In this document: piece after piece, positions 1 to 64,000 of the stretch
Layout: each line of letters begins with the position of its first letter
How positions within the stretch are numbered: position 1 is the stretch's first letter
Assembly: GCF_002633015.1 (NCBI RefSeq)
Contig: NZ_NSIU01000008.1
Span: forward strand, 1 to 64,000
Length of the DNA: 64,000 bases
Source of the DNA: Sulfuricurvum sp. PD_MW2
GTDB lineage: Bacteria > Campylobacterota > Campylobacteria > Campylobacterales > Sulfurimonadaceae
Direction of reading: 5' to 3'
Position numbers and translations under genes: made by a program
Notes under the pieces: generated by a model
Seen by the model: the letters and a program-made list of their open reading frames with translations, nothing else
Database searches by the model: none
Told to the model about the DNA's origin: nothing

Positions 1-39
<39 letters not shown>

Positions 40-132
40 CATCATAAGCCTTAAACAAATATTTATTGTGAAATTAAACAATTTTGTGATGGCAATTATA
101 ATTAAATCGTGTTGCATTTTTGTGGCAAAACA

Positions 133-162
133 ATAAATAGCGACATTTTTGTCACTATTTAT
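133..162. terminator. Hairpin upstream of the PAS kinase gene
   Basis: ATAAATAG and CTATTTAT flank GACA-TTTT-TGTC with one C/A mismatch, giving a 12-pair stem with a four-base loop. It could be a terminator of an upstream gene, a cis element, or an operator for the kinase gene at 279. Sequence alone does not decide. Confidence 0.4.
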
Positions 163-278
163 AAAAATATATATAAAAGTAATTTTGAAACATATTTGCC
201 ACACTACGATGCTACGATAACGGTGAAAAATAGCGATAAATTTTAAACCAATCGTATGAAAACCAAGAAAGTAGCAAG

Positions 279-1436
279 ATGACATCCCAAAGTGAACTTC
301 TAAAAGAGTATAAAAATATTGTAGATAATAATTTCATTGTTTCAAAGACGGATATCAAAGGCAATATCATTTATGTCAATGAAAAATTTTGTGAGATATC
401 CGGTTACAGCGCATCAGAACTTTTAGATAAACCGCATAATATCGTTCGCCACCCCGATATGCCCTCTGCGAGTTTCAAAGAGATGTGGTCAACGATCTTA
501 GATAAGCGGACATGGAGAGGGAGAATTACGAACCTCAATAAAAATGGGAAACCCTATATCGTTGAATCGGTGGTTTCTCCATTGCTCAACCCCGATGGAA
601 CGATTAAGGAGTTTATGGCCGTTCGTTATGAAGTAACCGAATTCGTTGAAGTCGGTAAAAAACTTTTGGAAGAGAAGCAAGCTCGCGAACAACAAAAAAT
701 CGAAAACGAGATGCTCCAGAAGATTAATGATGCCAAAGACTCATTTTTAGTTATTTTTACGCATGAGCTCAAAACGCCTCTCAATGCGGTTATCACTTTT
801 TCAGACTACATTCGCAATACCCTCGAAGATAAAGGGAAAGAGTTTGAGGAGTTGGTTGAGTTATCGGATAGCATTCGAGAGAGCGGACTGATAATGTTGC
901 GAACGGTAGAGACATTGCTTGATTTGGGAAAACTAAAAGCCCATAAACTTGTATTTAATGTGAAAGAATTTGATGTCGGATTGAGTATTCAGCAAATGAT
1001 TACAAATCATAAAGTTCTTTTGATGAGCAATTCGCTCGAAATCGATGTATCTATAGACGAGAACACTAAACTCGTAGGTGATGCGAATTACTTTTCAAAG
1101 ATGATTACCAATTTGCTATCCAATGCGATCAAATATGCTTCTTCACGTATTTATATCTCATATCATGTCAATGATGGAGCCTTTATATTGACAATCGAAG
1201 ATGACGGTGCTGGAGTTGCTCCTGAAAACAGAGAAAAGATATTCGAATTGTTTGAACAAGCGGAGGATTCCCATTTTACGCGTAAAGCAAAAGGGACAGG
1301 GATCGGTCTTCATTTTATCAAACTGCTGTGTCATGAAATGAATTATACGATTGAGTGCAAAGAGTCTGCGATTTTGGGAGGCGCTTGTTTTCAAATAACT
1401 GGCAAAGCTACGACTATAACTACGGAAAAGGAATGA
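279..1436 (+). CDS. Cytoplasmic PAS-domain sensor histidine kinase
   Basis: A 385-residue sensor kinase without signal peptide or membrane segment, so probably a soluble sensor. Residues about 12-125 form a PAS domain of the Aer-like kind (NIVRHPDMP near 54-62), which often binds a cofactor and senses redox state. A short coiled coil leads to the HisKA domain with phosphoacceptor His162 in THELKTPLN, then the HATPase_c domain with SNAIKYAS, DDGAGV and GTGIGLHF. The response regulator gene follows after 6 bp, so they form a cognate pair. The ligand is unknown. Confidence 0.92.
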   Translation: MTSQSELLKEYKNIVDNNFIVSKTDIKGNIIYVNEKFCEISGYSASELLDKPHNIVRHPDMPSASFKEMWSTILDKRTWRGRITNLNKNGKPYIVESVVSPLLNPDGTIKEFMAVRYEVTEFVEVGKKLLEEKQAREQQKIENEMLQKINDAKDSFLVIFTHELKTPLNAVITFSDYIRNTLEDKGKEFEELVELSDSIRESGLIMLRTVETLLDLGKLKAHKLVFNVKEFDVGLSIQQMITNHKVLLMSNSLEIDVSIDENTKLVGDANYFSKMITNLLSNAIKYASSRIYISYHVNDGAFILTIEDDGAGVAPENREKIFELFEQAEDSHFTRKAKGTGIGLHFIKLLCHEMNYTIECKESAILGGACFQITGKATTITTEKE

Positions 1437-1442
1437 TTTTTT

Positions 1443-2750
1443 ATGCGTAAAATTTTAATTGTAGATGATGACAAGAATAATCGTCTCGCTATAAAACTCA
1501 ATATTATCAAGCACCCCGATATCGCAATTTTAGAAGCAAAAGACGGCAAAGAAGCAGTCGAGATTTGTGAATCCGAGAGAGTCGATATCATTTTTATGGA
1601 TATTATGATGCCGGTGATGGACGGTGTCGAAGCGACAACGATCATCAAAAAAAATCATCCGAGTATAATGGTTGTCGCCATCTCTGCAATGGACGATGAT
1701 ATGCACAAATCGTTAATGCTCAAAGCGGGAGCTGAGGATTATATTACGAAACCTTTTCATCCGGATGTTCTTAAAAAGCGGCTTGTGAACTATTTGCGAT
1801 TGATCGTAAGCCGTTCTTCGCAGGATATCCATCTCTCGCGTATCAATCTTTTTAAAGAACCGGTGTATGACCGCCGTGTAAGTTTTAAAATTTTACGAGA
1901 GACTTCATTGGCCCTTTTTTGGGAAGAGTATCTCTTGTCCGAGCGTTATGGCAATATGACGTTGTTATGTGATGCGGTTCGTTCAATCTATGATGTCGGG
2001 CTGGAGCTTTTGGCGTCAGGGCATCATTTTAATATACATTGTGAAGAGAATGAGAAAAGTTTGTTGTTTACGTTGGAATCCAATCGTATTATCGATTTGC
2101 CCAAAGTGAATACGATTTTGGAACGTGAATTTGTGCAAGGGGAGTATCGTTTGGCAGATAATATTCTCTCTTGCCGTACCCATATCGAAGAAAAAAAAGG
2201 GGAGATAAAATCGTCTGATCCGCTTGCAAATTCAGTAGAACCTGTGAAAACAGGAACGGGAAGTTCTCAGGTACATCGAAAAATTTCGGCGCAAGAGTAT
2301 CTCAAGGGATTCGAAGACGATCTCTTCGATCGACGGGAAGAGTTTGAGAAAGCGTATGAAAAATTGGACTCGTTGATTTTCAATATTTCCAAAAACAATA
2401 ACTATGAACTGCTCCATTCTATCGGAAGTGTTACGAGTGAACTGGCACAGCAAATAGAGCGTCTGTTTGAATTTCATCTCCTTGCGCAGGCCGTTGTGTC
2501 ACTGGGAGAATCGTTTGAATCTTTGGAACTTGAGTCACTTGATGAGCATAAAAAAACGCTGATTATCGGATTTTTGAATGGCTTCTTGACCGATTTTGAT
2601 TGTTGGATACGGGAAATCTTTATCGATATGAGTGCAGACGATATCCATTATCTTGACGATTCTCTGATCTCCTCTTTTTCACAAATCACAGCGTTGATTC
2701 AAACAACCAAAAAAGAGGAAAATGAAGAGATGGAGATGCTCTTTTTTTAA
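1443..2750 (+). CDS. Response regulator with REC domain and a long uncharacterised C-terminal region
   Basis: A 435-residue partner of the upstream PAS kinase. Residues 1-120 are a receiver domain with acidic residues DDD at 8-10, phosphoacceptor Asp53 in FMDIMMPVMDG and Lys103 in YITKPF. No DNA-binding, GGDEF, EAL, HD-GYP or methylesterase motif is visible in the remaining 310 residues, which are acidic and largely helical. The output may therefore be a protein interaction. The gene ends 5 bp before the convergent dioxygenase gene. Confidence 0.85.
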   Translation: MRKILIVDDDKNNRLAIKLNIIKHPDIAILEAKDGKEAVEICESERVDIIFMDIMMPVMDGVEATTIIKKNHPSIMVVAISAMDDDMHKSLMLKAGAEDYITKPFHPDVLKKRLVNYLRLIVSRSSQDIHLSRINLFKEPVYDRRVSFKILRETSLALFWEEYLLSERYGNMTLLCDAVRSIYDVGLELLASGHHFNIHCEENEKSLLFTLESNRIIDLPKVNTILEREFVQGEYRLADNILSCRTHIEEKKGEIKSSDPLANSVEPVKTGTGSSQVHRKISAQEYLKGFEDDLFDRREEFEKAYEKLDSLIFNISKNNNYELLHSIGSVTSELAQQIERLFEFHLLAQAVVSLGESFESLELESLDEHKKTLIIGFLNGFLTDFDCWIREIFIDMSADDIHYLDDSLISSFSQITALIQTTKKEENEEMEMLFF

Positions 2751-2755
2751 GGATA

Positions 2756-3580
2756 TTAGCCTATTTGGAAGCATCGCATAGAGAGGGTTCCATGTTGAAA
2801 TCCCTCATACACGGTCGTTAGTTTTTCATCATCGTTTTGCGATCCCAAAATCGGCAATATCGGGAGATAATGCTCCAGTGTCGGATGAGCATGGGCGAAA
2901 TAGGGGAGATCAAAGCTGATGATCTTCTGATGGTCGTTTAGAATCGCATCGGCAAACGTATCATCAAACTCTTTTGCCCATACTGCAACAGCGGCATCTC
3001 TATTTCTGTCGATGTCTCCGAGATTGTGGGTGACATTTCCGCTGCCTATAACCATGATTCCATCATCTCTTAGTTTTGAAAGTATTTTTCCTAACTCGTA
3101 ATGCCATGATGCTGGTTTAGTGAGATCAATCGAGAGCTGAAAGACAGGGATGTCATGATCGGGAAACAGATGTACCAGTACCGACCATGCTCCGTGATCG
3201 AGACCATGACGCCGATCGATTAACGCATGCGTCAAATGGGCCAAAAGTACACTCGCATTCATCTCACCTGCTGCATCGTAATGAATATCATAGAGCGAAT
3301 CAGGAAAACCATAAAAATCATGAATTGTTTCGGGTTTATCAACGATCGAAACCTTAGAGCCGTTCGTCGCCCAATGCGCTGAGAGGATCAGAATCGATTG
3401 GGGTTTAGGCAATCTTTTTCCGAGCTCTTTGAGACTGCGGGTATAGGGATTGTCTTCGATGATGTTCATCGGAGAGCCGTGGCTGATAAAGAGGGCGCTT
3501 TGACGCATGATCGGTTTCCTTGATGGGGATGCATGGGCAGCCAAGGCTGCCATGAGCGTTAAAAAATAACGGCGGTTCAT
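2756..3580 (-). CDS. DODA-type extradiol ring-opening dioxygenase (YgiD family) with Tat-like N-terminus
   Basis: A 274-residue member of the class III extradiol (LigB/DODA) dioxygenase family, which opens catechol-type rings using a non-haem metal. Metal-ligand candidates are His34 in FISHGSP and His69 in SAHWA, with a later GSGNVTHNLG motif. The first 16 residues contain RRYFL followed by a hydrophobic Ala-rich stretch, resembling a twin-arginine signal. A second ATG at 3508 has AAGGA eight bases upstream and would give a 250-residue cytosolic form. It is last in the MarR-pirin-YceI-dioxygenase operon. The natural substrate is unknown. Confidence 0.85.
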   Translation of the reverse strand: MNRRYFLTLMAALAAHASPSRKPIMRQSALFISHGSPMNIIEDNPYTRSLKELGKRLPKPQSILILSAHWATNGSKVSIVDKPETIHDFYGFPDSLYDIHYDAAGEMNASVLLAHLTHALIDRRHGLDHGAWSVLVHLFPDHDIPVFQLSIDLTKPASWHYELGKILSKLRDDGIMVIGSGNVTHNLGDIDRNRDAAVAVWAKEFDDTFADAILNDHQKIISFDLPYFAHAHPTLEHYLPILPILGSQNDDEKLTTVYEGFQHGTLSMRCFQIG

Positions 3581-3589
3581 GATCGGACG

Positions 3590-4162
3590 TTACTGAGCCA
3601 AAATACCCTCGAGTTGAACGTCGAGTTTGATTACATCACCTACTGCAACACCGCCCGCTTCGAGAGCTGTATTCCATGTAATGCCGTAATCTTTACGATT
3701 AAGTTTTCCGCTAAGCCCTAGACCGACACGGGTATTTCCCCACGGATCTTTGATGACACCGTTATTTTCAAGATCGAGAATGATATTTTTTGTCACACCG
3801 TGCATGGTGAGTTTCCCGTACGCTTTGTTTCCTTTGACTTTATCGAGAGTAAACGTAATGGTTGGATATTTTTGAACATCAAACAAATCAGGAGATTTGA
3901 GATGATCATCACGTTTGGTATTGGTGGTATTGATCGAATTGACCTCCACTTTTCCGTTTAACGTTTTAAGCGTTTTGCTCTTTTCATCGTATTCGAACGT
4001 TCCGTTAAAGGTGTCGAATTTTCCCGAAACCTCCGATATCATCATATGTTTGACTTTGAACCCGACGTTGGAGTGGCTCGTATCGACCGAATAATTTCCG
4101 GCAAAAAGTGATGCAGTGCTGAGCAATCCGAAAGCGGCTAGGGTAGAGATGGTTTTATTCAT
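3590..4162 (-). CDS. YceI family periplasmic lipid-binding-like protein
   Basis: A 190-residue secreted protein of the YceI family, whose lipocalin-like barrel binds polyisoprenoid or amphiphilic ligands in known members. Residues 1-21 are a signal peptide (hydrophobic LAAFGLLSTASLFAG). The mature start YSVDTSHSNVGFKVKHMMIS is the family signature. It sits between the pirin and dioxygenase genes in the MarR operon, in line with a role in quinone or isoprenoid stress, though that role is inferred. Confidence 0.93.
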   Translation of the reverse strand: MNKTISTLAAFGLLSTASLFAGNYSVDTSHSNVGFKVKHMMISEVSGKFDTFNGTFEYDEKSKTLKTLNGKVEVNSINTTNTKRDDHLKSPDLFDVQKYPTITFTLDKVKGNKAYGKLTMHGVTKNIILDLENNGVIKDPWGNTRVGLGLSGKLNRKDYGITWNTALEAGGVAVGDVIKLDVQLEGILAQ

Positions 4163-4192
4163 AATGTATCCTTTGTTATTAATGTTTTAGTG

Positions 4193-4900
4193 TTAGTGCA
4201 TCGGCACGTCAAATAATAGAACCTTAGAGTCGCTGTGTGCTAAAAGGGTATATTCCTCCTCGTCTGTGATTTGCAACTCATCTCTTGCTTCAAGAGTTTG
4301 AGTATCTATACTGATTTTGCCTTCGATGACAAAGATCAATCGACCGTGACCCGATGCGACGTTTGGAATCGCAACGGTGGTTCCCTCTGTGATTTCAGTC
4401 GAATAGATAGCCGCATCTTGTTTGATTACAATCGAATCATCCATTCCGTCACCGCTGATGAGGGTGATCCATCGGTTTTGTTGATCATGATGGATAAAAC
4501 TGCGCTGTTCATATCTAGGCGATCCTCCGTTTTGAGAGGGATGGATCCAAATTTGGAAAAGCGCTGCATCCGAATCTGCGGTTGCGTGTTCGGAGTGAAA
4601 GACACCGCTTCCGGCACTCATATACTGGATTTCACCTGCTTTGATGATCCCGTGATTTCCCTCAGAATCTCGATGTTCCAATGCACCTTTGGTAACGATA
4701 GAGATTATTTCCATATTGCGATGAGGATGCATTCCAAACCCTTTTCCCGCTTCGACAATATCATCGTTGATCACCCGTAAGGCTCCAAATCCCATTCGAA
4801 AGGGGTTGTGATATTCGGCAAAAGAAAAGCTAAATCGGCTATGCAACCATCCGTGTTCCGCGATCCCGCGCTCTGATGAGCGATGAAGTGTCAGTGCCAT
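4193..4900 (-). CDS. Pirin family protein (bicupin, quercetinase-like)
   Basis: A 235-residue pirin. The N-terminal cupin keeps the metal-binding set His58, His60 (GMHPHRNMEI), His102 and Glu104 (FHSEH), matching the iron site of human pirin and the quercetin dioxygenase YhhW. The C-terminal cupin (about 150-235) lacks these ligands, as usual. It is the first gene after marR, with a palindromic operator just upstream of its start. Pirins often accompany redox or flavonoid/quinone-responsive regulators. Confidence 0.93.
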   Translation of the reverse strand: MALTLHRSSERGIAEHGWLHSRFSFSFAEYHNPFRMGFGALRVINDDIVEAGKGFGMHPHRNMEIISIVTKGALEHRDSEGNHGIIKAGEIQYMSAGSGVFHSEHATADSDAALFQIWIHPSQNGGSPRYEQRSFIHHDQQNRWITLISGDGMDDSIVIKQDAAIYSTEITEGTTVAIPNVASGHGRLIFVIEGKISIDTQTLEARDELQITDEEEYTLLAHSDSKVLLFDVPMH

Positions 4901-4915
4901 AGTATCTCCTTTTTG

Positions 4916-4933
4916 TAGTACTAATTAGTACTA
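4916..4933. promoter_or_regulatory. Perfect 18-bp palindrome, candidate MarR operator upstream of pirin
   Basis: TAGTACTAATTAGTACTA is a perfect palindrome, 16 bp upstream of the pirin ATG and between marR and pirin. Its core TACTAATTAGTA is repeated in the palindrome upstream of marR at 5429-5450. The shared core beside a MarR-family gene is strong circumstantial evidence for an autoregulated operator pair. Confidence 0.75.
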
Positions 4934-4947
4934 TTTTGATAAATTTT

Positions 4948-5397
4948 TTATTGCGCTTTTTCGAGTTTTCGGAGCAGATGAGAAAGGGTTTTGACCTCCT
5001 CTTCGCTCAGGGCTTTATCGTACCATCCGATCAGATTTTCAACATGGTTCGGAAAAATCGATTGGATCATCATTGAACCTTTCTCCGTGATCTCCAACAA
5101 TTTAATCCGACGATCCTCATCTGAGGGTCTCATAGAAATCAGCCCTTTGGATTCGAGATTTTTAATCACAACGGTGATATTCCCAGGGGTACTGAGGGTG
5201 AGCGTCGTGATCTGACCCACTGTAAGCCGCCCAAGATGGTAGAGTGATTCCAAAATACCAAATTGTGGGAGTGTAAGATCGCGCTCTGCTAACCAGGTTG
5301 TTTCTTTTGCTCGAATTTTGGTCAGTGATCGTGAAAGCTCAATATGAGCGCGTAAAACGATATCTTGATGGCTGCCGTAGCTTTTCGCACGTTTCAT
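4948..5397 (-). CDS. MarR family transcriptional regulator
   Basis: A 149-residue winged-helix regulator. The start at 5397 is preferred because GGAGG lies six bases upstream; an earlier in-frame ATG at 5415 would include that site. Residues about 45-115 form the winged helix (LTLPQFGILESLYHLGRLTV, then the wing DEDRRIKLLEITEKG), the standard MarR signature. It heads the leftward pirin-YceI-dioxygenase operon and is flanked on both sides by matching palindromes, so it likely represses itself and the operon and responds to a small aromatic or oxidant signal. Confidence 0.93.
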   Translation of the reverse strand: MKRAKSYGSHQDIVLRAHIELSRSLTKIRAKETTWLAERDLTLPQFGILESLYHLGRLTVGQITTLTLSTPGNITVVIKNLESKGLISMRPSDEDRRIKLLEITEKGSMMIQSIFPNHVENLIGWYDKALSEEEVKTLSHLLRKLEKAQ

Positions 5398-5428
5398 AGA
5401 AAACCTCCAGATCATTTGATTGAGAAAT

Positions 5429-5450
5429 ATTACTACTAATTAGTAATAAT
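5429..5450. promoter_or_regulatory. 22-bp palindrome upstream of marR
   Basis: A 22-bp palindrome with one mismatched pair, centred on ACTAATTAGT, lies 31 bp upstream of the marR start. It shares TACTAATTAGTA with the perfect palindrome at 4916-4933. A MarR dimer binding here would block the marR promoter. Confidence 0.75.
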
Positions 5451-5479
5451 GTCAATAGGAGTTGATGTAGGTATACTAT

Positions 5480-5499
5480 AGTAAATAAATATATTTACT
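5480..5499. promoter_or_regulatory. Inverted repeat upstream of the TauE/SafE gene
   Basis: AGTAAAT and ATTTACT form seven-base arms around AAATAT, 55 bp upstream of the permease start. It differs from the MarR palindromes and could be an operator for the permease, but AT-rich promoters often contain such repeats by chance. Confidence 0.35.
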
Positions 5500-5554
5500 T
5501 TACTTTTTCTTCTCTATCCTTTACAATTACGATGTTTTTTAAAAGGGAGACAAT

Positions 5555-6361
5555 ATGATCGGGATAGAATGGATTGCAGTGTACGCTGCTTTAGGGATTT
5601 TTGTCGGGTTTATGGCTGGGCTCTTGGGAATAGGTGGAGGAATTGTAATGGTTCCGGCATTAACAGCTATTTTTTTAGCGCAAGGGATTGCGACCGATGA
5701 TGTCGTCCATTTTGCATTAGGGACATCCATGTCGGCGATTATCGTCACATCATTTGCAAGTATGCGTGCACATAATGCCAAAGAAGGTGTAATCTGGGAT
5801 ATTGTAAAAATGATAGCACCGGGGATCATCTTAGGAACCTTTATGATGACGTTTGTGGCTGCCTATCTGAAATCGATCCATTTGGCCATTTTTTTCTCAT
5901 TATTTACGGCGTATGTCTCTATCCAAATGATTATTGATAAAAAACCGAAACCAACTCGACAAATTGCAGGAAAAAAAGGGTTGTTTTTCGGAGGCACAAT
6001 TATCGGATCGATTTCAGCACTCGTTTCGATTGGAGGAGGATCTCTCAGCGTCCCGTATTTGGTATGGCAAAATATCGATCTCAAAAAAGCGATAGGTACG
6101 TCAGCGGCTATCGGATTACCCTTATCAATAACGGGTACGATAGGCTATATTATCGCCGGTTGGGATCATACCTCATTTGAGCAGTTTCAGCTTGGTTTTG
6201 TCTATGTACCGGCGGTTTTGGCAATTTCGCTAACGAGCTTTTTCATGGCACCTTACGGTGCAAAATGTGCGCATATTCTTCCAGTTCCTATATTGAAAAG
6301 GATCTTTGCATTTTTATTGATGCTTTTGAGCGTGAAGATGCTATTTTCTGTTATTTCGTAA
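5555..6361 (+). CDS. TauE/SafE family sulfite/organic anion exporter
   Basis: A 268-residue multi-pass inner-membrane protein of the TauE/SafE (DUF81) family. The two half-repeats are marked by GLLGIGGGIVMVPAL near residue 25 and SIGGGSLSVPYL near 158, the glycine-rich family motifs. Roughly eight hydrophobic segments are visible. The ATG follows AAAAGGGAG. It lies convergent with the sulfate ABC operon, which suggests movement of a sulfur anion such as sulfite, but the family also carries other anions. Confidence 0.9.
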   Translation: MIGIEWIAVYAALGIFVGFMAGLLGIGGGIVMVPALTAIFLAQGIATDDVVHFALGTSMSAIIVTSFASMRAHNAKEGVIWDIVKMIAPGIILGTFMMTFVAAYLKSIHLAIFFSLFTAYVSIQMIIDKKPKPTRQIAGKKGLFFGGTIIGSISALVSIGGGSLSVPYLVWQNIDLKKAIGTSAAIGLPLSITGTIGYIIAGWDHTSFEQFQLGFVYVPAVLAISLTSFFMAPYGAKCAHILPVPILKRIFAFLLMLLSVKMLFSVIS

Positions 6362-6366
6362 AGTCT

Positions 6367-6392
6367 AGAAAGTTTGCAGATGCAAACTTTCT
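6367..6392. terminator. Bidirectional terminator between TauE/SafE and cysA
   Basis: AGAAAGTTTGCA and TGCAAACTTTCT form a perfect 12-pair stem around GA, between two convergent genes. On the plus strand it is followed by TTTATATAC, and on the minus strand it starts right after the cysA stop codon. Confidence 0.85.
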
Positions 6393-7424
6393 TTATATAC
6401 TATAATCTTTATAAAATTCATTTTTCTCAAAATGCTTTTGATTTCGATAAGCAAGAAAGCATTTTAATCCCACAGATAAACCGAGTTGATCTTTGCGTGA
6501 ACTTGAAATATGTGCTTCGACTCCATGCCCATCTATTTCTTGAAGTTCAACACGAACGGTTCCTCCTATTACACGTAATCCGATAATAGTCGCAGGGATC
6601 GTATTTTCATGAAATTCAGTATATATATCAACATCATGAGGACGTACATACGTGATTGTTTTTACACCCTCTTCCTGAGAGGGGTGTCGTCCATGAAAGA
6701 GGTTGACTTCACCTAAAAAACTATAGACAAATGGTGAGGCAGGATGTGCATAAACCTCTTCAGGGGTCCCTTCTTGTTCAATTTTTGCTCTATTCATGAC
6801 AACGATTTTGTCAGCCACTTCCAATGCCTCTTCTTGATCATGTGTGACAAAGAGACTCGTGACACCTGTTTCATCATGTAGGCGTCGAAGCCATGCGCGA
6901 AGTTCTTTTCGTACTTTTGCATCTAATGCTCCAAAGGGTTCATCAAGCAATAAAACTTTTGGTTCTACTGCAAGAGCTCTTACTAATGCAATACGTTGTT
7001 TTTGCCCTCCTGAAAGCTCATGAGGATAGCTTTTAGCATGAAATTTTAATTGAACCAGATTGAGTAACTCTTCGACTTTATGCCTTATTTCTCCTTCTGA
7101 AAGTCGTTCTTTTTTTGGTTTGACACGCAAACCGAATGCAACATTTTCAAAAACATTCATATGTTTAAATAATGCGTAATGTTGAAAAACAAATCCAATT
7201 CCACGTGAACGGACAGAACTTTCTGTAATATCGATACCATCAAATAAAATGCCCCCAGTATCGGCAGATTCTAATCCGGCAATAATTCTTAATAACGTAG
7301 TTTTTCCTGATCCTGAAGGACCTAATAGGGCAGTCAATTCTCCGGGCTGAATTGACAAATTGATATTGTTTAATGCCTCATATGTGTCGAATTTTTTACT
7401 GACGTCAATAATCTCAATACTCAT
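6393..7424 (-). CDS. cysA: Sulfate/thiosulfate ABC transporter ATP-binding protein CysA
   Basis: A 343-residue ATPase that powers sulfate/thiosulfate import with CysT and CysW. Walker A is GPSGSGKT (35-42), the signature is LSGGQKQR (about 135), Walker B is VLLLDEP, and a TOBE-like C-terminal domain begins with [10 protein letters not shown]. The start at 7424 is chosen because GGAGG lies five bases upstream; an earlier ATG at 7436 precedes that site. The gene overlaps the end of cysW by 11 bp, so translation is coupled. It is last in the operon and ends at a strong terminator. Confidence 0.95.
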
Positions 7425-8241
7425 TCTTTCCTCCATTTTCCGAATGAAATTTTTCGATACTTTTTTTGATTCCTAATGCAACAAGTGCAACAAATGTTAA
7501 AACAGATGCAAGTGCAAAGGCTTCAGAAGATAGATATTCGTTATAAAGCTCGAATATTTCAATTGTAACGCTCTTCATTGAACCTGCTACAACCGAAACA
7601 GCTCCAAAATCACCTATGGCGCGTGCGAAACAAAGAACCATTCCATAGAGTAATGCCCATTTTACACTTGGAAGAGTTACTTTCCAAAACGTTGTCATAA
7701 AATCGGCTCCGAGTGTGACGGCTGCTTCTTCTTCCTCTCGCCCTTGTGTTGTCATTAGTGAAATCAAAGACCGAGCAACAAATGGCAATGTGACGAATGT
7801 TGTTGCTAGGACAATCCCAGTGGTTGAAAAGACTATTTTGATATCATGATTAATACACCATTCACCCAAAAAACCATCGCTGCCAAACAACAAAATGAAT
7901 ACCATTCCTGCAATTACAGGCGAAACGGTAAACGGTAAATCTATCAAAGCGACCAGCAACCGTTTATAAGCGAAATCAAATTTACTTACAGCCCATGCTA
8001 TTGCAATACCGAATATCGTGTTCAACGTTAAAGCGGTTGCACCCACGAGAAGTGTAAGCTGAATAGATGAAATGCTCTCAGGTCTGGTTAGTGCTTGTAT
8101 ATAAACCGTAAAACCGTTTTTTAGTGCAAAGTAAAAAACTGTTGTAAGCGGTAAAATAACCATAAATCCTATAAAAATAAATGCTGATATGAAAATACTC
8201 CACCGGATAATTCGTGTTTCTTTATAACCTCCATAACTCAT
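7414..8241 (-). CDS. cysW: Sulfate ABC transporter permease CysW
   Basis: A 275-residue inner-membrane permease with about six transmembrane segments and the EAA coupling loop ([23 protein letters not shown]). It pairs with CysT to form the channel. Its ATG overlaps the cysT stop codon as ATGA, so the two permeases are translated together. The sequence [28 protein letters not shown] splits into the typical CysW motif near the C-terminus. Confidence 0.94.
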
Positions 8242-9077
8242 CGATTGACTCCTGCATTACCAAGCTTTTTTCCTAAAAAATCGGTTAATACCAAGAAAAT
8301 GAGTGAAACGAAAAGCATCACAACGGCTATTGCAGCTGATTCAATGTATTCGTATTGTTCCAATTTTGTAACAATAATCAATGGAGCAATTTCAGTTTGA
8401 AACGGTAGATTCCCCGCAATAAAAACAACAGATCCATATTCACCTACGGCTCTTGCAAAACTTAGAACGAATCCACTTAACCATGCGATCCATATAGTAG
8501 GGATAATCACTTTCCAAAAGACTTGATACCCTTTAGCCCCTAATGTTGATGCAGCTTCTTCAATCTCCTTTGGTAACTCTTTAATCGCTGGGACCAAAGT
8601 GCGTACGGTAAAAGGAACACCGACAAAGATTAGCGCTACAACAATGCCGAAATATGAAAATGCACCTTTAATCCCCATGGTTTCGAGTGGTGCCCCTAAA
8701 AGACCGTTGGATGAATATAATGTTGTTAGTGCTATCCCAGCCACAGCCGTAGGTAGCGCAAACGGCATATCCACTAATGCATCTAAAATATTTTTTCCGA
8801 AAAACTCATACCGAGCCAAGACCCATGCAATACAAAAGCCAAATGCAGCATTAACAAATGCTGCAAAAAACGAAGCGGAAAAACTGATTTTATAGGCAGC
8901 TAAAGCTCTTTCTGAGAATGCCGCTTCAATAAATGTTTCATATCCTCCGTCTATCGATTTAGCTGCTAGTGCAGCGAGTGGAATCAATATCAAAAGACAC
9001 ATATAAAAAAATCCGAATCCGAATGTAACACCGAATGCAGGTAATGCACTGCGTTTTGCTATTTTCATCCTATTCAA
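8238..9077 (-). CDS. cysT: Sulfate ABC transporter permease CysT (CysU)
   Basis: A 279-residue permease with six transmembrane segments and an EAA loop (EIEEAASTLGAKGYQVFWKV). The segment DALVDMPFALPTAVAGIAL is typical of CysT. The start is probably TTG at 9077, because AAGGA lies six bases before it; an ATG three codons later has its AGG too close. It begins 9 bp after the binding-protein stop codon, within the same operon. Confidence 0.93.
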   Translation of the reverse strand: MNRMKIAKRSALPAFGVTFGFGFFYMCLLILIPLAALAAKSIDGGYETFIEAAFSERALAAYKISFSASFFAAFVNAAFGFCIAWVLARYEFFGKNILDALVDMPFALPTAVAGIALTTLYSSNGLLGAPLETMGIKGAFSYFGIVVALIFVGVPFTVRTLVPAIKELPKEIEEAASTLGAKGYQVFWKVIIPTIWIAWLSGFVLSFARAVGEYGSVVFIAGNLPFQTEIAPLIIVTKLEQYEYIESAAIAVVMLFVSLIFLVLTDFLGKKLGNAGVNR

Positions 9078-9086
9078 CGTTAATCC

Positions 9087-10097
9087 TTAATGTCTGGAAT
9101 TTGGATTATAAATACGATCGAATGTTCCACCATCGCTAAAATGTTCTTTTTGTGCTTTCGTCCATCCTCCAAATACCTGATCAATAGAGAATAATTTTAC
9201 TTGTGGAAAAGTTTTTTGAACATCTCCGTTCAACTCTTTTGCAATAGGTCTAAAATAGTGTTTTAGGGCTATTTTTTGAGCATCTTTTGTGTATAAATAG
9301 TTGAGATAATCTTGAGCTACTTTGCGTGTACCGTGTCGATCAACGTTTTTGTCCACAAGAGCAACAGGCGGTTCTGCCAGAATTGAAACGCTTGGTGTGA
9401 TAATTTGATATTTATCTTTTCCAAGTTCATTTACTGCCAAAAGTGCTTCGTTTTCCCATGCAATCAAAACATCTCCGATACCACGTTCAACAAATGTAGT
9501 AGTTGAACCGCGGGCTCCTGAATCCAGTACTAATACATTCTTATAGAGCGCTTTTACAAATGCTTGTGCTTTTGTTTGATCCCCTTGGTATTTTTGTAAA
9601 GCATATCCATAGGCTGCTAGATAGTTCCATCGCGCACCGCCAGATGTTTTAGGATTTGGAGTGATAACACCTACACCGGATTTCGTTAAATCTTCCCAGT
9701 TTTTTATACCTTTTGGATTTCCTTTTTTGACAAGAAATACAATGGTTGATGTATACGGCGAACTATTGTTCGGTAATCTGGATTGCCAATTTTGCGGAAG
9801 CAACTTTCCTTTTTCAGATATGGCATCAATATCATAGGCAAGGGCAAGGGTTACGATATCGGCCTCGACACCGTCGATAACGCTTCGCGCTTGTTTTCCA
9901 GAGCCTCCATGGGTGGTTTGTGTATGAACAATTTGTCTTGTTTTTTGCTGATATTGTTTTGCGAATTGCGCATCAATATCTTTGTACAGTTCCCGCGTCG
10001 GATCATACGAGACGTTTAGCAGGTTGTATTCTGCTGCACTTAAGGTTGAGTGATTTATATAGGCTAAAAGAGCCAATGCTATCCAATGCTTTTTCAT
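9087..10097 (-). CDS. sbp: Periplasmic sulfate-binding protein
   Basis: A 336-residue binding protein that delivers sulfate or thiosulfate to CysTWA. Residues 1-21 are a Sec signal peptide. The mature protein starts with [17 protein letters not shown], the hallmark of the Sbp/CysP family, and has ALAYDID and [14 protein letters not shown] near the anion site. It is preceded by a 143-bp gap holding a nine-codon mini-ORF that follows the porin. Sbp versus CysP cannot be decided from sequence. Confidence 0.94.
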
Positions 10098-10176
10098 GTT
10101 TATTTCCTTGATGTTAAAAGTTTAGTTCACGCATAATTTCGTGCAAGTTGTTTGGCCCATTGAAAGGCGAGCAGGC

Positions 10177-10206
10177 TTATTTTGTTTTACACATGTCCAT
10201 CATCAT
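10177..10206 (-). CDS. Nine-residue mini-ORF MMMDMCKTK, candidate leader peptide
   Basis: Reading leftward, GGAGAAATACG stands directly before ATG ATG ATG GAC ATG TGT AAA ACA AAA TAA. The ribosome-binding site and its spacing to the first ATG copy those of the upstream porin gene (GGAAATACG before ATG). The peptide is rich in Met and has a Cys, both sulfur amino acids, and it sits 80 bp upstream of the sulfate-binding protein start. This is compatible with a cis-acting leader peptide that senses sulfur amino-acid supply, but expression is unproven and a chance arrangement is possible. Confidence 0.4.
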   Translation of the reverse strand: MMMDMCKTK

Positions 10207-10240
10207 CGTATTTCTCCTTTTTTTTAATTTGTATGAGAGG

Positions 10241-11722
10241 TTAAAATTTATAAAGTAACTCTGCACGATATTCGGTAAAATCCCACCCTTTAGGCGTACC
10301 TAATTTGGCATATTGTGCATTCCCTTTATCGTTATGATCTCCAAACCGGATTCTTCCGCTGAGTGCATTTGTAAACTTATAGTTCACATCAGCGGTAATG
10401 GTTCTCATATCTCCCTTAGGCTGTATTTTTGATTCGTCTCTATTATCAAAGAGATAACAAATATTCGTAGACAAACCATTGAACAAGCCTGCTTTTTCGA
10501 AGTCGTACCAAACTGTTGCGCTATAGGATCTGATATTGGCGTCATAGTTTTCTATTTTCATTGTTGCTGTATACCCTTTAGTCGGATAGCTTCCCCATGG
10601 AGAGAGAATATCAGCGTCATTAGATACAGCAGAGTAAGCTAATTGAAATTTTGTTGCCCCTTTTTCTGCTATTGCTCGATATGCCCAAAACGTTGAATTT
10701 AGACTTGTAGGCGTCTTATATCCTGTATTGGATCCATCAAATGCTGCTATATTCGCTGATCCTAATTTCCCATCTAATTGATCAATTTGGCGCAGGTAAC
10801 GTCCTCCCAGTGTGATCGATAAATCATTAATATTGATTTTGTAATTAGCTTCTGCGATGACATCACTTAAAATGCCATCAAGTTGGTAATACCAGAGTTG
10901 TAATTTGAGATTGGCAAAAGAATTGTTGTCAATGCCAATGACACCTAAATAATCAGGAGTTACTTTTTTCAAATTGTTGAATGCTGCCGTTCCACCGGTA
11001 GTTAAACCGCTTGTGCGAAGCCCTTTATTGGTGTAGCTATCGTTATCAAGTAATCCACCAAAAAAAGTTTCATTTCGAAGTTTAAACTCTGTGATATAAC
11101 CTAGTGTAAAAGTCGTATTTTGGAGATCTTTGTTAACAGCTGTATATCCATTAAAAGTGTATGGAACCATTTTTGTATCATCCGCTCCGGTAAGAGGAGT
11201 TTCAAAATATTGTCTTCCTGCAGTAATGAGAGATTTGTCATACTCAAATTGGATATTTGCAATTCCCAAAACATTGATAGGATCGAGTTCTTTATCCGGT
11301 GTTTGTACAACGCCATTTGCTGCTGAATAGGTAGTATATGTGGATGCTGATGTATTAAACGCATTTCCACGATCTAAATCGGCGCCGGATTTTGCAAAAA
11401 CAGCATTGTGGCTTAATCCGGATATAGGTTGTGACGTAAAATATTCCCCCTGTAGCCGAAAATGCTTCAAAGTAGCTGTTTTGATTGCTACACTCCCACC
11501 TAATGCGGCTATTTCGCTATCAGGATTGGTTTTTCCACCATTATTTGCGGTATTTCCTTTGTTATAATCATCAAGATCATTCCACTGCCAATTAAAATAG
11601 TTAAAGCGTATTTTTCCGCTTACCTGTGCTTCTTTAAAGGCATCTGCTATTGTTTCTGCAGCAAACGCATTCGTATAAGCGAGGACAAGTAATGTTGCCC
11701 AGCTGAATGTTGTGAATTTCAT
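10241..11722 (-). CDS. Outer-membrane porin of the sulfate operon (OprD/Opr-like)
   Basis: A 493-residue outer-membrane beta-barrel. Residues 1-22 form a signal peptide ending AFAAE. The mature protein opens with TIADAFKEAQVSGKIRFNYF, typical of Campylobacterota Opr-type porins, shows alternating aromatic/polar strands throughout and ends in the barrel signal LLYKF with terminal Phe. It is first in a leftward series with the mini-ORF and sbp-cysTWA, so it may be a sulfate or anion porin. The specificity is inferred from context only. Confidence 0.88.
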   Translation of the reverse strand: MKFTTFSWATLLVLAYTNAFAAETIADAFKEAQVSGKIRFNYFNWQWNDLDDYNKGNTANNGGKTNPDSEIAALGGSVAIKTATLKHFRLQGEYFTSQPISGLSHNAVFAKSGADLDRGNAFNTSASTYTTYSAANGVVQTPDKELDPINVLGIANIQFEYDKSLITAGRQYFETPLTGADDTKMVPYTFNGYTAVNKDLQNTTFTLGYITEFKLRNETFFGGLLDNDSYTNKGLRTSGLTTGGTAAFNNLKKVTPDYLGVIGIDNNSFANLKLQLWYYQLDGILSDVIAEANYKININDLSITLGGRYLRQIDQLDGKLGSANIAAFDGSNTGYKTPTSLNSTFWAYRAIAEKGATKFQLAYSAVSNDADILSPWGSYPTKGYTATMKIENYDANIRSYSATVWYDFEKAGLFNGLSTNICYLFDNRDESKIQPKGDMRTITADVNYKFTNALSGRIRFGDHNDKGNAQYAKLGTPKGWDFTEYRAELLYKF

Positions 11723-12111
11723 CGTATTTCCTTAAGGTCACTTATAATGCAACCAATCTATTTTCGGCTGGAATAGTAGTGACAAGGAAAGTTTTCTGTC
11801 AATAAAACATAGTAAATCTATAGAAATACTAAAGTATTTAATCGATTTGTTTAGAATAGACTAAAAATTTGTTTAACCTCGCTGTTTATGGAGTTTTCCT
11901 GATATTGTAATAAAAAAAACAAATCTTAATATTCAAAAAAAATAATAGTATATTTGAAAGAATTTAAAGCAATAAGATCAAATTCGAGATATTTTCAGTG
12001 AATTGATATAAAAAATACTTTCCTCAAAAGAATGATATGATGCAGTTCTGAATGCCCTTCATAAATCTGTGATAAAATTACAGCAAAGAGACTATATTAC
12101 GAAGGTTCATT
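11723..12111. other. 389-bp AT-rich divergent intergenic region
   Basis: No coding frame or RNA gene is recognisable. The region separates the leftward porin/sulfate operon from the rightward coiled-coil pair, so it should hold both promoters. A perfect palindrome sits at 11824-11839. A weak -10-like GATAAAAT occurs near 12071, and GAAGG precedes the coiled-coil gene. The rest is AT-rich with long A runs. Confidence 0.6.
11824..11839. promoter_or_regulatory. Perfect palindrome upstream of the porin/sulfate operon
   Basis: AAATACT-AA-AGTATTT has seven-base arms with a two-base spacer, about 100 bp upstream of the porin ATG. Position suggests an operator controlling the sulfate operon, but no regulator gene is adjacent. 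Confidence 0.45.
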
Positions 12112-12384
12112 ATGTTATTTAATCCTACTCCGCTCGAAAAACTGACAACACTGGTTAATGATTTGCTTGAAAAACAAGCGACGCTCAAAGAGGAGTTGGA
12201 AACCCTTCGCATCGAAAGCGCTTCGATGCGCGGGAATGAAGAGAGTAAAGATGCGGAAATTCAGCGTCTTCACGGTGCATTGGCATCAAAAGACGAAGAG
12301 ATCCAAATGTTGAATGAGGATTTGGCTGCCAAAGATGCCGAGATCGAAGCGATCGTTGCTAAAATCGAAAGTCTTCTTGGATGA
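12112..12384 (+). CDS. Small coiled-coil protein with 14-residue repeats
   Basis: A 90-residue soluble, acidic protein predicted to be almost one continuous coiled coil. Residues about 44-86 consist of three tandem 14-residue units (SKDAEIQRLHGALA, SKDEEIQMLNEDLA, AKDAEIEAIVAKIE), each two heptads long. No catalytic motif is seen. Its stop codon overlaps the start of the next gene (ATGA), so the two products are probably made in fixed ratio and may bind. The layout recalls short cell-division coiled coils such as ZapB, but that is only a structural likeness. Confidence 0.75.
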   Translation: MLFNPTPLEKLTTLVNDLLEKQATLKEELETLRIESASMRGNEESKDAEIQRLHGALASKDEEIQMLNEDLAAKDAEIEAIVAKIESLLG

Positions 12385-12602
12385 AAACCAAAGTATCCCT
12401 TACCATCAATGCCAAACGCTATGACATTGATGTAGAGGACGATTTTGCCCAATTTTTGACTGCACATATGAAACAAGATTTTGCTTTTGAGGGGAACAAC
12501 GATCTAAAGTTTCTTCTCCAAGCCTACGTTCGTAAAACTTTCGCTTTGTACGAGCAAGAAAAACAGATCAACGCATTGATTGATCGTCTCGAAAACCACT
12601 GA
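12381..12602 (+). CDS. Small conserved protein coupled to the coiled-coil gene (ZapA-like layout)
   Basis: A 73-residue protein beginning KVSLTINAKRYDIDVEDDF, a two-strand start of the kind seen in ZapA proteins (a short beta hairpin), followed by helices ending in an amphipathic EQEKQINALIDRLEN. The ATG overlaps the previous stop codon. A ZapA-like partner of a ZapB-like coiled coil would fit, yet overall similarity is too weak to assign it. Otherwise it is an uncharacterised small protein. Confidence 0.7.
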   Translation: MKTKVSLTINAKRYDIDVEDDFAQFLTAHMKQDFAFEGNNDLKFLLQAYVRKTFALYEQEKQINALIDRLENH

Positions 12603-12650
12603 TAATCCTCCACAATCGCTTCACAATCTTTTTTTAAACTGCTTTTATCC

Positions 12651-12678
12651 AAAGAGGGTCTCGTAAGAGAAACTCTTT
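12651..12678 (+). promoter_or_regulatory. Hairpin in the leader of the cytochrome-related pair
   Basis: AAAGAG/CTCTTT and TCTC/GAGA form a two-part stem with a symmetric internal loop and a GTAA tetraloop. It ends 3 bp before the ribosome-binding site AAAGGAG (12681-12687), so it may stabilise the message or tune initiation of the gene at 12694. Confidence 0.5.
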
Positions 12679-12693
12679 CAAAAGGAGTTGAAG

Positions 12694-13023
12694 ATGAACA
12701 AGTTGCTTTCCTTATTGCTGATTGGTGCGTTGAGCGCCTCTATAGCTTCTGCGGATGCGGCATCAGGACAAAAAGTCTATTTGAAAAATTTCAAAGCGAA
12801 GTTCAATATGAACGGAACCAAATTCGCAGCCGAGCATACGGTAGCGGAGTGGGAAGATCTTTTTGCCAATAATGCCAAAGGATTTATCGAAGAATACGGC
12901 AAACGTTTTCCGAACGCACTACCGGTTTTGAGCAATCCTGAGATGAAAGATAAACTTCAAGAGGTGGGCGATTTCGCCAAACAATACGGCAGTGATTCGG
13001 GCAATGTCCCAAGCTGCGGTTAA
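12694..13023 (+). CDS. Periplasmic cytochrome-c-associated protein lacking a haem motif
   Basis: A 109-residue secreted protein, with a signal peptide over residues 1-20. The ATG at 12694 is chosen since AAAGGAG ends six bases upstream. Members of this family are often named cytochrome c in Campylobacterota, but no CxxCH is present; the only Cys is in the terminal PSCG. It precedes a true monohaem cytochrome by 20 bp, so they may act together. The function is not known. Confidence 0.8.
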   Translation: MNKLLSLLLIGALSASIASADAASGQKVYLKNFKAKFNMNGTKFAAEHTVAEWEDLFANNAKGFIEEYGKRFPNALPVLSNPEMKDKLQEVGDFAKQYGSDSGNVPSCG

Positions 13024-13043
13024 AAGATAAAAAAGGATTTAGT

Positions 13044-13337
13044 ATGAAAACGTTAATGGCTATTTTGGGACTTACGGCGATGTTGAGTGCTGCGGATGGA
13101 GCGGCAATGTTTCAAAAATGTGTCGCATGTCACGGTGCAAAAGGTGAAAAGGCCGCTTTGGGCAAATCCGAAATAATCTCGGGCTGGAGTTCGGCAAAAA
13201 CGCTTGATGCTCTTAAAGGATACAAAGCAGGAACACGTAATACCAAAGGGATGGGTGCCATCATGAAAGGGCAAACAGCAACTCTTAGCGATGCGGATAT
13301 GAAAACGATCGCCGATTATGTTGCGGGTCTGAAATAA
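13044..13337 (+). CDS. Monohaem class I cytochrome c (c553-like)
   Basis: A 97-residue periplasmic electron carrier. After a signal peptide of about 17 residues, CVACH (residues 27-31) binds haem, and the Met in KGMGAIM or MKGQT supplies the likely sixth ligand. The C-terminal helix DADMKTIADYVAGLK is the usual c553 ending. It likely shuttles electrons between the bc1 complex and terminal oxidases or reductases. Confidence 0.93.
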   Translation: MKTLMAILGLTAMLSAADGAAMFQKCVACHGAKGEKAALGKSEIISGWSSAKTLDALKGYKAGTRNTKGMGAIMKGQTATLSDADMKTIADYVAGLK

Positions 13338-13392
13338 TATCCCTTAGCTGCTGCGAGCTGTCGTAGCCAATCTCGTTTGTTTCCGTCATTCT

Positions 13393-13410
13393 CCTCTGCG
13401 CACGCAGGGG
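13393..13410. terminator. GC-rich hairpin between cytochrome c and sensor kinase genes
   Basis: CCTCTGCG and CGCAGGGG (one G/T pair) form a tight stem two bases before the end of the convergent kinase gene. It can serve as a terminator for both genes, though T-runs are weak. Confidence 0.55.
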
Positions 13411-13411
13411 A

Positions 13412-14596
13412 TTATTCCCACTCTACACAAATCTTTGTTCCCACTTTTTCTTCCGATTCGATCGTAATATTTAGATGGTACTCTTTGGCAATCATTGCGA
13501 CGATATTCAATCCGATTCCGAATCCTCCCACACTTTTGTCCGCACGCGTGTAGCGCTCAAACACCCGATCAATCATTTCAGGCGGAATCCCGATCCCGTT
13601 GTCTCGGACACATAGGCTTTTAGGCTGAAGCGAGATGGAGATCGTGCCGTTCATCTGATTGTATTTGATCGCATTGGAGAGGAGATTATCGATGATACGG
13701 GTCGCTTTGGTCTGATCGATGGTGAAGATGACATCTCTTTCGATGGTCAAGTCTAAGGCGATCTTTTTTTGCTCGATACGGTGGCGAAAATATTCCAGAC
13801 GCTCATGAACAAGGTGTGAGAGATTGAGTGGCGCATTGTGTACCGCAACATCGTGATTGAGGATGAGATAGGTGAGATCATCATAGAGGGTAGAGATCGT
13901 TCGCGAAGCGATTTCGATCCGTCGCAGTTTTTTCTCAACCGATGGAGGGAATGCATTTTCTTGCAGGGCTTCAATATTGGTGAGAATCGCACTGACAGGG
14001 GTATTGAGCTCATGAGTGGTGTCTTTGATAAAATCATCGAGCAATGCAATCGCTTCGTTCATTGGCCGGAGAATCAAACGGGACAAGAAAAATCCGACGG
14101 CAACGAGGATTAAAAACAAAACGGCACCGAAAACAAGGGTGATTTCGAGTGTTTGTTGTCTCCATAAACCATCGTCTTTCGTTTCAAAGACGAGATAATA
14201 ATCACCCATGTCGTACGGGGCTAGGGGGATGACGAGGTAAATATGATTGTTAAAAAGATAAATATTCTCTTTAAAATGGATCTCATTGGTATGTAGCCGG
14301 GAGACGATCGCTTTTTTATCGTAGCCGAAAAGAGCTGTTTTGTAGGCTAAATCTTTGGGAAATGTAGAGAGATTGCGATCGTTTTCAAGCCAATCACTGA
14401 GTCGGGGAACATAACTTTCTGATTCGAGCTGCATCGCAAGACGATGGGAAGAGAGCATCAGCGTTTTGGCGTATTGATAATAGAGGACACCCAGTAACGT
14501 CAAAATCAGAACAGACATGACTCCATAGAGGATCAGGAAGCTTTTGAGGGTACGGTATTTAGCGAAATTGATACCCGAGGCGCTTGTGGCTGACAA
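13412..14596 (-). CDS. Membrane sensor histidine kinase
   Basis: A sensor kinase of about 394 residues with one transmembrane segment near residues 18-40, a periplasmic domain, a second segment near 155-178 (TLVFGAVLFLILVAVGFFLS), phosphoacceptor motif DTTHELNTPVSAIL and HATPase_c motifs SNAIKYNQ, DNGIGIP and GFGIGLN. No ATG or GTG lies in a suitable place; TTG at 14596, preceded by AAAGGAC, is the best start. The 5' end overlaps the response regulator gene. It belongs to the antiporter operon, so an ionic or pH cue is possible. Confidence 0.88.
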   Translation of the reverse strand: MSATSASGINFAKYRTLKSFLILYGVMSVLILTLLGVLYYQYAKTLMLSSHRLAMQLESESYVPRLSDWLENDRNLSTFPKDLAYKTALFGYDKKAIVSRLHTNEIHFKENIYLFNNHIYLVIPLAPYDMGDYYLVFETKDDGLWRQQTLEITLVFGAVLFLILVAVGFFLSRLILRPMNEAIALLDDFIKDTTHELNTPVSAILTNIEALQENAFPPSVEKKLRRIEIASRTISTLYDDLTYLILNHDVAVHNAPLNLSHLVHERLEYFRHRIEQKKIALDLTIERDVIFTIDQTKATRIIDNLLSNAIKYNQMNGTISISLQPKSLCVRDNGIGIPPEMIDRVFERYTRADKSVGGFGIGLNIVAMIAKEYHLNITIESEEKVGTKICVEWE

Positions 14597-15227
14597 TGGA
14601 GTCCTTTCCCAGAAGTTTGCGGAGCGTTTTGATGTAAGTGCGCAGGCTTCCGTCGCTTGGGGTTTCATCATAGTCCCACAGATGCTCCATGATCATTTCA
14701 TGCGAGAGTAGCTCGTTGCGATGTTGGATAAAGAGTTTGAGGAGTTTGTGCTCTTTGAGCTGAAGGTTTTGAACCATTCCGTTGATAGTAAGCAGCTGAT
14801 TATCGATATCGTAGGTGATCCCCTCGCCTAGTGAGAGGGCATCGGTCGGATTATGATAAAAGTTCCGTTTGAGAATAGTCTGTATCCGAAGCAACAACTC
14901 TTTGAGCGCAAAGGGTTTGCGGATATAATCGTCCCCTCCGCTCTCAAACCCCGTTTCGACGTCCTGCATCGCATTGCGTGAGGTGATAAAGATCGCGGGG
15001 GTGTTATTTCCCTCTTTTCGACTTGATTTGAGGAGTGAAAAACCGTCTCCTCCCGGCACATTGACATCGAGAAGTAAAAGATCAAAGCGCTGTTCATACA
15101 ACAGATCTTCGGCAGAAGAGGCGTTATAGACGCAGACCACTTCGTATCCCTGCTCCTCCAGATATTCACTTACGCTTTCTGAGAGGTTTGGATCGTCTTC
15201 GAGAAGGAGAAGTTTGGCTTTGGTCAT
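14559..15227 (-). CDS. OmpR/PhoB-type response regulator
   Basis: A 222-residue regulator: receiver domain (residues 1-115, LLLLEDDPN, phosphoacceptor in LLLLDVNVPGGDG, Lys in YIRKPF) and a winged-helix Trans_reg_C domain (about 130-222, ending VSHKRLGYQF). The ATG overlaps the antiporter stop codon (ATGA), so its translation depends on the antiporter message. It pairs with the sensor kinase whose gene overlaps its 3' end. Confidence 0.95.
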   Translation of the reverse strand: MTKAKLLLLEDDPNLSESVSEYLEEQGYEVVCVYNASSAEDLLYEQRFDLLLLDVNVPGGDGFSLLKSSRKEGNNTPAIFITSRNAMQDVETGFESGGDDYIRKPFALKELLLRIQTILKRNFYHNPTDALSLGEGITYDIDNQLLTINGMVQNLQLKEHKLLKLFIQHRNELLSHEMIMEHLWDYDETPSDGSLRTYIKTLRKLLGKDSIVSHKRLGYQFR

Positions 15228-16597
15228 GATAGCACTATTCCAAAGACGATGAACAACACAAATGATACGCCTGCTGCTATGAGCGCGTATGGAAGCTGAG
15301 TTCGGGTATGTTCCCCCACTTCGCATCCCGATGCCATAGCGGAGATAATGGTGGTATCGGAGATTGGGGAACAGTGATCACCAAAAACGCCTCCTGAAAT
15401 TACGGCTCCCATACACAGAGCAATCGGTGCATCAAGGCCTACAGCCAAAGGGACGGCGATAGGGAGCATAATACTAAATGTTCCCCAACTCGTTCCCGTC
15501 GCAAATGCGATGATCGCTGCTAAAATAAAGATGGCACCCGCTAAATACGATGAGGGTAGATAATCTCCGATGAACGAAGCGAGATATTTGCCCACCTCCA
15601 TATCAGAACTTACTCCTCCGATAGCAAAGGCAAAGAGCAAAATTGCAGCAATCGGCGCCATCGATTTCGCTCCTTGGAGGGATGCAGAGAGAAATGCGTC
15701 AATCTCAAGGGCATTTTTGAACCGATAGTATCCAAACATCAAGATCAAAGTAATAATAAGGGTATAAAAAATCGATGTCGATCCTGACCCTTTAAAGATA
15801 TTTCCATCCCCCGTAATAAACATAAAGAGGATGACTCCGCTGATCATCCACACCATCGGCCATAAAAAGAGGCCGAAATGTCCTCGATCATCTTCACACT
15901 CGATTGCTGGAGGGACTACGATCGCATGGCGCATGGGACCAATATCGAGTTCAAACCATACTGCGATGAATGTGATAATGAGTGCCATAAAGGCATAAAA
16001 GTTAAATGCAATCGATTCGATAAGCCATGTAGCGCTTTCCCCTCCGATGAGGCCCGCAGTGATTTGTCCTCCGATAAGACCGAGCAAGAGGGCACCCCAG
16101 CCGTTGAGGGGGATCAGAGAGCATACCGGTGCTGAGGTTGAATCACAGACAAAAGCGAGTTTTGCACGGCTGATACCGTAACGATCGCAAAAAGGGCGTC
16201 CGATAGCACCGGCAACGAGGGAGGTAATCGAAGATTCGATAAAAACGATAATCCCGGCGATAAAGCTGGGCATCAAAGCCCCTCTTTTGCTATTGACCCA
16301 GGAGCGTTTGACGCTCAGTTCATGAACCAATCCATCTACCCCACCGCTACGTTCTATAAGCGCCATAACCGATCCGACCATGATCGCAAAGGCGAGAGTT
16401 TTGAGCACCCATCCCTCACTCAGTAGCCCTCCGAAGCGTTCAGCGATGAGGATCAACGTATCAACGGGATGAAAGTCGGCAATAATAAACTCTCCTACCA
16501 CAACAGCTGTTGCCAAAGCGATAAAAACGGAACGGCTGAAGAATGCGAGAAGGATGGCGATAAGAGGGGGGAGTAACCCTAAGAGACCGTATTCGAT
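15224..16597 (-). CDS. NhaC-type Na+/H+ antiporter, apparent ATC start codon
   Basis: A transporter of about 457 residues with 11-12 membrane segments and the conserved region ATGTSWGTFSIMLPIAVPLA and HCSPISDTTIISAMAS near the C-terminus. The first conventional start in frame is TTG at 16516, but the reading frame upstream of it encodes IEYGLLGLLPPLIAILLAFF, which is the usual family N-terminus. That would start at ATC (16597-16595), with AAGGA six bases upstream. The gene lies 9 bp after the GNAT gene and overlaps the response regulator. Amino-acid versus sodium specificity is not settled. Confidence 0.88.
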   Translation of the reverse strand: MEYGLLGLLPPLIAILLAFFSRSVFIALATAVVVGEFIIADFHPVDTLILIAERFGGLLSEGWVLKTLAFAIMVGSVMALIERSGGVDGLVHELSVKRSWVNSKRGALMPSFIAGIIVFIESSITSLVAGAIGRPFCDRYGISRAKLAFVCDSTSAPVCSLIPLNGWGALLLGLIGGQITAGLIGGESATWLIESIAFNFYAFMALIITFIAVWFELDIGPMRHAIVVPPAIECEDDRGHFGLFLWPMVWMISGVILFMFITGDGNIFKGSGSTSIFYTLIITLILMFGYYRFKNALEIDAFLSASLQGAKSMAPIAAILLFAFAIGGVSSDMEVGKYLASFIGDYLPSSYLAGAIFILAAIIAFATGTSWGTFSIMLPIAVPLAVGLDAPIALCMGAVISGGVFGDHCSPISDTTIISAMASGCEVGEHTRTQLPYALIAAGVSFVLFIVFGIVLS

Positions 16598-16606
16598 TGG
16601 GGATCC

Positions 16607-17230
16607 TTAGAGTATCATTTGCAGACGCATAATACCTGCACGGTCAAATTGTTCTTTGTAGTACTCACTTCGTTTTTCATCGATCACTTCAAATCCAAGT
16701 TTTTTGTAGATCATCTCGGTCTCCACCGATCCGATTTCAACAGAGGTTTGAACTTTTCGGTATCCTTTTAGGCGTGCGGTGAGCATGCTTTTTCCGATGA
16801 GTTCTTTGAAGACGTCGAGCGATTTAAACTCCGGTTTGATCAACATAAAATCGAGGACAAACGTTTTGTTATCGGCTTCACCTTCACACAGCAAATACGC
16901 CGCAATCCGCTCATGATAGGTTTCATCAAACCCGATCTCTTCGAGTGCTTTGGAGAAAATTTCATGCGTTGCGATGCGCGGTTCATACCCGCAGATTGTT
17001 CCGGCACTCACTCCATTTGCAACAGCAATGAAAAAATTAGAAAAATGGCAGTAGCTTTTTGTCGTAGTGAGGGCGAGTTGTTTGAGATGGGATAGGAGGG
17101 TATCATTATCGGAAGTATTGAAAACCAGATCGAAAAGACCGATCTTTTTACTATTTCGCGAACTTTCCAAAAGGGCTTGGGCAATGATGTCAATATCCGC
17201 CTCAGTTGCTTTACGAACGGTAATACTCAT
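16607..17230 (-). CDS. GNAT family N-acetyltransferase
   Basis: A 207-residue protein with the acetyltransferase fold: an N-terminal VRKATEADIDIIAQALL and a C-terminal ETEMIYKKLGFEVIDEKRSEYY, the latter typical of the GNAT motif B. The acceptor is unknown. The ATG at 17230 is preferred to the GTG at 17233 by spacing from GAGG. It leads the leftward operon with the antiporter and two-component genes. Confidence 0.85.
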   Translation of the reverse strand: MSITVRKATEADIDIIAQALLESSRNSKKIGLFDLVFNTSDNDTLLSHLKQLALTTTKSYCHFSNFFIAVANGVSAGTICGYEPRIATHEIFSKALEEIGFDETYHERIAAYLLCEGEADNKTFVLDFMLIKPEFKSLDVFKELIGKSMLTARLKGYRKVQTSVEIGSVETEMIYKKLGFEVIDEKRSEYYKEQFDRAGIMRLQMIL

Positions 17231-17261
17231 CACAGCCTCACTCTACGAATTTTCAATATGC

Positions 17262-17267
17262 TATACT
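17262..17267 (+). promoter_or_regulatory. -10 element upstream of the L,D-transpeptidase gene
   Basis: TATACT in the context TGCTATACTACC lies 33 bp upstream of the start codon. The same TGCTATACTAC occurs upstream of glnA at 29525, matching the extended -10 style of Campylobacterota housekeeping promoters. Confidence 0.55.
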
Positions 17268-17299
17268 ACCTAACTTTAAAATAAACTAAGAATTGTGAC

Positions 17300-17980
17300 A
17301 TGATGAAAATAACTTTGGCTTTTTTATTGATTGGCGGGTATTCATTCTTGTTTGGTGCACAACAGTTAATTGTTGTTCTTTCCCCTGAACTCAACGCTAC
17401 AAAAGCATCGATGCAGCGGTATGAAAAAAAGAAAATTTGGGAGAAAGTGGGGATGAAAACAGCGGTAACATTGGGGCGAAGCGGTTTGGGATATGCGGCA
17501 TTCAAAGAACCGCTAAAAAATGAGGGAGACGGACGTTCTCCTTCAGGATTGTTTTCGATCATGTCAACGTTCGGTTATGATCAAAATAGCACCTTTAAAC
17601 TTCCCTATTGGCATGCGGATGACAACCTTTATTGTATCGATGATATAAACGATTCACGCTACAACCGAATGCTCCGTATTTTTGACAAGAGTGTTTTGCC
17701 CTCGAGCTATGAAGTGATGCACCGTTCCGATGGAGTCTATCGTTACGGTGCGGTAATCGGATATAACGATATGGCTCAAAAAGGGAGAGGATCGTGTATT
17801 TTTATCCATCTCAACCATAGTGATAAACATCCTACTTCAGGGTGTACGGCAATGGATGAAGCACCGCTGCTTGAAGTGCTCAAATGGCTCGAACCGCAAA
17901 AGAATCCTCAAATTCTACAAGTGATGAAAAGCGAGTGCGGGAAATACAAAGAGGAATTTGAGGGGATCGAGTGTGAATAA
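17300..17980 (+). CDS. L,D-transpeptidase (YkuD) family protein
   Basis: A 226-residue secreted enzyme; residues 1-19 form a signal peptide. The C-terminal YkuD domain carries the catalytic motif in IFIHLNHSDKHPTSGCTAMD, with the H and the Cys of SGCTAM as the active-site pair. Such enzymes cross-link or trim peptidoglycan peptides, and relatives in Campylobacterota act in cell-shape control. It is transcribed alone, with ATG ATG as two adjacent starts. Confidence 0.9.
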   Translation: MMKITLAFLLIGGYSFLFGAQQLIVVLSPELNATKASMQRYEKKKIWEKVGMKTAVTLGRSGLGYAAFKEPLKNEGDGRSPSGLFSIMSTFGYDQNSTFKLPYWHADDNLYCIDDINDSRYNRMLRIFDKSVLPSSYEVMHRSDGVYRYGAVIGYNDMAQKGRGSCIFIHLNHSDKHPTSGCTAMDEAPLLEVLKWLEPQKNPQILQVMKSECGKYKEEFEGIECE

Positions 17981-18012
17981 TCATCGAGAAAATCTCGATG
18001 ATAGAGGGAGTA

Positions 18013-19032
18013 TTAGTTGTTGTGAACATCCACTTTCGGTGTTGTTGCAGTAGATGCAGGAAGCATCGGATAGATAATAGATGGTTTTTTACCCTCAAGT
18101 GATTTGAGAAATGTGTGGATTTCAGCCGTTTCTTGATCATTCAAATCGACACCGAGTTGGATACGACCCATCTCTTTGATTGCTTCGTTTAGGGTTGCAA
18201 TTTGTCCGTTGTGAAAATACGGAGCACTCTGCGTTACGTTACGTAATGTCGGTACGCGAACCATGCCGTTGGCATCCCCTTTGAAATCTCCTACGTTCAT
18301 GTGTTTGTATGGAGCAGCAACACCGAAAGCTTGCATCGTTCCACCAAGGGCGATATCGTTATGACACGTTGTACATCCCTTGGTAATAAAGGTTTTAAGC
18401 CCTTTTTGCTCTTCTTTGCTCAAAGCGTTTTTCTTGCCATTTAGGAAATCATCATAGCGAGATGGGGTCACAAGAGTACGTTCGAATACGGCAATCGTAT
18501 CAGCAACTTTTGCAAAATCGATTTTGACATCTTTGCCGTATGCTTTTTTAAACAAGGTGACGTATTCAGGGATAGAGTTAACCACGCCTTCAACAAATGC
18601 TTTTGGAGCTGCCATCTCCGGTCCTGCTTGGATCGGTCCTTGGGCTTGGTCTTCGAGATGCGGAGAACGTCCGTCCCAGAATTGTTGGCTGTAAAATACT
18701 GCATTATAGACGGTTGGTGAACTCAATCCGTGCGGGTTGGAGGTCCATTTATGTCCGATAGCGGATGCCATACCATCCGTTCCGCCGGTAGCAAGGTTAT
18801 GACAGGTATTACAACTGATCAACCCGCTTTTAGAGAGGCGTGGTTCAAAATAGAGCATTTTGCCGAGTTCCACTTTGGCTGCTGTCGTTGGATTTTTAAG
18901 ATTTGAAGTCAATTTTTCAAGAGCTTTTGCAGAAGAGGGGATCGGTTTTAAACCGGCACTTTTAGCTTCATCGATGAGTGAAGCTCCCATCACAGTGGTA
19001 GCGACGATTGCAGAGATTACCAAGGCTTTCAT
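18013..19032 (-). CDS. Di-haem cytochrome c peroxidase (CcpA/MauG family)
   Basis: A 339-residue periplasmic enzyme that reduces H2O2 with electrons from cytochrome c. The start at 19032 follows AAGGATATTTC; a signal peptide covers residues 1-17. Haem motifs are CNTCH and CTTCH, with the GGTDG loop between and the RVPTLRNVTQSAPYFHNGQ signature near the C-terminus. No haem-b or extra domain is seen. It is transcribed alone, leftward, after RecD2. Confidence 0.95.
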   Translation of the reverse strand: MKALVISAIVATTVMGASLIDEAKSAGLKPIPSSAKALEKLTSNLKNPTTAAKVELGKMLYFEPRLSKSGLISCNTCHNLATGGTDGMASAIGHKWTSNPHGLSSPTVYNAVFYSQQFWDGRSPHLEDQAQGPIQAGPEMAAPKAFVEGVVNSIPEYVTLFKKAYGKDVKIDFAKVADTIAVFERTLVTPSRYDDFLNGKKNALSKEEQKGLKTFITKGCTTCHNDIALGGTMQAFGVAAPYKHMNVGDFKGDANGMVRVPTLRNVTQSAPYFHNGQIATLNEAIKEMGRIQLGVDLNDQETAEIHTFLKSLEGKKPSIIYPMLPASTATTPKVDVHNN

Positions 19033-19107
19033 GAAATATCCTTTAAAATGTAGAATGGGATAAAACAAAATTGTAGCACAGGGAAGCTAAAGGAAAATTT
19101 TTATCCT

Positions 19108-21348
19108 TTAGATAAGTACAAGTTCTTGAATAACTGTTGAGCGTTTGGTGTGTTCCAACCGTCGGCATGCCGATTCGAATGCCCCTGATTCTCCGACAAC
19201 GATACAGTGTTTTTTTGCTCTGGTGAGTGCGGTATAGAGGAGTTTCGTATTAAGCATAATGTGATGTGAAAAACTCATGATGAGTACAACCCGTTCATAT
19301 TCCATCCCTTGAACTTTATGGACACTCAATGCGTAGGATAGATTCAGATAGTTGTTTAACTGATCAAATTTATAGTGGACGATAAGCTCTTCGTTGGGGT
19401 AATAGACATAGCAAAGTTCTTCTTCCTCATCGATACGGAAAATGAGTCCGCACATACCGTTAAAAATGCGACGCTCACTTGCTTCAGCGGCCTCTTTGAA
19501 CTCTTCGGGAGTGGTTGATGGGAGATTGTCGTTTTTGGTATGGACGACTTTGTCCATGAGTCGAAACTCCCCTTTATACGTTTTGATTTTCTTTTTTGGA
19601 TTGGGATTGAAATACTCTTGCAGCAAAAGATTGAGGTTATCGACTCCCAACGCATTTCCCTTCATCGGTGAGATCACCTGAAAGGCGCTGAGATATTCAC
19701 GTATCGCTTTGGCTTCGAGTTTTTGACGTGACTCGCTCAAATAGCGCAATGTGACATCTGCAACCGCTGCCAATGTATTGTGTGCAAGTGTTTTAAGGAC
19801 ATCTTCAAACTCCCCTGTAGAGAGGGAGTTTTTGAGGGCATATCGGTTGGGAAGTTCGACACTCAAAAAAGTAAAATCGTCATATTTTTCTTGATAGTTT
19901 GGAATGATTCCGCGACGAATGTCATTGGCAATAACAGCGATCGCCTGATCGGGACTTTGCCGGTAGATGTGTGTGAGCATGACCGTTGGGGCAAGGTTGA
20001 GGGCAATGGCATCGCTTAGAGGGCTTCCTGCTCCGATAGGAGGGAGCTGGGCGTCATCACCAACGATAATCACGATAGCATCACGGTCGATTTTAGCCAT
20101 GAGACGTGCAAAGAGAAGCGAATTGATCATCGAAGCTTCATCAATGAGGATAACTTTGTAGGGCATTGTATCATGTGATTCAAATCGCACTAGGAGGCTT
20201 TGTATCGTTGCACTCTGATAGCCGCTGCGTTCTCGAATACGCTGGGATGCAATACCGCTCAAAGCACAGGTCATGATAAGGCTTGGTTCATGACGGGTAG
20301 CCAAGAGATCAAGAAGTGCTTTAGCCGTGGTACTTTTCCCGGTTCCGGCATACCCTACGAGTAAAATCAGTCCATATCCCCGGTTGATCAGATCCAGTGC
20401 CTCATATTGCTGTTCTCCCAAATTCAGCTCATGCGCTTTTAAAAAATCATTCAGATCCTCACTTAGTATCTCATGGATACTTTTACCACGACGTTTGAAC
20501 TCGTCAATGAGAAGTATTTCCGCTTCATAGATACGGCGGGGAGATAGTTTTGAGCTGGGAAGCAGAGTGATACTTCCCTCACGCAGACGATCATCAAGTG
20601 CCTCTTCATAGGCTCTATGATCTGCCAATTCGACGAGTGAATCGAGTTTGGAAAAAAGGAGGTGTTTATCAATGCAGCTATTTCCCTCAGAATCGCAATA
20701 TTCGCTGAGGGTATACTCCATTGCCGCACCGATTCGTCGTTCATCATCAAGTCGAAGCCCCATGTTTAGTGCGATTTCATCGGCTTTTTTGAACCCGATC
20801 CCGTTGATCCGCATGAGACCATAGGGATTGTTTTTGATCGCTTCAATTGGATCTTTTAACTCTTTGAGCGCTTCAGCAATGAGACGCAAGAGAGCGGGAG
20901 TAACCCCAAAAGGAGCTAAAAACTCACCTAGAGCGCGCATCGAGCGAAATTGTTTCCATCCGGCAGAGAGTTTGAGCAGACGCTTTTCGCTCATCCCTTT
21001 GATCTCTTTTAATCTGTTGATATCGTTATCCAAAATATCAATAAGGCCCTCGGTTCCGTATTTTTCGATTAATTCAGCGGTCAGTTTTTTGGTGAACCCT
21101 TTGACAACACGGTTCAAGAAAAAAAAGAGTTCGTTTTGATTGACGATGAGGGTATGGGCTTTGAAGGTTCGACCGTATTGCCGGTGTTCTTCCCAAGAAC
21201 CTTTGAGGGTTACTGCGGCATCTTTGAGATTATCGATATCGCTTTCGTAATAATGGCTGCTGATTTTATCACCGCTTTTGAGAGCGGCGATAAAAAACCC
21301 GTTGTTTTGGTAGATTATCCGATCAATTTGACCGATGAGTGTTTGCAT
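19108..21348 (-). CDS. recD2: RecD2-type ATP-dependent DNA helicase
   Basis: A 746-residue SF1 helicase. N-terminal helix-hairpin-helix repeats (residues about 90-210, IKGMSEKRLLKLSAG, INGIGFKKADEIALN), Walker A GYAGTGKST (about 336), Walker B VILIDEASM and the C-terminal UvrD_C_2 motif LSYALSVHKVQGMEYERV are all present. RecB and RecC are not adjacent, which fits the stand-alone RecD2 form. Its ATG overlaps the glyQ stop codon by one base. Confidence 0.94.
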   Translation of the reverse strand: MQTLIGQIDRIIYQNNGFFIAALKSGDKISSHYYESDIDNLKDAAVTLKGSWEEHRQYGRTFKAHTLIVNQNELFFFLNRVVKGFTKKLTAELIEKYGTEGLIDILDNDINRLKEIKGMSEKRLLKLSAGWKQFRSMRALGEFLAPFGVTPALLRLIAEALKELKDPIEAIKNNPYGLMRINGIGFKKADEIALNMGLRLDDERRIGAAMEYTLSEYCDSEGNSCIDKHLLFSKLDSLVELADHRAYEEALDDRLREGSITLLPSSKLSPRRIYEAEILLIDEFKRRGKSIHEILSEDLNDFLKAHELNLGEQQYEALDLINRGYGLILLVGYAGTGKSTTAKALLDLLATRHEPSLIMTCALSGIASQRIRERSGYQSATIQSLLVRFESHDTMPYKVILIDEASMINSLLFARLMAKIDRDAIVIIVGDDAQLPPIGAGSPLSDAIALNLAPTVMLTHIYRQSPDQAIAVIANDIRRGIIPNYQEKYDDFTFLSVELPNRYALKNSLSTGEFEDVLKTLAHNTLAAVADVTLRYLSESRQKLEAKAIREYLSAFQVISPMKGNALGVDNLNLLLQEYFNPNPKKKIKTYKGEFRLMDKVVHTKNDNLPSTTPEEFKEAAEASERRIFNGMCGLIFRIDEEEELCYVYYPNEELIVHYKFDQLNNYLNLSYALSVHKVQGMEYERVVLIMSFSHHIMLNTKLLYTALTRAKKHCIVVGESGAFESACRRLEHTKRSTVIQELVLI

Positions 21349-22229
21349 CAGGCTTTTACGCGGAGGTTTCTTTCCTCTTCTTGTGATTTATACAATTCCG
21401 CACACCCTTTGGCAAGTTCGCGAATTTTGAGGATGTAGTTGGCACGTTCTGTGACAGAGATCGCTTTGCGCGCATCAAGCGTATTGAACGTATGTGAGGC
21501 CATCATACACAAATCATACGCCGGAAGAGGAAGCTGTGCATCAAGGCAGCGTTTGCACTCGGCGGCTTTGGATTCGAAATCGTTGAAGAGCATCGCCGTA
21601 TCGGCAATTTCAAAATTGTATTTGCTAAACTCGATTTCACCCTCTTTGTGAATGTCACGGTAAAGCGTTTTACCGAATTGATTTTCACTCCAAACGATAT
21701 CAAATACGGTATCAACTCCTTGCAGGTACATCGCTAAACGTTCTGTACCGTAAGTAATTTCGACTGCTACAGGATCACAACTGACTCCGCCGACTTGTTG
21801 AAAATAGGTAAATTGGGTCACTTCCATACCATTTAACCATACTTCCCAACCTAGTCCCCATGCTCCCAGCGTCGGGGATTCCCAGTTGTCTTCTACGAAA
21901 CGGATGTCATGCTCTTTGAGATTGAGACCGAGGTACTCTAAACTTTTGAGGTACAATTCTTGAATATTTTCCGGACTCGGTTTGATCAAAACTTGAAATT
22001 GATAGTAGCTTCCCAAGCGGTTTGGATTCTCACCATAACGTCCGTCTGTCGGGCGTCGGCTCGGTGCTACATAGGCAACTGACCATGGTTTTGAATCGAG
22101 TGAACGTAAAAAGGTAGCAGGGTGAAACGTACCAGCCCCGGCAGCCACATCGTAAGGTTGAACGATTGCACACCCTTGCTCGTTCCAAAATTGTTGAAGT
22201 TTTAAAAGCAAATCACCAAACGTAATCAT
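21348..22229 (-). CDS. glyQ: Glycyl-tRNA synthetase alpha subunit
   Basis: A 293-residue catalytic subunit that charges tRNA-Gly as an alpha2beta2 enzyme. Motifs include [30 protein letters not shown] and [13 protein letters not shown], all standard. No glyS is nearby, so the beta subunit is encoded elsewhere. It is co-transcribed with recD2. Confidence 0.97.
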
Positions 22230-22334
22230 AATGGTCCCAGTAAATAAAGTACGTGATTATACCAAAAAACGAATCTTCAAAGGGTTTCTTAAAGGAACTC
22301 CCCTTATGATAAGCAGATGAATTAGAGGAATATT

Positions 22335-24599
22335 ATGAAGTATTGTTTATATCTGTTGTTTTTATACTTTTCACTTTTAGATGCAAAGCTATCGGATGAA
22401 AAAATTTCGGTACAACTGCAATGGGCAGATCAGTTTCAGTTTGCAGGGTATTATATTGCCAAAGAGAAAGGATTTTACGCGGATGCAGGTCTTGATGTAA
22501 CACTTCGAAAATTCGATACCAACAAGCTTACGATCGATGAGGTAACTTCAGGGAGAAGTACCTATGGAATCGGTCGATCATCGATATTGATTGATCGCAT
22601 GAAAGGGAAAAATATTGTAGCGCTTGCCGCAATGTTTCAAAGTTCGCCGTTTGTGCTATTGTCCAAAAAATCATTAGATATTAAGACTCCCCGCGATTTG
22701 ATCGGAAAGCGCATCATGATGACCGAAGATTTTCAAGATACGATTTCGATTCGAGCGATGCTGAGTTCTCAGGGGCTTTCTCTCAATGACTTAAAAGTGA
22801 TTGACCATAGCTATAATCCTATCGATATTGCGAATGGTAAAACCGATGTTATGGCATGCTATATCTCCAATGAGCCGTATGTTTTAAAAGAAAAAGGGAT
22901 TGAAACCAATGCGATAAATCCTGAGTCATACGGATTCGATTTTTACAGCGACATCTTATTTACAACAGAATCAGAAATCAAAAATCATCCAAAGAGGGTA
23001 CGGGCATTTGTGGATGCAACACTCCGAGGATGGGAGTATGCCTTTTCTCATATTCCCGAAACGGCTCAGTTGATTGAACGGCATTATAACGGACAGCATA
23101 AATCCCTTAAAAGTTTGATCTATGAGGGAGAAGTGCTTAAGTCGCTTGCGTATCGGGACAATCAACCTCTTGGTGCAATCACTCCGGATAAATTTCGTCG
23201 AATATCGGATATTTATCGAGTGATGGGTATTCCACAAAACGAGAAACGTTTAGAGGGTTTTATCTATGAAGATGTTACCAAACAAACGGTTCCGCTGAAT
23301 CTCAATGAACGCTCTTTCTTGTACATGAATACGTTTCGATCTGTAGTCAAAACCGAATGGATCCCTTTTTATTTTAATACACAAAGCGATCCAAAAGAAT
23401 TTCAAGGTATCTCGGCCGATTTTTGGAAGCTGATTGTTGAACGAACGGGGATGAAACATTCTTTTGTTTCCAGTGACACATGGGATGGTGTATTTCAAGC
23501 CATTAAAACGAAATCTGCAGATGTTATTATCGGTGCTTCACTCTCCAAAGAGCGAGAAAATTATGCGCTTTTTTCAAAACCGTATGCCACTTTTCCTTAT
23601 ATCATTGTTACCGGTAAATCGATCGATTTTCTTCCCGGAATGGAAGCATTGAAGGGCAAACATGTTGCGATTGCCCATAGTAATGGGATTAATGAAGCGA
23701 TTGCAGCAAAATATCCGAAAATTATGCTTGTGGAGACTGAAGACACCAAAGAAGCTCTTGAAATGTTGCATGCACGAAGAGTCGATGCCGTCATTGATAT
23801 TCTTCCGGTAGTTTCATATCTTATTAATGCTGAACACTATTTGGACCTAAAAATTTCAGGGACAACCGAATTTAATTTTGATATGAGGATAATGATGAGA
23901 AACGATTATCCTGAATTGAAATCGATCATTGACAAAGCAATCGATTCGATCACATTAGCCGATCGGGAAAAAATTCTAAATCGCTACATCGCGATTACGT
24001 ATCAGAATAAAATCGATTATCGCTGGATTTTTGGAGTTTTATTAGGTGTTATACTGATTATCTCTTTTGTCATCTATCGACAATTCGAAATGGGAAAATA
24101 CCATAAGAATTTGTTGAAAATAGCAACAACTGATCCGTTGACGGGTATCGCAAACCGGATCCGTTTGGATGAAAAATTAGAAGATGCACATCAAATTTAT
24201 GAACGGACAGGGCGTACGTTCTCAGTCATTATGATTGATTTGGATTTTTTTAAACGGGTTAATGATACGTACGGTCATTTGGTCGGGGATCAAGTTTTGA
24301 AGTCGCTTGCCAATTTACTGAGTGAAAATATCCGTTCTATCGATACGGTAGGGCGTTGGGGAGGAGAAGAATTTATGATTATATGTCCCGAAACCAATAT
24401 AGACGGTGCACTTCAATTAACGGCAAAAATACAATCGGTTATTGAAACAGAGGATTTTTCTGCGATACCTACGCTGACATGCAGTTTCGGAGTGAGTGAA
24501 TGCCGTCGAGAAGATCGGATTGAAAACATTGTGGGACGAGCGGACAACGCTCTTTATAGAGCAAAAGAGGAAGGTCGAAACCGAATTTGTAGTGCTTAG
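22335..24599 (+). CDS. Membrane diguanylate cyclase with NMT1 and SBP3 sensor domains
   Basis: A 754-residue fusion. Residues 1-17 are a signal peptide; 25-245 an NMT1/THI5-like periplasmic domain (SVQLQWADQFQFAGYYIAKE); 325-560 an SBP_bac_3 domain; a membrane helix near 566-584; then GGDEF with GRWGGEEF (active residues 676-680) and an intact RxxD inhibitory site (RSID) five residues before it. It should sense one or two periplasmic solutes and make cyclic di-GMP. ATG follows GAGGAATATT. The ligands are unknown; NMT1 relatives bind pyrimidines, nitrate or organosulfonates. Confidence 0.92.
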   Translation: MKYCLYLLFLYFSLLDAKLSDEKISVQLQWADQFQFAGYYIAKEKGFYADAGLDVTLRKFDTNKLTIDEVTSGRSTYGIGRSSILIDRMKGKNIVALAAMFQSSPFVLLSKKSLDIKTPRDLIGKRIMMTEDFQDTISIRAMLSSQGLSLNDLKVIDHSYNPIDIANGKTDVMACYISNEPYVLKEKGIETNAINPESYGFDFYSDILFTTESEIKNHPKRVRAFVDATLRGWEYAFSHIPETAQLIERHYNGQHKSLKSLIYEGEVLKSLAYRDNQPLGAITPDKFRRISDIYRVMGIPQNEKRLEGFIYEDVTKQTVPLNLNERSFLYMNTFRSVVKTEWIPFYFNTQSDPKEFQGISADFWKLIVERTGMKHSFVSSDTWDGVFQAIKTKSADVIIGASLSKERENYALFSKPYATFPYIIVTGKSIDFLPGMEALKGKHVAIAHSNGINEAIAAKYPKIMLVETEDTKEALEMLHARRVDAVIDILPVVSYLINAEHYLDLKISGTTEFNFDMRIMMRNDYPELKSIIDKAIDSITLADREKILNRYIAITYQNKIDYRWIFGVLLGVILIISFVIYRQFEMGKYHKNLLKIATTDPLTGIANRIRLDEKLEDAHQIYERTGRTFSVIMIDLDFFKRVNDTYGHLVGDQVLKSLANLLSENIRSIDTVGRWGGEEFMIICPETNIDGALQLTAKIQSVIETEDFSAIPTLTCSFGVSECRREDRIENIVGRADNALYRAKEEGRNRICSA

Positions 24600-25453
24600 G
24601 AAAATTTGCAGATAATGTCACCTACATTTTTATCTAAAGAGTCGGCGACAACAGAACATTTAACCTTGAGTAAAAAACAAATATTTTCTCGTCTTTGTGG
24701 GGTCATACACTCGTAATTTCCCATCCCCTTGGCGATGATCAAATCGGCATTGTCAAAGAGATTTTTTCCTTCATCCGAAGCCAATTCATACACAAATCCG
24801 GGAGTCGGAACACCGCTGTCGACGATGCGACAAATTTTGTCAATCTCCGCTTCATACGCCTCTTTGAGAGTAACATCGTTGATAATCGGATTGCCTCGCA
24901 CCATATAGCTCAAATCGATATGAGGATAAAGCTGTTGCAGTGAGCGTATCGCCAACCCATCAAACAGGTGTTCTCCCGCATTATCACCGATGTACAAGAC
25001 CGATTTGGCATTTTTGAGAGCAATGTGCAAAGCTTCACTGTCATCGTGGGCAAAAGAGGTATGAAAAATGGACATGATGGCTTCATGTAGATCAAAACTC
25101 ACTTCTGCGGCCAAATCGATGACATTTCCAACTACTGCGGTTTTTAAAATAGCGACAAATGGTTCACTGTCGTTTTGAATCGTCTCTTCTAAAAATGGAA
25201 GATAGTGCTTAGCTTGTAGTGAAGCATGACGCTTTTGTTCGTTGTAGAGATCACTTGTATTGGCAAGCCTTGCCATCTCTTCATAAAGAGGTGTTGCAAT
25301 GATCGGCGGTGAAAGGGTGAAATCAGCGGTTTTCAGTTGACTTTCGACATAGGTGATGATAGCAGTAGAGAGGGTTTCATCCGCTTCTATCGCTTCGCAA
25401 ACACGACGGCTTTGGGCTGCTATGCAGCTGATACATTCATTTTGGATCGTCAT
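24596..25453 (-). CDS. DUF89 / ARMT1-like damage-control phosphatase
   Basis: A 285-residue member of the DUF89 family, metal-dependent phosphatases that remove damaged phospho-metabolites. The metal region IGDNAGEHLFDGL and the motif LIIAKGMGNYE are clear, and an N-terminal CISCIAAQ carries two Cys typical of the bacterial subgroup. The start at 25453 overlaps the DUF3972 stop codon (ATGA). It ends four bases inside the convergent diguanylate cyclase gene. Substrate unknown. Confidence 0.88.
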   Translation of the reverse strand: MTIQNECISCIAAQSRRVCEAIEADETLSTAIITYVESQLKTADFTLSPPIIATPLYEEMARLANTSDLYNEQKRHASLQAKHYLPFLEETIQNDSEPFVAILKTAVVGNVIDLAAEVSFDLHEAIMSIFHTSFAHDDSEALHIALKNAKSVLYIGDNAGEHLFDGLAIRSLQQLYPHIDLSYMVRGNPIINDVTLKEAYEAEIDKICRIVDSGVPTPGFVYELASDEGKNLFDNADLIIAKGMGNYECMTPQRRENICFLLKVKCSVVADSLDKNVGDIICKFS

Positions 25454-25920
25454 TGAGCGTGGTCGTCGATCACTTTGCCCCACATGAGTTTGTATTTACG
25501 GCGCATGAATTCAACTTCTTGTTGAGAAAGTTTGAGTTGTTCGGTCAGGGTTTCAATCGTTTTGCGATCTTCTTCGTACAGTTCTTGAAGAGAGGAAAGG
25601 GCATCTTTTAGAAAATCATTTTCGTTTTTGATCGATTCAATCGTCTCTTCTTTTGCGACGAGCACTTTTTCATGAAGATTGATGATCGTTCCGATCGTTT
25701 TCTCAACAAAGTTTGCGCCCAGTGTGATATCGGCTTCCGATGCACTGAGTTCATGCATCGTTGCAGGGACAAGACCGTCCAGCCCTTGAGACGGATCGAT
25801 AATCACTTCGCCGTCTTCAATAAGGGTTGTAAGTTTTCCTCTAACGATTAGTGCTTCGACAGCACTGCGATCCATATTCGTCATTTTCGCGTAATCGTCG
25901 ATACTCATCCACCCTTGCAT
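25450..25920 (-). CDS. DUF3972 family protein
   Basis: A 156-residue protein found mainly in Campylobacterota. The N-terminus (WMSIDDYAKMTNMDRSAVEAL) resembles a helix-turn-helix of excisionase or MerR kind; the C-terminal half (residues 75-150) is a long coiled coil. The function is not established. It is coupled by stop/start overlap to the DUF89 phosphatase. Confidence 0.85.
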   Translation of the reverse strand: MQGWMSIDDYAKMTNMDRSAVEALIVRGKLTTLIEDGEVIIDPSQGLDGLVPATMHELSASEADITLGANFVEKTIGTIINLHEKVLVAKEETIESIKNENDFLKDALSSLQELYEEDRKTIETLTEQLKLSQQEVEFMRRKYKLMWGKVIDDHAQ

Positions 25921-25946
25921 TTTTCACCGCCTTCAAATTTTGACTT

Positions 25947-25952
25947 AGTATA
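25947..25952 (-). promoter_or_regulatory. -10 element upstream of DUF3972
   Basis: Reading leftward, TTGCTATACTAAG contains TATACT, 27 bp upstream of the DUF3972 start. It matches the TGCTATACT seen at 17262 and 29528. Confidence 0.5.
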
Positions 25953-26059
25953 GCAAAATGCGTACCCAGATTAAAGCACGCAAGTGTACGCGAGCTTTCT
26001 GCTGAAGAAAACGCAGAGTTATCGTAGCCGAGCGGGACGTGTTCCGTCGGCGTTTGAAA

Positions 26060-26554
26060 CTATAAGATAGTTTCGATTTCCAAAGAATCCATTTCTACTT
26101 TTTTCGCTTTAGAGATACGATCTTCCATGAGTTTCATGCGAAGTTCTTCATTCTCCAAAGCCAAAATCTGCATAGCGAGATAAGCGGCATTTACTGCTCC
26201 GGCTTTTCCGAGTGCTACCGTTGCAACCGGCATACCTGATGGCATTTGAACCGTAGAGAGCATAGCGTCCATACCATCCATCGCGCCTCCCTTCATCGGT
26301 ACACCGATGATTGGACGGATTGTTTTCGAAGCCAAAACACCTGCTAAATGAGCAGCCATACCCGCAGCAGCGATAAAGACTTGTGCCCCTTTAGCTTCAG
26401 CTGTCGCAATGTACTCTTTGGTACGCTCTGGGCTTCGGTGTGCCGATGAGATAATAAGTTCGTATTGAACACCAAATTCTTCTAGAGTATCTGAACACGA
26501 TTTCATAACATCAAAATCGCTTTTACTCCCCATAATAATTGATACGAATTTCAT
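26060..26554 (-). CDS. purE: N5-carboxyaminoimidazole ribonucleotide mutase PurE
   Basis: A 164-residue enzyme of purine synthesis that converts N5-CAIR to CAIR. MGSKSDFDVM, SAHRSPERT and the GAAGMAAHLAGV region form the active site. The start at 26554 has AAAGGAG upstream. No purK is adjacent. The gene follows the U32 peptidase by 20 bp, so they may share a message. Confidence 0.97.
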   Translation of the reverse strand: MKFVSIIMGSKSDFDVMKSCSDTLEEFGVQYELIISSAHRSPERTKEYIATAEAKGAQVFIAAAGMAAHLAGVLASKTIRPIIGVPMKGGAMDGMDAMLSTVQMPSGMPVATVALGKAGAVNAAYLAMQILALENEELRMKLMEDRISKAKKVEMDSLEIETIL

Positions 26555-26574
26555 TGTTTCTCCTTTTTGTGTGG

Positions 26575-27867
26575 TTAACATTTGGTTACTGTTCCCATAT
26601 CCTCGGTTGCCGGGATACGGAAAAAGGTAAAGTGAGGCAAGGCAGATGGGAGTTTAAAGCGGTTGAGATTTCCGCTGTGCACTTGATCCCAAAGTTTGCC
26701 GTTTTCAGCAAGCAGTTGTTTAAATGAGATGTACCATGTCCCATTTTCTTCCCATACTTTTCCGATCTCGTTATCGATCGGTTCAATAGGACTTCCTTCA
26801 GGGAAAACGAGTTCCATCGTATCATTAGGAAATGTTTTGTATTTGCACTCGAAAAAATCTCCTGATTCATCGACAATCCCACTCACTTGATGGGTTCCCA
26901 TCATCATCGAGAAATCCAGATTTTGGGTATCGTTTTTTTCAAAAGGGCGATTGATGAGGTACGCATCGGTGAAACCGCGATTTTGCATCGTGTTTAGTTC
27001 ACGTTGATACATATCACCATCAAAATGACCGGTATAATAATCATCGATCGCTTTGCGATACGTTTTAGCAGTGATAGCGGCATAATACGGTGCTTTGGTG
27101 CGACCTTCTATTTTGAGTGAATCAATACAACCTGCATCGAGAATCTCTTTGATATGCGACGCGAGGTTAAGATCTTTGGAATTCATAATATAGGTTCCGA
27201 TCCCTTCGTCTTCCACGAGTTTGAACAGCGTCCCCGTCTCAGGATTTGCAGCATACATCTCATAAGGAAAACGGCAATCGTTTGCACAACTTCCACGATT
27301 AGGGACACGACCGCTTTGAAGGGTTGAGATCAAACAGCGGCCGCTGTAGGCAAAACACATTGAACCGTGAACGAATACTTCAATCTCCAAATCAGGGAGT
27401 TCTTTTTTAATCTCCTTGAGATCTTTTAGCGAAATTTCCCGAGCGGCGATGATACGGCGTGCTCCCATATCGTAATAGACTTGAGCATCGAGGACATTCA
27501 TGACGTTAGCTTGGGTTGAGAGATGCAATGGCATGTCGGGTGCGATTTGATGAGCGAGTTTTAAGACTCCCGGGGTTGCAACGATAAAGGCATCGGGTTT
27601 CAAGGATGCCATAGTCGCAATGTGTTCTTTGAGAAGTTTGAGTTGGGAGTTAAAAGGAAATCCGTTGATTGTGACGTAGACTTTACGACCCCGAGCATGG
27701 GCGTAATCGATCCCCTCTTTGAAACTTTCCATGTCAAACTCTTTACCCGAACGGATACGAAGGGAGAAATGGCTAACTCCGCCATAGACGGCATCGGCAC
27801 CGTAATCGATAGCGATTTTGAGTTTTTCTAAATTCCCCGCAGGGGAGAGGAGCTCGACTTTTTTCAA
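26575..27867 (-). CDS. U32 family peptidase (TrhP/RlhA/YegQ-like)
   Basis: A 430-residue U32 protein. It contains the family signature EVFVHGSMCFAYSGRCLIST and the CANDCR motif, with Cys residues likely to hold an iron-sulfur cluster. U32 members such as TrhP and RlhA hydroxylate tRNA or rRNA using prephenate, which is a likelier role than proteolysis. The start is TTG at 27867 with a weak GAGAG site. Confidence 0.9.
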   Translation of the reverse strand: MKKVELLSPAGNLEKLKIAIDYGADAVYGGVSHFSLRIRSGKEFDMESFKEGIDYAHARGRKVYVTINGFPFNSQLKLLKEHIATMASLKPDAFIVATPGVLKLAHQIAPDMPLHLSTQANVMNVLDAQVYYDMGARRIIAAREISLKDLKEIKKELPDLEIEVFVHGSMCFAYSGRCLISTLQSGRVPNRGSCANDCRFPYEMYAANPETGTLFKLVEDEGIGTYIMNSKDLNLASHIKEILDAGCIDSLKIEGRTKAPYYAAITAKTYRKAIDDYYTGHFDGDMYQRELNTMQNRGFTDAYLINRPFEKNDTQNLDFSMMMGTHQVSGIVDESGDFFECKYKTFPNDTMELVFPEGSPIEPIDNEIGKVWEENGTWYISFKQLLAENGKLWDQVHSGNLNRFKLPSALPHFTFFRIPATEDMGTVTKC

Positions 27868-27919
27868 TATGACTCTCTTGTGGTCAAAAATAGTGAGCGG
27901 ATTGTACCGTTTTGTTTAT

Positions 27920-28639
27920 TTATTTTTTCCCAAACGAAGCAAGTAATGCTTCAATATCATCACTACTTACAACATCTTCCGTCGTCGTATCCCCATGAAT
28001 ATGAACCGCGGATGTAACCCGTTTCGCATCATCGATTTTTCCGGCAAAGAGATGGTTCATATAGGTCGAGAGTGCCCGCATGACATTGATAACGCGTTCA
28101 ATTTTTTGACGGTGAATATCTTGGTACTGCATAATATCCATGATATTCATGATGGTGTCTCCACCGTTTTGCAACATTTCCAAAACATCTTTGAGTTCAT
28201 CAGATATTTTTTTATTTTCAGCTAATTGAGTTTTAAACGCCTCGATATGAGGGAATTTTTCGCTGAGAGTCGAAAAAAGCTCGACGTTACTCTTGACAAC
28301 CGATTGAATTGCTTTGATATTTTTTTCACCATCGCCCAGATCGTTACTGATCCCTTCGATAAGATCAAAAATTTCGGATGCTTTTTGTTCACTCTCTTTG
28401 GTAACGTCGTCAAGTTGATGAACCATTTTATTATCATCGGTTGGCGGAGGCGGAGGCCAACTGTGCATAGCAGATACACGGTATTTATCGGGATCTATCT
28501 GATTGTAATGGTCATCGTCGGACGCTTCTTCTGATGAAGTTTCTGGGACAGATACGTCAGCTGCCTCTTCCGCTTCTTCAAATCCTACATCCATATCTAT
28601 ATCACCATTCATTAGTGCATCGAGTTCTTCTTGCGTCAT
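27920..28639 (-). CDS. cheZ: CheZ-type chemotaxis phosphatase
   Basis: A 239-residue chemotaxis protein that dephosphorylates CheY-P. The catalytic helix is QYQDIHRQKIERV (about 171-183), as in the Helicobacter CheZ group. A proline run WPPPPPT lies near residue 62. The N-terminus TQEELDALM and C-terminus DDIEALLASFGKK resemble the CheY-binding peptide of FliM and CheZ. ATG at 28639 has AGGA eight bases upstream. Confidence 0.9.
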   Translation of the reverse strand: MTQEELDALMNGDIDMDVGFEEAEEAADVSVPETSSEEASDDDHYNQIDPDKYRVSAMHSWPPPPPTDDNKMVHQLDDVTKESEQKASEIFDLIEGISNDLGDGEKNIKAIQSVVKSNVELFSTLSEKFPHIEAFKTQLAENKKISDELKDVLEMLQNGGDTIMNIMDIMQYQDIHRQKIERVINVMRALSTYMNHLFAGKIDDAKRVTSAVHIHGDTTTEDVVSSDDIEALLASFGKK

Positions 28640-28670
28640 GATCACTGTCCTAAACGATTTAAAATTGCAC

Positions 28671-28676
28671 TATAAT
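28671..28676 (+). promoter_or_regulatory. -10 element upstream of the PHP phosphatase
   Basis: TATAAT in GCACTATAATAAC lies 37 bp upstream of the histidinol-phosphatase start and between it and divergent cheZ. It is a consensus sigma-70 -10 hexamer. Confidence 0.55.
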
Positions 28677-28712
28677 AACATTAAAACGATAATTTTTTCT
28701 TAGGAAGTATTC

Positions 28713-29492
28713 ATGAAAGTCGATCTTCACAACCATACGATGCTTTGTAATCATGCTACGGGAACTGTAGCTGAGTATGTCGAAGCGGCAATTAACTGCA
28801 AAACAGAATACTTCGGATTTTCGGATCATGCCCCGATGCATTACGATCCAAAGTACCGTATGGGTTTTGATGACATGGATCTGTACGAATCATGGATAAA
28901 AGAAGCTCAAGAGCGGTACAGCAATCAAATCACCGTTTTATTGGGGTATGAAGTTGATTTCTTGCCGGGCTATATGGATGAGATTATTTTGAATCGCCCG
29001 TGTGATTATCTGATAGGAAGTGTCCACTTTATTGGCGATTGGGGATTTGATAATCCTGAATTCATTGGCCGATACGAAGGGGTGAATATTGATGATGTGT
29101 ATCGTCGATATTTTGCTTTGGTTGAAACGATGGCTAAGAGCGGAAAATTTGATATTGTCGGCCATTTAGATCTATTGAAAGTGTTTAAATATTTGCCGAC
29201 CGGTGATATTCGTCTTTTGGCAGAAAATGCATTAAAAGCGATTAAACAGGCGAATATGACGGTTGAAATCAATGTCTCAGGATACAGAAAACCGGTTGTT
29301 GAAGCCTATCCCTCACCGCTTTTGCTCGAGCAGATTGCTGAAATGGAGATACCGATTACCTTTGGTTCAGATGCTCATAACCAAGAGCAAGTAGGTTTGT
29401 ATACGAAAGAGGCTGAAGCCTTGGCACGTGCAGTCGGTTATGAAAAATGTGCATTGTATCGTGGCAGAGATAGGGAATTGATTAAATTTTAA
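28713..29492 (+). CDS. hisJ: PHP-family histidinol-phosphatase
   Basis: A 259-residue enzyme of the PHP superfamily, probably removing phosphate from histidinol phosphate in histidine synthesis. Metal ligands are seen in DLHNHT (residues 4-9), [20 protein letters not shown] and GSDAHN. The gene stands alone with its own promoter. A trivial alternative is another small-molecule phosphoesterase of the same fold. Confidence 0.88.
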
Positions 29493-29527
29493 TCATCGCA
29501 AACACTTCACTTTATGGCAAGTTTTGC

Positions 29528-29533
29528 TATACT
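29528..29533 (+). promoter_or_regulatory. -10 element upstream of glnA
   Basis: TGCTATACTAC gives an extended -10 (TATACT) 34 bp upstream of the glnA ATG. Immediately upstream, GCAA-GTT-TTGC is a small palindrome that may be a nitrogen-regulator site. It is not a sigma-54 site, since the GG to GC spacing is 8 rather than 10. Confidence 0.5.
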
Positions 29534-29566
29534 ACATTTAACTTTAATTACATTCAGGAGATTTGC

Positions 29567-30997
29567 ATGGGTAAATTCGTAAACAGTGTCGACGAGTTTT
29601 TCAGTTTTTGTAAAGAGAACGACGTTCAGTTCGTAGATTTTCGCTTCACCGATATGAAAGGGACATGGCATCACGTTAGCTACCGTATGAGTGCGGTCAA
29701 CAAAGGACACTTTGAAAACGGCCTTCCGTTCGATGGTTCTTCAATCGATGCTTGGCAGCCGATTAACCGTTCAGATATGCTTTTGATCCCAGATGCTCCA
29801 AGTGCTTTCATGGATCCGTTTACTGCTGATCCGACCATCATTGTTTTCTGTGACGTTTACGACATTTACAAAGGTCAAGCGTACGAAAAATGCCCACGTG
29901 CAATCGCGAAAAAAGCACTTGAGCACCTTGCTAACGCAGGTGTAGGTGACGTTGCGTATTTTGGACCTGAAAACGAATTTTTCGTATTCGACGATGTAAA
30001 AATCCGTGATGAAGCAAACTGCTCATACTACGAAGTAGATACTGAAGAGGGTGGTTGGAACGATGCAAAAGATTTCAAAGACGGTTTCAACACAGGTCAC
30101 CGCCCACGTACAAAAGGTGGATACTTCCCGGTAGCACCAATCGATACCATGGTTGATCTACGCGCCGAAATGATGTTGGCGTTGGAGCAAGTAGGTCTTG
30201 AAGTAGTTCTTGGTCACCACGAAGTTGCACAAGGTCAAGGGGAAATCGGTATCGTTTTCGGAACACTTGTAGAAGCTGCAGATAATGTTCAAAAACTCAA
30301 ATACGTTATCAAAATGGTTGCTCACCTTAACGGTAAAACAGTTACTTTCATGCCTAAACCGCTTTATGGAGATAACGGTAATGGTATGCACGTTCACCAA
30401 TCAATCTGGAAAGATGGTAAAAACACATTCTACAAAGAGGGTGGTTACAGCAACTTGTCTGAAACAGCACTTCACTATGTAGGCGGTATTTTTGCTCACG
30501 CACGTGCGGTTGCAGCATTTACTAACCCATCTACCAATTCATACAAACGTCTTATCCCTGGATTCGAAGCACCGTCAATCTTGACGTATTCAAGCCAAAA
30601 CCGTTCTGCTTCTTGCCGTGTTCCATACGGTGCAGGTGAAAAAGCGACACGTATCGAAATGCGTTTCCCAGATTCTACTTCATGCCCATACCTTGCATTT
30701 ACTGCAATGTTGCTTGCAGGTCTAGATGGTATCAAAAACAAAACGGTACCGGTTGGACCGATGGATGAAGATTTGTTCGAACTTACTCTTAATGAAATCC
30801 GTGAAAAAGGTATCCAACAAATGCCACACACACTACGTGGTGCATTGGAATCATTGATCCGTGATAACGAGTTCTTACAACCGGTTATGACTCCTGAGTT
30901 TATCGATACATATCAAAACTACAAATTTGAAACACAAGTATGGCCTGACGAAGCTCGTCCGACTGCATTCGAATTCAAATCTACTTACTCTTGTTAA
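29567..30997 (+). CDS. glnA: Type I glutamine synthetase
   Basis: A 476-residue enzyme that makes glutamine from glutamate and ammonia. It has FDGSSIDAW near the N-terminus, [29 protein letters not shown] and the NRSASCRVP loop. The adenylylation region near the C-terminus is degenerate. ATG follows AGGAGATTTGC. The gene is transcribed alone and ends at a GC-rich hairpin. Confidence 0.97.
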
Positions 30998-31003
30998 TCT
31001 TCC

Positions 31004-31025
31004 GTGCGGGGTGAAAGCCCTGCAC
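31004..31025 (+). terminator. glnA terminator hairpin
   Basis: GTGCGGGG and CCCTGCAC pair with one G/U around a GUGAAAG-type loop, 7 bp after the glnA stop codon, followed by a pyrimidine-rich stretch ending CATTTTTATT. Confidence 0.7.
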
Positions 31026-31061
31026 ACTTTCTCTTCACTTCATTTTTATTAACTAAATTAT

Positions 31062-31320
31062 TGTATTTTTCTTTTCTTGTCGCCAAGAAAAAGAAACAAA
31101 AGAAGCGCATCTCTTCGACAAATCGCTCACGCGACTATTGGCACTACTGCCATCACGCGTGGCTTTTAAGGATGTCGAAGAGATGTTTTATTATTTAAAA
31201 CTCCCGTGATCTAATAACAAAGCGCCGCTCCGAAGGCAGTAGTGCAGAGAGGAACGTGCGTTCTTGGATCACGGTATGATCTTTTGGTACTTTTCTGACT
31301 AAACAGAAAAGTACATATCA
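31062..31320. repeat. Structured repeat-like element between glnA and pckA
   Basis: A non-coding stretch of about 260 bp made of successive inverted repeats. TTTTCTTG/CAAGAAAA (31072-31091) opens it. CATCTCTTCGACA/TGTCGAAGAGATG (31108-31120, 31173-31185) is a perfect 13-pair stem holding CACGCG/CGCGTG. CCGTGATC/GATCACGG (31204-31211, 31267-31274) is a second stem. The loops carry GCACTACTGCC (31141-31151) and GGCAGTAGTGC (31235-31245), which pair over 11 bases across the two hairpins. GTACTTTTCTG/CAGAAAAGTAC (31287-31297, 31304-31314) closes the element. No protein gene is supported. It may be a MITE-like repeat or a structured RNA. Confidence 0.65.
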
Positions 31321-31340
31321 AAAAGAGTATGAAGAGGAAG

Positions 31341-32924
31341 TTATGGAAGTTTCGGACCGGCAGCAGAGTAGTCGAAATCGCTATTGCCGTCGGTATATTT
31401 TTGAAAGTTTTTGATGAAAAGTGCCGCTAAATTATCACGTTGAACGAGATACGCATCACGATCTGCCCAGGCGTTACGAGGATTTAGGATCACAGGATCG
31501 ATATCACCGAGTGTTTTAGGGATATGGAAACCAAAAGTATTAGTGATATCGAATTCACTCTCTTGGATTGAACCGTCCAAGATAGCATTAATACATGCAC
31601 GGGTGTCTTTGATACTCATACGCTTACCGACACCGTATCCGCCACCAGTCCATCCGGTATTAACAAGATACACATTAACCCCGTATTGGTCAATTTTTTC
31701 CCCAAGAAGTTTGGCATAAACAGTAGGGTGCAATGGCAAGAACGCTTCTCCAAAACATGAACTGAATGTTGCAACCGGCTCAGTAATACCACGCTCTGTC
31801 CCTGCTACTTTAGCGGTATATCCGCTCAGGAAATAATACATTGCCTGCTCTTTGGTGAGTTTGCTTACCGGAGGCAATACACCAAACGCATCGGCAGAGA
31901 GGAAGATAATATTTTTTGGATGCGGTGCCATAAGGGAAGGCTGATGGTTTTCAATGTGCTCAATTGGGTATGAAACACGGGTATTCTCTGTTTTTGAATC
32001 ATCGGTATAATCGACAATTCCGTCTTCATCAAACACAACGTTTTCTAGCAGGGCATTGCGGCGAATCGCGTTATGAATTTCAGGTTCGCTGGACGGGTCA
32101 AGGTTAATCACTTTTGCGTAGCATCCACCTTCGAAGTTAAATACACCTTCATCATCCCATCCGTGCTCATCATCACCGATAAGAGCACGTTTTGGATCTG
32201 TTGAAAGGGTTGTTTTCCCCGTACCGCTTAGACCGAAGAAAAGACATGTGTCGCCTTCGGTTCCAACGTTTGCCGAACAGTGCATAGAGAGCTTTCCTTC
32301 AAGAGGGAGCCAGTAGTTCATCATCGAGAAAATACCTTTTTTCATCTCTCCGCCGTACCATGTTCCGCCAATAATACACAGGTTGTCTTCTACACTAAAG
32401 AGGACAAAAACTTCAGAATTCAAACCGTGATTTTTCCACTTTTCGTTCACCGCTTTACACGCATTGAGAACGGTGAAATCTGGCTTAAACCCTTCAATTT
32501 CCGTTTCTGTAGGACGGATAAACATATTTTTCACAAAATGAGATTGCCATGCGATTTCAGAGACAAATCGAACTGAACGTTTACTTGATGGGCTAGATCC
32601 GCAAAATACATCGGTGATATAAAGGTCTTTATCAGAGAGTTGTTCACGTGCTACAACAAGAAGCTCATCAAAAACCACTTTATCGATTTTTTTGTTGACA
32701 TCTCCCCATGCGATATATTTATTCGAAGGATCTTGATTGACAAAATATTTATCTTTTGGACTTCGACCGGTGAAGATACCCGTATCGACCATTGTTGCAC
32801 CACTGCTTGCAAGTTTGCACTCGCCGTTATCGAGTTCGTGTTGAATCAGCTCATCAAAGCTAAGGTTATGGAAAATCTTTCCACTGTTTTTTATGCCTAA
32901 CGTCTCAATCTCTGCGGAAATCAT
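31341..32924 (-). CDS. pckA: ATP-dependent phosphoenolpyruvate carboxykinase
   Basis: A 527-residue enzyme interconverting oxaloacetate and PEP with ATP/ADP. Kinase-1a loop [12 protein letters not shown], the metal motif [11 protein letters not shown], and RSPKDKYF near residue 55 define the ATP-type family. In an autotroph using the reverse TCA cycle it may feed gluconeogenesis. A perfect 17-bp palindrome lies 27 bp upstream of its ATG. The gene stands alone. Confidence 0.97.
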
Positions 32925-32950
32925 GGGTTGTTTTACCTTTTAGGGCTCAC

Positions 32951-32967
32951 CTGTATACTGTATACAG
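32951..32967. promoter_or_regulatory. Perfect 17-bp palindrome upstream of pckA
   Basis: CTGTATAC-T-GTATACAG is a perfect inverted repeat with a one-base centre, 27-43 bp upstream of the pckA ATG. The shape recalls operators of GntR or similar dimeric regulators. No regulator gene lies beside it. Confidence 0.65.
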
Positions 32968-33046
32968 ATGAAGATTTGAAGCTTTCACTCCATTTATGGT
33001 GCGAATTATACGCCTCCAATTTATAAACGAGAATTAAAGTGGAGGA

Positions 33047-33442
33047 TTATTTAAATTGTGATGCCAATTCGGTCAAAATTTTTGGTGCAAGAATTTCACT
33101 TCCGTTATATTTTTGAAGTTTAACCCCTACATTATTCATACTTTTTGCCGTATTTTTACATGCCATTTTAACAACCAGATAGTCGCAATCCTCTATGGTA
33201 TCCGCCATTGTATCGTGTGCTTTGATATGTTCAATATCCCCTTCGTCATGATCACAGGTATGGTGTTCGTCATGATCGTGATGATGATCTTCTCCCGCTA
33301 CTTTCGGATTGGCGCGCAATCCTTCCAATGTAAAGCTCTTAAACATTCCGCCACTGAGATTGAAGATCGCAAAATAAGGAGTATGCCCTGCATTTCCCGC
33401 CATTTTTAAACTCTCATCTACTACTGGTACTGCGATTTTCAT
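33047..33442 (-). CDS. NifB/NifX-like dinitrogenase iron-molybdenum cofactor domain protein with His-rich insert
   Basis: A 131-residue protein with the NifX/NifB-C fold: KIAVPVVDES at the start, HTPYFAIFNL, then KILTEL at the end. Residues about 50-76 form an insert with ten or so His plus Asp and a Cys (EDHHHDHDEHHTCDHDEGD). Related proteins bind FeMo-cofactor or iron-molybdenum clusters. No nitrogenase genes lie nearby, so it is probably a metal-handling relative. ATG follows AGAGGAAAATTGT. Confidence 0.85.
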   Translation of the reverse strand: MKIAVPVVDESLKMAGNAGHTPYFAIFNLSGGMFKSFTLEGLRANPKVAGEDHHHDHDEHHTCDHDEGDIEHIKAHDTMADTIEDCDYLVVKMACKNTAKSMNNVGVKLQKYNGSEILAPKILTELASQFK

Positions 33443-33615
33443 ACAATTTTCCTCTTGTCATGTTTGGAAAATTATGCCATATTCTCCTTAAATAGGTCGA
33501 GAGAGTATGGTTTTGTCGATTTTTGTTTTATTTAATCAAACTGTAAGATAATCGGCTCCATAATAGCAGCAGGGTTACAAGTGTAATCACTATTAAATTG
33601 TTCAAGGAGTAAACC

Positions 33616-34101
33616 ATGAAACGTTCAGGTTTTACTATGATCGAGTTGATCTTTGTTATCGTTATTTTGGGTATTTTGGCTGCGGTAGCTATTCCGCGTC
33701 TGACTGCAACTCGTGATGATGCAAAAGCATCAAAAGTTGTAGCAGATTCTGCGACACTAATATCTGATTTAGGCAATTATTATACGTCAAAAGGCACATT
33801 TACCGGTGCAACATTGGGTGCTGTAACAAATGTTATGTTCGGTACTACAGCTGCACCTACGGCTGGTACTTCAACATTAACAACTGGTGGTTATACATTA
33901 ACAGATGGTACAAATACATGTTTGACATTGACTACTGTTACAGCAGATGGGAATGTGACCGTCACTCCTGCTGCTCTTGGAACAAGTTCCATATGTGATC
34001 AAGCAATTAAAGCTGCTGTAAAATCTGGAATGGTTGGTGGTACAATTGCTGCACCAGCTGCTAAAACTACTCGCTTTGGTGGTTCAAGCGTAAGCTATTA
34101 A
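33616..34101 (+). CDS. Type IV pilin-like pseudopilin
   Basis: A 161-residue prepilin with the cleavage motif MKRSG^FTMIEL and the hydrophobic helix FVIVILGILAAVAIPRL. The rest is Ala/Thr/Gly-rich with two Cys (TCLTL, SICDQ) that may form the terminal disulfide. It follows AAGGAGTAAACC and is followed by a strong terminator. It could be a type II secretion or type IV pilus subunit; no assembly genes are in the window. Confidence 0.92.
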   Translation: MKRSGFTMIELIFVIVILGILAAVAIPRLTATRDDAKASKVVADSATLISDLGNYYTSKGTFTGATLGAVTNVMFGTTAAPTAGTSTLTTGGYTLTDGTNTCLTLTTVTADGNVTVTPAALGTSSICDQAIKAAVKSGMVGGTIAAPAAKTTRFGGSSVSY

Positions 34102-34120
34102 GTTCTTTTCATAGTTTAGC

Positions 34121-34143
34121 ACCCACTCTTCAAGAGAGTGGGT
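34121..34143 (+). terminator. Rho-independent terminator after the first pseudopilin
   Basis: ACCCACTCT and AGAGTGGGT form a perfect nine-pair stem with loop TCAAG, followed by CTATTATTTTGACTTTT. Confidence 0.85.
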
Positions 34144-34208
34144 CTATTATTTTGACTTTTGGGATTTGATTTAATATCGTAAAACTCAGAGTAATTAGGA
34201 TGATTAAA

Positions 34209-34664
34209 ATGAAACGAACGGCTTTTACGATGATTGAGCTTGTATTTGTAATTGTCGTTATTGGGATTTTGTCGGCAATTGCAATCCCACGACTAGCTGC
34301 AACGCGAGATGATGCACAAATTGCGAAAGGGAGAAGTGATGTTTCTGCTATTCGTGCTGCCATTGTCAGCGAACGGCAAACAAGGCTTTTACAAGGGAAT
34401 ACCGCATATATAAATCATTTAGATCATCAAGGTGCTACATCAGCAGATGGAGATACTTTGTTTGATAATAACGGTGTAGCAAGTCAAACATTATTGCAGT
34501 ATGGCATTGCATCTGGATCTACAAATGGACATTGGCGAAAAACAGCTGCAGACACCTATCAATATAGAATTCTTGGAAATGATGTACAGTTTACGTATAC
34601 GCAGGCAACCGGTGCATTTGATTGTAATCACAATAATGCTAATTGTAAACTTCTCACGGACTAA
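34209..34664 (+). CDS. Second type IV pilin-like pseudopilin
   Basis: A 151-residue prepilin beginning MKRTA^FTMIELVFVIVVIGIL and sharing IPRLxATRDDA with the previous gene, a likely paralogue. ATG at 34209 has AGGA eight bases upstream. Two Cys (FDCNHNNANC) lie near the C-terminus. Its stop codon is in frame with and four codons before the priA start, so the two genes are probably co-transcribed. Confidence 0.92.
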   Translation: MKRTAFTMIELVFVIVVIGILSAIAIPRLAATRDDAQIAKGRSDVSAIRAAIVSERQTRLLQGNTAYINHLDHQGATSADGDTLFDNNGVASQTLLQYGIASGSTNGHWRKTAADTYQYRILGNDVQFTYTQATGAFDCNHNNANCKLLTD

Positions 34665-34676
34665 GCTAGCGATATT

Positions 34677-36524
34677 TTGAATTATTTTTATCATATAGCC
34701 CTTTTAGGCTCTCCTCTTGATCTTTTAACATACAGTACTGAAAAGTTGGTAGAAATTGGTACTGAAGTTACTGTAGTATTATCGAATCGAAGTATGAATG
34801 GGGTTGTCATCCGAGAATGTGAACAACCTGAATTTACCACTCTTTCGATAGGGGAAATCAAGCCTTTTTATTATTCTGAAACTCAAATACAAATTGCACA
34901 ATTCATGGCTGAATATTATGGATGTTCACAGGGTGAAGCGTTGAATCTATTCGTCCCCTTTAGTAGAAACGTGAGTGATGCTTATCAAAGAAACTCTGCG
35001 TCATCGATTAGTGTTACTCTCTCACAACTGCAAACACATGCTCTGGATTTTATCCGTTCACATCCTGTTTCTCTCTTATTTGGAGATACCGGAGCGGGAA
35101 AAAGCGAAATTTATATGAAACGGATGGATGAAGTGTTGAGTGAGGGGAAACGGTCTTTGTTACTTCTCCCTGAAATCTCTCTCACTCCTCAGATGGAGAA
35201 GCGATTTCGTAATCATTTCGGTGATGCGGTAGTGTTGTGGCACTCGAAAATGACACCGAAGCAAAAAAAGGTGACGCTGGAGAAAATCTATAATGGAACG
35301 GCACATATCATCGTCGGTCCCCGTTCCGCACTGTTTTTACCAATCGTGAATTTGGGGCTGATAGTGGTGGATGAAGAGCATGACGAGAGTTATAAATCCT
35401 CATCGCGTCCTCGCTACAATGCCCGCGATATGGGGGTTTATATCGGTAATCTTCTCAAAATCCCTGTTGTTTTGGGAAGTGCTACACCGAGTCTTTCAAG
35501 CTATGCAAAATATCCCTTTTATCGTTTGCGAGGGGGGTATTATCAATCCGAACGGACATTTGTATTTGAACCTTCACTTGAAGCATTGACACCTGGAATC
35601 GATACCAAAATAATGGAAAATTTTGATGCAGGGCATCAGGGAATTGTTTTTATCCCAACACGGGCAAATTTTAAATATACGGTGTGTGAGAGTTGCGGAT
35701 ATCATGTGGAGTGTCCGTTTTGCAGTGTCGGAATGAGCCAACACAAAAACTCCCGTGCCCTTAAATGTCACTACTGCAACTATACGGAAATGCTTCCCTA
35801 TGTGTGTCCGAAGTGTCAAAGCGGTGCATTGCGCACGGCACGGCTGGGAACAGCGGAAGCGGTAGAACATTTTGGAAATCTTAGTCGAGAGCTGCGGGTA
35901 CAGCAGTTTGACCGTGATGTGATTACAACTCAAAACAAACTTATCAAAGCACTTGAAGCATTTAACAATAAAGATACCGATTTGCTAGTAGGGACGCAAA
36001 TGCTTTCCAAAGGTCATGATTATCATGATATTACCCTTGCCGTAGTGATGGGGATTGATAACCTCCTCTCTCAGAGCGACTACCGTGCTCGGGAAAAGGC
36101 GTTATCGTTGCTCATCCAAATCGCCGGACGGAGCGGTAGAAAACAAAATTCGACCGTTTGGGTCCAGAGTTTTAACGAATCGTTTTTTCGAGCCTATGTG
36201 GAGGATTATGAGCAATTTTTGATCGATGAGATGAAGCTCAGAGCGGATCGTTATCCTCCTACCAGAAAATTGGCACGATTGCTCTACGCACACAAAAATG
36301 GAATGAAGGCAAAAAGAGAAATGGAGTTGGCGGTGCAGCAGTTGGAGCAACTGGGCCAAGTTCAGATTGTCGGATACGGAGCCTCTCCGATTGAAAAAAT
36401 AGCTGATAAATACCGGTTTCAGATACTCTTACGCAGCGATAAAAGTACCGATCTGATCCGTGCTATCAAACAGGTGAAATCGAGTCTTTGCGAGATTGAT
36501 ATGGATCCCATAGAATTTACATAA
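34677..36524 (+). CDS. priA: Primosomal replication protein N' (PriA helicase)
   Basis: A 615-residue SF2 helicase that restarts stalled forks. Walker A GDTGAGKSE (about 138), DEEH box, and a zinc-binding cysteine cluster CESCGYHVECPFCS...CHYCNY...CPKCQ. The most likely start is TTG at 34677 (NYFYHIALLGSPL), matching the family N-terminus. No good ribosome-binding site is present; it lies 12 bp after the pseudopilin stop, in the same frame, suggesting re-initiation. Confidence 0.93.
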   Translation: MNYFYHIALLGSPLDLLTYSTEKLVEIGTEVTVVLSNRSMNGVVIRECEQPEFTTLSIGEIKPFYYSETQIQIAQFMAEYYGCSQGEALNLFVPFSRNVSDAYQRNSASSISVTLSQLQTHALDFIRSHPVSLLFGDTGAGKSEIYMKRMDEVLSEGKRSLLLLPEISLTPQMEKRFRNHFGDAVVLWHSKMTPKQKKVTLEKIYNGTAHIIVGPRSALFLPIVNLGLIVVDEEHDESYKSSSRPRYNARDMGVYIGNLLKIPVVLGSATPSLSSYAKYPFYRLRGGYYQSERTFVFEPSLEALTPGIDTKIMENFDAGHQGIVFIPTRANFKYTVCESCGYHVECPFCSVGMSQHKNSRALKCHYCNYTEMLPYVCPKCQSGALRTARLGTAEAVEHFGNLSRELRVQQFDRDVITTQNKLIKALEAFNNKDTDLLVGTQMLSKGHDYHDITLAVVMGIDNLLSQSDYRAREKALSLLIQIAGRSGRKQNSTVWVQSFNESFFRAYVEDYEQFLIDEMKLRADRYPPTRKLARLLYAHKNGMKAKREMELAVQQLEQLGQVQIVGYGASPIEKIADKYRFQILLRSDKSTDLIRAIKQVKSSLCEIDMDPIEFT

Positions 36525-36560
36525 CTTTCTTTTAACATCAAAATCGTTACAATCTACACT

Positions 36561-37622
36561 ATGATAACACGCTATCCAACTAAACAAATTTTCGTCGGTA
36601 ATGTCGCCATTGGCGGTGATGCGCCTATCTCGGTGCAGTCAATGACCTATTCGCGTACTGCGGATGTAAGTGCAACAGTGGAGCAGATTAATCGTCTTCA
36701 TTTTGCCGGATGTGACATTGTCCGCGTAGCGGTTCCAGATGAGGAAGATGCACATGCTCTCAAAGTGATCAAAGAGCAGATTTCTCTCCCTCTGGTGGCA
36801 GATATCCATTTTAACTACAAGCTTGCTCTCATTGCAGCAGAGAGTGTTGATTGTATTCGGTTCAACCCCGGAAACATCGGAGAAAAATCGCGTATCCGCG
36901 AGATTGTAAAAGCGTGCCAAGAACGTAGTATTCCCGTTCGTATCGGAGTCAATGCGGGGAGTTTGGAAAAAGAGTTTGAACAGCGTTACGGCGCTACCGC
37001 GGAGGGGATGGTTGCCTCGGCAGAGTATAACATCAAATATCTCGAAGATCTCGGATTTACCGATATCAAAGTTTCTCTCAAAGCGAGCGACGTTCAGCGT
37101 ACTGTCGAAGCGTATCGGATGTTGCGTCCTAAAAACAACTATCCGTTTCATCTTGGAGTGACCGAAGCGGGGACGGTATTTCATGCAACGATCAAAAGTG
37201 CAATCGGTTTGGGAACGCTCCTTTTGGAGGGGATCGGGGATACGATGCGCGTTTCGATCACGGGTGAACTCGAAGAGGAGATCAAAGTAGGTCGTGCTAT
37301 CCTCAAAGACAGCGGAGTCGCTAAAGAAGGCCCCAATATTATCTCTTGCCCGACCTGCGGGCGAATCGAAGCAGATTTGGTGAGTGCGGTCGGTGTGATC
37401 GAAGAGAGGGTCAAACATATCAAAAAGCCGCTTGATCTCTCTGTCATGGGGTGTGTCGTAAATGCTATCGGAGAAGCAAAACACGCCGATGTCGCTATCG
37501 CCTATGGGAAGGGATCGGGTTTGGTGATGGTGAAGGGTGAAGTCGTTGCCCGTTTGGATGAGGATAAACTGGTGGACCGTTTTGTCGAAGAGGTTGAAAA
37601 AATGGCAGAAAAAGAGGATTAA
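36561..37622 (+). CDS. ispG: 4-hydroxy-3-methylbut-2-enyl diphosphate synthase IspG
   Basis: A 353-residue iron-sulfur enzyme of the MEP isoprenoid pathway. The N-terminal TIM barrel ([20 protein letters not shown]) and the C-terminal cluster-binding motif SCPTCGR and the [14 protein letters not shown] region are typical. Its stop codon touches the dnaB start. Confidence 0.97.
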
Positions 37623-39071
37623 ATGGAAGAATCTTTATACAATTTAGCGTTTGAGCGCTCGGTTCTCAGTTCCATTATTTTTGATCCTGCGCAGTTTGAC
37701 GATTTTGATGCGATCCTTACACCGGACGATTTTTATCTCGCAGCGCATCAAGAAATTTATCGTGCCATGGTATCTTTGGCACATAGGGATCTCCCTATCG
37801 ATGAAGAGTTTATCCGTAAAGAGCTTACGGTAAAACAAAAATTCGATGAACGGGTGATGGTCGAGATCCTCACCGCCAATCCGATCGCAAATACCAAAGC
37901 CTATGTGCAAGAGATCAAAGATAAGGCGATGAAGCGTCATCTGCTGACTCTCACGACAGAGATTAAACGGGTAGCGCTTGAAGAAGAACTCAGCGGAACC
38001 GATGTGGTTGATTTGGTTGAACAAAAGCTCTACGAGATTACTCAAAGCTCTCAGGCAACCGATTTTAAAGATGCCCCCTCTATAGCCGATGAGACATTGG
38101 CGTATATCGAAGAGATGAAAGCACGCGGGGATTCTGTACTTGTTGGGGTCGATACGGGGTATGCGGAACTCAATAAAATGACCACCGGTTTTGGAAAAGG
38201 GGATCTCGTTATCATCGCTGCCCGTCCTGCGATGGGGAAAACCTCTTTTGCGCTCAATATGGTTCAAAATCTTCTTGATAAAGGGCGCGGTGTCGCATTT
38301 TTCTCATTGGAGATGCCTGCGGAGCAATTGATGTTGCGTCTGCTCAGTGTACAAACGTCGATTCAGCTTCAGCGCCTTCGTGTCGGGGATATGAATCCCC
38401 AAGAATCGAAACAGCTTAATGATGCCGTTGAAAAAATGCGCCGATCGAAACTTTTTGTTGATGATCACGGATCGGTCAATATTCATCAGCTTCGCTCTAA
38501 ACTCCGCAAACTCAAAGCTCGCCATCCTGAGATCGAACTCGCTGTTATCGACTACCTCCAAATCATGAACGGGACGGGGGGGAAAGATCGTCACCTCGAA
38601 GTGAGTGAGATTTCACGGGGACTCAAAATGCTCGCCCGTGAGCTAGGAATACCGATTGTCGCTCTTTCACAGCTCAATCGCGGACTCGAATCGCGCGCGG
38701 ATAAGCGTCCGATGCTGAGCGACATCCGTGAATCGGGATCGATCGAGCAGGATGCCGACATCATTCTATTCGTCTACCGTAATGACGTATATCTCTACAA
38801 AGAGGAGAAAGAGCGCGAGAAAGAGGCGATTTCAGCTGGAAAAGAGTTTATCTCCAAATACGTCGAGAAAGAGGAAGAGGAGGCGGAAATTATCATCGGT
38901 AAGCAGCGTAACGGTCCGACGGGGCATGTAAAACTGATGTTCCAGAAAAAATTTACCCGTTTTGTCGATCGTCCGACATTTGGTGCGGCACAAATCGTCT
39001 ATGAGACTATTGATACGAAAAGTGCGACGATGAATATTATTGAAGATAACGTATCGATGCCGATAATATAA
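37623..39071 (+). CDS. dnaB: Replicative DNA helicase DnaB
   Basis: A 482-residue hexameric helicase. The N-terminal primase-interaction domain (FERSVLSSIIFDP) is followed by RecA-like motifs: Walker A AARPAMGKT (about 202), IDYLQIMNG, SQLNRGLESR and DIRESGSIEQDADIILF. No intein. Start ATG immediately follows ispG, with GAGGA four bases upstream; the stop codon overlaps comEC. Confidence 0.97.
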   Translation: MEESLYNLAFERSVLSSIIFDPAQFDDFDAILTPDDFYLAAHQEIYRAMVSLAHRDLPIDEEFIRKELTVKQKFDERVMVEILTANPIANTKAYVQEIKDKAMKRHLLTLTTEIKRVALEEELSGTDVVDLVEQKLYEITQSSQATDFKDAPSIADETLAYIEEMKARGDSVLVGVDTGYAELNKMTTGFGKGDLVIIAARPAMGKTSFALNMVQNLLDKGRGVAFFSLEMPAEQLMLRLLSVQTSIQLQRLRVGDMNPQESKQLNDAVEKMRRSKLFVDDHGSVNIHQLRSKLRKLKARHPEIELAVIDYLQIMNGTGGKDRHLEVSEISRGLKMLARELGIPIVALSQLNRGLESRADKRPMLSDIRESGSIEQDADIILFVYRNDVYLYKEEKEREKEAISAGKEFISKYVEKEEEEAEIIIGKQRNGPTGHVKLMFQKKFTRFVDRPTFGAAQIVYETIDTKSATMNIIEDNVSMPII

Positions 39072-40333
39072 TGTCTAAACTGGAGCGTGTCGAGCTTTTT
39101 GATCGTAAAAGCGGTGCTCTTTTTTCTCTTTTTCTCCTCTTTGTTCTGTCTGTTTCCCTCTCGTATGAGTATTATCAATTTTCTCGACTCAAAATATTCG
39201 ATGATCCGTTGATCCGTGCTTCTGTCATCGATCAAGAAGTCCGTTTGATCGGTGAACAGCCTAGAACTTCCATGAAGCTTCGTTTGGAAGGCGGTGCAAG
39301 TGTACGGTGCATTATGTCTCCATATTTGCGGGATTTGCGCGGACGTGAAGTATTGATAGAACTGCAAGTTGCGAATGTGAGTTTTTTAGAGTATCTCAAA
39401 GGATTTCGAACACGCGGCCTTATTGTAGAAGTATATCCCTCGTTGAGCCTCAAAGAGCAATGGTATCGAACGATCGCGTCATATCATAGCGATCAATGGA
39501 TGAAAGAGCTCTACGGTGCACTTTTCGTCGCTACCCCCATGTCGCAGGAGTTACAAACGTTGGTAGGGGGCATGGGACTGAGTGCGGCACTATCAATTAG
39601 CGGGTATCATTTTGGTATTTTGAGTCTGATCGCCTATTTTTTTCTAAGAAAGCCTTATCGATGGGTTCAAAATTGGTATTTCCCCTATCGGCACGGCAAT
39701 CGCGATTTGTTTTGGATGGTGGCGGTATTGCTTTTTGCGTATCTGGCTATTTTGGAATTCAATCCGGCGATGGTACGCTCATTTGGGATGATTATGGTGG
39801 GATATTGGCTCTATGATCGGGGAATCAAAATTATCTCTTTTCAAACTCTATTGATTGCAGTGGGACTCTTGCTCGCTTTTTTCCCAAGACTGTTTTTCTC
39901 CCTGTCGTTTTGGTTTTCATCGTTTGGGGTATTATCAATTTTTATTTTTATCCGCTATTATGGACATTGGAAAGCTTGGCAGATATTTTTGGCACTCAAC
40001 GTATGGTGCTATTTGGTCTTGTTGCCTATCTCTTTGGCCATTTTCGAAACTTTTAGCTGGGCTCATGTGGGGTCTATCCCGATCAATCTCCTCTTTAATC
40101 TATATTATCCAACGGTTTTGGTGCTGCATTTGACTCCATGGGGAGATTGGTTTGATCCGTATTTGAGGTATATGTTTGAATCTACAGAACTAAAATCTGT
40201 TCTGATCCCGATGTGGGCAGGGATTCTTAGTATTGTATTGGCACTTGCGGCGATGTGGCGAAAAGAGGCGTTTTGGGCGTTAGGTGTTTTGGGATTCGCT
40301 ACGCTGGGTAGCGCGATTTATCAGATAGCATAG
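39071..40333 (+). CDS. ComEC/Rec2-type DNA uptake channel protein (short form)
   Basis: A 420-residue polytopic membrane protein. It contains the Competence domain around GALFVATPM and LSAALSISGYHFGILSLIAYF, but no metallo-beta-lactamase-like C-terminal domain. Campylobacterota use this shortened ComEC. It probably moves single-stranded DNA across the inner membrane. Start overlaps dnaB (TAATG). The last 54 bp overlap the convergent YihY gene. Confidence 0.85.
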   Translation: MSKLERVELFDRKSGALFSLFLLFVLSVSLSYEYYQFSRLKIFDDPLIRASVIDQEVRLIGEQPRTSMKLRLEGGASVRCIMSPYLRDLRGREVLIELQVANVSFLEYLKGFRTRGLIVEVYPSLSLKEQWYRTIASYHSDQWMKELYGALFVATPMSQELQTLVGGMGLSAALSISGYHFGILSLIAYFFLRKPYRWVQNWYFPYRHGNRDLFWMVAVLLFAYLAILEFNPAMVRSFGMIMVGYWLYDRGIKIISFQTLLIAVGLLLAFFPRLFFSLSFWFSSFGVLSIFIFIRYYGHWKAWQIFLALNVWCYLVLLPISLAIFETFSWAHVGSIPINLLFNLYYPTVLVLHLTPWGDWFDPYLRYMFESTELKSVLIPMWAGILSIVLALAAMWRKEAFWALGVLGFATLGSAIYQIA

Positions 40334-41086
40334 TTTCATTCCATAGATTACAATAATCCATGAGACATAGATCCATAAAAAGAAGAAGATGAGGGCAGAA
40401 AACGAGCCGTACATCGTCGCATAGGTTTTGTTGTAAAAAACGTACTGGACGAAACTGTTTTTTGCCAATCCCCATACAATCGCTACAATAAATGAACTAA
40501 TGGCGGCAGCTTTGAGAGAAACATCGGCATTCACCGCTATTTTGTAGATTAAAAAGAAAATAGCCCATAATAGTAAAAATGGAAAAATAGAGAGTGCATG
40601 GAGAGCAAAACCGGTAATGTTAGCTTCTAAATAGGCTTTGAGGCTCATTGATGCAATCAAGACAATCGGAGTAAGGCTGATCAGAGTCCAATACGTTGTA
40701 ATTGCATCCCAAATGCGGCGTTTGGACGTTTTAAATATCTTTCCCACAATATGTTCAAAGTTCTGAAAGAAGAGGAGGGAAGAGACAATCATTGTTGTAA
40801 ATCCAATCACCCCAAGTTGTACGGAATTTTGGAAAAATGATTCGAGATATCCTGCCACGGCAGTTGTTTGTACGGGCATCATATTTTCGAAGATAAAAAT
40901 CTGAATTTTCGCATATTGTTCATTGAAAACAGGAACATTGGCAATCAAACTCAATGAGATGATAAGAAGCGGTACTACGGTAAATATCGTATAAAAGCTA
41001 AGACTTGATGCATATACGGTAATTTCCCGATCAAAAAGCATTAGGAAAAAAAGTCGTACATGCCGCAGTGCCGCTTTGAGATTCAT
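40280..41086 (-). CDS. YihY/BrkB family inner-membrane protein
   Basis: A 268-residue membrane protein with six hydrophobic segments, the family pattern near the N-terminus (SLSFYTIFTVVPLLIISLS) and FFLWIYVSWIIVIYGMKL near the C-terminus. The role of the family is not settled; earlier RNase BN assignments were withdrawn. ATG at 41086 is preferred to the TTG three bases upstream. Follows glcD by four bases and overlaps comEC at the 3' end. Confidence 0.85.
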   Translation of the reverse strand: MNLKAALRHVRLFFLMLFDREITVYASSLSFYTIFTVVPLLIISLSLIANVPVFNEQYAKIQIFIFENMMPVQTTAVAGYLESFFQNSVQLGVIGFTTMIVSSLLFFQNFEHIVGKIFKTSKRRIWDAITTYWTLISLTPIVLIASMSLKAYLEANITGFALHALSIFPFLLLWAIFFLIYKIAVNADVSLKAAAISSFIVAIVWGLAKNSFVQYVFYNKTYATMYGSFSALIFFFLWIYVSWIIVIYGMKLCYLINRATQRSESQNT

Positions 41087-41089
41087 CAA

Positions 41090-42475
41090 TTATTCTAGTC
41101 CCATTTTTGATGGATTGAGGATGTTATTAGGATCGAATGCCCGTTTGATCGATTGAAACAGTGCCATCTCTTCAGGGGTAAATGCCATCGACATATACGG
41201 TGCTTTGGCTAAGCCAATTCCGTGTTCACCGCTGAGGGTTCCTCCCAAATCAATAGTTGCTTGGAAAACCTCTTTGATAGCTTCGTATCCGATTTTGACT
41301 TGTTCGGGATCTTTTCCGTCGATCATAACGTTGGTGTGGACATTCCCATCTCCTGTGTGACCGAAGCATGGGATGTTGATATTGTATTTTTTGGCGATAG
41401 CATCGAATTTTTCGAGCAGTTCAGGAAGTGCGGAGCGGGGAACGGTGACATCTTCATTGATTTTTTTGCTCCCGTATACAGAGAGTGATTGGCTTGCATT
41501 ACGGCGCGCAAACCAGAGATCGGATGCTTCTTGTTTATCTTTTGCAATTTTGAATTCACTGCATCCGTTTTCACGGAATACTTTTTCGACCAAACCAAGC
41601 TGAAAATCGAGATCTTCTTCGAGATTTCCATCTACATCAGTGACGAGGATCGCTCCCGCTTCAATTGGGAGCCCTTTGTGATATACCTGCTCCACTGCGC
41701 GTATGGTAAGGTTGTCCAAAAACTCCATGGCTACAGGGGTTACACCACTTGCCATGGTTTTATAGACCGCTTCCATAGCGGCGTTAACGGTTGGGAAAAT
41801 ACCCATGGCTGTTTTGGTCATTTTTGGTTTTGAGAGGAGTTTTAGAGTTACTTCGGTGGTAACGGCAAGAGTTCCTTCACTGGCGATCAAAATGCCGGCA
41901 ATGTTGTATCCGGCAACATCTTTGATGGTCCGTTTTCCCGCTTTGATAATGTCACCGTTGGGTAATACGGCACGGATCGCCATAACGTAGTCTTTGGTGA
42001 TTCCGTATTTGGCGGCTCGCATACCTCCGGCATTTTCATTCACGTTTCCGCCGATAGTTGAATATTCTTGGGATGCAGGATCGGGCGGATAGAAGAGACC
42101 GACCTCTTCGACTGCTTTTTGTAACTCCATATTCACAACGCCCGGTTGAACGATAGCGACCATATTTTGCATATCGATCTCTAAAATCTTGTTCATATGC
42201 TTTTCAAATGCGAGGACGATTCCGCCGTTTGCAGGGAGTGCTCCGCCTGTGAAGCCGCTGCCGGCACCGCGTGGAACAATAACAATACGGTGCTCGTTGC
42301 AGTATTTTAAAATATCACTCACATCTTGTTCACTGCGAGGGAAAAGAACAGCATCCGGTTCGAATCGCTCTCGTGTCGCATCATAGCTATAGGCTATCAG
42401 ATGAGCTTTATCGCTGTAGACGTTTTCATTGCCGATTAAGTTGATAAAAAAGTTGATAGCATCAGATGAGAGCAT
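41090..42475 (-). CDS. FAD-linked oxidase, glycolate/lactate dehydrogenase GlcD type
   Basis: A 461-residue flavoprotein: FAD-binding PCMH domain (about 35-215, IVPRGAGSGFTGGAL) and FAD-oxidase C-terminal domain ending FDPNNILNPSKMGLE, with HTGDGNVHTN in between. It oxidises a 2-hydroxy acid such as glycolate or D-lactate. No glcE or glcF is adjacent, so partners are elsewhere. Two adjacent ATGs overlap the stop codon of the upstream gene; the second has AAGGA six bases upstream. Confidence 0.9.
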   Translation of the reverse strand: MLSSDAINFFINLIGNENVYSDKAHLIAYSYDATRERFEPDAVLFPRSEQDVSDILKYCNEHRIVIVPRGAGSGFTGGALPANGGIVLAFEKHMNKILEIDMQNMVAIVQPGVVNMELQKAVEEVGLFYPPDPASQEYSTIGGNVNENAGGMRAAKYGITKDYVMAIRAVLPNGDIIKAGKRTIKDVAGYNIAGILIASEGTLAVTTEVTLKLLSKPKMTKTAMGIFPTVNAAMEAVYKTMASGVTPVAMEFLDNLTIRAVEQVYHKGLPIEAGAILVTDVDGNLEEDLDFQLGLVEKVFRENGCSEFKIAKDKQEASDLWFARRNASQSLSVYGSKKINEDVTVPRSALPELLEKFDAIAKKYNINIPCFGHTGDGNVHTNVMIDGKDPEQVKIGYEAIKEVFQATIDLGGTLSGEHGIGLAKAPYMSMAFTPEEMALFQSIKRAFDPNNILNPSKMGLE

Positions 42476-43275
42476 CATTTATCCTTCAGGTCAAAATTGC
42501 GTAATAGTGCGCTTTTATCACTAAATTTCGCTTTGTAGAGTTCATATAGTTCTGTGTTTTTTGAATTGCTTAAAGCAATAATCTCAAGATAATAGGGTTC
42601 GTAACTTTTTAAACTGGAACTCCCTTTGCCCCACCACGCGCCTCGGATCGTCGGAATGCGGGTATAAAAGGGAGTTTGTTCTTTTTTTTCTACTTTTGCA
42701 AACGGTGTATTTTGCAATAGTGTGAAACTTTTACAATCCAGAGTAAAGAGGTGATCGGCGCTTTGGATATAGAGCAATCCGACGGAGTTAGCGGTACAGT
42801 AACTTTGAAAATCATCGACCAAAGGGGTTTGATGTCCTTCATAAGAGAGAAACGTTGCATAGTTGTCAGGGTGAACCCATTCAACTCCTGAAATGCTTTT
42901 GGTAATTGCATCATACGTATCATCATTAGGTGCCACAACAAGTGCACGTTCATAGTCATAGGCTAAAACAGCAATATCAGACGATTTAGGTTTCCAGTTT
43001 CCATTCGGAAGAGCATTTTGATGAAGTCCTGTGTATTTACTGATTTGAAGGATAGCACGGTGATTGGCAGGGTTGGTTTTCTCTACTTTGGCATTGGCAA
43101 TGATAGTACTGTGGGTAGCATCGAATTTTCGAACGATAAAACCGCTCATCCCTTCTCTCAAATTTTCGGCAACAATCGTTGCACGTTCCCCTTCAACCTC
43201 AATCAAAGGAGCAGTGATCGATGAAGCGTTGAGGACGCTGCACGCGATAAATGTAAAAAGCCAGATGCGCATCAT
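42475..43275 (-). CDS. PgbA-like protein with plasminogen-binding N-terminal domain
   Basis: A 266-residue secreted protein; residues 1-17 are a signal peptide ending NAS. It resembles the plasminogen-binding family (PgbA/PgbB) of Campylobacterota, with EGERATIVAENLREGMSGFIV near the start. In free-living relatives the host-binding role is unlikely, so the name reflects homology only. It is coupled with glcD by ATGA overlap. Confidence 0.75.
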   Translation of the reverse strand: MMRIWLFTFIACSVLNASSITAPLIEVEGERATIVAENLREGMSGFIVRKFDATHSTIIANAKVEKTNPANHRAILQISKYTGLHQNALPNGNWKPKSSDIAVLAYDYERALVVAPNDDTYDAITKSISGVEWVHPDNYATFLSYEGHQTPLVDDFQSYCTANSVGLLYIQSADHLFTLDCKSFTLLQNTPFAKVEKKEQTPFYTRIPTIRGAWWGKGSSSLKSYEPYYLEIIALSNSKNTELYELYKAKFSDKSALLRNFDLKDK

Positions 43276-43397
43276 GGTAACCTTTTGGTAAAGTAATTAA
43301 TAGCGATTATAGCTTAACACATCTTTGTAAATGGATTTTTTGCTATCATTTAACTCTTTTTTGCTTTTGCATTGTGTATATTTGATCAAGGATGAGA

Positions 43398-44591
43398 ATG
43401 GGTCGTTTTTTTGCATTACTGTTATTGCCTATTCTCCTTTTCGGTAGCTTGGTTAAGCCTTTTAAATGGAATGACGGCGAAAGTTTTCTCACATTTCTAG
43501 AACGGAAAAAATTACCTCTTTCTCTCTATTACAATCTAGATAAAGAGGATCAAAAACTTACCGAAGATATCCCTTATAACGCTAATTGTCAAATGGTAGT
43601 GGATGATAAAAAATTTATTCAACAAATTTTGATCCCAGTGAATGATGAACTGCAACTCCAGATTTTTCTTACCCCGAAACGACGTTATGATATTCGTGTA
43701 GTTCCGATTGTAACCCAAGAGTATACCGAAACACTGTATGTCCCGATTCAGACCCTACCGTATGATGATATTGTGAAATTGACAGGATCTAAAAATCTGG
43801 CTTCCGAATTCGTCAAAATGTTTAAGGGAAAAGTCGATTTTAGGAAAGGGTTTAAAAAAGGGGACCCGATCGTATTGGTCTATACTCAAAAATATCGGCT
43901 GGGCAAACCGTTTTCAATGCCTGAAGTACATGGTGCTATGGTTGAGATCAACGGAAAAAAAGTGACTGTTTACAGGCATGCCGACGGTCGTTTTTATGAT
44001 GAAAAAGGGGCACAATATGAGAAATTTTTGTTTAAAATTCCAATCAATAATCCCCGTATTACCTCCGGTTTTACAAAGAGCCGTTATCATCCCGTACTCC
44101 ACTGCTATCGCGCGCATGCGGGTGTTGATTTTGGAGCCCGTCCGGGAACTCCGATTTTGGCAACCGGTGACGGTCGAATCAGTTTTGCCGGCTCATCGCG
44201 CGGTTATGGGAATACGATAAAAATTCGTCATAGTAATGGACTGATTAGCCTCTATGCTCATCAAAAATCGTTTCGTGCCGGTATCCATAACGGCTCAGTG
44301 GTGAAACAAGGTGAAATTATTGGATATGTTGGAAATTCAGGGTTGTCTTCAGGTCCGCATCTGCATTTTGGGATGTATTCGGGGAGTACGGCTATCAATC
44401 CACTGAGTGTAATGAAAAAGACAACTGAGGGATTTAGCGGCAAAGAACGTAAGGTATTTCTTGCGATACGAGATAAGATGGATGCTAAGTTTCGAAAAAT
44501 TTTGCAGCAAAAACCTGTGCGTAAGCCGTATTTTGATTTCCATGAAACCTATTACGTTGATAGCCAGACATTTAAACCAAAACCTTTTTAA
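43398..44591 (+). CDS. M23 family peptidoglycan endopeptidase
   Basis: A 397-residue secreted metallopeptidase. The signal peptide covers residues 1-20. A C-terminal M23 domain (about 235-345) carries the zinc ligands in HAGVDFGA and GPHLHFGMY. The N-terminal part (about 20-220) is typical of the Campylobacterota shape-determining endopeptidases. ATG at 43398 is preferred because AAGGA is five bases upstream. Confidence 0.92.
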   Translation: MGRFFALLLLPILLFGSLVKPFKWNDGESFLTFLERKKLPLSLYYNLDKEDQKLTEDIPYNANCQMVVDDKKFIQQILIPVNDELQLQIFLTPKRRYDIRVVPIVTQEYTETLYVPIQTLPYDDIVKLTGSKNLASEFVKMFKGKVDFRKGFKKGDPIVLVYTQKYRLGKPFSMPEVHGAMVEINGKKVTVYRHADGRFYDEKGAQYEKFLFKIPINNPRITSGFTKSRYHPVLHCYRAHAGVDFGARPGTPILATGDGRISFAGSSRGYGNTIKIRHSNGLISLYAHQKSFRAGIHNGSVVKQGEIIGYVGNSGLSSGPHLHFGMYSGSTAINPLSVMKKTTEGFSGKERKVFLAIRDKMDAKFRKILQQKPVRKPYFDFHETYYVDSQTFKPKPF

Positions 44592-44600
44592 AGAGTTGTT

Positions 44601-45158
44601 ATGATCGATAAGGTCAAAATCGTTCCGTGTGTAACATCAAATTTTGTAAAGCCTAAAAGGGTTGAATACGTTCAAGACGGAATCGAAAAAATATGGGATA
44701 TGGTCGAAGTTCATGATAGTGTGGCGATTCTCCTTTATCACGAGGAACGGGAGACACTCGTTTTAGTTCGGCAATTTCGCCCCCCTGTTTATTTGAAAAA
44801 CAAGGATGGCTATACGTATGAATTGTGTGCTGGAATTGTGGATAAATCCAAATCACTTATAGAGATAGCGCATGAAGAGATTCTCGAGGAGTGTGGATAT
44901 CATGTGCCTTTGGAGTCTATAGAGCGAGTGAGCTCGTTTTATACGGCAGTCGGATTCGCCGGATCGGTGCAGACTCTTTTTTATGCAAGAGTGAGTGAGT
45001 CGATGCGTGTGAATAACGGGGGCGGTATCGAAACCGAGTCGATTGAGGTCGTAGAGATTCCTTTAGAGGAAGCAAAAAGCTTTATAATGGATGAGACCAA
45101 AGCCAAAACACCGGGGCTGATGTTTGGCTTTGGATGGTTTCTGGAGAGCAAACTGTAA
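44601..45158 (+). CDS. NUDIX hydrolase (ADP-ribose/UDP-sugar pyrophosphatase type)
   Basis: A 185-residue hydrolase. The Nudix box has the form G-x5-E-x7-REUxEE, seen as AGIVDKSKSLIEIAHEEILEEC; the first Glu of the box is replaced by Asp/Lys. It likely cleaves a nucleotide sugar or ADP-ribose to two phosphates. ATG is 9 bp after the M23 stop, so the pair may share a message. Confidence 0.85.
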   Translation: MIDKVKIVPCVTSNFVKPKRVEYVQDGIEKIWDMVEVHDSVAILLYHEERETLVLVRQFRPPVYLKNKDGYTYELCAGIVDKSKSLIEIAHEEILEECGYHVPLESIERVSSFYTAVGFAGSVQTLFYARVSESMRVNNGGGIETESIEVVEIPLEEAKSFIMDETKAKTPGLMFGFGWFLESKL

Positions 45159-45177
45159 TTCCCGCGTAATGCGGGAA
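45159..45177. terminator. REP-like hairpin between NUDIX and TonB receptor genes
   Basis: TTCCCGC and GCGGGAA form a perfect seven-pair stem around GTAAT, starting on the base after the NUDIX stop codon and 21 bp from the convergent receptor stop codon. It may serve as a bidirectional terminator. Confidence 0.65.
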
Positions 45178-45198
45178 GGATGATACAGCGGTATTCGG

Positions 45199-47316
45199 TT
45201 AGAATTTATACGAGAGTGCAGCGTTGAACGAGCGGCCCATCCCTTGGAGCGGGGTATAGGTGTTTGCCGTGTAATTGACGGTATCAATCCCCCCTAGCGG
45301 CATTGCATATGCTTTGTTAAAAAAGTTGGTAACCGAGAAATCCATGTTCAACTGTTTTGAGTATGCATAGCCGGTTCGCAAATCAACCAAAGCATACCCC
45401 GGAGTTAAGGGCTCTTTTCGCAGGGTATCAACAGAACTTTTTTGAGCTACGGATTCAATATCGATTCCATTATTCCATGTTCCTGATGCACGATCGAGTG
45501 AAATTTTTGCATGAAACGGCATCATATGATAAAGTGACCCGCCGTTATCACGGAAACCGCGGGTATAGCTTATGGAGCCTTTGAGTGTTACTTTCCCGTT
45601 ATCGACAGTATCTGAGAGGGTTGTATATCCGGAGAGATCAGCACCGAAAAGGTGAGCATCGGTATTGATGAATTGAAAATAGTTGATTCCGCCGGATGTA
45701 TTTACAAGATCGATATCGATGTAATCTTTTACTTTTGTGTAGTATGGAGTCAATTTCAAGCTCCACTCTTTTTCGGCATTGTCATGAAGCGATAGTGTAG
45801 CACTGATGCTATTTGCTACTTCCGGATCAAGGTTCAGGTTGCCAACATAGCCGTTGCCGTCTCCAAACCAGTTTACCATTCTCATATCCATGCGTATCGG
45901 ATTGGTGTAGACTCCTGAGCTTCCTGCCCATGAATAGCGTTCATACATATTTGGCGAACGGGTTTTACGAGAAAAACCGAGTTCAATGTCACTGTTTTTG
46001 CTATATACATATTTGCCCATCGCCGTGATATCGAAATTATTATCGACCTTTTTGTGTTCAAGTGCATTAAAATAAGCCGCATCTACAGGGTCGTTGTTAT
46101 TGGCTCCAATAAATCCGCTATATCCGTTGTAGCCGTGTACATCATCGGTATCCATTGTAACTCGGTCGTAACGCACACCGAAAATAGATGAGAGTCTATC
46201 ACTCCATTGTGAAACAACTTCACTAAACAATCCGATACGATCTCGTTGTCCGTTATTAATATTCAAAAAGGTTCCAGGACTCATCCCTGCCATATGATTG
46301 ACACTGTCTTCAGGCCACCAGTCGTTGAGACGGTATCGATTATAATCAGCACCAAATTTGAGTGTTTGGGTTTGGCTGTAAGGAAGGGTTGCTTTAACGT
46401 TCAAACCGCTCTCTTTTGCGTCGGTATACATCGGCATGTTTCCGGTACGTTCTCCAATGAGTTTATTCATATAGTGATCGGTATTTTGGCGATAGGCATT
46501 GGCATCAATGAATAATGATCCTATCTTTCCTTTGTAGATTAGATTGCCCGATGTTGATTGGTTGGCGAGCATATCCATGTACTCATTTGGAAATCCGACG
46601 TAGTCCGTATTGCTTTGAGCGAGTTTGAGAGCGATATACCCATCGAATGTTTTGTAAGCTAGTGTTGCGGAATGATTTGCTTGCTTATAGAGGGTATCTC
46701 GAACGATAGCGCCGTTTCCGTTTTTGTAGTTATCTGCTTGTTCTGCATATCCTGCGTAGTTAATGCTCAGTTTGTCGTTAGCGGCAGTTGCCGAAATTGA
46801 AGCACCGCGTGCTTGATTATTGCTGCGATAAAAGCCAGAGGCTTCTCCGCTGATAAGTGCCTCTCCCGCTTTATCGGCAAATTTTGGATCTTTGGTTTTA
46901 ACGGCAATTGTTCCGCCGATACTATCGCCCCCTTCACTGACAGGTGTAATTCCTGCCACAACATTGATGGATTCAATTTTGGTTGTATCGATATACGAAA
47001 GAGCCGGGTTCATGTGGTTGGGACAAGCTGAAGTGATGGTCATACCGTCAATATCAATTTTAACACGATCATCAGCCATTCCATGGATGACCGGCAATGA
47101 GGCGCGTGAGCCCATTTCATAAACACTGACTCCCGGAATATCTTTGAGTGCGGTCGCAACATCGCCGCTCATCGTTGAAGATTGTTTTTTTGCTAGAGTA
47201 GTGGAAGAGAGATCGGTATTTACGATATCTCCTTCAACCGATATTTTTTGTAAAGTGACTGGCTCAATAGCCAATGCAGCAATTGCGGCTAGAGAGAGTA
47301 GCGAAACTTTCTTCAT
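45199..47316 (-). CDS. TonB-dependent outer-membrane receptor, OprC/NosA-like copper type
   Basis: A 705-residue TonB-dependent receptor: signal peptide 1-17, plug domain about 40-150 (SGDVATALKDIPGVSVYEMG), and a 22-strand barrel ending SYKF with terminal Phe. The plug holds CxxxM (Cys98-Met102 in SACPNHMNPALSYI), the copper-binding motif of Pseudomonas OprC, and the barrel contains further Met and His. It is therefore a candidate copper importer or NosA-like protein that supplies copper enzymes. Start follows AAGGATTATAAGT. The ligand is inferred from the motif. Confidence 0.85.
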   Translation of the reverse strand: MKKVSLLSLAAIAALAIEPVTLQKISVEGDIVNTDLSSTTLAKKQSSTMSGDVATALKDIPGVSVYEMGSRASLPVIHGMADDRVKIDIDGMTITSACPNHMNPALSYIDTTKIESINVVAGITPVSEGGDSIGGTIAVKTKDPKFADKAGEALISGEASGFYRSNNQARGASISATAANDKLSINYAGYAEQADNYKNGNGAIVRDTLYKQANHSATLAYKTFDGYIALKLAQSNTDYVGFPNEYMDMLANQSTSGNLIYKGKIGSLFIDANAYRQNTDHYMNKLIGERTGNMPMYTDAKESGLNVKATLPYSQTQTLKFGADYNRYRLNDWWPEDSVNHMAGMSPGTFLNINNGQRDRIGLFSEVVSQWSDRLSSIFGVRYDRVTMDTDDVHGYNGYSGFIGANNNDPVDAAYFNALEHKKVDNNFDITAMGKYVYSKNSDIELGFSRKTRSPNMYERYSWAGSSGVYTNPIRMDMRMVNWFGDGNGYVGNLNLDPEVANSISATLSLHDNAEKEWSLKLTPYYTKVKDYIDIDLVNTSGGINYFQFINTDAHLFGADLSGYTTLSDTVDNGKVTLKGSISYTRGFRDNGGSLYHMMPFHAKISLDRASGTWNNGIDIESVAQKSSVDTLRKEPLTPGYALVDLRTGYAYSKQLNMDFSVTNFFNKAYAMPLGGIDTVNYTANTYTPLQGMGRSFNAALSYKF

Positions 47317-47395
47317 ACTTATAATCCTTAAGAAAATATGAAGAAATAATAGAGAAGAAGTGTTACATTAGTGTTAAGTGGTTATACTTTTGCCC

Positions 47396-47494
47396 ATGAA
47401 ACTCAATCCAAAACAAATTTTTTTAACTCTACTTTTATTGGCGGCTTCGGGCTATTTCCTTTATTCGGGATTCTCTTTGTTATTCCATCCGTAA
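47396..47494 (+). CDS. Possible 32-residue membrane microprotein
   Basis: An ATG at 47396 opens a 32-codon frame: MKLNPKQ, then one hydrophobic helix (IFLTLLLLAASGYFLYSGF) and SLLFHP. TATACT stands seven bases upstream, so a transcript could be almost leaderless; no ribosome-binding site is seen. The gene is divergent from the OprC-like receptor. It could be a real small inner-membrane protein or chance. Confidence 0.35.
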   Translation: MKLNPKQIFLTLLLLAASGYFLYSGFSLLFHP

Positions 47495-47528
47495 AGAGTG
47501 ACCAGCGCGAGAGCACTTTGCTGAAGAG

Positions 47529-47555
47529 CACATTGCCGGCTTTGCCGGAAATGTG
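47529..47555. terminator. Hairpin after the agmatine deiminase gene
   Basis: CACATT/AATGTG and CCGG/CCGG pair with one mismatch and a TTTG loop, four bases after the leftward deiminase stop codon. No long T-tract is present, so it may stabilise the message or terminate weakly. Confidence 0.55.
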
Positions 47556-47559
47556 TGTA

Positions 47560-48570
47560 TCAAAAACGGATAGTAACCTCTTCGGGAAACTGCATCGTAA
47601 CGCAGTGAAGCGAACCGTGTTGGCGAATAAGCACCGAACAATCGATCGGGATAATATCACGACCTCTAAAAGCTTTTTCACAGATAGCGATTGCTTCAGC
47701 GTCATGCGGATCGTTATAAACCGGTAAAAGAACCGCATCATTGATGATGAGAAAATTGGCATACGTTGCCGGTAGGCGTTCGCCGTCGTAATAGGCAGGG
47801 GTCGTCATCGGTAATGCGATCAGGTTGAACGGTTCACCTTCCAAATCCCGCAATTCCATCAGTTCAGCTTCCATTTTTTTGAGTGCATCGTAGTGCTCAT
47901 CATTTGTATCATCGCATTTGACATACATAATGGTATCGGTATCGATGAAACGAGTGAGTGTATCAATATGGCTGTCGGTATCATCTCCTGCCAAATAGCC
48001 GTGATTCAGCCACAAAATTTGTTCTACGCCAAACTCTTTTTTGAGAATAGTCTCGGTTTGGACTTTGTTTAAATGAGCATTTCGGTTAGGATTCAGGATC
48101 GTTTCGGCCGTTACGAGAAGTGAGCCGATACCGTTGGATTCGACACCGCCACCCTCTAAAATCAAATCGACTTTTTCCATCGGTGCGCCGTAAATGGGTG
48201 CAATAGCAGCACTCATCGCATTATCAAGGGATGCATCGAATTTTCCGCCCCATCCGGTAAAGGTAAAATCGAGGAGGATCGGTTCCCCTTCTTCTTCGTC
48301 AATGACCGTGAGAGCACTGCAATCACGTGCCCACGTATCATTCGTTTGATACTGGGTAAAAATCAAGTTGGTTTGATCCGCAAAATAGCTTTTGACGAGA
48401 TCAATATCATCACAGACGATGAGGCAGGGTTGATAGCGTGCAACGGCAGTCGCAATGTTAACAAAACATGTTCGTGCTTCTTCGAGATATTCACTCCAAT
48501 CGCTTTGGCTGTGAGGAAAAATGAGCTGAACGAAACTTTGAGGTTCAAATTCGGCGGGGAAATAACGCAT
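47560..48570 (-). CDS. aguA: Agmatine deiminase / peptidyl-arginine deiminase-like
   Basis: A 336-residue guanidino-modifying enzyme. Motifs include ILEGGGVESNG, DDTDSHIDTLTRFID and, near the C-terminus, the nucleophilic Cys in GSLHCVTMQFPEE. It turns agmatine into N-carbamoylputrescine in polyamine synthesis. ATG at 48570 has AAGGA six bases upstream. No partner hydrolase is nearby. It is divergent from alr by 27 bp. Confidence 0.9.
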   Translation of the reverse strand: MRYFPAEFEPQSFVQLIFPHSQSDWSEYLEEARTCFVNIATAVARYQPCLIVCDDIDLVKSYFADQTNLIFTQYQTNDTWARDCSALTVIDEEEGEPILLDFTFTGWGGKFDASLDNAMSAAIAPIYGAPMEKVDLILEGGGVESNGIGSLLVTAETILNPNRNAHLNKVQTETILKKEFGVEQILWLNHGYLAGDDTDSHIDTLTRFIDTDTIMYVKCDDTNDEHYDALKKMEAELMELRDLEGEPFNLIALPMTTPAYYDGERLPATYANFLIINDAVLLPVYNDPHDAEAIAICEKAFRGRDIIPIDCSVLIRQHGSLHCVTMQFPEEVTIRF

Positions 48571-48597
48571 TAACAATCCTTAGAATATAATTCCCCT

Positions 48598-49614
48598 ATG
48601 GGAACTATTAAATTGAGCCGAGAGGCACTGAGACATAATCTTGACATTATCGCACACCAAGTCGGTGGAAAAGATAAAATAGCCGTCGTTTTAAAAGATA
48701 ACGCTTATGGGCACGGGGCAACATTGATTGCTGATGAATCATCGCGTTATGGGGTGAAACAAGCGGTCGTACGGTTAGAGAGAGAAGCATTAGAAATTGT
48801 AGAGTATTTTGAGAATGTCCTTGTCTTGGGCGAAATACCGATTCAAGGACATCCAAAACTTAGCTATGCGCTCAATTCGCTCGAAGAGATTGCGTTATAC
48901 CCCAAAGGGGTACGTGTCGAGTTGAAAATCGATACAGGGATGCATCGAAACGGAATTACACCCGATCAACTCGAAGAAGCATTTGTAAAAATAGCGGCAC
49001 AAGGATTGGTCTGTGTCGGTGTGATGAGTCATTTTAGAGCCGCCGATACACTTAGCAGCGAGTGGTATTGGCAGCGTCGGATATTTGATACGCTCAAGCC
49101 CAAAGCACTTGATCTGGCAAAGCTCTATGGTTGGAGCTTACGGTTTCATATCTCTAACTCTGCAGGAGCCTTTCGCAGTTCAGAGTGCCGTGATAACATG
49201 GTACGGGTTGGAATCGCCCTGTATGGTTGTTTGCAAATGGATCCGACATTGCCTCAGCCGGCATTTAAAAGTGTCTTGTCGTTGTGGGGAAACCGTATCG
49301 CAACGAGAGTGCTCAAAGCCGGACAGCGGGTAGGGTATAACGGTATCTACGAAGCGACATGCGATGAGGTGATCAGCACTTATGACGTGGGATACGCTAA
49401 CGGATTGGATCGACTTGCATCGGATCGTTTCACGACTCCTGAGGGAGTTGCATTGCGCGGGCGTATTTCGATGGATAATGCCGCTTTTTCAAGTGACAAA
49501 GAAGAGTTGCTGATTTTTGATAACGCCAATGAGTATGCCCGTTCAGTAGGAACGATAGGCTATGAAATTTTGGCGTGTTTGGATAAAGACCTCAAACGTG
49601 AGTGGATAGATTAA
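48598..49614 (+). CDS. alr: Alanine racemase
   Basis: A 338-residue PLP enzyme supplying D-alanine for peptidoglycan. The N-terminal VVLKDNAYGHGA holds the PLP lysine, and the C-terminal region GRISMDN supplies the second catalytic side. Slightly shorter than usual but intact. The start has no clear ribosome-binding site. It overlaps the convergent gene by four bases. Confidence 0.95.
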   Translation: MGTIKLSREALRHNLDIIAHQVGGKDKIAVVLKDNAYGHGATLIADESSRYGVKQAVVRLEREALEIVEYFENVLVLGEIPIQGHPKLSYALNSLEEIALYPKGVRVELKIDTGMHRNGITPDQLEEAFVKIAAQGLVCVGVMSHFRAADTLSSEWYWQRRIFDTLKPKALDLAKLYGWSLRFHISNSAGAFRSSECRDNMVRVGIALYGCLQMDPTLPQPAFKSVLSLWGNRIATRVLKAGQRVGYNGIYEATCDEVISTYDVGYANGLDRLASDRFTTPEGVALRGRISMDNAAFSSDKEELLIFDNANEYARSVGTIGYEILACLDKDLKREWID

Positions 49615-50003
49615 GAGGTGACTTTAATAATCGAATCGCTGAAAATGGCTCCATCTAGGCGCATTTCGATCAAATCATTTAAATCATTCACATCATCGAT
49701 ATAGCCTAAGACCTTGGCATCAAAGAGGTAGTGTTCCGCTACTTTTTGAATTTCTTCTGCATCGCGCGGGAGGACGATCAAATACGACGCCCGAAGGTTC
49801 TCTGCGATCACCGCTTCGACCGCATTTTCGACGTGCAAAGCAAACCGAACACCGTTTTTGCGCAAATGTTCCATGATATCGAGATTTTCAGGTGAAAAAT
49901 AGAGAGCAACAACCGAATTGGCCGGAGTATGGCGTAATGCTTCTGTTGAATCAATATGGTAAAACGGTTGAGACGCGACGTAGGGGTGACCGAATAATAG
50001 CAT
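49611..50003 (-). CDS. Conserved hypothetical protein of the ribA-rsmG operon
   Basis: A 130-residue cytosolic protein with alternating beta/alpha pattern (VVALYFSPENLDIMEHLRKN, VLGYIDDVNDLNDLIEM). The pattern recalls Rossmann-like or PII-like folds, but no diagnostic motif is seen. It is last in the operon ribA-rsmG-PP0621-this gene, with gaps of 3-4 bp. I do not recognise it. Confidence 0.75.
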   Translation of the reverse strand: MLLFGHPYVASQPFYHIDSTEALRHTPANSVVALYFSPENLDIMEHLRKNGVRFALHVENAVEAVIAENLRASYLIVLPRDAEEIQKVAEHYLFDAKVLGYIDDVNDLNDLIEMRLDGAIFSDSIIKVTS

Positions 50004-50006
50004 GCT

Positions 50007-50213
50007 TTAACCTTCCATACATTCGCGTGAGCAGTAGTGTTTTCCCTCACGTGTCAGTGTCTCTTTGAACTGTACATAGGTGCCGCATTTTGCGCAGGGA
50101 ACCATTTCCTCCGGAGAAGTATCCGATGAAGCAGGTGGCGTTAGACTCACTTTTCGGAAGAAAATATAATAGACGCCGAACAACAAAGCGGCAAATAGCA
50201 ACATTTTTAACAT
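50007..50213 (-). CDS. PP0621 family membrane-anchored zinc-ribbon protein
   Basis: A 68-residue protein with one N-terminal membrane helix (KMLLFAALLFGVYYIFF) and a C-terminal zinc-ribbon-type motif CAKCGTYV...HYCSREC. The family is widespread and uncharacterised. It lies 4 bp after rsmG in the operon. Confidence 0.88.
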   Translation of the reverse strand: MLKMLLFAALLFGVYYIFFRKVSLTPPASSDTSPEEMVPCAKCGTYVQFKETLTREGKHYCSRECMEG

Positions 50214-50217
50214 GAGT

Positions 50218-50796
50218 TTATCTCTTTATGAGTAAATAATGGCGATTTTTCGCCTCGATGATTTCATAATCCAACGATTCATCGATTTCATCATACACCT
50301 TTTCCCCTTTGTAAAAGAGCAAGAGGCTCCCCTCGGTACAAAACGGTGCAGAGAGTTTGAGAAGCATCTCCGTATCGGTTACGGCACGCGAGGTAATGAA
50401 ATCATACGGTTCACTCGGAAGCTGTTCGACCCGACACGCCTTCACTTCGACGTTGTCCAACCCCAAATCGGCTTTGACAAATTGTAAAAAACTGGCCCGT
50501 TTCGAGAGCGGTTCGACAAGCGTGAAATGGGTCTGCGGTAGGGCAAGTGCCAAAATCATCCCCGGAAATCCAGCTCCGGTTCCGATATCCATCCCTTTTT
50601 GGATGGAAGGAAGAAAACTAACGGGAATCACGGCATCGAGAATAAACTGATCGATTTGCGCTGATGTTTTCGCTCCGGTGAGATTATGGATTTTATTCCA
50701 TTTCTCCAACAGGGCTTTATAGTGTTCCGCTTTTTCAATAAAATCATCCGGTAGAGGAAGATTATGAGGTGATAGTAACTGTGTCAAATGACTCAT
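50218..50796 (-). CDS. rsmG: 16S rRNA (guanine527-N7)-methyltransferase RsmG
   Basis: A 192-residue methyltransferase. The SAM-binding motif [15 protein letters not shown] is seen as [15 protein letters not shown], and [10 protein letters not shown] and SRAVTD are typical. It is coupled with ribA (ATGA overlap). In most bacteria rsmG loss gives low-level streptomycin resistance. Confidence 0.95.
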
Positions 50797-51389
50797 AGAT
50801 CATGCCCCATTTGCTCTTTTTTGACCTTCAAATATCCCTCATTATGGGGATTTGGGCTAATAATGACGGGAACCCGTTCCGTAATCGTGACATTAAGATC
50901 TTTCACAACATCGATTTTTGCCGGATTATTGGTGAGCAGACGGATTTTGGTAAGTCCGAAGTCTTTGAAAATTTCGCCGACGACATCATAAGTACGTTGA
51001 TCCGGAGCAAATCCGAGTTCGACATTGGCTTCGATGGTATTGCGTCCTTGATCTTGGAGGCAGTAGGCATTGACTTTGTTGAGCAGACCGATGTTGCGCC
51101 CCTCTTGACGGTGATAAATGATCAAACCGCCCTCATGTGCGATCAGTTCAAGTGCTTTGTGTAACTGATTGTTACAGTCGCATTTGATACTGCCAAAGGT
51201 ATCACCGGTAAGGCATTCGGAGTGTATCCGCACGAGTGGGGATTCTTGGCGCTCGAAATTTTCGGTAAAAATGGCTAGATGTTCCTGAATCCCCTCTTTG
51301 TAAACACGGATTTTAAAATGGCCGTATTTGCTTGGTAGATTGGCGACAGATGATTTTTCAAAAAGTGTTGTTGTTTTCATTAGTGCCAT
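50793..51389 (-). CDS. ribA: GTP cyclohydrolase II
   Basis: A 198-residue zinc enzyme that starts riboflavin synthesis from GTP. The zinc site is [15 protein letters not shown] (C-x10-C-x-C), followed by [14 protein letters not shown] and LLTNNPAKI near the C-terminus. No ribB domain is fused. It leads the rsmG operon. Two ATGs three codons apart are possible starts. Confidence 0.96.
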
Positions 51390-51472
51390 TATAATAGGTG
51401 TTTCTAAAAAATGGTTTATTAAACTAACTGGCGATACAATCTAATCCTTATTTTCTCATTGGAGTCACATTT

Positions 51473-52438
51473 ATGGAGCGTTTTCGCCGCACCCGTCTCA
51501 ATTCCCAACTGCGTTCATTGGTTCGTGAAACTCATGTGGGGGTAAATGATTTTATCTATCCGTTGTTTGTCCGACCGGGAGAGGGGATTAAAACAGAAGT
51601 TGCTTCAATGCCGGGCGTCTTTCAGATGTCATTGGACGAAATTTTAAAAGAGTGTGAGCTTCTTCAATCTCTCGGGATCAATTCGATTATTTTATTCGGT
51701 ATTCCTGAAGTAAAAGATTCAGTCGGAAGTGACGCTTTGTGTGACCACGGGATTATCGCGACGGCAGTGCGTGCAATCAAACGCTCATTCCCGAAAATGT
51801 TTGTGGTGACCGATTTATGTTTTTGTGAATACACCGATCACGGGCACTGCGGTATTCTTGACCATGTCCATGAGACGGTCGATAATGATTTGACATTGGG
51901 TATTTCGGCACAGCAGGCATTGGTCCATGCCCGTGCAGGTGCCGATATGATCGCGCCATCAGGGATGATGGATGGGATTATTACGACTCTTCGCGATGCT
52001 CTTGATGGGGGCGGGTATGTCAATTTGCCGATTATGAGCTATTCGACCAAATTTGCGAGCGGGTATTACGGACCGTTCCGCGATGTTGCCGAATCGGTTC
52101 CGAGTTTTGGAGATCGTTCGACCTACCAAATGGATCCGGCAAACCGCCGTGAAGCCATCCGTGAAAGCCTTGTGGACGAAGCACAAGGGGCTGATATTTT
52201 GATGGTAAAACCGGCATTGGCATACCTTGATATAATTCGTGATATTCGCGAAGCTTCACAGCTTCCGTTGGCAGTATATAACGTCAGCGGCGAATACGCA
52301 ATGCTAAAACATGCCGGAGCGGCGGGGCTTATTGACTATAATCGTGTTATGATGGAGACGATGGTCGGATTCAAACGCGCAGGTGCCGATATCATTATCA
52401 GCTATCATGCGAAAGAAGTGGCGGCACTTCTATCTTGA
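51473..52438 (+). CDS. hemB: Porphobilinogen synthase (delta-aminolevulinate dehydratase)
   Basis: A 321-residue haem-pathway enzyme. Schiff-base lysines are in MSYSTKFAS and [10 protein letters not shown]. The metal region reads [16 protein letters not shown], with the Cys set of the zinc-type enzyme. ATG follows GGAG. Supplies haem for the many cytochromes. An imperfect hairpin follows the stop codon. Confidence 0.96.
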
Positions 52439-52445
52439 TTTGAAC

Positions 52446-52470
52446 GCCAAAGGAATAAAACTCCTCTGGC
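52446..52470 (+). terminator. Hairpin after hemB
   Basis: GCCA-A-AGGA and TCCT-C-TGGC pair with one mismatch around ATAAAAC. It lies seven bases after the hemB stop codon and probably ends its transcript. Confidence 0.6.
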
Positions 52471-52569
52471 TATACTCCCCGCTAAGGCATTAAAGCTTTC
52501 CTCAACTGAAATGAAATTGTTAATGAAATCATTTTATGATATGATTGTTTTTTGTATATAAGGAATAAC

Positions 52570-53490
52570 GTGAGACACTTTTTAACGTTAAAAGATTACA
52601 CCAAAGAAGAGATCTTAGAGATTTTAGAACTCGGGTTAGAGATCAAAAAAGAGATCAAAGCAAAAGTATTTACCCCCCGTTTGGCCAATCAGACGCTAGC
52701 GATGATTTTTGAGAAAAGCTCGACCCGCACCCGTGTCAGTTTTGAAGTGGGGATGTATCAACTCGGGGGGCACGCACTGTTCCTCTCCAATCGTGACATC
52801 CATCTTGGACGAGGCGAACCGGTCAAAGATACTGCGCGCGTGATCTCGTCTATGTGCGATATGGTTATGATCCGCACTTATGAGCAGTCGATGCTTGAAG
52901 AATTTGCACGTTACTCAAAAGTTCCTGTTATCAACGGCTTGAGCGATAGCTATCATCCGGTTCAGCTTTTGGCCGATTACATGACGATGATGGAATGCGG
53001 TAAAGACAAAAATCCGATAGTAGCCTATGTAGGGGATGGGAATAATATGACCCATTCATGGCTTATGCTCGCTTCAAAGCTAGGATTTGAGCTTCGTGTC
53101 GCTACTCCGAAAGGGTACGAATGCGATCCTTTGATTATTGCCGATGCAATGAAATTCGCTGAGCAAAGCGGTGCAAAAATCACGATTACCAATGACCCCA
53201 AAGAAGCTGTAGCGGGAGCTACCGTTGTTACGACCGATACATGGATCTCTATGGGACAAGAAGAGGAAAAAGCGCAGCGTCTTCGTGCATTTCAAGGTTA
53301 TATCGTTGATGAAGCATTGATGGCGTTGGCTGCAGAGGATGCTATCTTCTTGCACTGTCTTCCTGCGTATCGCGGCATCGAAGTGAGCGAAGCGGTACTC
53401 GATGGAGACCAAAGCGTTATTTTCGAAGAAGCAGAAAATCGTCTTCATGCACAAAAAGGGTTAATGGTTTGGTTGAATAATCATCGATAA
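52570..53490 (+). CDS. argF: Ornithine carbamoyltransferase
   Basis: A 306-residue enzyme forming citrulline in arginine synthesis. The carbamoyl-phosphate motif STRTR is at 51-55, HPVQLLADY near 140 and HCLPAYRG near 265. The start is GTG at 52570, with AAGGA five bases upstream. Confidence 0.96.
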
Positions 53491-53499
53491 GGAGTAATT

Positions 53500-54690
53500 A
53501 TGCGTCATGTATGGCTGTTGGGTATTCTGAGTATTGGTCTTTTTGCTGCAAATGTAGTTCAAGTCGGAGACAAATATAAAGATTCCGGTAAATGCAAGGC
53601 GTGTCATAGCCATATCGTAGCGCAATGGGAAGATTCATGGCATGCAAAATCTCATTACGGAAATGATGAGTATTTCCAAAAGACGATTGATTATGTAGCC
53701 CGTAAAGACAATCGTAAATCATTAAATACTATCAAAATAGAATGCGCCACTTGCCATAATCCCCGTATAGCAGTTACTTCTACCAATGCCGAATATGAAG
53801 CGATAGCCGCATTGAATCTTGATAAAGATTCTGCCGCTTCCAAGGCACTTCGAAGCGATACCATTGCTGAGGGGATCAATTGTGTGGTCTGTCACAATAT
53901 TGATCAGATTCATGATGAGCTTCCAGCCGATAAACGGGGGATGAACCGTGTAACATGGATGAAATCCGGTACAATGACAGGACCGTATTCGGATGCAAAA
54001 TCCCCGTATCATAAGGTCGAGCAACGACCGTTCATGGACAACAATCCCAACCAGCTTTGCTTCGTTTGCCATGCCAACGACACATCAGAAGAGGGGCTTC
54101 GATTTGTCGATATGCAATCGGAATTTAAAAACAGCGGAAAAGCATGTGTCGATTGTCATATGGGAGCCCGAAAAGAAGGGATTGCGGCAACATTGAGAGA
54201 TGCAAACGGACAGCCGCACAAACGTCTTATTCGTGAACATCGATTTATTGGTGGGCATGTTGAGAATATGTGGAAAGATGCCCTCAAAGTAGATACACGA
54301 AAAAACGGGGCTGCGCTAGAAGTTATTTTAAATAATCCTCAGCCTCATGCTCTTCCAAGCGGTTTCGGTTCACGCGAGATTTTGATAGAAGTACAATATT
54401 CGGGCGGCGGAAAAGTGATCAAAAACGAAGCGTTATCGATCACTACCCGCTATCTCAGTAAACGGGGAAAACCAACGGTTCCGCATCTAGCAGCTAAAAT
54501 TGTACAATCTATTTCTATTCCGGCACAAGGTTCAAAAGCTTTTTCTTTGCCGATTCCGACTGGGAGCGATGGAGCAACGATTGTTGTCTCGTATCGATTG
54601 GTGAATGATGAAATACGGGAATTATTGGAGTTAAAAGACCCAATATGGTCGAAAAAAATGGTGATTAAGAAAGTATCTGTAAAATTGTAG
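53500..54690 (+). CDS. Pentahaem periplasmic cytochrome c (c554-like)
   Basis: A 396-residue secreted cytochrome: signal peptide 1-18 and five CxxCH motifs (CKACH near 27, CATCH, CVVCH, CFVCH, CVDCH). The C-terminal 150 residues have no haem motif and look beta-rich. The order resembles cytochrome c554/multihaem family proteins of nitrogen or sulfur redox chains. It starts 9 bp after argF, yet no other redox gene follows, so the partner is unknown. Confidence 0.85.
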   Translation: MRHVWLLGILSIGLFAANVVQVGDKYKDSGKCKACHSHIVAQWEDSWHAKSHYGNDEYFQKTIDYVARKDNRKSLNTIKIECATCHNPRIAVTSTNAEYEAIAALNLDKDSAASKALRSDTIAEGINCVVCHNIDQIHDELPADKRGMNRVTWMKSGTMTGPYSDAKSPYHKVEQRPFMDNNPNQLCFVCHANDTSEEGLRFVDMQSEFKNSGKACVDCHMGARKEGIAATLRDANGQPHKRLIREHRFIGGHVENMWKDALKVDTRKNGAALEVILNNPQPHALPSGFGSREILIEVQYSGGGKVIKNEALSITTRYLSKRGKPTVPHLAAKIVQSISIPAQGSKAFSLPIPTGSDGATIVVSYRLVNDEIRELLELKDPIWSKKMVIKKVSVKL

Positions 54691-54711
54691 AGAAGAGAGG
54701 CAAAATGCCTC

Positions 54712-54915
54712 TTAGTTCATCTCTACTTTGATAATGAGATCATTGCCCTCTTCAACGATTGAGAAATTGTGCTTTTGACAAAATGTTTCATTCATTTCTG
54801 AAGCCCACTCTTGTGCCTCAATCAACGCATCATCTTTATTATCAAATGTTTTCACGCCCTCCATACCGCTTCGTTTAAAACAGCCGCACTCTTTTTCAAT
54901 TTTTACGTTATACAT
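54712..54915 (-). CDS. Small conserved hypothetical protein
   Basis: A 67-residue acidic protein beginning MYNVKIEKECGCFKRSGM, with three Cys in all (ECGCF and FCQKH). The sequence alternates strands and helices. It lies convergent to the pentahaem cytochrome. The Cys pattern might bind a metal, but that is speculative. I do not recognise it. Confidence 0.7.
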   Translation of the reverse strand: MYNVKIEKECGCFKRSGMEGVKTFDNKDDALIEAQEWASEMNETFCQKHNFSIVEEGNDLIIKVEMN

Positions 54916-55022
54916 GATCTTACTCTCCTACTGAGAAATTTTTGGAAGTATAGTTGCCAAAGATTAAAAGTTGACAACAAAATTGAGACGATTTGAAACT
55001 AAAGATTCTCTTTATCTTTTAC

Positions 55023-55228
55023 TATACTCATCTCATCAGGGTACTTTATGTAAAGTTCTGCTAAGATTCCACCTGAATTTCGGGTGCCTTTTAATGCGAT
55101 ACGATGTATCGTTTTCCAAGGTACCCTCGAAGATAAGACGGGACTTATCTACATATTTTCTCCCCCGTAAGGGCAAGCGTAACTGGTCGGAACGTTTTTC
55201 CGATGGCGTATCTATAAAGGCAAACTAC
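55023..55228 (+). promoter_or_regulatory. Long structured leader of the DEAD-box helicase gene
   Basis: TATACT at 55023-55028 suggests transcription from about 55035, giving a leader near 190 bases. AGGGTAC (55038-55044) pairs with GTACCCT (55121-55127) as a closing stem around two inner hairpins, CACC/GGTG near 55070-55086 and CGATAC/GTATCG (55097-55111). Then AGATAAG/CTTATCT (55131-55150), followed by a T-rich stretch, and TCGGAA/TTCCGA (55187-55203), which ends 12 bases before AAAGG. No protein is encoded with confidence. The rest of 54916-55022 has nothing recognisable. Confidence 0.6.
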
Positions 55229-56818
55229 ATGAATAATACACACGAAACCACCGAAGAAAATTTGGTGACATTTGAGACTTTCGGCCTTCGCCGTGAGCTG
55301 ATGCAAAGCATCAACTATGCAGGGTTTACAACTCCTAGCCCGATCCAGCAGATGGTTATCCCAGTCATCATGGAAGGGCGCGACGTTGTGGGACAAGCGC
55401 ACACCGGTACCGGAAAAACAGCCGCATTCGGTCTTCCGACGTTGAATAAAATGAATCTCAAAGGGGGAATCGAAACCCTCATTATTACCCCGACACGTGA
55501 ACTTGCAAACCAAGTGAGTGATGAAATTTTTAAATTCGGTAAACATTTGGGTGTCCGTACCGTAACGATTTACGGAGGAAGCTCATACAACCGTCAAATT
55601 GATTTGATCGAGCGCGGAGCACAGGTTATTATTGCGACTCCGGGACGATTGCTCGATATGCTCAGCCGTGATATGCTCAAAGGTTTCGCACCTTCGACCG
55701 TTATTTTGGATGAAGCGGATGAAATGCTTGATATGGGCTTCTTGGACGATATCAATGAAATTTTCACCTATTTGCCGAGTGAGCGTCAAACGTTGCTTTT
55801 CTCTGCAACGATGCCGACTCCGATTAAACAATTGGCAGAGCGTATTTTGGTGAACCCGTATTTCGCCTCTATCACCAAAACTGAGACAACGAATACCGAT
55901 ATCACTCAACAATATTATGTGATTGAAGAGTCTGAGCGCGACGATGCGATTATTCGATTGATGGACGCGGAAGATGCCCAAAAAACAGTTGTTTTCTGCC
56001 GTACGAAAAAAGAGGTAGATCGTCTTTCGAACGTTCTCTCAGCAGCGGGATATTCGGCAAAAGGGCTTCATGGCGATATGGAACAACGTCAACGCGAAAG
56101 TGTTATCAAAGGGCTTAAAAGCGATGCTATCGATGTGTTGATCGCAACTGACGTTGCAGCACGCGGATTGCACATTGATGGTGTTACCCACGTATTTAAT
56201 TACCATATCCCATTTGATCCAGAGAGTTATGTACACCGTATCGGTCGTACCGGACGTGCAGGCAAAAAAGGGATGGCAATCACCCTTGTAACACCATTGG
56301 AATTCAAAGAGCTTCAACGTATCCGCTCGAAAGTTGGTACGACGATGGAACATGCGTATATCCCAAGCAAAGTAGATGTGAAAGAAGCGCAAGTTTCACG
56401 TTTAGTAAATGAGATCGAAAAACAGCATATCTATGATGAAGCGCATAAAGTACTCGATTTACTCAAACAAGATTATGATCAAGAACAAATTGCGTACAAA
56501 TTGATCTCTGTCCTTATGGAGCGCAATACAGTTCAAGGACCGAATAATATCGGTATCGCGGCAGAACGCTTGGAAAAAATTCTTCATAATCTAGAGCGTC
56601 GTGGAAACGAGCGTGGCGGTAACGGCCGTCGTCCAGGTGGATTTAACCGTAACCGAAGCGGTGGTAACCGTAACGGCAATGGCGGCGGTGGATACCGTGG
56701 TAATAGTGATCGCAACAGTGGCGGCGAGAGAAGTGGCGGTGAACGAAGTGGAAATGATCGAGGTGAACGCTCACGCAGCTTCAGCGGGCAAAATCGCTCA
56801 CCAAAACCTCGTTATTAA
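55229..56818 (+). CDS. DEAD-box RNA helicase
   Basis: A 529-residue ATP-dependent RNA helicase (CsdA/RhlE group). Motifs: Q motif TTPSPIQ (about 34-40), Walker A AHTGTGKT (57-64), PTREL, DEAD in VILDEADEMLD, SAT in FSATMP, and HRIGRTGR. The C-terminus (about 465-529) is an RGG/RGN-rich tail that can bind RNA. The ATG at 55229 has AAAGG eight bases upstream; the in-frame stretch before it is a folded leader. It likely acts in RNA unfolding, cold adaptation or ribosome assembly. Confidence 0.95.
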   Translation: MNNTHETTEENLVTFETFGLRRELMQSINYAGFTTPSPIQQMVIPVIMEGRDVVGQAHTGTGKTAAFGLPTLNKMNLKGGIETLIITPTRELANQVSDEIFKFGKHLGVRTVTIYGGSSYNRQIDLIERGAQVIIATPGRLLDMLSRDMLKGFAPSTVILDEADEMLDMGFLDDINEIFTYLPSERQTLLFSATMPTPIKQLAERILVNPYFASITKTETTNTDITQQYYVIEESERDDAIIRLMDAEDAQKTVVFCRTKKEVDRLSNVLSAAGYSAKGLHGDMEQRQRESVIKGLKSDAIDVLIATDVAARGLHIDGVTHVFNYHIPFDPESYVHRIGRTGRAGKKGMAITLVTPLEFKELQRIRSKVGTTMEHAYIPSKVDVKEAQVSRLVNEIEKQHIYDEAHKVLDLLKQDYDQEQIAYKLISVLMERNTVQGPNNIGIAAERLEKILHNLERRGNERGGNGRRPGGFNRNRSGGNRNGNGGGGYRGNSDRNSGGERSGGERSGNDRGERSRSFSGQNRSPKPRY

Positions 56819-57186
56819 TAACTGCTTGACTCAAGTTTGTGCTTGAGTCGCTCCAAAAACGGCTCCATCGGAGCTTCTAATACAAACCCTTCTCTTTGTT
56901 TAGCACCCCACATCGGTTCAGGAAAATACTCATCATTTTCAAAACGTGCCATGATATGCCAATGAACACGCGGGACCATATTGCCAAATGAGGCGATATT
57001 GATTTTGGAAGGTTTGAAATAAGAGAGCATCTCTTTTTCGATCACATCGAGCGTATTCCATATCGCTTCTTTCTCTAGGCGAGAACATTCACTAAACTCT
57101 TTATGGGGTGCATGAGTAAAAATTTTGAGCCAAGGGATAGGTGATTCGTGGAGTTCGATGAAAATAAGAGAGTTTGAATAAAACAT
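56815..57186 (-). CDS. HIT-like family protein
   Basis: A 123-residue protein of the HIT fold. The region VPRVHWHIMARF carries the first two His of the HxHxH triad, with Met in place of the third. The middle His (nucleophile) is kept, so nucleotide-AMP hydrolysis may remain possible. It ends four bases inside the end of the helicase gene. Confidence 0.8.
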   Translation of the reverse strand: MFYSNSLIFIELHESPIPWLKIFTHAPHKEFSECSRLEKEAIWNTLDVIEKEMLSYFKPSKINIASFGNMVPRVHWHIMARFENDEYFPEPMWGAKQREGFVLEAPMEPFLERLKHKLESSSY

Positions 57187-57231
57187 AGACGACCTTTTTA
57201 AAAAGTCGTTAATTGTAGCGAAAGAGGGGCT

Positions 57232-58230
57232 TTATTTACCTTTTCCGGCAAAAGGTACGAGAGCACTTCCCCATGTTAAACCACCGCCGAATGCATCGAG
57301 AAGCATGAGCTCACCCTTTTGCAGGCGTCCTGATTCGTAGATATCATTGATTGCCATCGGAATAGAAGCACCTGAAGTGTTGCCGTATTTTTCGACCGTG
57401 AGCACTACTTGCTCATCACGTAGATTGAGGGCATCTCCAACTGCTTTGATGATTCGGTAGTTCGCTTGATGCGGTACGAAATGTTGGATAGAAGAGGATT
57501 CGATATTGTTTTGCTCCAAAATTTCGACAACATCGCTTGTGAGAGTACGCACAGCAACTTTAAACGTCTCATTCCCTTTCATTTTCATAAAACACCCGGC
57601 AGCTTCACGGTTCAGTTCATCATGAACCGAACCGCTTCCTCCGTTTGGTGTCATTAAAAGATCTGCAAATGAACCGTCCGAACCGGTGTGAATATCAATG
57701 ATTGCTTCTTCTTTGTTCTCAGTCGCGCTGATAAGGGCTGCACCTGCGCCATCTCCGAATAAGATACACGTTCCACGATCACTGTAATCGGTAATAGCGC
57801 TTAGCTTTTCGGCACCGACGATGAGTACATTTTTTTTCATACCGGACTCTACAAAAGCCTTTGCAATAGAGAGTGCATAGACAAAGCCGGTACATGCGGC
57901 TGAAATATCAAATGCGGTTACCTTTTCCAATCCAAGTTTGGTCGCAATCACTGTAGCGGTAGAGGGCATACAAAAATAATCGGGTGAGATTGTTGCACAT
58001 ACGAGCATATCGATGTCAGTTTTTTGGAGACCGCTTCGCTCGATTGCAAGCTCTGCCGCTTTTACACCCATATCGCTCGTTGTTTCATTTTCTGCAGCTA
58101 TATGGCGTTCTTTGATCCCTGTACGCTTTGTAATCCACTCATCTGTTGTATCAACTAGCGTTTCCAAGTCAGTATTGCTCAGGACTTTGGAGGGGACATA
58201 AGCCCCAATAGAGCGGAATGCAGCGTACAT
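57232..58230 (-). CDS. fabH: Beta-ketoacyl-ACP synthase III FabH
   Basis: A 332-residue condensing enzyme that starts fatty-acid elongation from acetyl-CoA and malonyl-ACP. Catalytic Cys113 is in [12 protein letters not shown], His in [10 protein letters not shown] and Asn in [11 protein letters not shown]. It follows plsX in the classic plsX-fabH order. Confidence 0.97.
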
Positions 58231-58258
58231 ATTTTATTACCTTTGTAAGGGATCGCGA

Positions 58259-59248
58259 TTATTGCTTGAGTTCTTCTAAACGTTTTTCGATATGTTCGTT
58301 TACACCGTTATCGACATAACGAATAGCTTGAAATATAGCATTTTTGATCGCTTTTGGATTGCTTTTGCCGTGACTGACGATCGCACACCCTTTGATACCG
58401 ACCAAAGGCGCTCCACCAATCTCTGCATAGTCGATCTCTTTTTTCAACAGTTTAAAGACTTTGCGCATCAAGAGCGCACCGGTAATCGCTATCGGAGATT
58501 TTCGAATATACTCTTTTATAAAGTAACTGATGGTAGAAGCAACCCCTTCGGAAGCTTTGAGAACAAGATTTCCGATAAAGCCGTCACACACGATGACGTC
58601 ACAGCTTCCATCAAAGATATTATTCCCTTCGACATTTCCTACAAAGCCTTGTTGACCTTCAAGGAGTTTGAAAGCATCTTTCGTGACTTCGTTTCCTTTG
58701 GAATCTTCTTCTCCGTTGGCAAGCAATCCCACGCGAGGATGTTCCATTTTATACATATCTTTGGCGTAGTAATACCCCATGATCGCAAATTGGAAAAGGT
58801 GCTCAGCTTTACAATCGACATTCGCACCCGCATCCATAAGGATACTGCGTTTACCGCTTTTCGTCGGCATAGACGTTACTAAAGCCGGACGAAGAACGTT
58901 TTTAAGCCGTCCAAGGCGTAAGGTTGCGACAGTCATTGTAGCACCGCTGTGTCCAGCGCTGACGACGCCGTCTGCTTCGCCGTTTCTGACCAGTTCAACC
59001 GCTTTATAGATTGAACTTTCTTGACGTTTTAGCGCATCGGTTGCAGCATCCGCCATGTCAATGACATCGTCTGCTTCGATAATTAAAATTTTATCTTTAT
59101 AGCCCTTGGGTAATAAAGATAAAATCTCATCTTTTTTACCAACTAGAATCGGTTGAAACTTCTTTTCTTTAAGAGCTTCAATTGTCCCTCTAACAATCGG
59201 TTCGGGACCGAAGTCCCCGCCCATTGCATCAATTGCAATTCTAATCAT
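58259..59248 (-). CDS. plsX: Phosphate acyltransferase PlsX
   Basis: A 329-residue enzyme making acyl-phosphate from acyl-ACP for phospholipid synthesis. [14 protein letters not shown] at the N-terminus and SAGHSGATM are family marks. It is a soluble protein acting at the inner membrane. The gene follows rpmF by three bases. Confidence 0.97.
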
Positions 59249-59251
59249 CGA

Positions 59252-59401
59252 TTATTTATACTCACCGGTTGTCGGGTTGACATAGTGAGACAATTTGTAC
59301 GTGCCGTCTTTGTCTTTTACTGGACGAGCAAGAGAAATTTTATAGTGAGTTCTGCGTTTTGCAGCGCGTGAGTGACTCACTCTTCTTTTAGGTACTGCCA
59401 T
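59252..59401 (-). CDS. rpmF: Ribosomal protein L32
   Basis: A 49-residue basic protein encoded between plsX and the DUF177 gene. It begins [20 protein letters not shown] and ends NPTTGEYK. No zinc-binding Cys is present, so it is the zinc-free (C-minus) version. The neighbourhood (DUF177-rpmF-plsX) is the conserved order. Confidence 0.95.
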
Positions 59402-59425
59402 CTTTTTAGTCCTTTCTGTTTGGTT

Positions 59426-59797
59426 TTAGAACTCTCGATCGAGCGAGGTTCCTTCGCAGTTTGCGCAACAATAATAGTCGCTTTTGATCAATTCGATTTC
59501 CGACTGAAAAAGCTCTTCCATATCAATCATTGATTGGTCGATTTCAACAACGTCCAATTCTTGGTCGCTGCCTTCAAATATTCCGTCGCTAAGGTAAAAA
59601 ACAACCTCTTCATCCAAAGGTTTTTCTACCTCTTCGGCACAGATGTCGCAAGGAATCGAAATACTCCCTGTAATTGTACCGTTTAATTGAGCAAGATTAC
59701 TTTTTTTCAGGATTAAATCACCCGAAAAAAGAGCATTGTCACGATTTACCTCAAAATGAAGCGGTTGTGAGCTCAATTTTCTAAATGCTATCTTCAT
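59426..59797 (-). CDS. DUF177 (YceD) family protein
   Basis: A 123-residue protein. It carries the family pattern IPCDICAEEVEKPLDEEV and a C-terminal CCANCEG, four Cys that could bind zinc. YceD affects 23S rRNA accumulation in other bacteria. It is 5 bp after ndk and precedes rpmF. Confidence 0.9.
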   Translation of the reverse strand: MKIAFRKLSSQPLHFEVNRDNALFSGDLILKKSNLAQLNGTITGSISIPCDICAEEVEKPLDEEVVFYLSDGIFEGSDQELDVVEIDQSMIDMEELFQSEIELIKSDYYCCANCEGTSLDREF

Positions 59798-59802
59798 GGC
59801 AA

Positions 59803-60216
59803 TTACGAAATTTCGCGCCCTGAAAAGAAAAATGCGATCTCATTTTTTGCATTTTCAAGAGAATCAGACCCGTGAACTGCATTAGCATCGATGTTTTCAG
59901 CAAAATCTGCACGGATAGTTCCGGCTGCCGCTTCTTTAGGGTTAGTCGCACCCATCAAATCACGATTTTTAAGGACGGCATTTTCACCCTCCAAAACTGA
60001 TACTACAACTGGACCACTTACCATAAAATCAACAAGATCGTTGAAGAAAGGGCGTGCAGCATGTACTGCATAAAACGCTTCAGCGTCTTGACGTGAGAGT
60101 TGAACTTTTTTCATAGCCGCGATTTTAAGGCCGTTACTTTCGAAACGATCCAAAATTTTACCGATAACACCTTTTGCAACGGCGTCTGGCTTGATGATTG
60201 ACAATGTTTGTTCCAT
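59803..60216 (-). CDS. ndk: Nucleoside diphosphate kinase
   Basis: A 137-residue enzyme that balances nucleoside triphosphates. The active-site His is in [12 protein letters not shown], and [15 protein letters not shown] opens the protein. ATG at 60216 is five bases after GGAG. Confidence 0.97.
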
Positions 60217-60322
60217 CAATGCTCCTGTTTTGTGTGTAAAAAATAGAACGGGATTATAGCGAAATAATAATTTAGGAAAGATTAAAGTTGTTAGAAGGCA
60301 ATAAATAAGGGGAGATTGAAGT

Positions 60323-60349
60323 AACCAAAGGAAAATATTCCCTTTGGTT
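60323..60349. terminator. Hairpin after the ferredoxin gene
   Basis: AACCAAAGG and CCTTTGGTT form a perfect nine-pair stem around nine bases, 12 bp past the leftward ferredoxin stop codon. It separates ferredoxin from ndk in transcription only partly, as T-runs are weak. Confidence 0.55.
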
Positions 60350-60360
60350 TGTCTTTAAAG

Positions 60361-60645
60361 TTAGTTAACGACGTTTGCTTTTGAAGAACGCATTTCAGCG
60401 CTGATATCGTCACGGTGAGCTGGGCTTGCGCCGATTTCATCCCATGTAATACAACCTTCAGTTGGACAAGCTGTCGCACATGCTGGTTCGTCGTGGTGAC
60501 CGACACATTCAACACATTTATCAGCATAAACGTAATAAACTTCTTCACCCGTTGGGTTATCGTCCTCGTCAACGATTGCTTCTACTGGACACTCGTCGAT
60601 ACAAGCACCACAGTTAATACAGGTATCATTAATGAATACTGCCAT
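60361..60645 (-). CDS. 2[4Fe-4S] ferredoxin, Alvin type
   Basis: A 94-residue ferredoxin. First cluster C9-x2-C12-x2-C15-x3-C19 (CINCGACIDEC), second CVEC-x8-C-x3-CP with an extra Cys four residues on (PTEGC). The longer spacing in the second cluster is the Alvin type. It is likely the low-potential donor for reductive carbon fixation (2-oxoglutarate or pyruvate synthase). Confidence 0.95.
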   Translation of the reverse strand: MAVFINDTCINCGACIDECPVEAIVDEDDNPTGEEVYYVYADKCVECVGHHDEPACATACPTEGCITWDEIGASPAHRDDISAEMRSSKANVVN

Positions 60646-60698
60646 AGGATTCTCCTTGGTTGATAATTGTGGGGTAACTATAACAGAAGAATTTTAAA

Positions 60699-60720
60699 CC
60701 CACCTAAAAAATCAGGTGGG
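60699..60720 (-). terminator. metK terminator
   Basis: On the minus strand CCCACCT and AGGTGGG form a seven-pair stem around GATTTTTT, followed by TTTAAAATT, 28 bp after the metK stop codon. Confidence 0.75.
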
Positions 60721-60747
60721 AGATGAAGATTATCCGGAAGAGTGTTA

Positions 60748-61905
60748 CTAAAGACCTAGATAGGTTTTGATTGCATCGACTTTGTCAGTTTTTTCCCATG
60801 AAAATTCGTCAAGCTCTCGTCCAAAATGGCCGTAGGCGGCAGTTTTTCGATAGATTGGACGCAAAAGATCAAGCGATTCGATAATTCCGCGAGGGGTGAG
60901 GTTAAACAGCTCTTTGACACACTCTTCAAGCTTTTCTTCAGGAACGACTGCGGTTCCGTGAGCATTGACCATGATAGAGATCGGCTTGACGACGCCGATG
61001 GCGTAGGAAACCTGAATCGTTGCTCGCTCACACGCACCGGATGCGACAAGGTTTTTCGCCACGTACCGCGCGGCATAGGCAGCGGAGCGATCCACTTTGG
61101 TCGGATCTTTTCCGCTGAATGCTCCACCGCCGTGAGGACACGCACCGCCGTAGGTATCAACGATGATTTTGCGTCCTGTCAGTCCTGCATCTCCTTGTGG
61201 TCCGCCGATAACAAATTTTCCGGTCGGATTGATGTGGTAGACGATATCCGGGCTCATGAGTTCTGCTGGGATGATCGCTTTGATCACCTCTTCGATGACA
61301 TCTTTGTGCAGTTTTTCCTGAGAGATTTCAGGCGCATGCTGTGTAGAGATGACAACCGTTTCAACTGCAACGGGTTTATCGTCAACGTAACGGATACTCA
61401 CCTGTGTTTTCCCATCCGGTCGGAGATAGGGGATGATCCCTTCTTTTCTGACTTTTGCCAAGCGTTCAGCAAGGCGATGTGAGAGATAGATCGGAAGAGG
61501 CATCAATACATCGGTTTCGCGGCATGCGTATCCGAACATCAAGCCCTGATCTCCGGCTCCGATCTCACCGCTCTCTTGGTCAACTCCCTGATTGATATCG
61601 GGAGATTGTTCTCCGATACCGTTGAGGACAGCACAAGAGCGATAATCAAACCCATAGGTTGCATCGGTGTAGCCGATTTCACGAACGACTTGACGTGCAA
61701 TCTCTTGCATCGGAGCGTAGGTGGTGGTTTTCAGCTCACCCGCAATGACGCAAAAACCGTTCGAAACGAGGGTTTCACAGGCTACGCGCGCTTTTGGATC
61801 ATTTTCAATGATGTAGTCCAAAATGGCGTCACTGATTTGGTCAGCCATTTTATCGGGATGCCCTTCAGTGACCGATTCTGAGGTAAAAATATAGTTTTTC
61901 GGCAT
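60748..61905 (-). CDS. metK: S-adenosylmethionine synthetase
   Basis: A 385-residue enzyme forming SAM from methionine and ATP. It has [45 protein letters not shown] and the [19 protein letters not shown] loop, all canonical. The upstream region has no visible SAM riboswitch. Confidence 0.98.
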
Positions 61906-61948
61906 AAAAATCCTTGAAAAAAAGGTTTATTTTAGTGGTTGAATCGGA

Positions 61949-62404
61949 TTATATCGAACCCTCTTTTAAAAAATCACGCTCCCAAAAAAACTCGATCCAC
62001 TCTTTCGCTTCATGCAAAGAAAAATCAGGTTGGAAAACTGCCGTATATTTGGTAAAAAGGGTAGCAATTTTGAATTCGCAGTGGGGATGTTGAGAACGAA
62101 GATAGGGCATTAGGGCAGCAAGTGTTTTTCCGCTATCGACAATATCATCTACAACAAGAACCCGTTTGGATTCGTGTAAATAAGATGTGCCTAAAATATT
62201 TACACACTCACGCTGAGTCTCTCCGTCGTAACTCTCTACACGGATACTTTGAAGATTGCGAACATCCAAACTCATTGAAAGAGCATGAGATAGCGTCATC
62301 CCGCCTCGTGCTATCGCGAGAATTGTATCTGGTTCAAACGATTTACATTGTTCTGAGAGGGGAACGATGTCTTTTAAAAAGTGTTCATAGGTATAGATTA
62401 GCAT
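61949..62404 (-). CDS. Purine-type phosphoribosyltransferase
   Basis: A 151-residue enzyme with the PRPP-binding motif RVLVVDDIVDSGKTL (about 92-106). ILAIARGGMTLSHAL near residue 32 is typical of Gpt/xanthine or hypoxanthine phosphoribosyltransferases. Start taken at ATG 62404 (MLIYTYEHFLKDI); an upstream TTG is possible. The exact base is not known. Confidence 0.85.
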   Translation of the reverse strand: MLIYTYEHFLKDIVPLSEQCKSFEPDTILAIARGGMTLSHALSMSLDVRNLQSIRVESYDGETQRECVNILGTSYLHESKRVLVVDDIVDSGKTLAALMPYLRSQHPHCEFKIATLFTKYTAVFQPDFSLHEAKEWIEFFWERDFLKEGSI

Positions 62405-62434
62405 TTTCGAATCATACCCTAAGTGCAACTACGC

Positions 62435-62440
62435 TATAAT
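62435..62440 (+). promoter_or_regulatory. -10 element upstream of der
   Basis: TATAAT in CGCTATAATAAAA lies 27 bp before the der start codon. A consensus sigma-70 -10 hexamer. Confidence 0.55.
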
Positions 62441-62466
62441 AAAAAACTTATTTTTAAAGGGTGAAT

Positions 62467-63999
62467 TTGAAAAAATTAGCCATTATCGGCCGACCGAATG
62501 TCGGCAAAAGCTCACTGTTTAATCGTCTTTTGAAACAGCGCGATGCAATCACCTCCGAACAGGCGGGAACTACACGTGACGTCAAAAAACGGATTGCCGT
62601 TGTAGTGGACAAAGAGGTAGAAATTCTCGATACAGGAGGACTCGACGAGGGGTGTGAACTCTATGACCGTATCAAAGAAAAATCGCTTAAAGCGGCTCAT
62701 CAAGCCGATATCATCCTCTTTATGGTAGATGGAAAAAGCCTTCCCGAAGAAGAGGATAAAAAGCTTTTTTATGAACTTGAGTCGATGGGAAAAGCGATTG
62801 CACTCGTTGTCAATAAAATCGACAATGACAAGATGCAAGAGAAGCTGTGGGAGTATTATGAATTTGGAACCGATCGAATTTTTGGTATTTCGGTTGCTCA
62901 TAACCGCTCGATATTACCGCTTTTGAATTGGATTGCTTCTGAGCTTCCGGATTCTTCTATTGTATCTTCCGAACCGGAAATGATAGCTGTTGAAGATGAG
63001 ATGGACGGTTTTGACGCCGCTATGAGAGCTTCTGCGGATGAAGATGAATTTGACGACGAAGACGATGATGGATACTTTATCCCCGAAGAGGACGGTGAAG
63101 AGGAAGAAACCTCGATAGAAGAACTCGAAGAGGTTTATCGTGGAATCGTCAAAGAGTATGAACCGGGTGATACTGATAAAATGAAAGTAGCGATTATCGG
63201 TCGTGTCAATGTTGGAAAAAGTTCTCTTCTCAACGCTCTTCTCGGCGAAGATCGTTCGGTTGTCAGTTCCGTAGCAGGTACGACAATCGATCCGATCGAT
63301 GAAACGGTTGAATACAACGAAAAGCAAATCACCTTTATCGATACGGCAGGAATCCGAAAACGGGGGAAAATCCTCGGGATCGAAAAATATGCATTAATGC
63401 GTACCGAAGAGATGCTAGAGACGGCAGACATCGCGTTGCTGGTCTTGGACGCGTCACAACCGTTTATGGATTTGGATGAGAAGATCGCCGGATTTGTCGA
63501 TAAAAACCGTCTTGCGTGTTTGATCGTCCTCAACAAATGGGATTTGGCACCAAAAGAGGATTATGACAAGATTATCGCCGAAGTGCGTGACCGATTCAAA
63601 TTTCTGAGTTATGCTCCGATCATTACGATTTCGGCGCAAAGCCATCAACGGGTACACAAGATTTTTGAGATGATTTTAAAAATCAATGAGAACTATTCAC
63701 AGCGTATTCCGACGGGTCGGCTGAATGAGGTGATTCAAGCGGCGATGCGTAAGCATATTTTGCCGAGTATCAACGGGATGAATATACGTCTGTATTTTGC
63801 AACACAGTATGACATTCGTCCGCCGCGCATTGCGCTCATTATGAACAAGCCGCAGGGGTTGCATTTCAGTTACCGTCGCTATTTGACAAATCAGTTACGT
63901 GAACAGTTCGATTTTGAAGGGACTCCGGTACTTTTTAAAGCAAAAGCGAAAAAAGTGAGTAAAAAGCCACAACCGCATAAAAAACGTTCTATGTGGTAA
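62467..63999 (+). CDS. der: Ribosome-assembly GTPase Der (EngA)
   Basis: A 510-residue protein with two G domains: first P-loop GRPNVGKSS (about 9-17), second GRVNVGKSS (about 243), followed by the KH-like domain. The linker between the two G domains carries a very acidic insert (DEDEFDDEDDDGYF and EEDGEEEE). The start is TTG at 62467 with AAAGG upstream; a GTG at 62461 is too close to that site. It ends at the window edge. Confidence 0.95.
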   Translation: MKKLAIIGRPNVGKSSLFNRLLKQRDAITSEQAGTTRDVKKRIAVVVDKEVEILDTGGLDEGCELYDRIKEKSLKAAHQADIILFMVDGKSLPEEEDKKLFYELESMGKAIALVVNKIDNDKMQEKLWEYYEFGTDRIFGISVAHNRSILPLLNWIASELPDSSIVSSEPEMIAVEDEMDGFDAAMRASADEDEFDDEDDDGYFIPEEDGEEEETSIEELEEVYRGIVKEYEPGDTDKMKVAIIGRVNVGKSSLLNALLGEDRSVVSSVAGTTIDPIDETVEYNEKQITFIDTAGIRKRGKILGIEKYALMRTEEMLETADIALLVLDASQPFMDLDEKIAGFVDKNRLACLIVLNKWDLAPKEDYDKIIAEVRDRFKFLSYAPIITISAQSHQRVHKIFEMILKINENYSQRIPTGRLNEVIQAAMRKHILPSINGMNIRLYFATQYDIRPPRIALIMNKPQGLHFSYRRYLTNQLREQFDFEGTPVLFKAKAKKVSKKPQPHKKRSMW

Positions 64000-64000
64000 G

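Follow-up and report, generated by a model that had tools for sequence, protein, structure and literature searches.

Paired palindromes around a marR gene of Sulfuricurvum and related Campylobacterota: putative operators of a probable switch for quinone-like chemical defence

It is well known that MarR proteins can regulate their own genes, and operators that lie in the spacer of a promoter are also known. In the case of YodB and CatR, sensing is by means of a conserved cysteine. These two proteins and QsrR are described as quinone-responsive repressors of reductases and dioxygenases, and for QsrR too a conserved cysteine is given as the sensor (PMC6798810). Other MarR proteins sense quinones in a different way. 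MhqR, of Staphylococcus aureus (operon mhqRED) and Bacillus subtilis, is a MarR-type protein with a ring-cleavage dioxygenase in its operon, and it senses quinones without a thiol switch (PMC12893000, PMC6798810). Its quinone pocket is reported to consist of F11, F39, E43 and H111 (PMC12893000), its operator, of the TATCTCGAA type, is a 9-9 bp inverted repeat that extends from -6 to +12 relative to the start, and in MhqR-type regulons ring-cleavage dioxygenases occur together with quinone reductases and nitroreductases (PMC6798810). The third system of interest is GbsR of B. subtilis, a MarR-type repressor of osmoprotectant genes, which has its operator downstream of the start and acts as a roadblock, and for which no promoter-spacer operator is described in the passages cited (PMC7396694).

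The locus that we discuss here has a MarR-type repressor gene and, as in the MhqR systems, a ring-cleavage dioxygenase gene in the same operon, and F39, E43 and H111 of MhqR correspond to F46, E50 and H118 of its MarR protein. It differs from MhqR in its operators, which are of the TACTAATTAGTA type and stand in a promoter spacer and, as a second copy, before the effector genes, and in the effectors themselves, a LigB-type dioxygenase, a pirin and a YceI protein, where the MhqR system has MhqE and MhqD. Unlike GbsR, it would have both modes of repression serving one repressor, and unlike QsrR the MarR protein has no cysteine. What is new is the combination with its operator, and the conserved placement of that operator at two positions. 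In the literature searched (subscription papers and preprints apart) we found no description of the core sequence or of a MarR, YceI and pirin combination, and wider searches, judged by titles and the opening lines of abstracts, brought up no account of this operator or operon. Our best explanation, which we think reasonably probable, is autorepression by the MarR protein at the upstream site (U) together with a roadblock at the downstream site (D), both being released by a quinone- or phenol-type ligand.

The marR locus and the loci compared with it

The window, by which we mean the whole stretch of 64,000 nucleotides from Sulfuricurvum sp. PD_MW2 that was analysed, has the following features at this locus.

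2756-3580, minus strand: LigB-type extradiol dioxygenase, 4,5-DOPA-dioxygenase equivalog, 274 aa (Pfam PF02900, 8e-22)
3590-4162, minus strand: YceI lipocalin-like protein, 190 aa (Pfam PF04264, 1.8e-45)
4193-4900, minus strand: pirin with a quercetinase-type C-terminal cupin, 235 aa (Pfam PF02678, 4e-31; PF17954, 1.6e-19)
4906-4911, minus strand: pirin Shine-Dalgarno sequence AAGGAG, separated from D by 4 bp
4916-4933, minus strand: candidate downstream operator D, a perfect 18-bp palindrome with its core at 4919-4930, lying after the marR stop and before the pirin Shine-Dalgarno sequence
4948-5397, minus strand: MarR-family repressor gene, 149 aa (open reading frame list; Pfam PF01047, 5.1e-14; orthologues in relatives)
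5427-5432, minus strand: -10 element TAATAT of the marR promoter, 4/6 match, with a 17-bp spacer filled by the core
5429-5450, minus strand: candidate upstream operator U, a 22-bp palindrome with one mismatched pair and its core at 5434-5445
5450-5455, minus strand: -35 element TTGACA of the marR promoter, 6/6 match

An earlier note on this DNA had named the four genes and the two palindromes. The gene calls are borne out by the open reading frame list, Pfam and NCBIfam, with all four genes on the minus strand, and the palindromes are as it described them, that at 4916-4933 being TAGTACTAATTAGTACTA on either strand, perfect over 18 bp, and that at 5429-5450 being ATTACTACTAATTAGTAATAAT on the plus strand, with one mismatched pair in 22 bp.

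The marR gene starts with the ATG at 5395-5397, preceded by a Shine-Dalgarno sequence TGGAGG at 5404-5409, and its product scores 52.3 bits for PF01047 against a cut-off of 24.6. The genome has six PF01047 matches, three of which span the full domain, and it has a single pirin. The dioxygenase is above the cut-off of NCBIfam NF007914 (4,5-DOPA extradiol dioxygenase, YgiD type), at 265.8 bits against 233, and the N terminus of the translated YceI protein is hydrophobic and signal-like. The window dioxygenase also has a twin-arginine-like N-terminal extension (MNRRYFLTLMAALA), common to the Sulfuricurvum loci L069, L070, L071, L073 and L074. Its export is uncertain, as translation might instead begin internally at 3508, where AAGGAA stands upstream. 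The pirins of L070, L073, L074 and L077 (260-261 aa) have an RR pair and a hydrophobic leader, and these are possibly exported; the window pirin is without such a leader. The divergent TauE/SafE gene (5555-6361) was considered as a member of the regulon and rejected, as among 30 family loci it adjoins marR only in that of the window.

For comparison we used a family sample of 151 genomes, in which those with a MarR match at E <= 1e-15 (35 genomes) are taken as MarR-positive, and a set of 81 loci, which comprises the window and the best 80 of 260 relatives from a MarR-alignment scan of a named genome collection. The 80 loci belong mostly to Campylobacterota and are from Sulfuricurvum, Sulfurimonas, Sulfurovum, Sulfurospirillum and Arcobacter-type genera, together with a few MAGs labelled Denitrovibrio, Spirochaetales, Firmicutes, Ilyobacter and Gemmatimonadota. 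In this set we call a site U if it stands no more than 140 bp upstream of marR and D if it stands no more than 160 bp after marR, allowing up to 2 mismatches in either case. On this basis U is present in 74 of the 81 loci (the window and the best 80 of 260), D in 59 and both in 58; L141 ends beside marR and its D position is outside the sequence.

The MarR protein, its likely ligand and the genes probably under its control

The AlphaFold model of the window MarR (pLDDT 92.6) aligns with MarR structures over 127-148 residues, with Z of 16-18. Among solved proteins the nearest in sequence is S. aureus MhqR (9QDR/9SMZ), which scores 52.8 bits against 41.1 for the next by single sequence and 104.6 bits against 80.6 by profile. 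The fold comparison does not single out MhqR (HpaR Z 18.0, MhqR 17.6, tied with others), so the link to MhqR comes from sequence.

With regard to the pocket, the numbering of the MhqR chain is offset by 3, consistently over all four pocket residues. The F/E/H trio equivalent to F39, E43 and H111 is present in 80 of the 81 loci (the window and the best 80 of 260), the remaining protein being truncated. One of the two scan patterns contained the E50 stretch, so that the invariance of E50 is partly due to selection, and H118 was in neither pattern; in the 30 family loci that were found without patterns the trio is present in all, as read by eye from the sequences. The fourth pocket residue, F11, is not matched, the equivalent position 18 being H in the window and W in 41, V in 16, H in 10 and I in 9 of the same 81 loci. 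The genome encodes two further MarR paralogues of full length, and both lack the pocket E and H. Published mutants of MhqR (F11A, F39A, E43A and H111A) still bound quinone in vitro (PMC12893000), and residue identity thus predicts the ligand only loosely.

Thiol sensing of the YodB/QsrR type was considered and rejected, as the window protein is cysteine-free, like 58 of the 81 (window included), and no cysteine position is conserved, none holding more than 4 among the 81 loci. A pocket rather than a thiol switch fits this absence of cysteine, as reported for MhqR.

The gene content of the operons also bears on function. At least one of pirin, YceI and dioxygenase is in the operon in 68 of the 81 loci (the window and the best 80 of 260), and all three are in 28. 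The Arcobacter-type operons have sixteen further ORFs in one cluster, the representative of which is an NADPH-dependent FMN reductase, in two spirochaete loci there is a clustered ORF represented by a nitroreductase, and CDGSH proteins are found repeatedly in the operons. A YceI-type lipocalin has been linked to antibiotic capture (PMC5350466), and a yceI gene of Ralstonia is induced by methyl gallate (PMC8472277). The operon gene set, the content of MhqR-type regulons and the YceI literature together favour a role in quinone, catechol or phenolic defence. The earlier note had suggested a response to quinone or aromatic stress, and this now has indirect support from MhqR being the closest solved protein, from the largely conserved pocket and from the FMN reductases and nitroreductase found in other operons. 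We consider a quinone or phenolic to be the likely ligand of the MarR protein on the basis of these residues and genes. Such a ligand, held in the MhqR-like pocket (F46, E50 and H118), would free both sites and so induce the detoxification genes.

There is a further observation on the extent of the regulon. In locus L107, about 1.7 kb upstream of marR, there is a CDGSH-like gene with its own U promoter operator and with D 102 bp later, the product being labelled by eye from the translation as CDGSH-like with a glutamate-synthase-like part. The second operator pair in L107 means that the regulon can include a second unit.

The alternative that survives best is that the sites do belong to this MarR but that its signal is an oxidant, a reactive sulfur species or another aromatic acid and not a quinone. 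MarR proteins respond to a wide range of ligands, sulfane sulfur being one that they can sense (PMC11211675), and several of the fold relatives bind, according to the titles of their structures, salicylate, indole acids, catechol or urate. However the 58 of 81 proteins without cysteine argue against thiol-based sensing of oxidants or sulfane sulfur, and the gene set resembles a quinone/catechol set, and we therefore see a non-quinone signal as unlikely, though with a real share of the probability.

Two sites with one core and different settings

The earlier note had treated the two palindromes as matching operators. They do share the core, but the sites are not equivalent, as U is in a sigma-70-type promoter and D has no recognisable promoter.

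In the case of U, the -35 element is exactly TTGACA (6/6) in 65 of the 74 sites, the -10 element matches TATAAT at 5 or 6 positions in 62 of the 74 with a spacing of 16-18, and the mean best promoter score is 10.91 of 12 (74 loci). It is a strong promoter, and the core takes up its spacer. The median distance from U to the marR start codon is 35.5 nt. A MarR dimer at U would occupy the spacer between -35 and -10 and occlude RNA polymerase, and marR and all genes co-transcribed with it would be autorepressed through U. In 11 Arcobacter-type loci (L084, L101, L115-L118, L122, L124, L126, L135 and L136) there is a second core 40-44 bp, or about four helical turns, upstream of U.

D is placed quite differently. 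In the same register as at U, it has no consensus -35 or -10. A canonical promoter at D was also looked for by score in the 90 bases before the ribosome site and was rejected, as the mean best score was 8.40 of 12 (57 loci) against 8.00 for a control made up of the later junctions of the same operons (117 junctions), with none clearly above the control. D precedes pirin, yceI or the dioxygenase gene, whichever comes first, with a median of 17 nt from its edge to the start codon of that first effector gene. It is present in 54 of the 57 loci that have a gap of at least 37 nt between marR and the effector, and in 0 of the 11 with a shorter gap. In L114 (62 bp apart) and L107 (102 bp apart) the U promoter and D share one leader, which ties D to the effector ribosome site and not to a separate promoter. 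In L091 D comes directly after a weakened U. D is not essential, as 22 of the 81 loci (the window and the best 80 of 260) are without it at that place.

From this position we infer that D is a roadblock operator inside the transcribed region. A MarR dimer bound there would block those polymerases that had passed U, so that the repressor message would leak out while pirin, YceI and dioxygenase would be held off twice, and GbsR provides a precedent for a roadblock by a MarR-type repressor (PMC7396694). Between the marR stop and D, some 10-18 bp ahead of D, most loci have either a tract of T7-T9 or a run of A and then T3-T4, and a blocked polymerase could halt there.

There is an alternative in which the effectors would have an internal promoter of their own, with D as its operator. 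This promoter would be of a Campylobacter type lacking a -35 box, and would consist of the T tract and of an AATAnT element immediately upstream of the core. Campylobacter promoters can indeed be without a -35 box, a comparison of 49 non-redundant D sites shows conservation of TTT at -13 to -11 and of ATA at -4 to -2 ahead of the core, and a score slightly above that of the control junctions could indicate a weak or unusual promoter. However that score is near those of ordinary operon junctions, a start placed as in U would fall beyond the Shine-Dalgarno sequence, and in L114 and L107 D has the U promoter 62 or 102 bp upstream and needs none of its own. We regard an internal promoter at D as improbable, and prefer the roadblock.

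That U and D are joined by a DNA loop through cooperating MarR dimers is much less probable again. There are two strong sites at near-constant spacing (493-532 bp in 57 of 58 pairs), but this constancy is set by the length of marR, the spacing overall ranges from 62 to 631 bp, and helical phasing of U and D was looked for and rejected, there being no preferred period (vector length 0.24-0.33 for every period from 10.0 to 11.0).

Conservation of the core and its association with MarR

The earlier note had proposed a search of the genome for the core as a check on chance occurrence. In the 2,255,500 bases of the genome TACTAATTAGTA at up to 1 mismatch is found only at U and D, in both cases exact, so it does not occur at random frequency; base composition alone predicts about 0.4 exact matches and about 12.8 at up to 1 mismatch, and the reversed pattern, as a control in the same genome, has 6 matches. 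Within the window there are 2 matches at up to 2 mismatches, both exact, a count that is not significant by itself, dinucleotide shuffles giving an average of 1.99.

The exact core is present in 37 of the 151 family genomes, in 31 of the 35 that are MarR-positive as against 6 of the 116 that are MarR-negative (Fisher p about 6e-22, which is only indicative as the genomes are related and no correction for kinship was made). In 29 of the 31 genomes with both, the site is within about 60 bp of marR, and in the remaining 2 it is about 0.6-0.7 kb upstream with yceI between.

The larger set gives the same picture. The 626,670 bases of these loci contain 144 sites when up to 1 mismatch is allowed, 138 of them in the U or D position. 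Six remain, in L091, L109, L114 (2) and L107 (2), and these stand before yceI or a CDGSH-type gene. Loci without U are L076, L091, L109, L114, L145, L146 and L148, and in L091, L109 and L114 yceI precedes marR and the sites stand before yceI. In the Firmicutes pair L144 and L147 both positions hold the variant form TCACTAATTAGTGA, and the gene that follows is for an FMN reductase. In the Gemmatimonadota loci L145 and L148 the F/E/H trio is kept and the palindrome is absent.

Four of the 6 orphan cores in MarR-negative family genomes were examined (L034, L035, L053 and L061), and none has a MarR, pirin, YceI or dioxygenase gene within the fetched stretch. L053, from a genome of the same genus (G092), is the only orphan read that has the promoter form, TTGACA-spacer-core, and this is perhaps a relic or a distant target. 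Carriage of this MarR on plasmids was also considered, and there were 42 records, all below 60% identity, with none close among the 10 matches listed.

That the palindromes are chance AT-rich repeats or sites of an unrelated regulator is scarcely credible: the window count at 2 mismatches does equal that of the shuffles, but the core is unique genome-wide and strongly co-occurs with this MarR, and its deep conservation in relatives leaves no room for chance. As judged by phylogenetic footprinting, the palindromes are almost certainly binding sites for the MarR repressor encoded between them, and the earlier proposal that one regulator acts on both marR and the pirin, YceI and dioxygenase genes is strongly supported by the core travelling with MarR and standing in both places in 58 of 81 loci (the window and the best 80 of 260).

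We also put forward, more tentatively and at somewhat less than even chances, a wider reading that takes in the whole phylum. One repressor would operate a two-gate circuit, with gate 1 in a consensus promoter spacer and gate 2 at the border between regulator and effectors, where it follows the first effector and is kept when gene order is shuffled, and the quinone/catechol defence so controlled would be partly extracytoplasmic. For the last part we draw on the signal-like N terminus of YceI and the twin-arginine-like leaders of dioxygenase or pirin in several loci of the Sulfuricurvum group.

The arrangement found across sulfur-oxidising and related Campylobacterota is probably a switch that turns on defence against quinone-like chemicals. 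For a MarR family found across environmental Campylobacterota the analysis predicts an operator, a regulon and a class of ligand, and it also offers a clear prediction as to why a repressor operon holds its operator in duplicate. Should D prove to be a roadblock, this would be a simple design in which the sensor is expressed while the effectors are silent.

Follow-up and report, generated by a model that had tools for sequence, protein, structure and literature searches.

The stretch of DNA analysed here (the window) comprises 64,000 nucleotides of Sulfuricurvum sp. PD_MW2, and lies on contig C45 of a 2.26-Mb genome assembly (76 contigs, 99.99% complete). Two convergent genes, glnA (glutamine synthetase, 29567-30997, plus strand) and pckA (ATP-type phosphoenolpyruvate carboxykinase, 31341-32924, minus strand), were assigned on the basis of open frame and sequence type. 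The element under study is located between their facing 3' ends. A terminator scan detected a hairpin resembling an intrinsic terminator downstream from glnA (31004-31025, plus strand), outside the element. This hairpin is also present in genomes G023, G016, G014, and G019. Since glnA has this conserved hairpin of its own, the element is not the only possible terminator of the gene. Two adjacent prepilin-like genes are found beyond pckA (33616-34101, MKRSGFTMIELIFVIVILGILAAVAIPR..., and 34200-34664, MKRTAFTMIELVFVIVVIGILSAIAIPR...). As proposed in an initial reading of the sequence only, no protein accounts for the region 31062-31320.

The element (31068-31314) consists of two modules of about 115 bases that are of one kind and in opposite orientations. 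The left module, designated type A1 (31068-31185, plus strand), matched a covariance model of the repeat family with 86 bits (E 7.7e-15) and displayed 93% identity across 117 bases with a copy in genome G016. In the orientation of the model, it contains a hairpin, P1, followed by CAAAAG and by a long stem-loop, P2. P1 (31067-31096, inverted repeat I6) has arms at 31067-31079 and 31084-31096. The linker motif CAAAAG (31097-31102, plus strand) is almost invariant across the family. P2 (31108-31185, inverted repeat I3) is closed by 13 pairs (31108-31120 with 31173-31185, 100% complementary) and harbors an internal loop, AAATCGCT facing GGCTTTTAAGGA. Its apex, GGCACTACTGCC (31140-31151, plus strand), corresponds to P4 of the family, which has covarying pairs and the loop CTNC. 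An A+T-rich spacer, TTTTATTATTTAAA (31186-31199), separates the two modules, as does a comparable spacer in other dimers.

The right module, of type B and inverted relative to the left one (31202-31314, minus strand; 96.5 bits, E 5e-17), has three additional copies in the same genome, which were detected by DNA search at 85-87% identity. Its P2 (31204-31274, inverted repeat I5) is built on an 8-pair stem (31204-31211 with 31267-31274, CCGTGATC and GATCACGG), which is part of a 15-nt match of 87% and is extended with bulges. The apex, GGCAGTAGTGCA (31235-31246, plus strand), is followed by the linker motif, read here as CTTTTG (31281-31286, plus strand), and by a P1 hairpin of 11 perfect pairs, GTACTTTTCTG..CAGAAAAGTAC (31287-31314, inverted repeat I7), located 27 bases from the stop codon of pckA. 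The predicted fold of a 264-nt segment was far better than that of dinucleotide shuffles for both strands (z scores of -7.8 and -7.2; none of 200 shuffles as good). The stems of 13 and 8 pairs, the CAAAAG/CTTTTG terminal repeat (31097-31102 and 31281-31286), the hairpin-forming ends (31067-31096 and 31287-31314), and an 11-base complement between the two loops, all of which had been noticed in the sequence-only reading, are present in the element.

The 11-base complement (31141-31151, GCACTACTGCC, with 31235-31245, GGCAGTAGTGC) had been taken to indicate that the two loops could kiss or form a pseudoknot. The complement is exact, and an inverted match of this length is estimated to occur by chance about 0.01 times in 260 bases. 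However, the complementarity of the two apices results from the inversion of the right module, the two halves of the element being inverted copies of one module with a near-palindromic apex. The complementary loops are therefore a single conserved apex (GGCA-CTNC-TGCC) present on opposite strands. Among 29 inverted dimers, the apical loops were complementary in 7 cases versus 6.2 with shuffled partners (p 0.43), and single modules devoid of any partner loop are common. A kissing-loop or pseudoknot regulatory RNA was therefore rejected as highly improbable.

To define the family, we used a covariance model built from 33 modules. Modules were detected in 35 of 41 Sulfuricurvum genomes, with up to 38 modules per genome and seven in the genome harboring the window. 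Of 60 related genomes, 34 contained matches in a DNA search. The prediction that the element is a recurring intergenic repeat was thus borne out, with hundreds of related modules found by the covariance model and copies found by DNA search both in the same genome and in relatives. Among 347 sampled genomes of the phylum Campylobacterota, the only further members were those of a sister genus belonging to the same family and those of one genus belonging to another family. These modules are diverged and scored lower. The type present in the genus of the other family was also found in a Sulfurovum record. The sister-genus and Sulfurovum modules have different loops and stems and an unchanged architecture. 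On contig C4 of genome G016 (2,574,824 bases), about 23 of the 28 listed modules are found no more than 0.5 Mb from one of the contig ends, and these modules may surround the replication origin. A subset of modules displays an additional conserved flank, GGGAGATAGTYTGAAATGTGGGGTGAGG, after P1 (L047, 2633-2660, 4208-4240, and 7711-7760; L046; L031; L038), which suggests that these modules were copied along with adjoining sequence. At G000:C68:69950-70158 (L003, L013), a single B module is located beside a second P1-like hairpin devoid of a body, possibly a decayed dimer.

The modules share a fixed order comprising the A+T hairpin P1 (CTTTTCTT..AAGAAAAG), the linker CAAAAGA, and the long imperfect stem P2. 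The latter is interrupted by an asymmetric internal loop, with AAATCGCT or AACGCT on one side and GGCTTTTAAGGA or GGCTCTAGG on the other, and ends with the GGCA-CTNC-TGCC apex. In a sequence-only alignment of the 33 modules, the covariation score of this structure was 0.456, compared to 0.160 for shuffles and at most 0.121 for slid versions, and changes on both sides were observed for 10 of 11 P2 pairs (10-11 across the family). The score was 0.492 versus 0.136 for 113 distinct modules, an alignment that was fitted to the covariance model and is hence biased in its favour. In P1, covariation was located at the ends of the hairpin. The compensatory changes that the sequence-only reading had called for are therefore extensive in the stems of the modules. 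The internal-loop and apex motifs are kept while the neighbouring stems vary.

Mismatches in P1, P2, and P4 revealed a difference between the strands. In the orientation of the model, A.C mismatches outnumbered G.T mismatches by about 4:1 (63 versus 16, p 9e-8). The numbers were 45 versus 15 (p 1e-4) after clustering at 85% identity and 27 versus 14 (p 0.06) when the modules were reduced to eight clusters. Since an A.C mismatch corresponds to G.T on the opposite strand, these results indicate that wobble pairs are tolerated on the strand reading P2, TTTTCTTTTG, and P1 in this order. Selection for folding, either as RNA or as single-stranded DNA, has probably acted on this strand. For the element in the window, the folding strand would be the minus strand for the left module and the plus strand for the right module. 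In view of this bias, the repeat may be RNA-based, as suggested earlier. The eight positions following P2 contain 6.2 T residues on the P2-to-P1 strand, 4.9 on the other strand, and 3.1 at random.

The position of the modules relative to genes was determined for 75 elements with two callable neighbours, with open reading frames defined simply as the longest frames. The slots were convergent in 43 cases, tandem in 30, and divergent in 2. In tandem slots, the upstream stop codon was at a median distance of 9 bases and the downstream start codon at a median distance of 54.5 bases. Convergent slots were occupied by head-to-head dimers (19) and single modules (24) at similar frequencies. For 17 of the 24 single modules, both stop codons were at a maximum of 20 bases, leaving no room for another terminator in those genes.

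Comparison of species revealed 15 orthologous junctions, several of which differ in module type or orientation. Between glnA and pckA, the module pair is A1 followed by inverted B in the window, whereas other species harbor an inverted B module alone, B followed by inverted A2, a P1 hairpin only (one species), or no element (many species). Junctions are therefore reused across species while the occupant modules change. Flips of dimers could be explained by recombination between the near-identical P1 ends. Junctions between glnA and pckA devoid of the element (G010, G030, G005, G033, and G018; L156, L160, L166, L168, and L171) often contain another palindromic repeat, GTTCGTGGTGAGCYTGTCGAACCATGAACGG, and/or a small pilin-like gene.

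The explanation that we favour, with a probability of about 0.42, is that the element is a head-to-head dimer of a REP/BIME-like module acting as a portable, orientation-tolerant, structured, putative 3'-end element. In the RNA read in the order P2, TTTTCTTTTG, and P1, P2 would fold and would be followed by a U-rich tract. At the junction, this combination could halt RNA polymerase or make it pause, so that transcription of either convergent gene would not run into the other. A dimer would provide a boundary effective in both directions, whereas a single module would depend on A+T-rich flanks on either side of P2. The covarying fold, the placement at gene 3' ends, the strand bias, the T-rich tract, and the turnover of occupants at junctions would all be consistent with such a role, as would the G+C-rich hairpins that precede TTTTCTTTTG in several copies from two firmicute drafts, some of them just behind a stop codon (see below). 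Several observations are at odds with a terminator. Single modules in tandem slots do not favour the orientation expected of a one-way terminator, since 15 of them have P1 and 8 have P2 towards the upstream stop codon. In type B modules, 6 bases separate P2 from the T-run. The terminator scan, limited to loops of 3 to 8 bases, yielded no call for the element, whether in the window or in L021 and L252; the hairpin upstream from it at the end of glnA was the only one identified. Finally, a similar placement has been reported for REPs, with no more than 20 bases to either stop codon for most convergent copies (PMC3733652), and selection against insertion elsewhere could yield the same placement.

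The latter consideration is central to the explanation that we rank second, a possible but less probable one, according to which the element is a non-autonomous mobile repeat (REPIN/MITE-like) devoid of host function. A transposase acting in trans would recognise the single-stranded DNA of its hairpins, and residence at gene 3' ends would merely be what selection leaves. Dispersal as single modules and inverted dimers, swaps of module types at one junction, and patchy high-copy expansions in distant phyla (see below) would be accounted for. The strand-specific fold is compatible with recognition of single-stranded DNA, and REPINs provide a precedent (PMC3116915). However, no gene for a Y1 (RAYT/IS200) transposase, PF01797, was found in the genome harboring the window or in the copy-rich genomes G035 (19 modules), G014 (16), and G061 (13). 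The number of modules was not correlated with that of Y1 genes in the 41 genomes (Spearman -0.08, p 0.61). A RAYT/Y1 enzyme as the current mobilising driver is therefore unsupported by presence and absence across these genomes. The survey, which covered the Y1 class of transposases, detected no autonomous version of the module. The orthologous glnA-pckA junctions displayed no visible target duplication and no clean empty site. In addition, the repeated occupation of junctions and the long conservation of the internal-loop motifs suggest that the modules are more than debris. The mobility proposed in the sequence-only reading is partly supported by the refilling of the same junctions by other modules in either orientation, but these searches revealed no transposase, duplicated target, or autonomous version. 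Carriage by phages or plasmids was rejected, since phage and plasmid records contained no match to the module and viral contigs contained no exact P1 pattern.

The conservation of the internal-loop and apex motifs amid changing stems would also be expected if the module were a structured RNA tail bound by a protein or a nuclease, i.e. a stabiliser or processing site of 3' ends rather than a terminator. The putative binding site would be the internal loop (AATCGCT facing GGCTTTYAAGGA, or AACGCT facing GGCTCTAGG), and the strand bias likewise points to a folded single strand. We consider this explanation unlikely, as copies in firmicutes (see below) keep P1 and the linker without the internal-loop motifs. 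We also considered a recombination site located between gene cassettes, similar to integron attC sites, as certain clusters of modules (G026:C78 and G025:C47) have short genes of one strand as neighbours, some of which form toxin-antitoxin-like pairs. This is very improbable, since the conserved inverted GTTRRRY/RYYYAAC box was not found in the module alignments and the arms of P2 vary freely. Cassette arrays were rejected: the clusters appeared array-like at first, but the neighbours in the sister genus are ordinary genes on both strands. One of the clusters (L047, 4920-7860, in G026:C78) contains short same-strand genes (hemerythrin-like, DUF4160/DUF2442-like, and HigB/HigA-like pairs) separated both by copies of AAAAAGTAGCCTGTCCCCTTTTT and by the module, and resembles a gene-acquisition spot with several kinds of repeats at its borders.

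To search beyond the phylum, the 3' arm of P1 and the linker were used as an exact pattern to scan 84,980 species genomes. Matches outside Campylobacterota were found in a Clostridia draft, in a Selenomonadaceae draft, and at single loci in Nitrospirae, Bacteroidota, and other firmicutes. At most of these loci, the palindrome is completed by the 5' arm of P1, which was absent from the query. As anticipated, ends of the CTTTTCTT..AAGAAAAG type thus recur in other bacteria. The full P1 pattern with the linker was present in 82 exact copies in the Clostridia draft and 105 in the Selenomonadaceae draft, and a reversed control pattern had no match in either. The P2 bodies of these copies are unrelated, and the internal-loop motifs of the Sulfuricurvum type are not shared. 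In several copies, a G+C-rich hairpin continues directly into TTTTCTTTTG, and several are located immediately behind a stop codon. Gene-context statistics are not reported for the firmicute drafts owing to the bad behaviour of the naive open reading frame caller in the G+C-rich one of the two. In samples of 299 and 296 genomes from two phyla, only the seed genome matched, indicating a very patchy distribution. For these P1-linker sequences, a shared ancestor, horizontal transfer, and convergence towards an effective U-tract are indistinguishable.

A broader and rather doubtful extension of the portable 3'-end element would be a cross-phylum class of elements combining the P1 hairpin, CAAAAGAAAA, and a species-specific P2. 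Such elements would be copied from junction to junction by a putative enzyme recognising one folded strand and would serve as swappable transcription boundaries between convergent genes. That P1 and the linker reach a very high copy number in drafts of two distant firmicutes, no transposase being known, raises the testable question of what copies the elements. A second testable question is whether genes depend on the modules for ending transcription.

When the window and eight relatives were compared with the known RNA families of Rfam release 15, no family scored at or above the gathering threshold over the element. A known RNA family was rejected on this basis. The matches below the threshold involved lncRNA and Phe-leader models only and were at chance level. 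The module shares strong covariation with the structured RNAs of Rfam. The motif strings of the module were not found in the literature, and a search by concept only retrieved surveys of REPs, REPINs, and stem-loops.

The closest likeness is to REP/BIME sequences (Di Nocera et al., 2013, PMC3733652), which are also dispersed palindromes, often organised as inverted dimers, with compensatory variation in their stems, and which occupy slots between convergent or same-direction genes (43 convergent, 30 tandem, and 2 divergent slots here). In contrast to REP palindromes of 20-40 bases, the Sulfuricurvum module is about 115 bases long and contains two hairpins, a conserved internal loop, and a linker. 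It has no unpaired GTAG or CGTC tag, P2 being adjoined by AAAATCGC, AGCGC, or GCATA in Sulfuricurvum; by inspection, the CGTC of the sister-genus and Sulfurovum copies is within a stem. There is no association with RAYTs. As for REPINs (Bertels and Rainey, 2011, PMC3116915), the inverted pair is the apparent unit, single modules are likely remnants, and a single-strand fold is predicted, but the two modules of a pair are often of different types and no matching transposase was found in the genome harboring the window. The A-rich/T-rich bidirectional intrinsic terminators of low-GC firmicutes (Petrillo et al., 2006, PMC1590033) similarly combine a stem near the stop codon with a preceding A-run and a following T-run. 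Unlike these terminators, the modules belong to a dispersed family related in sequence, contain a second hairpin, and have conserved internal loops, and the element in the window is not called by simple terminator rules. Together, these results indicate that the modules are a real repeat family of REP/BIME-like behaviour, undescribed in the literature and databases searched, which differs from REPs in the defining features of size, tag, and RAYT. Palindromic intergenic repeats are common, but few combine a conserved fold and freely varying stems with constant internal-loop motifs, wobble specific to one strand, and a swapping of occupants at the same junctions.
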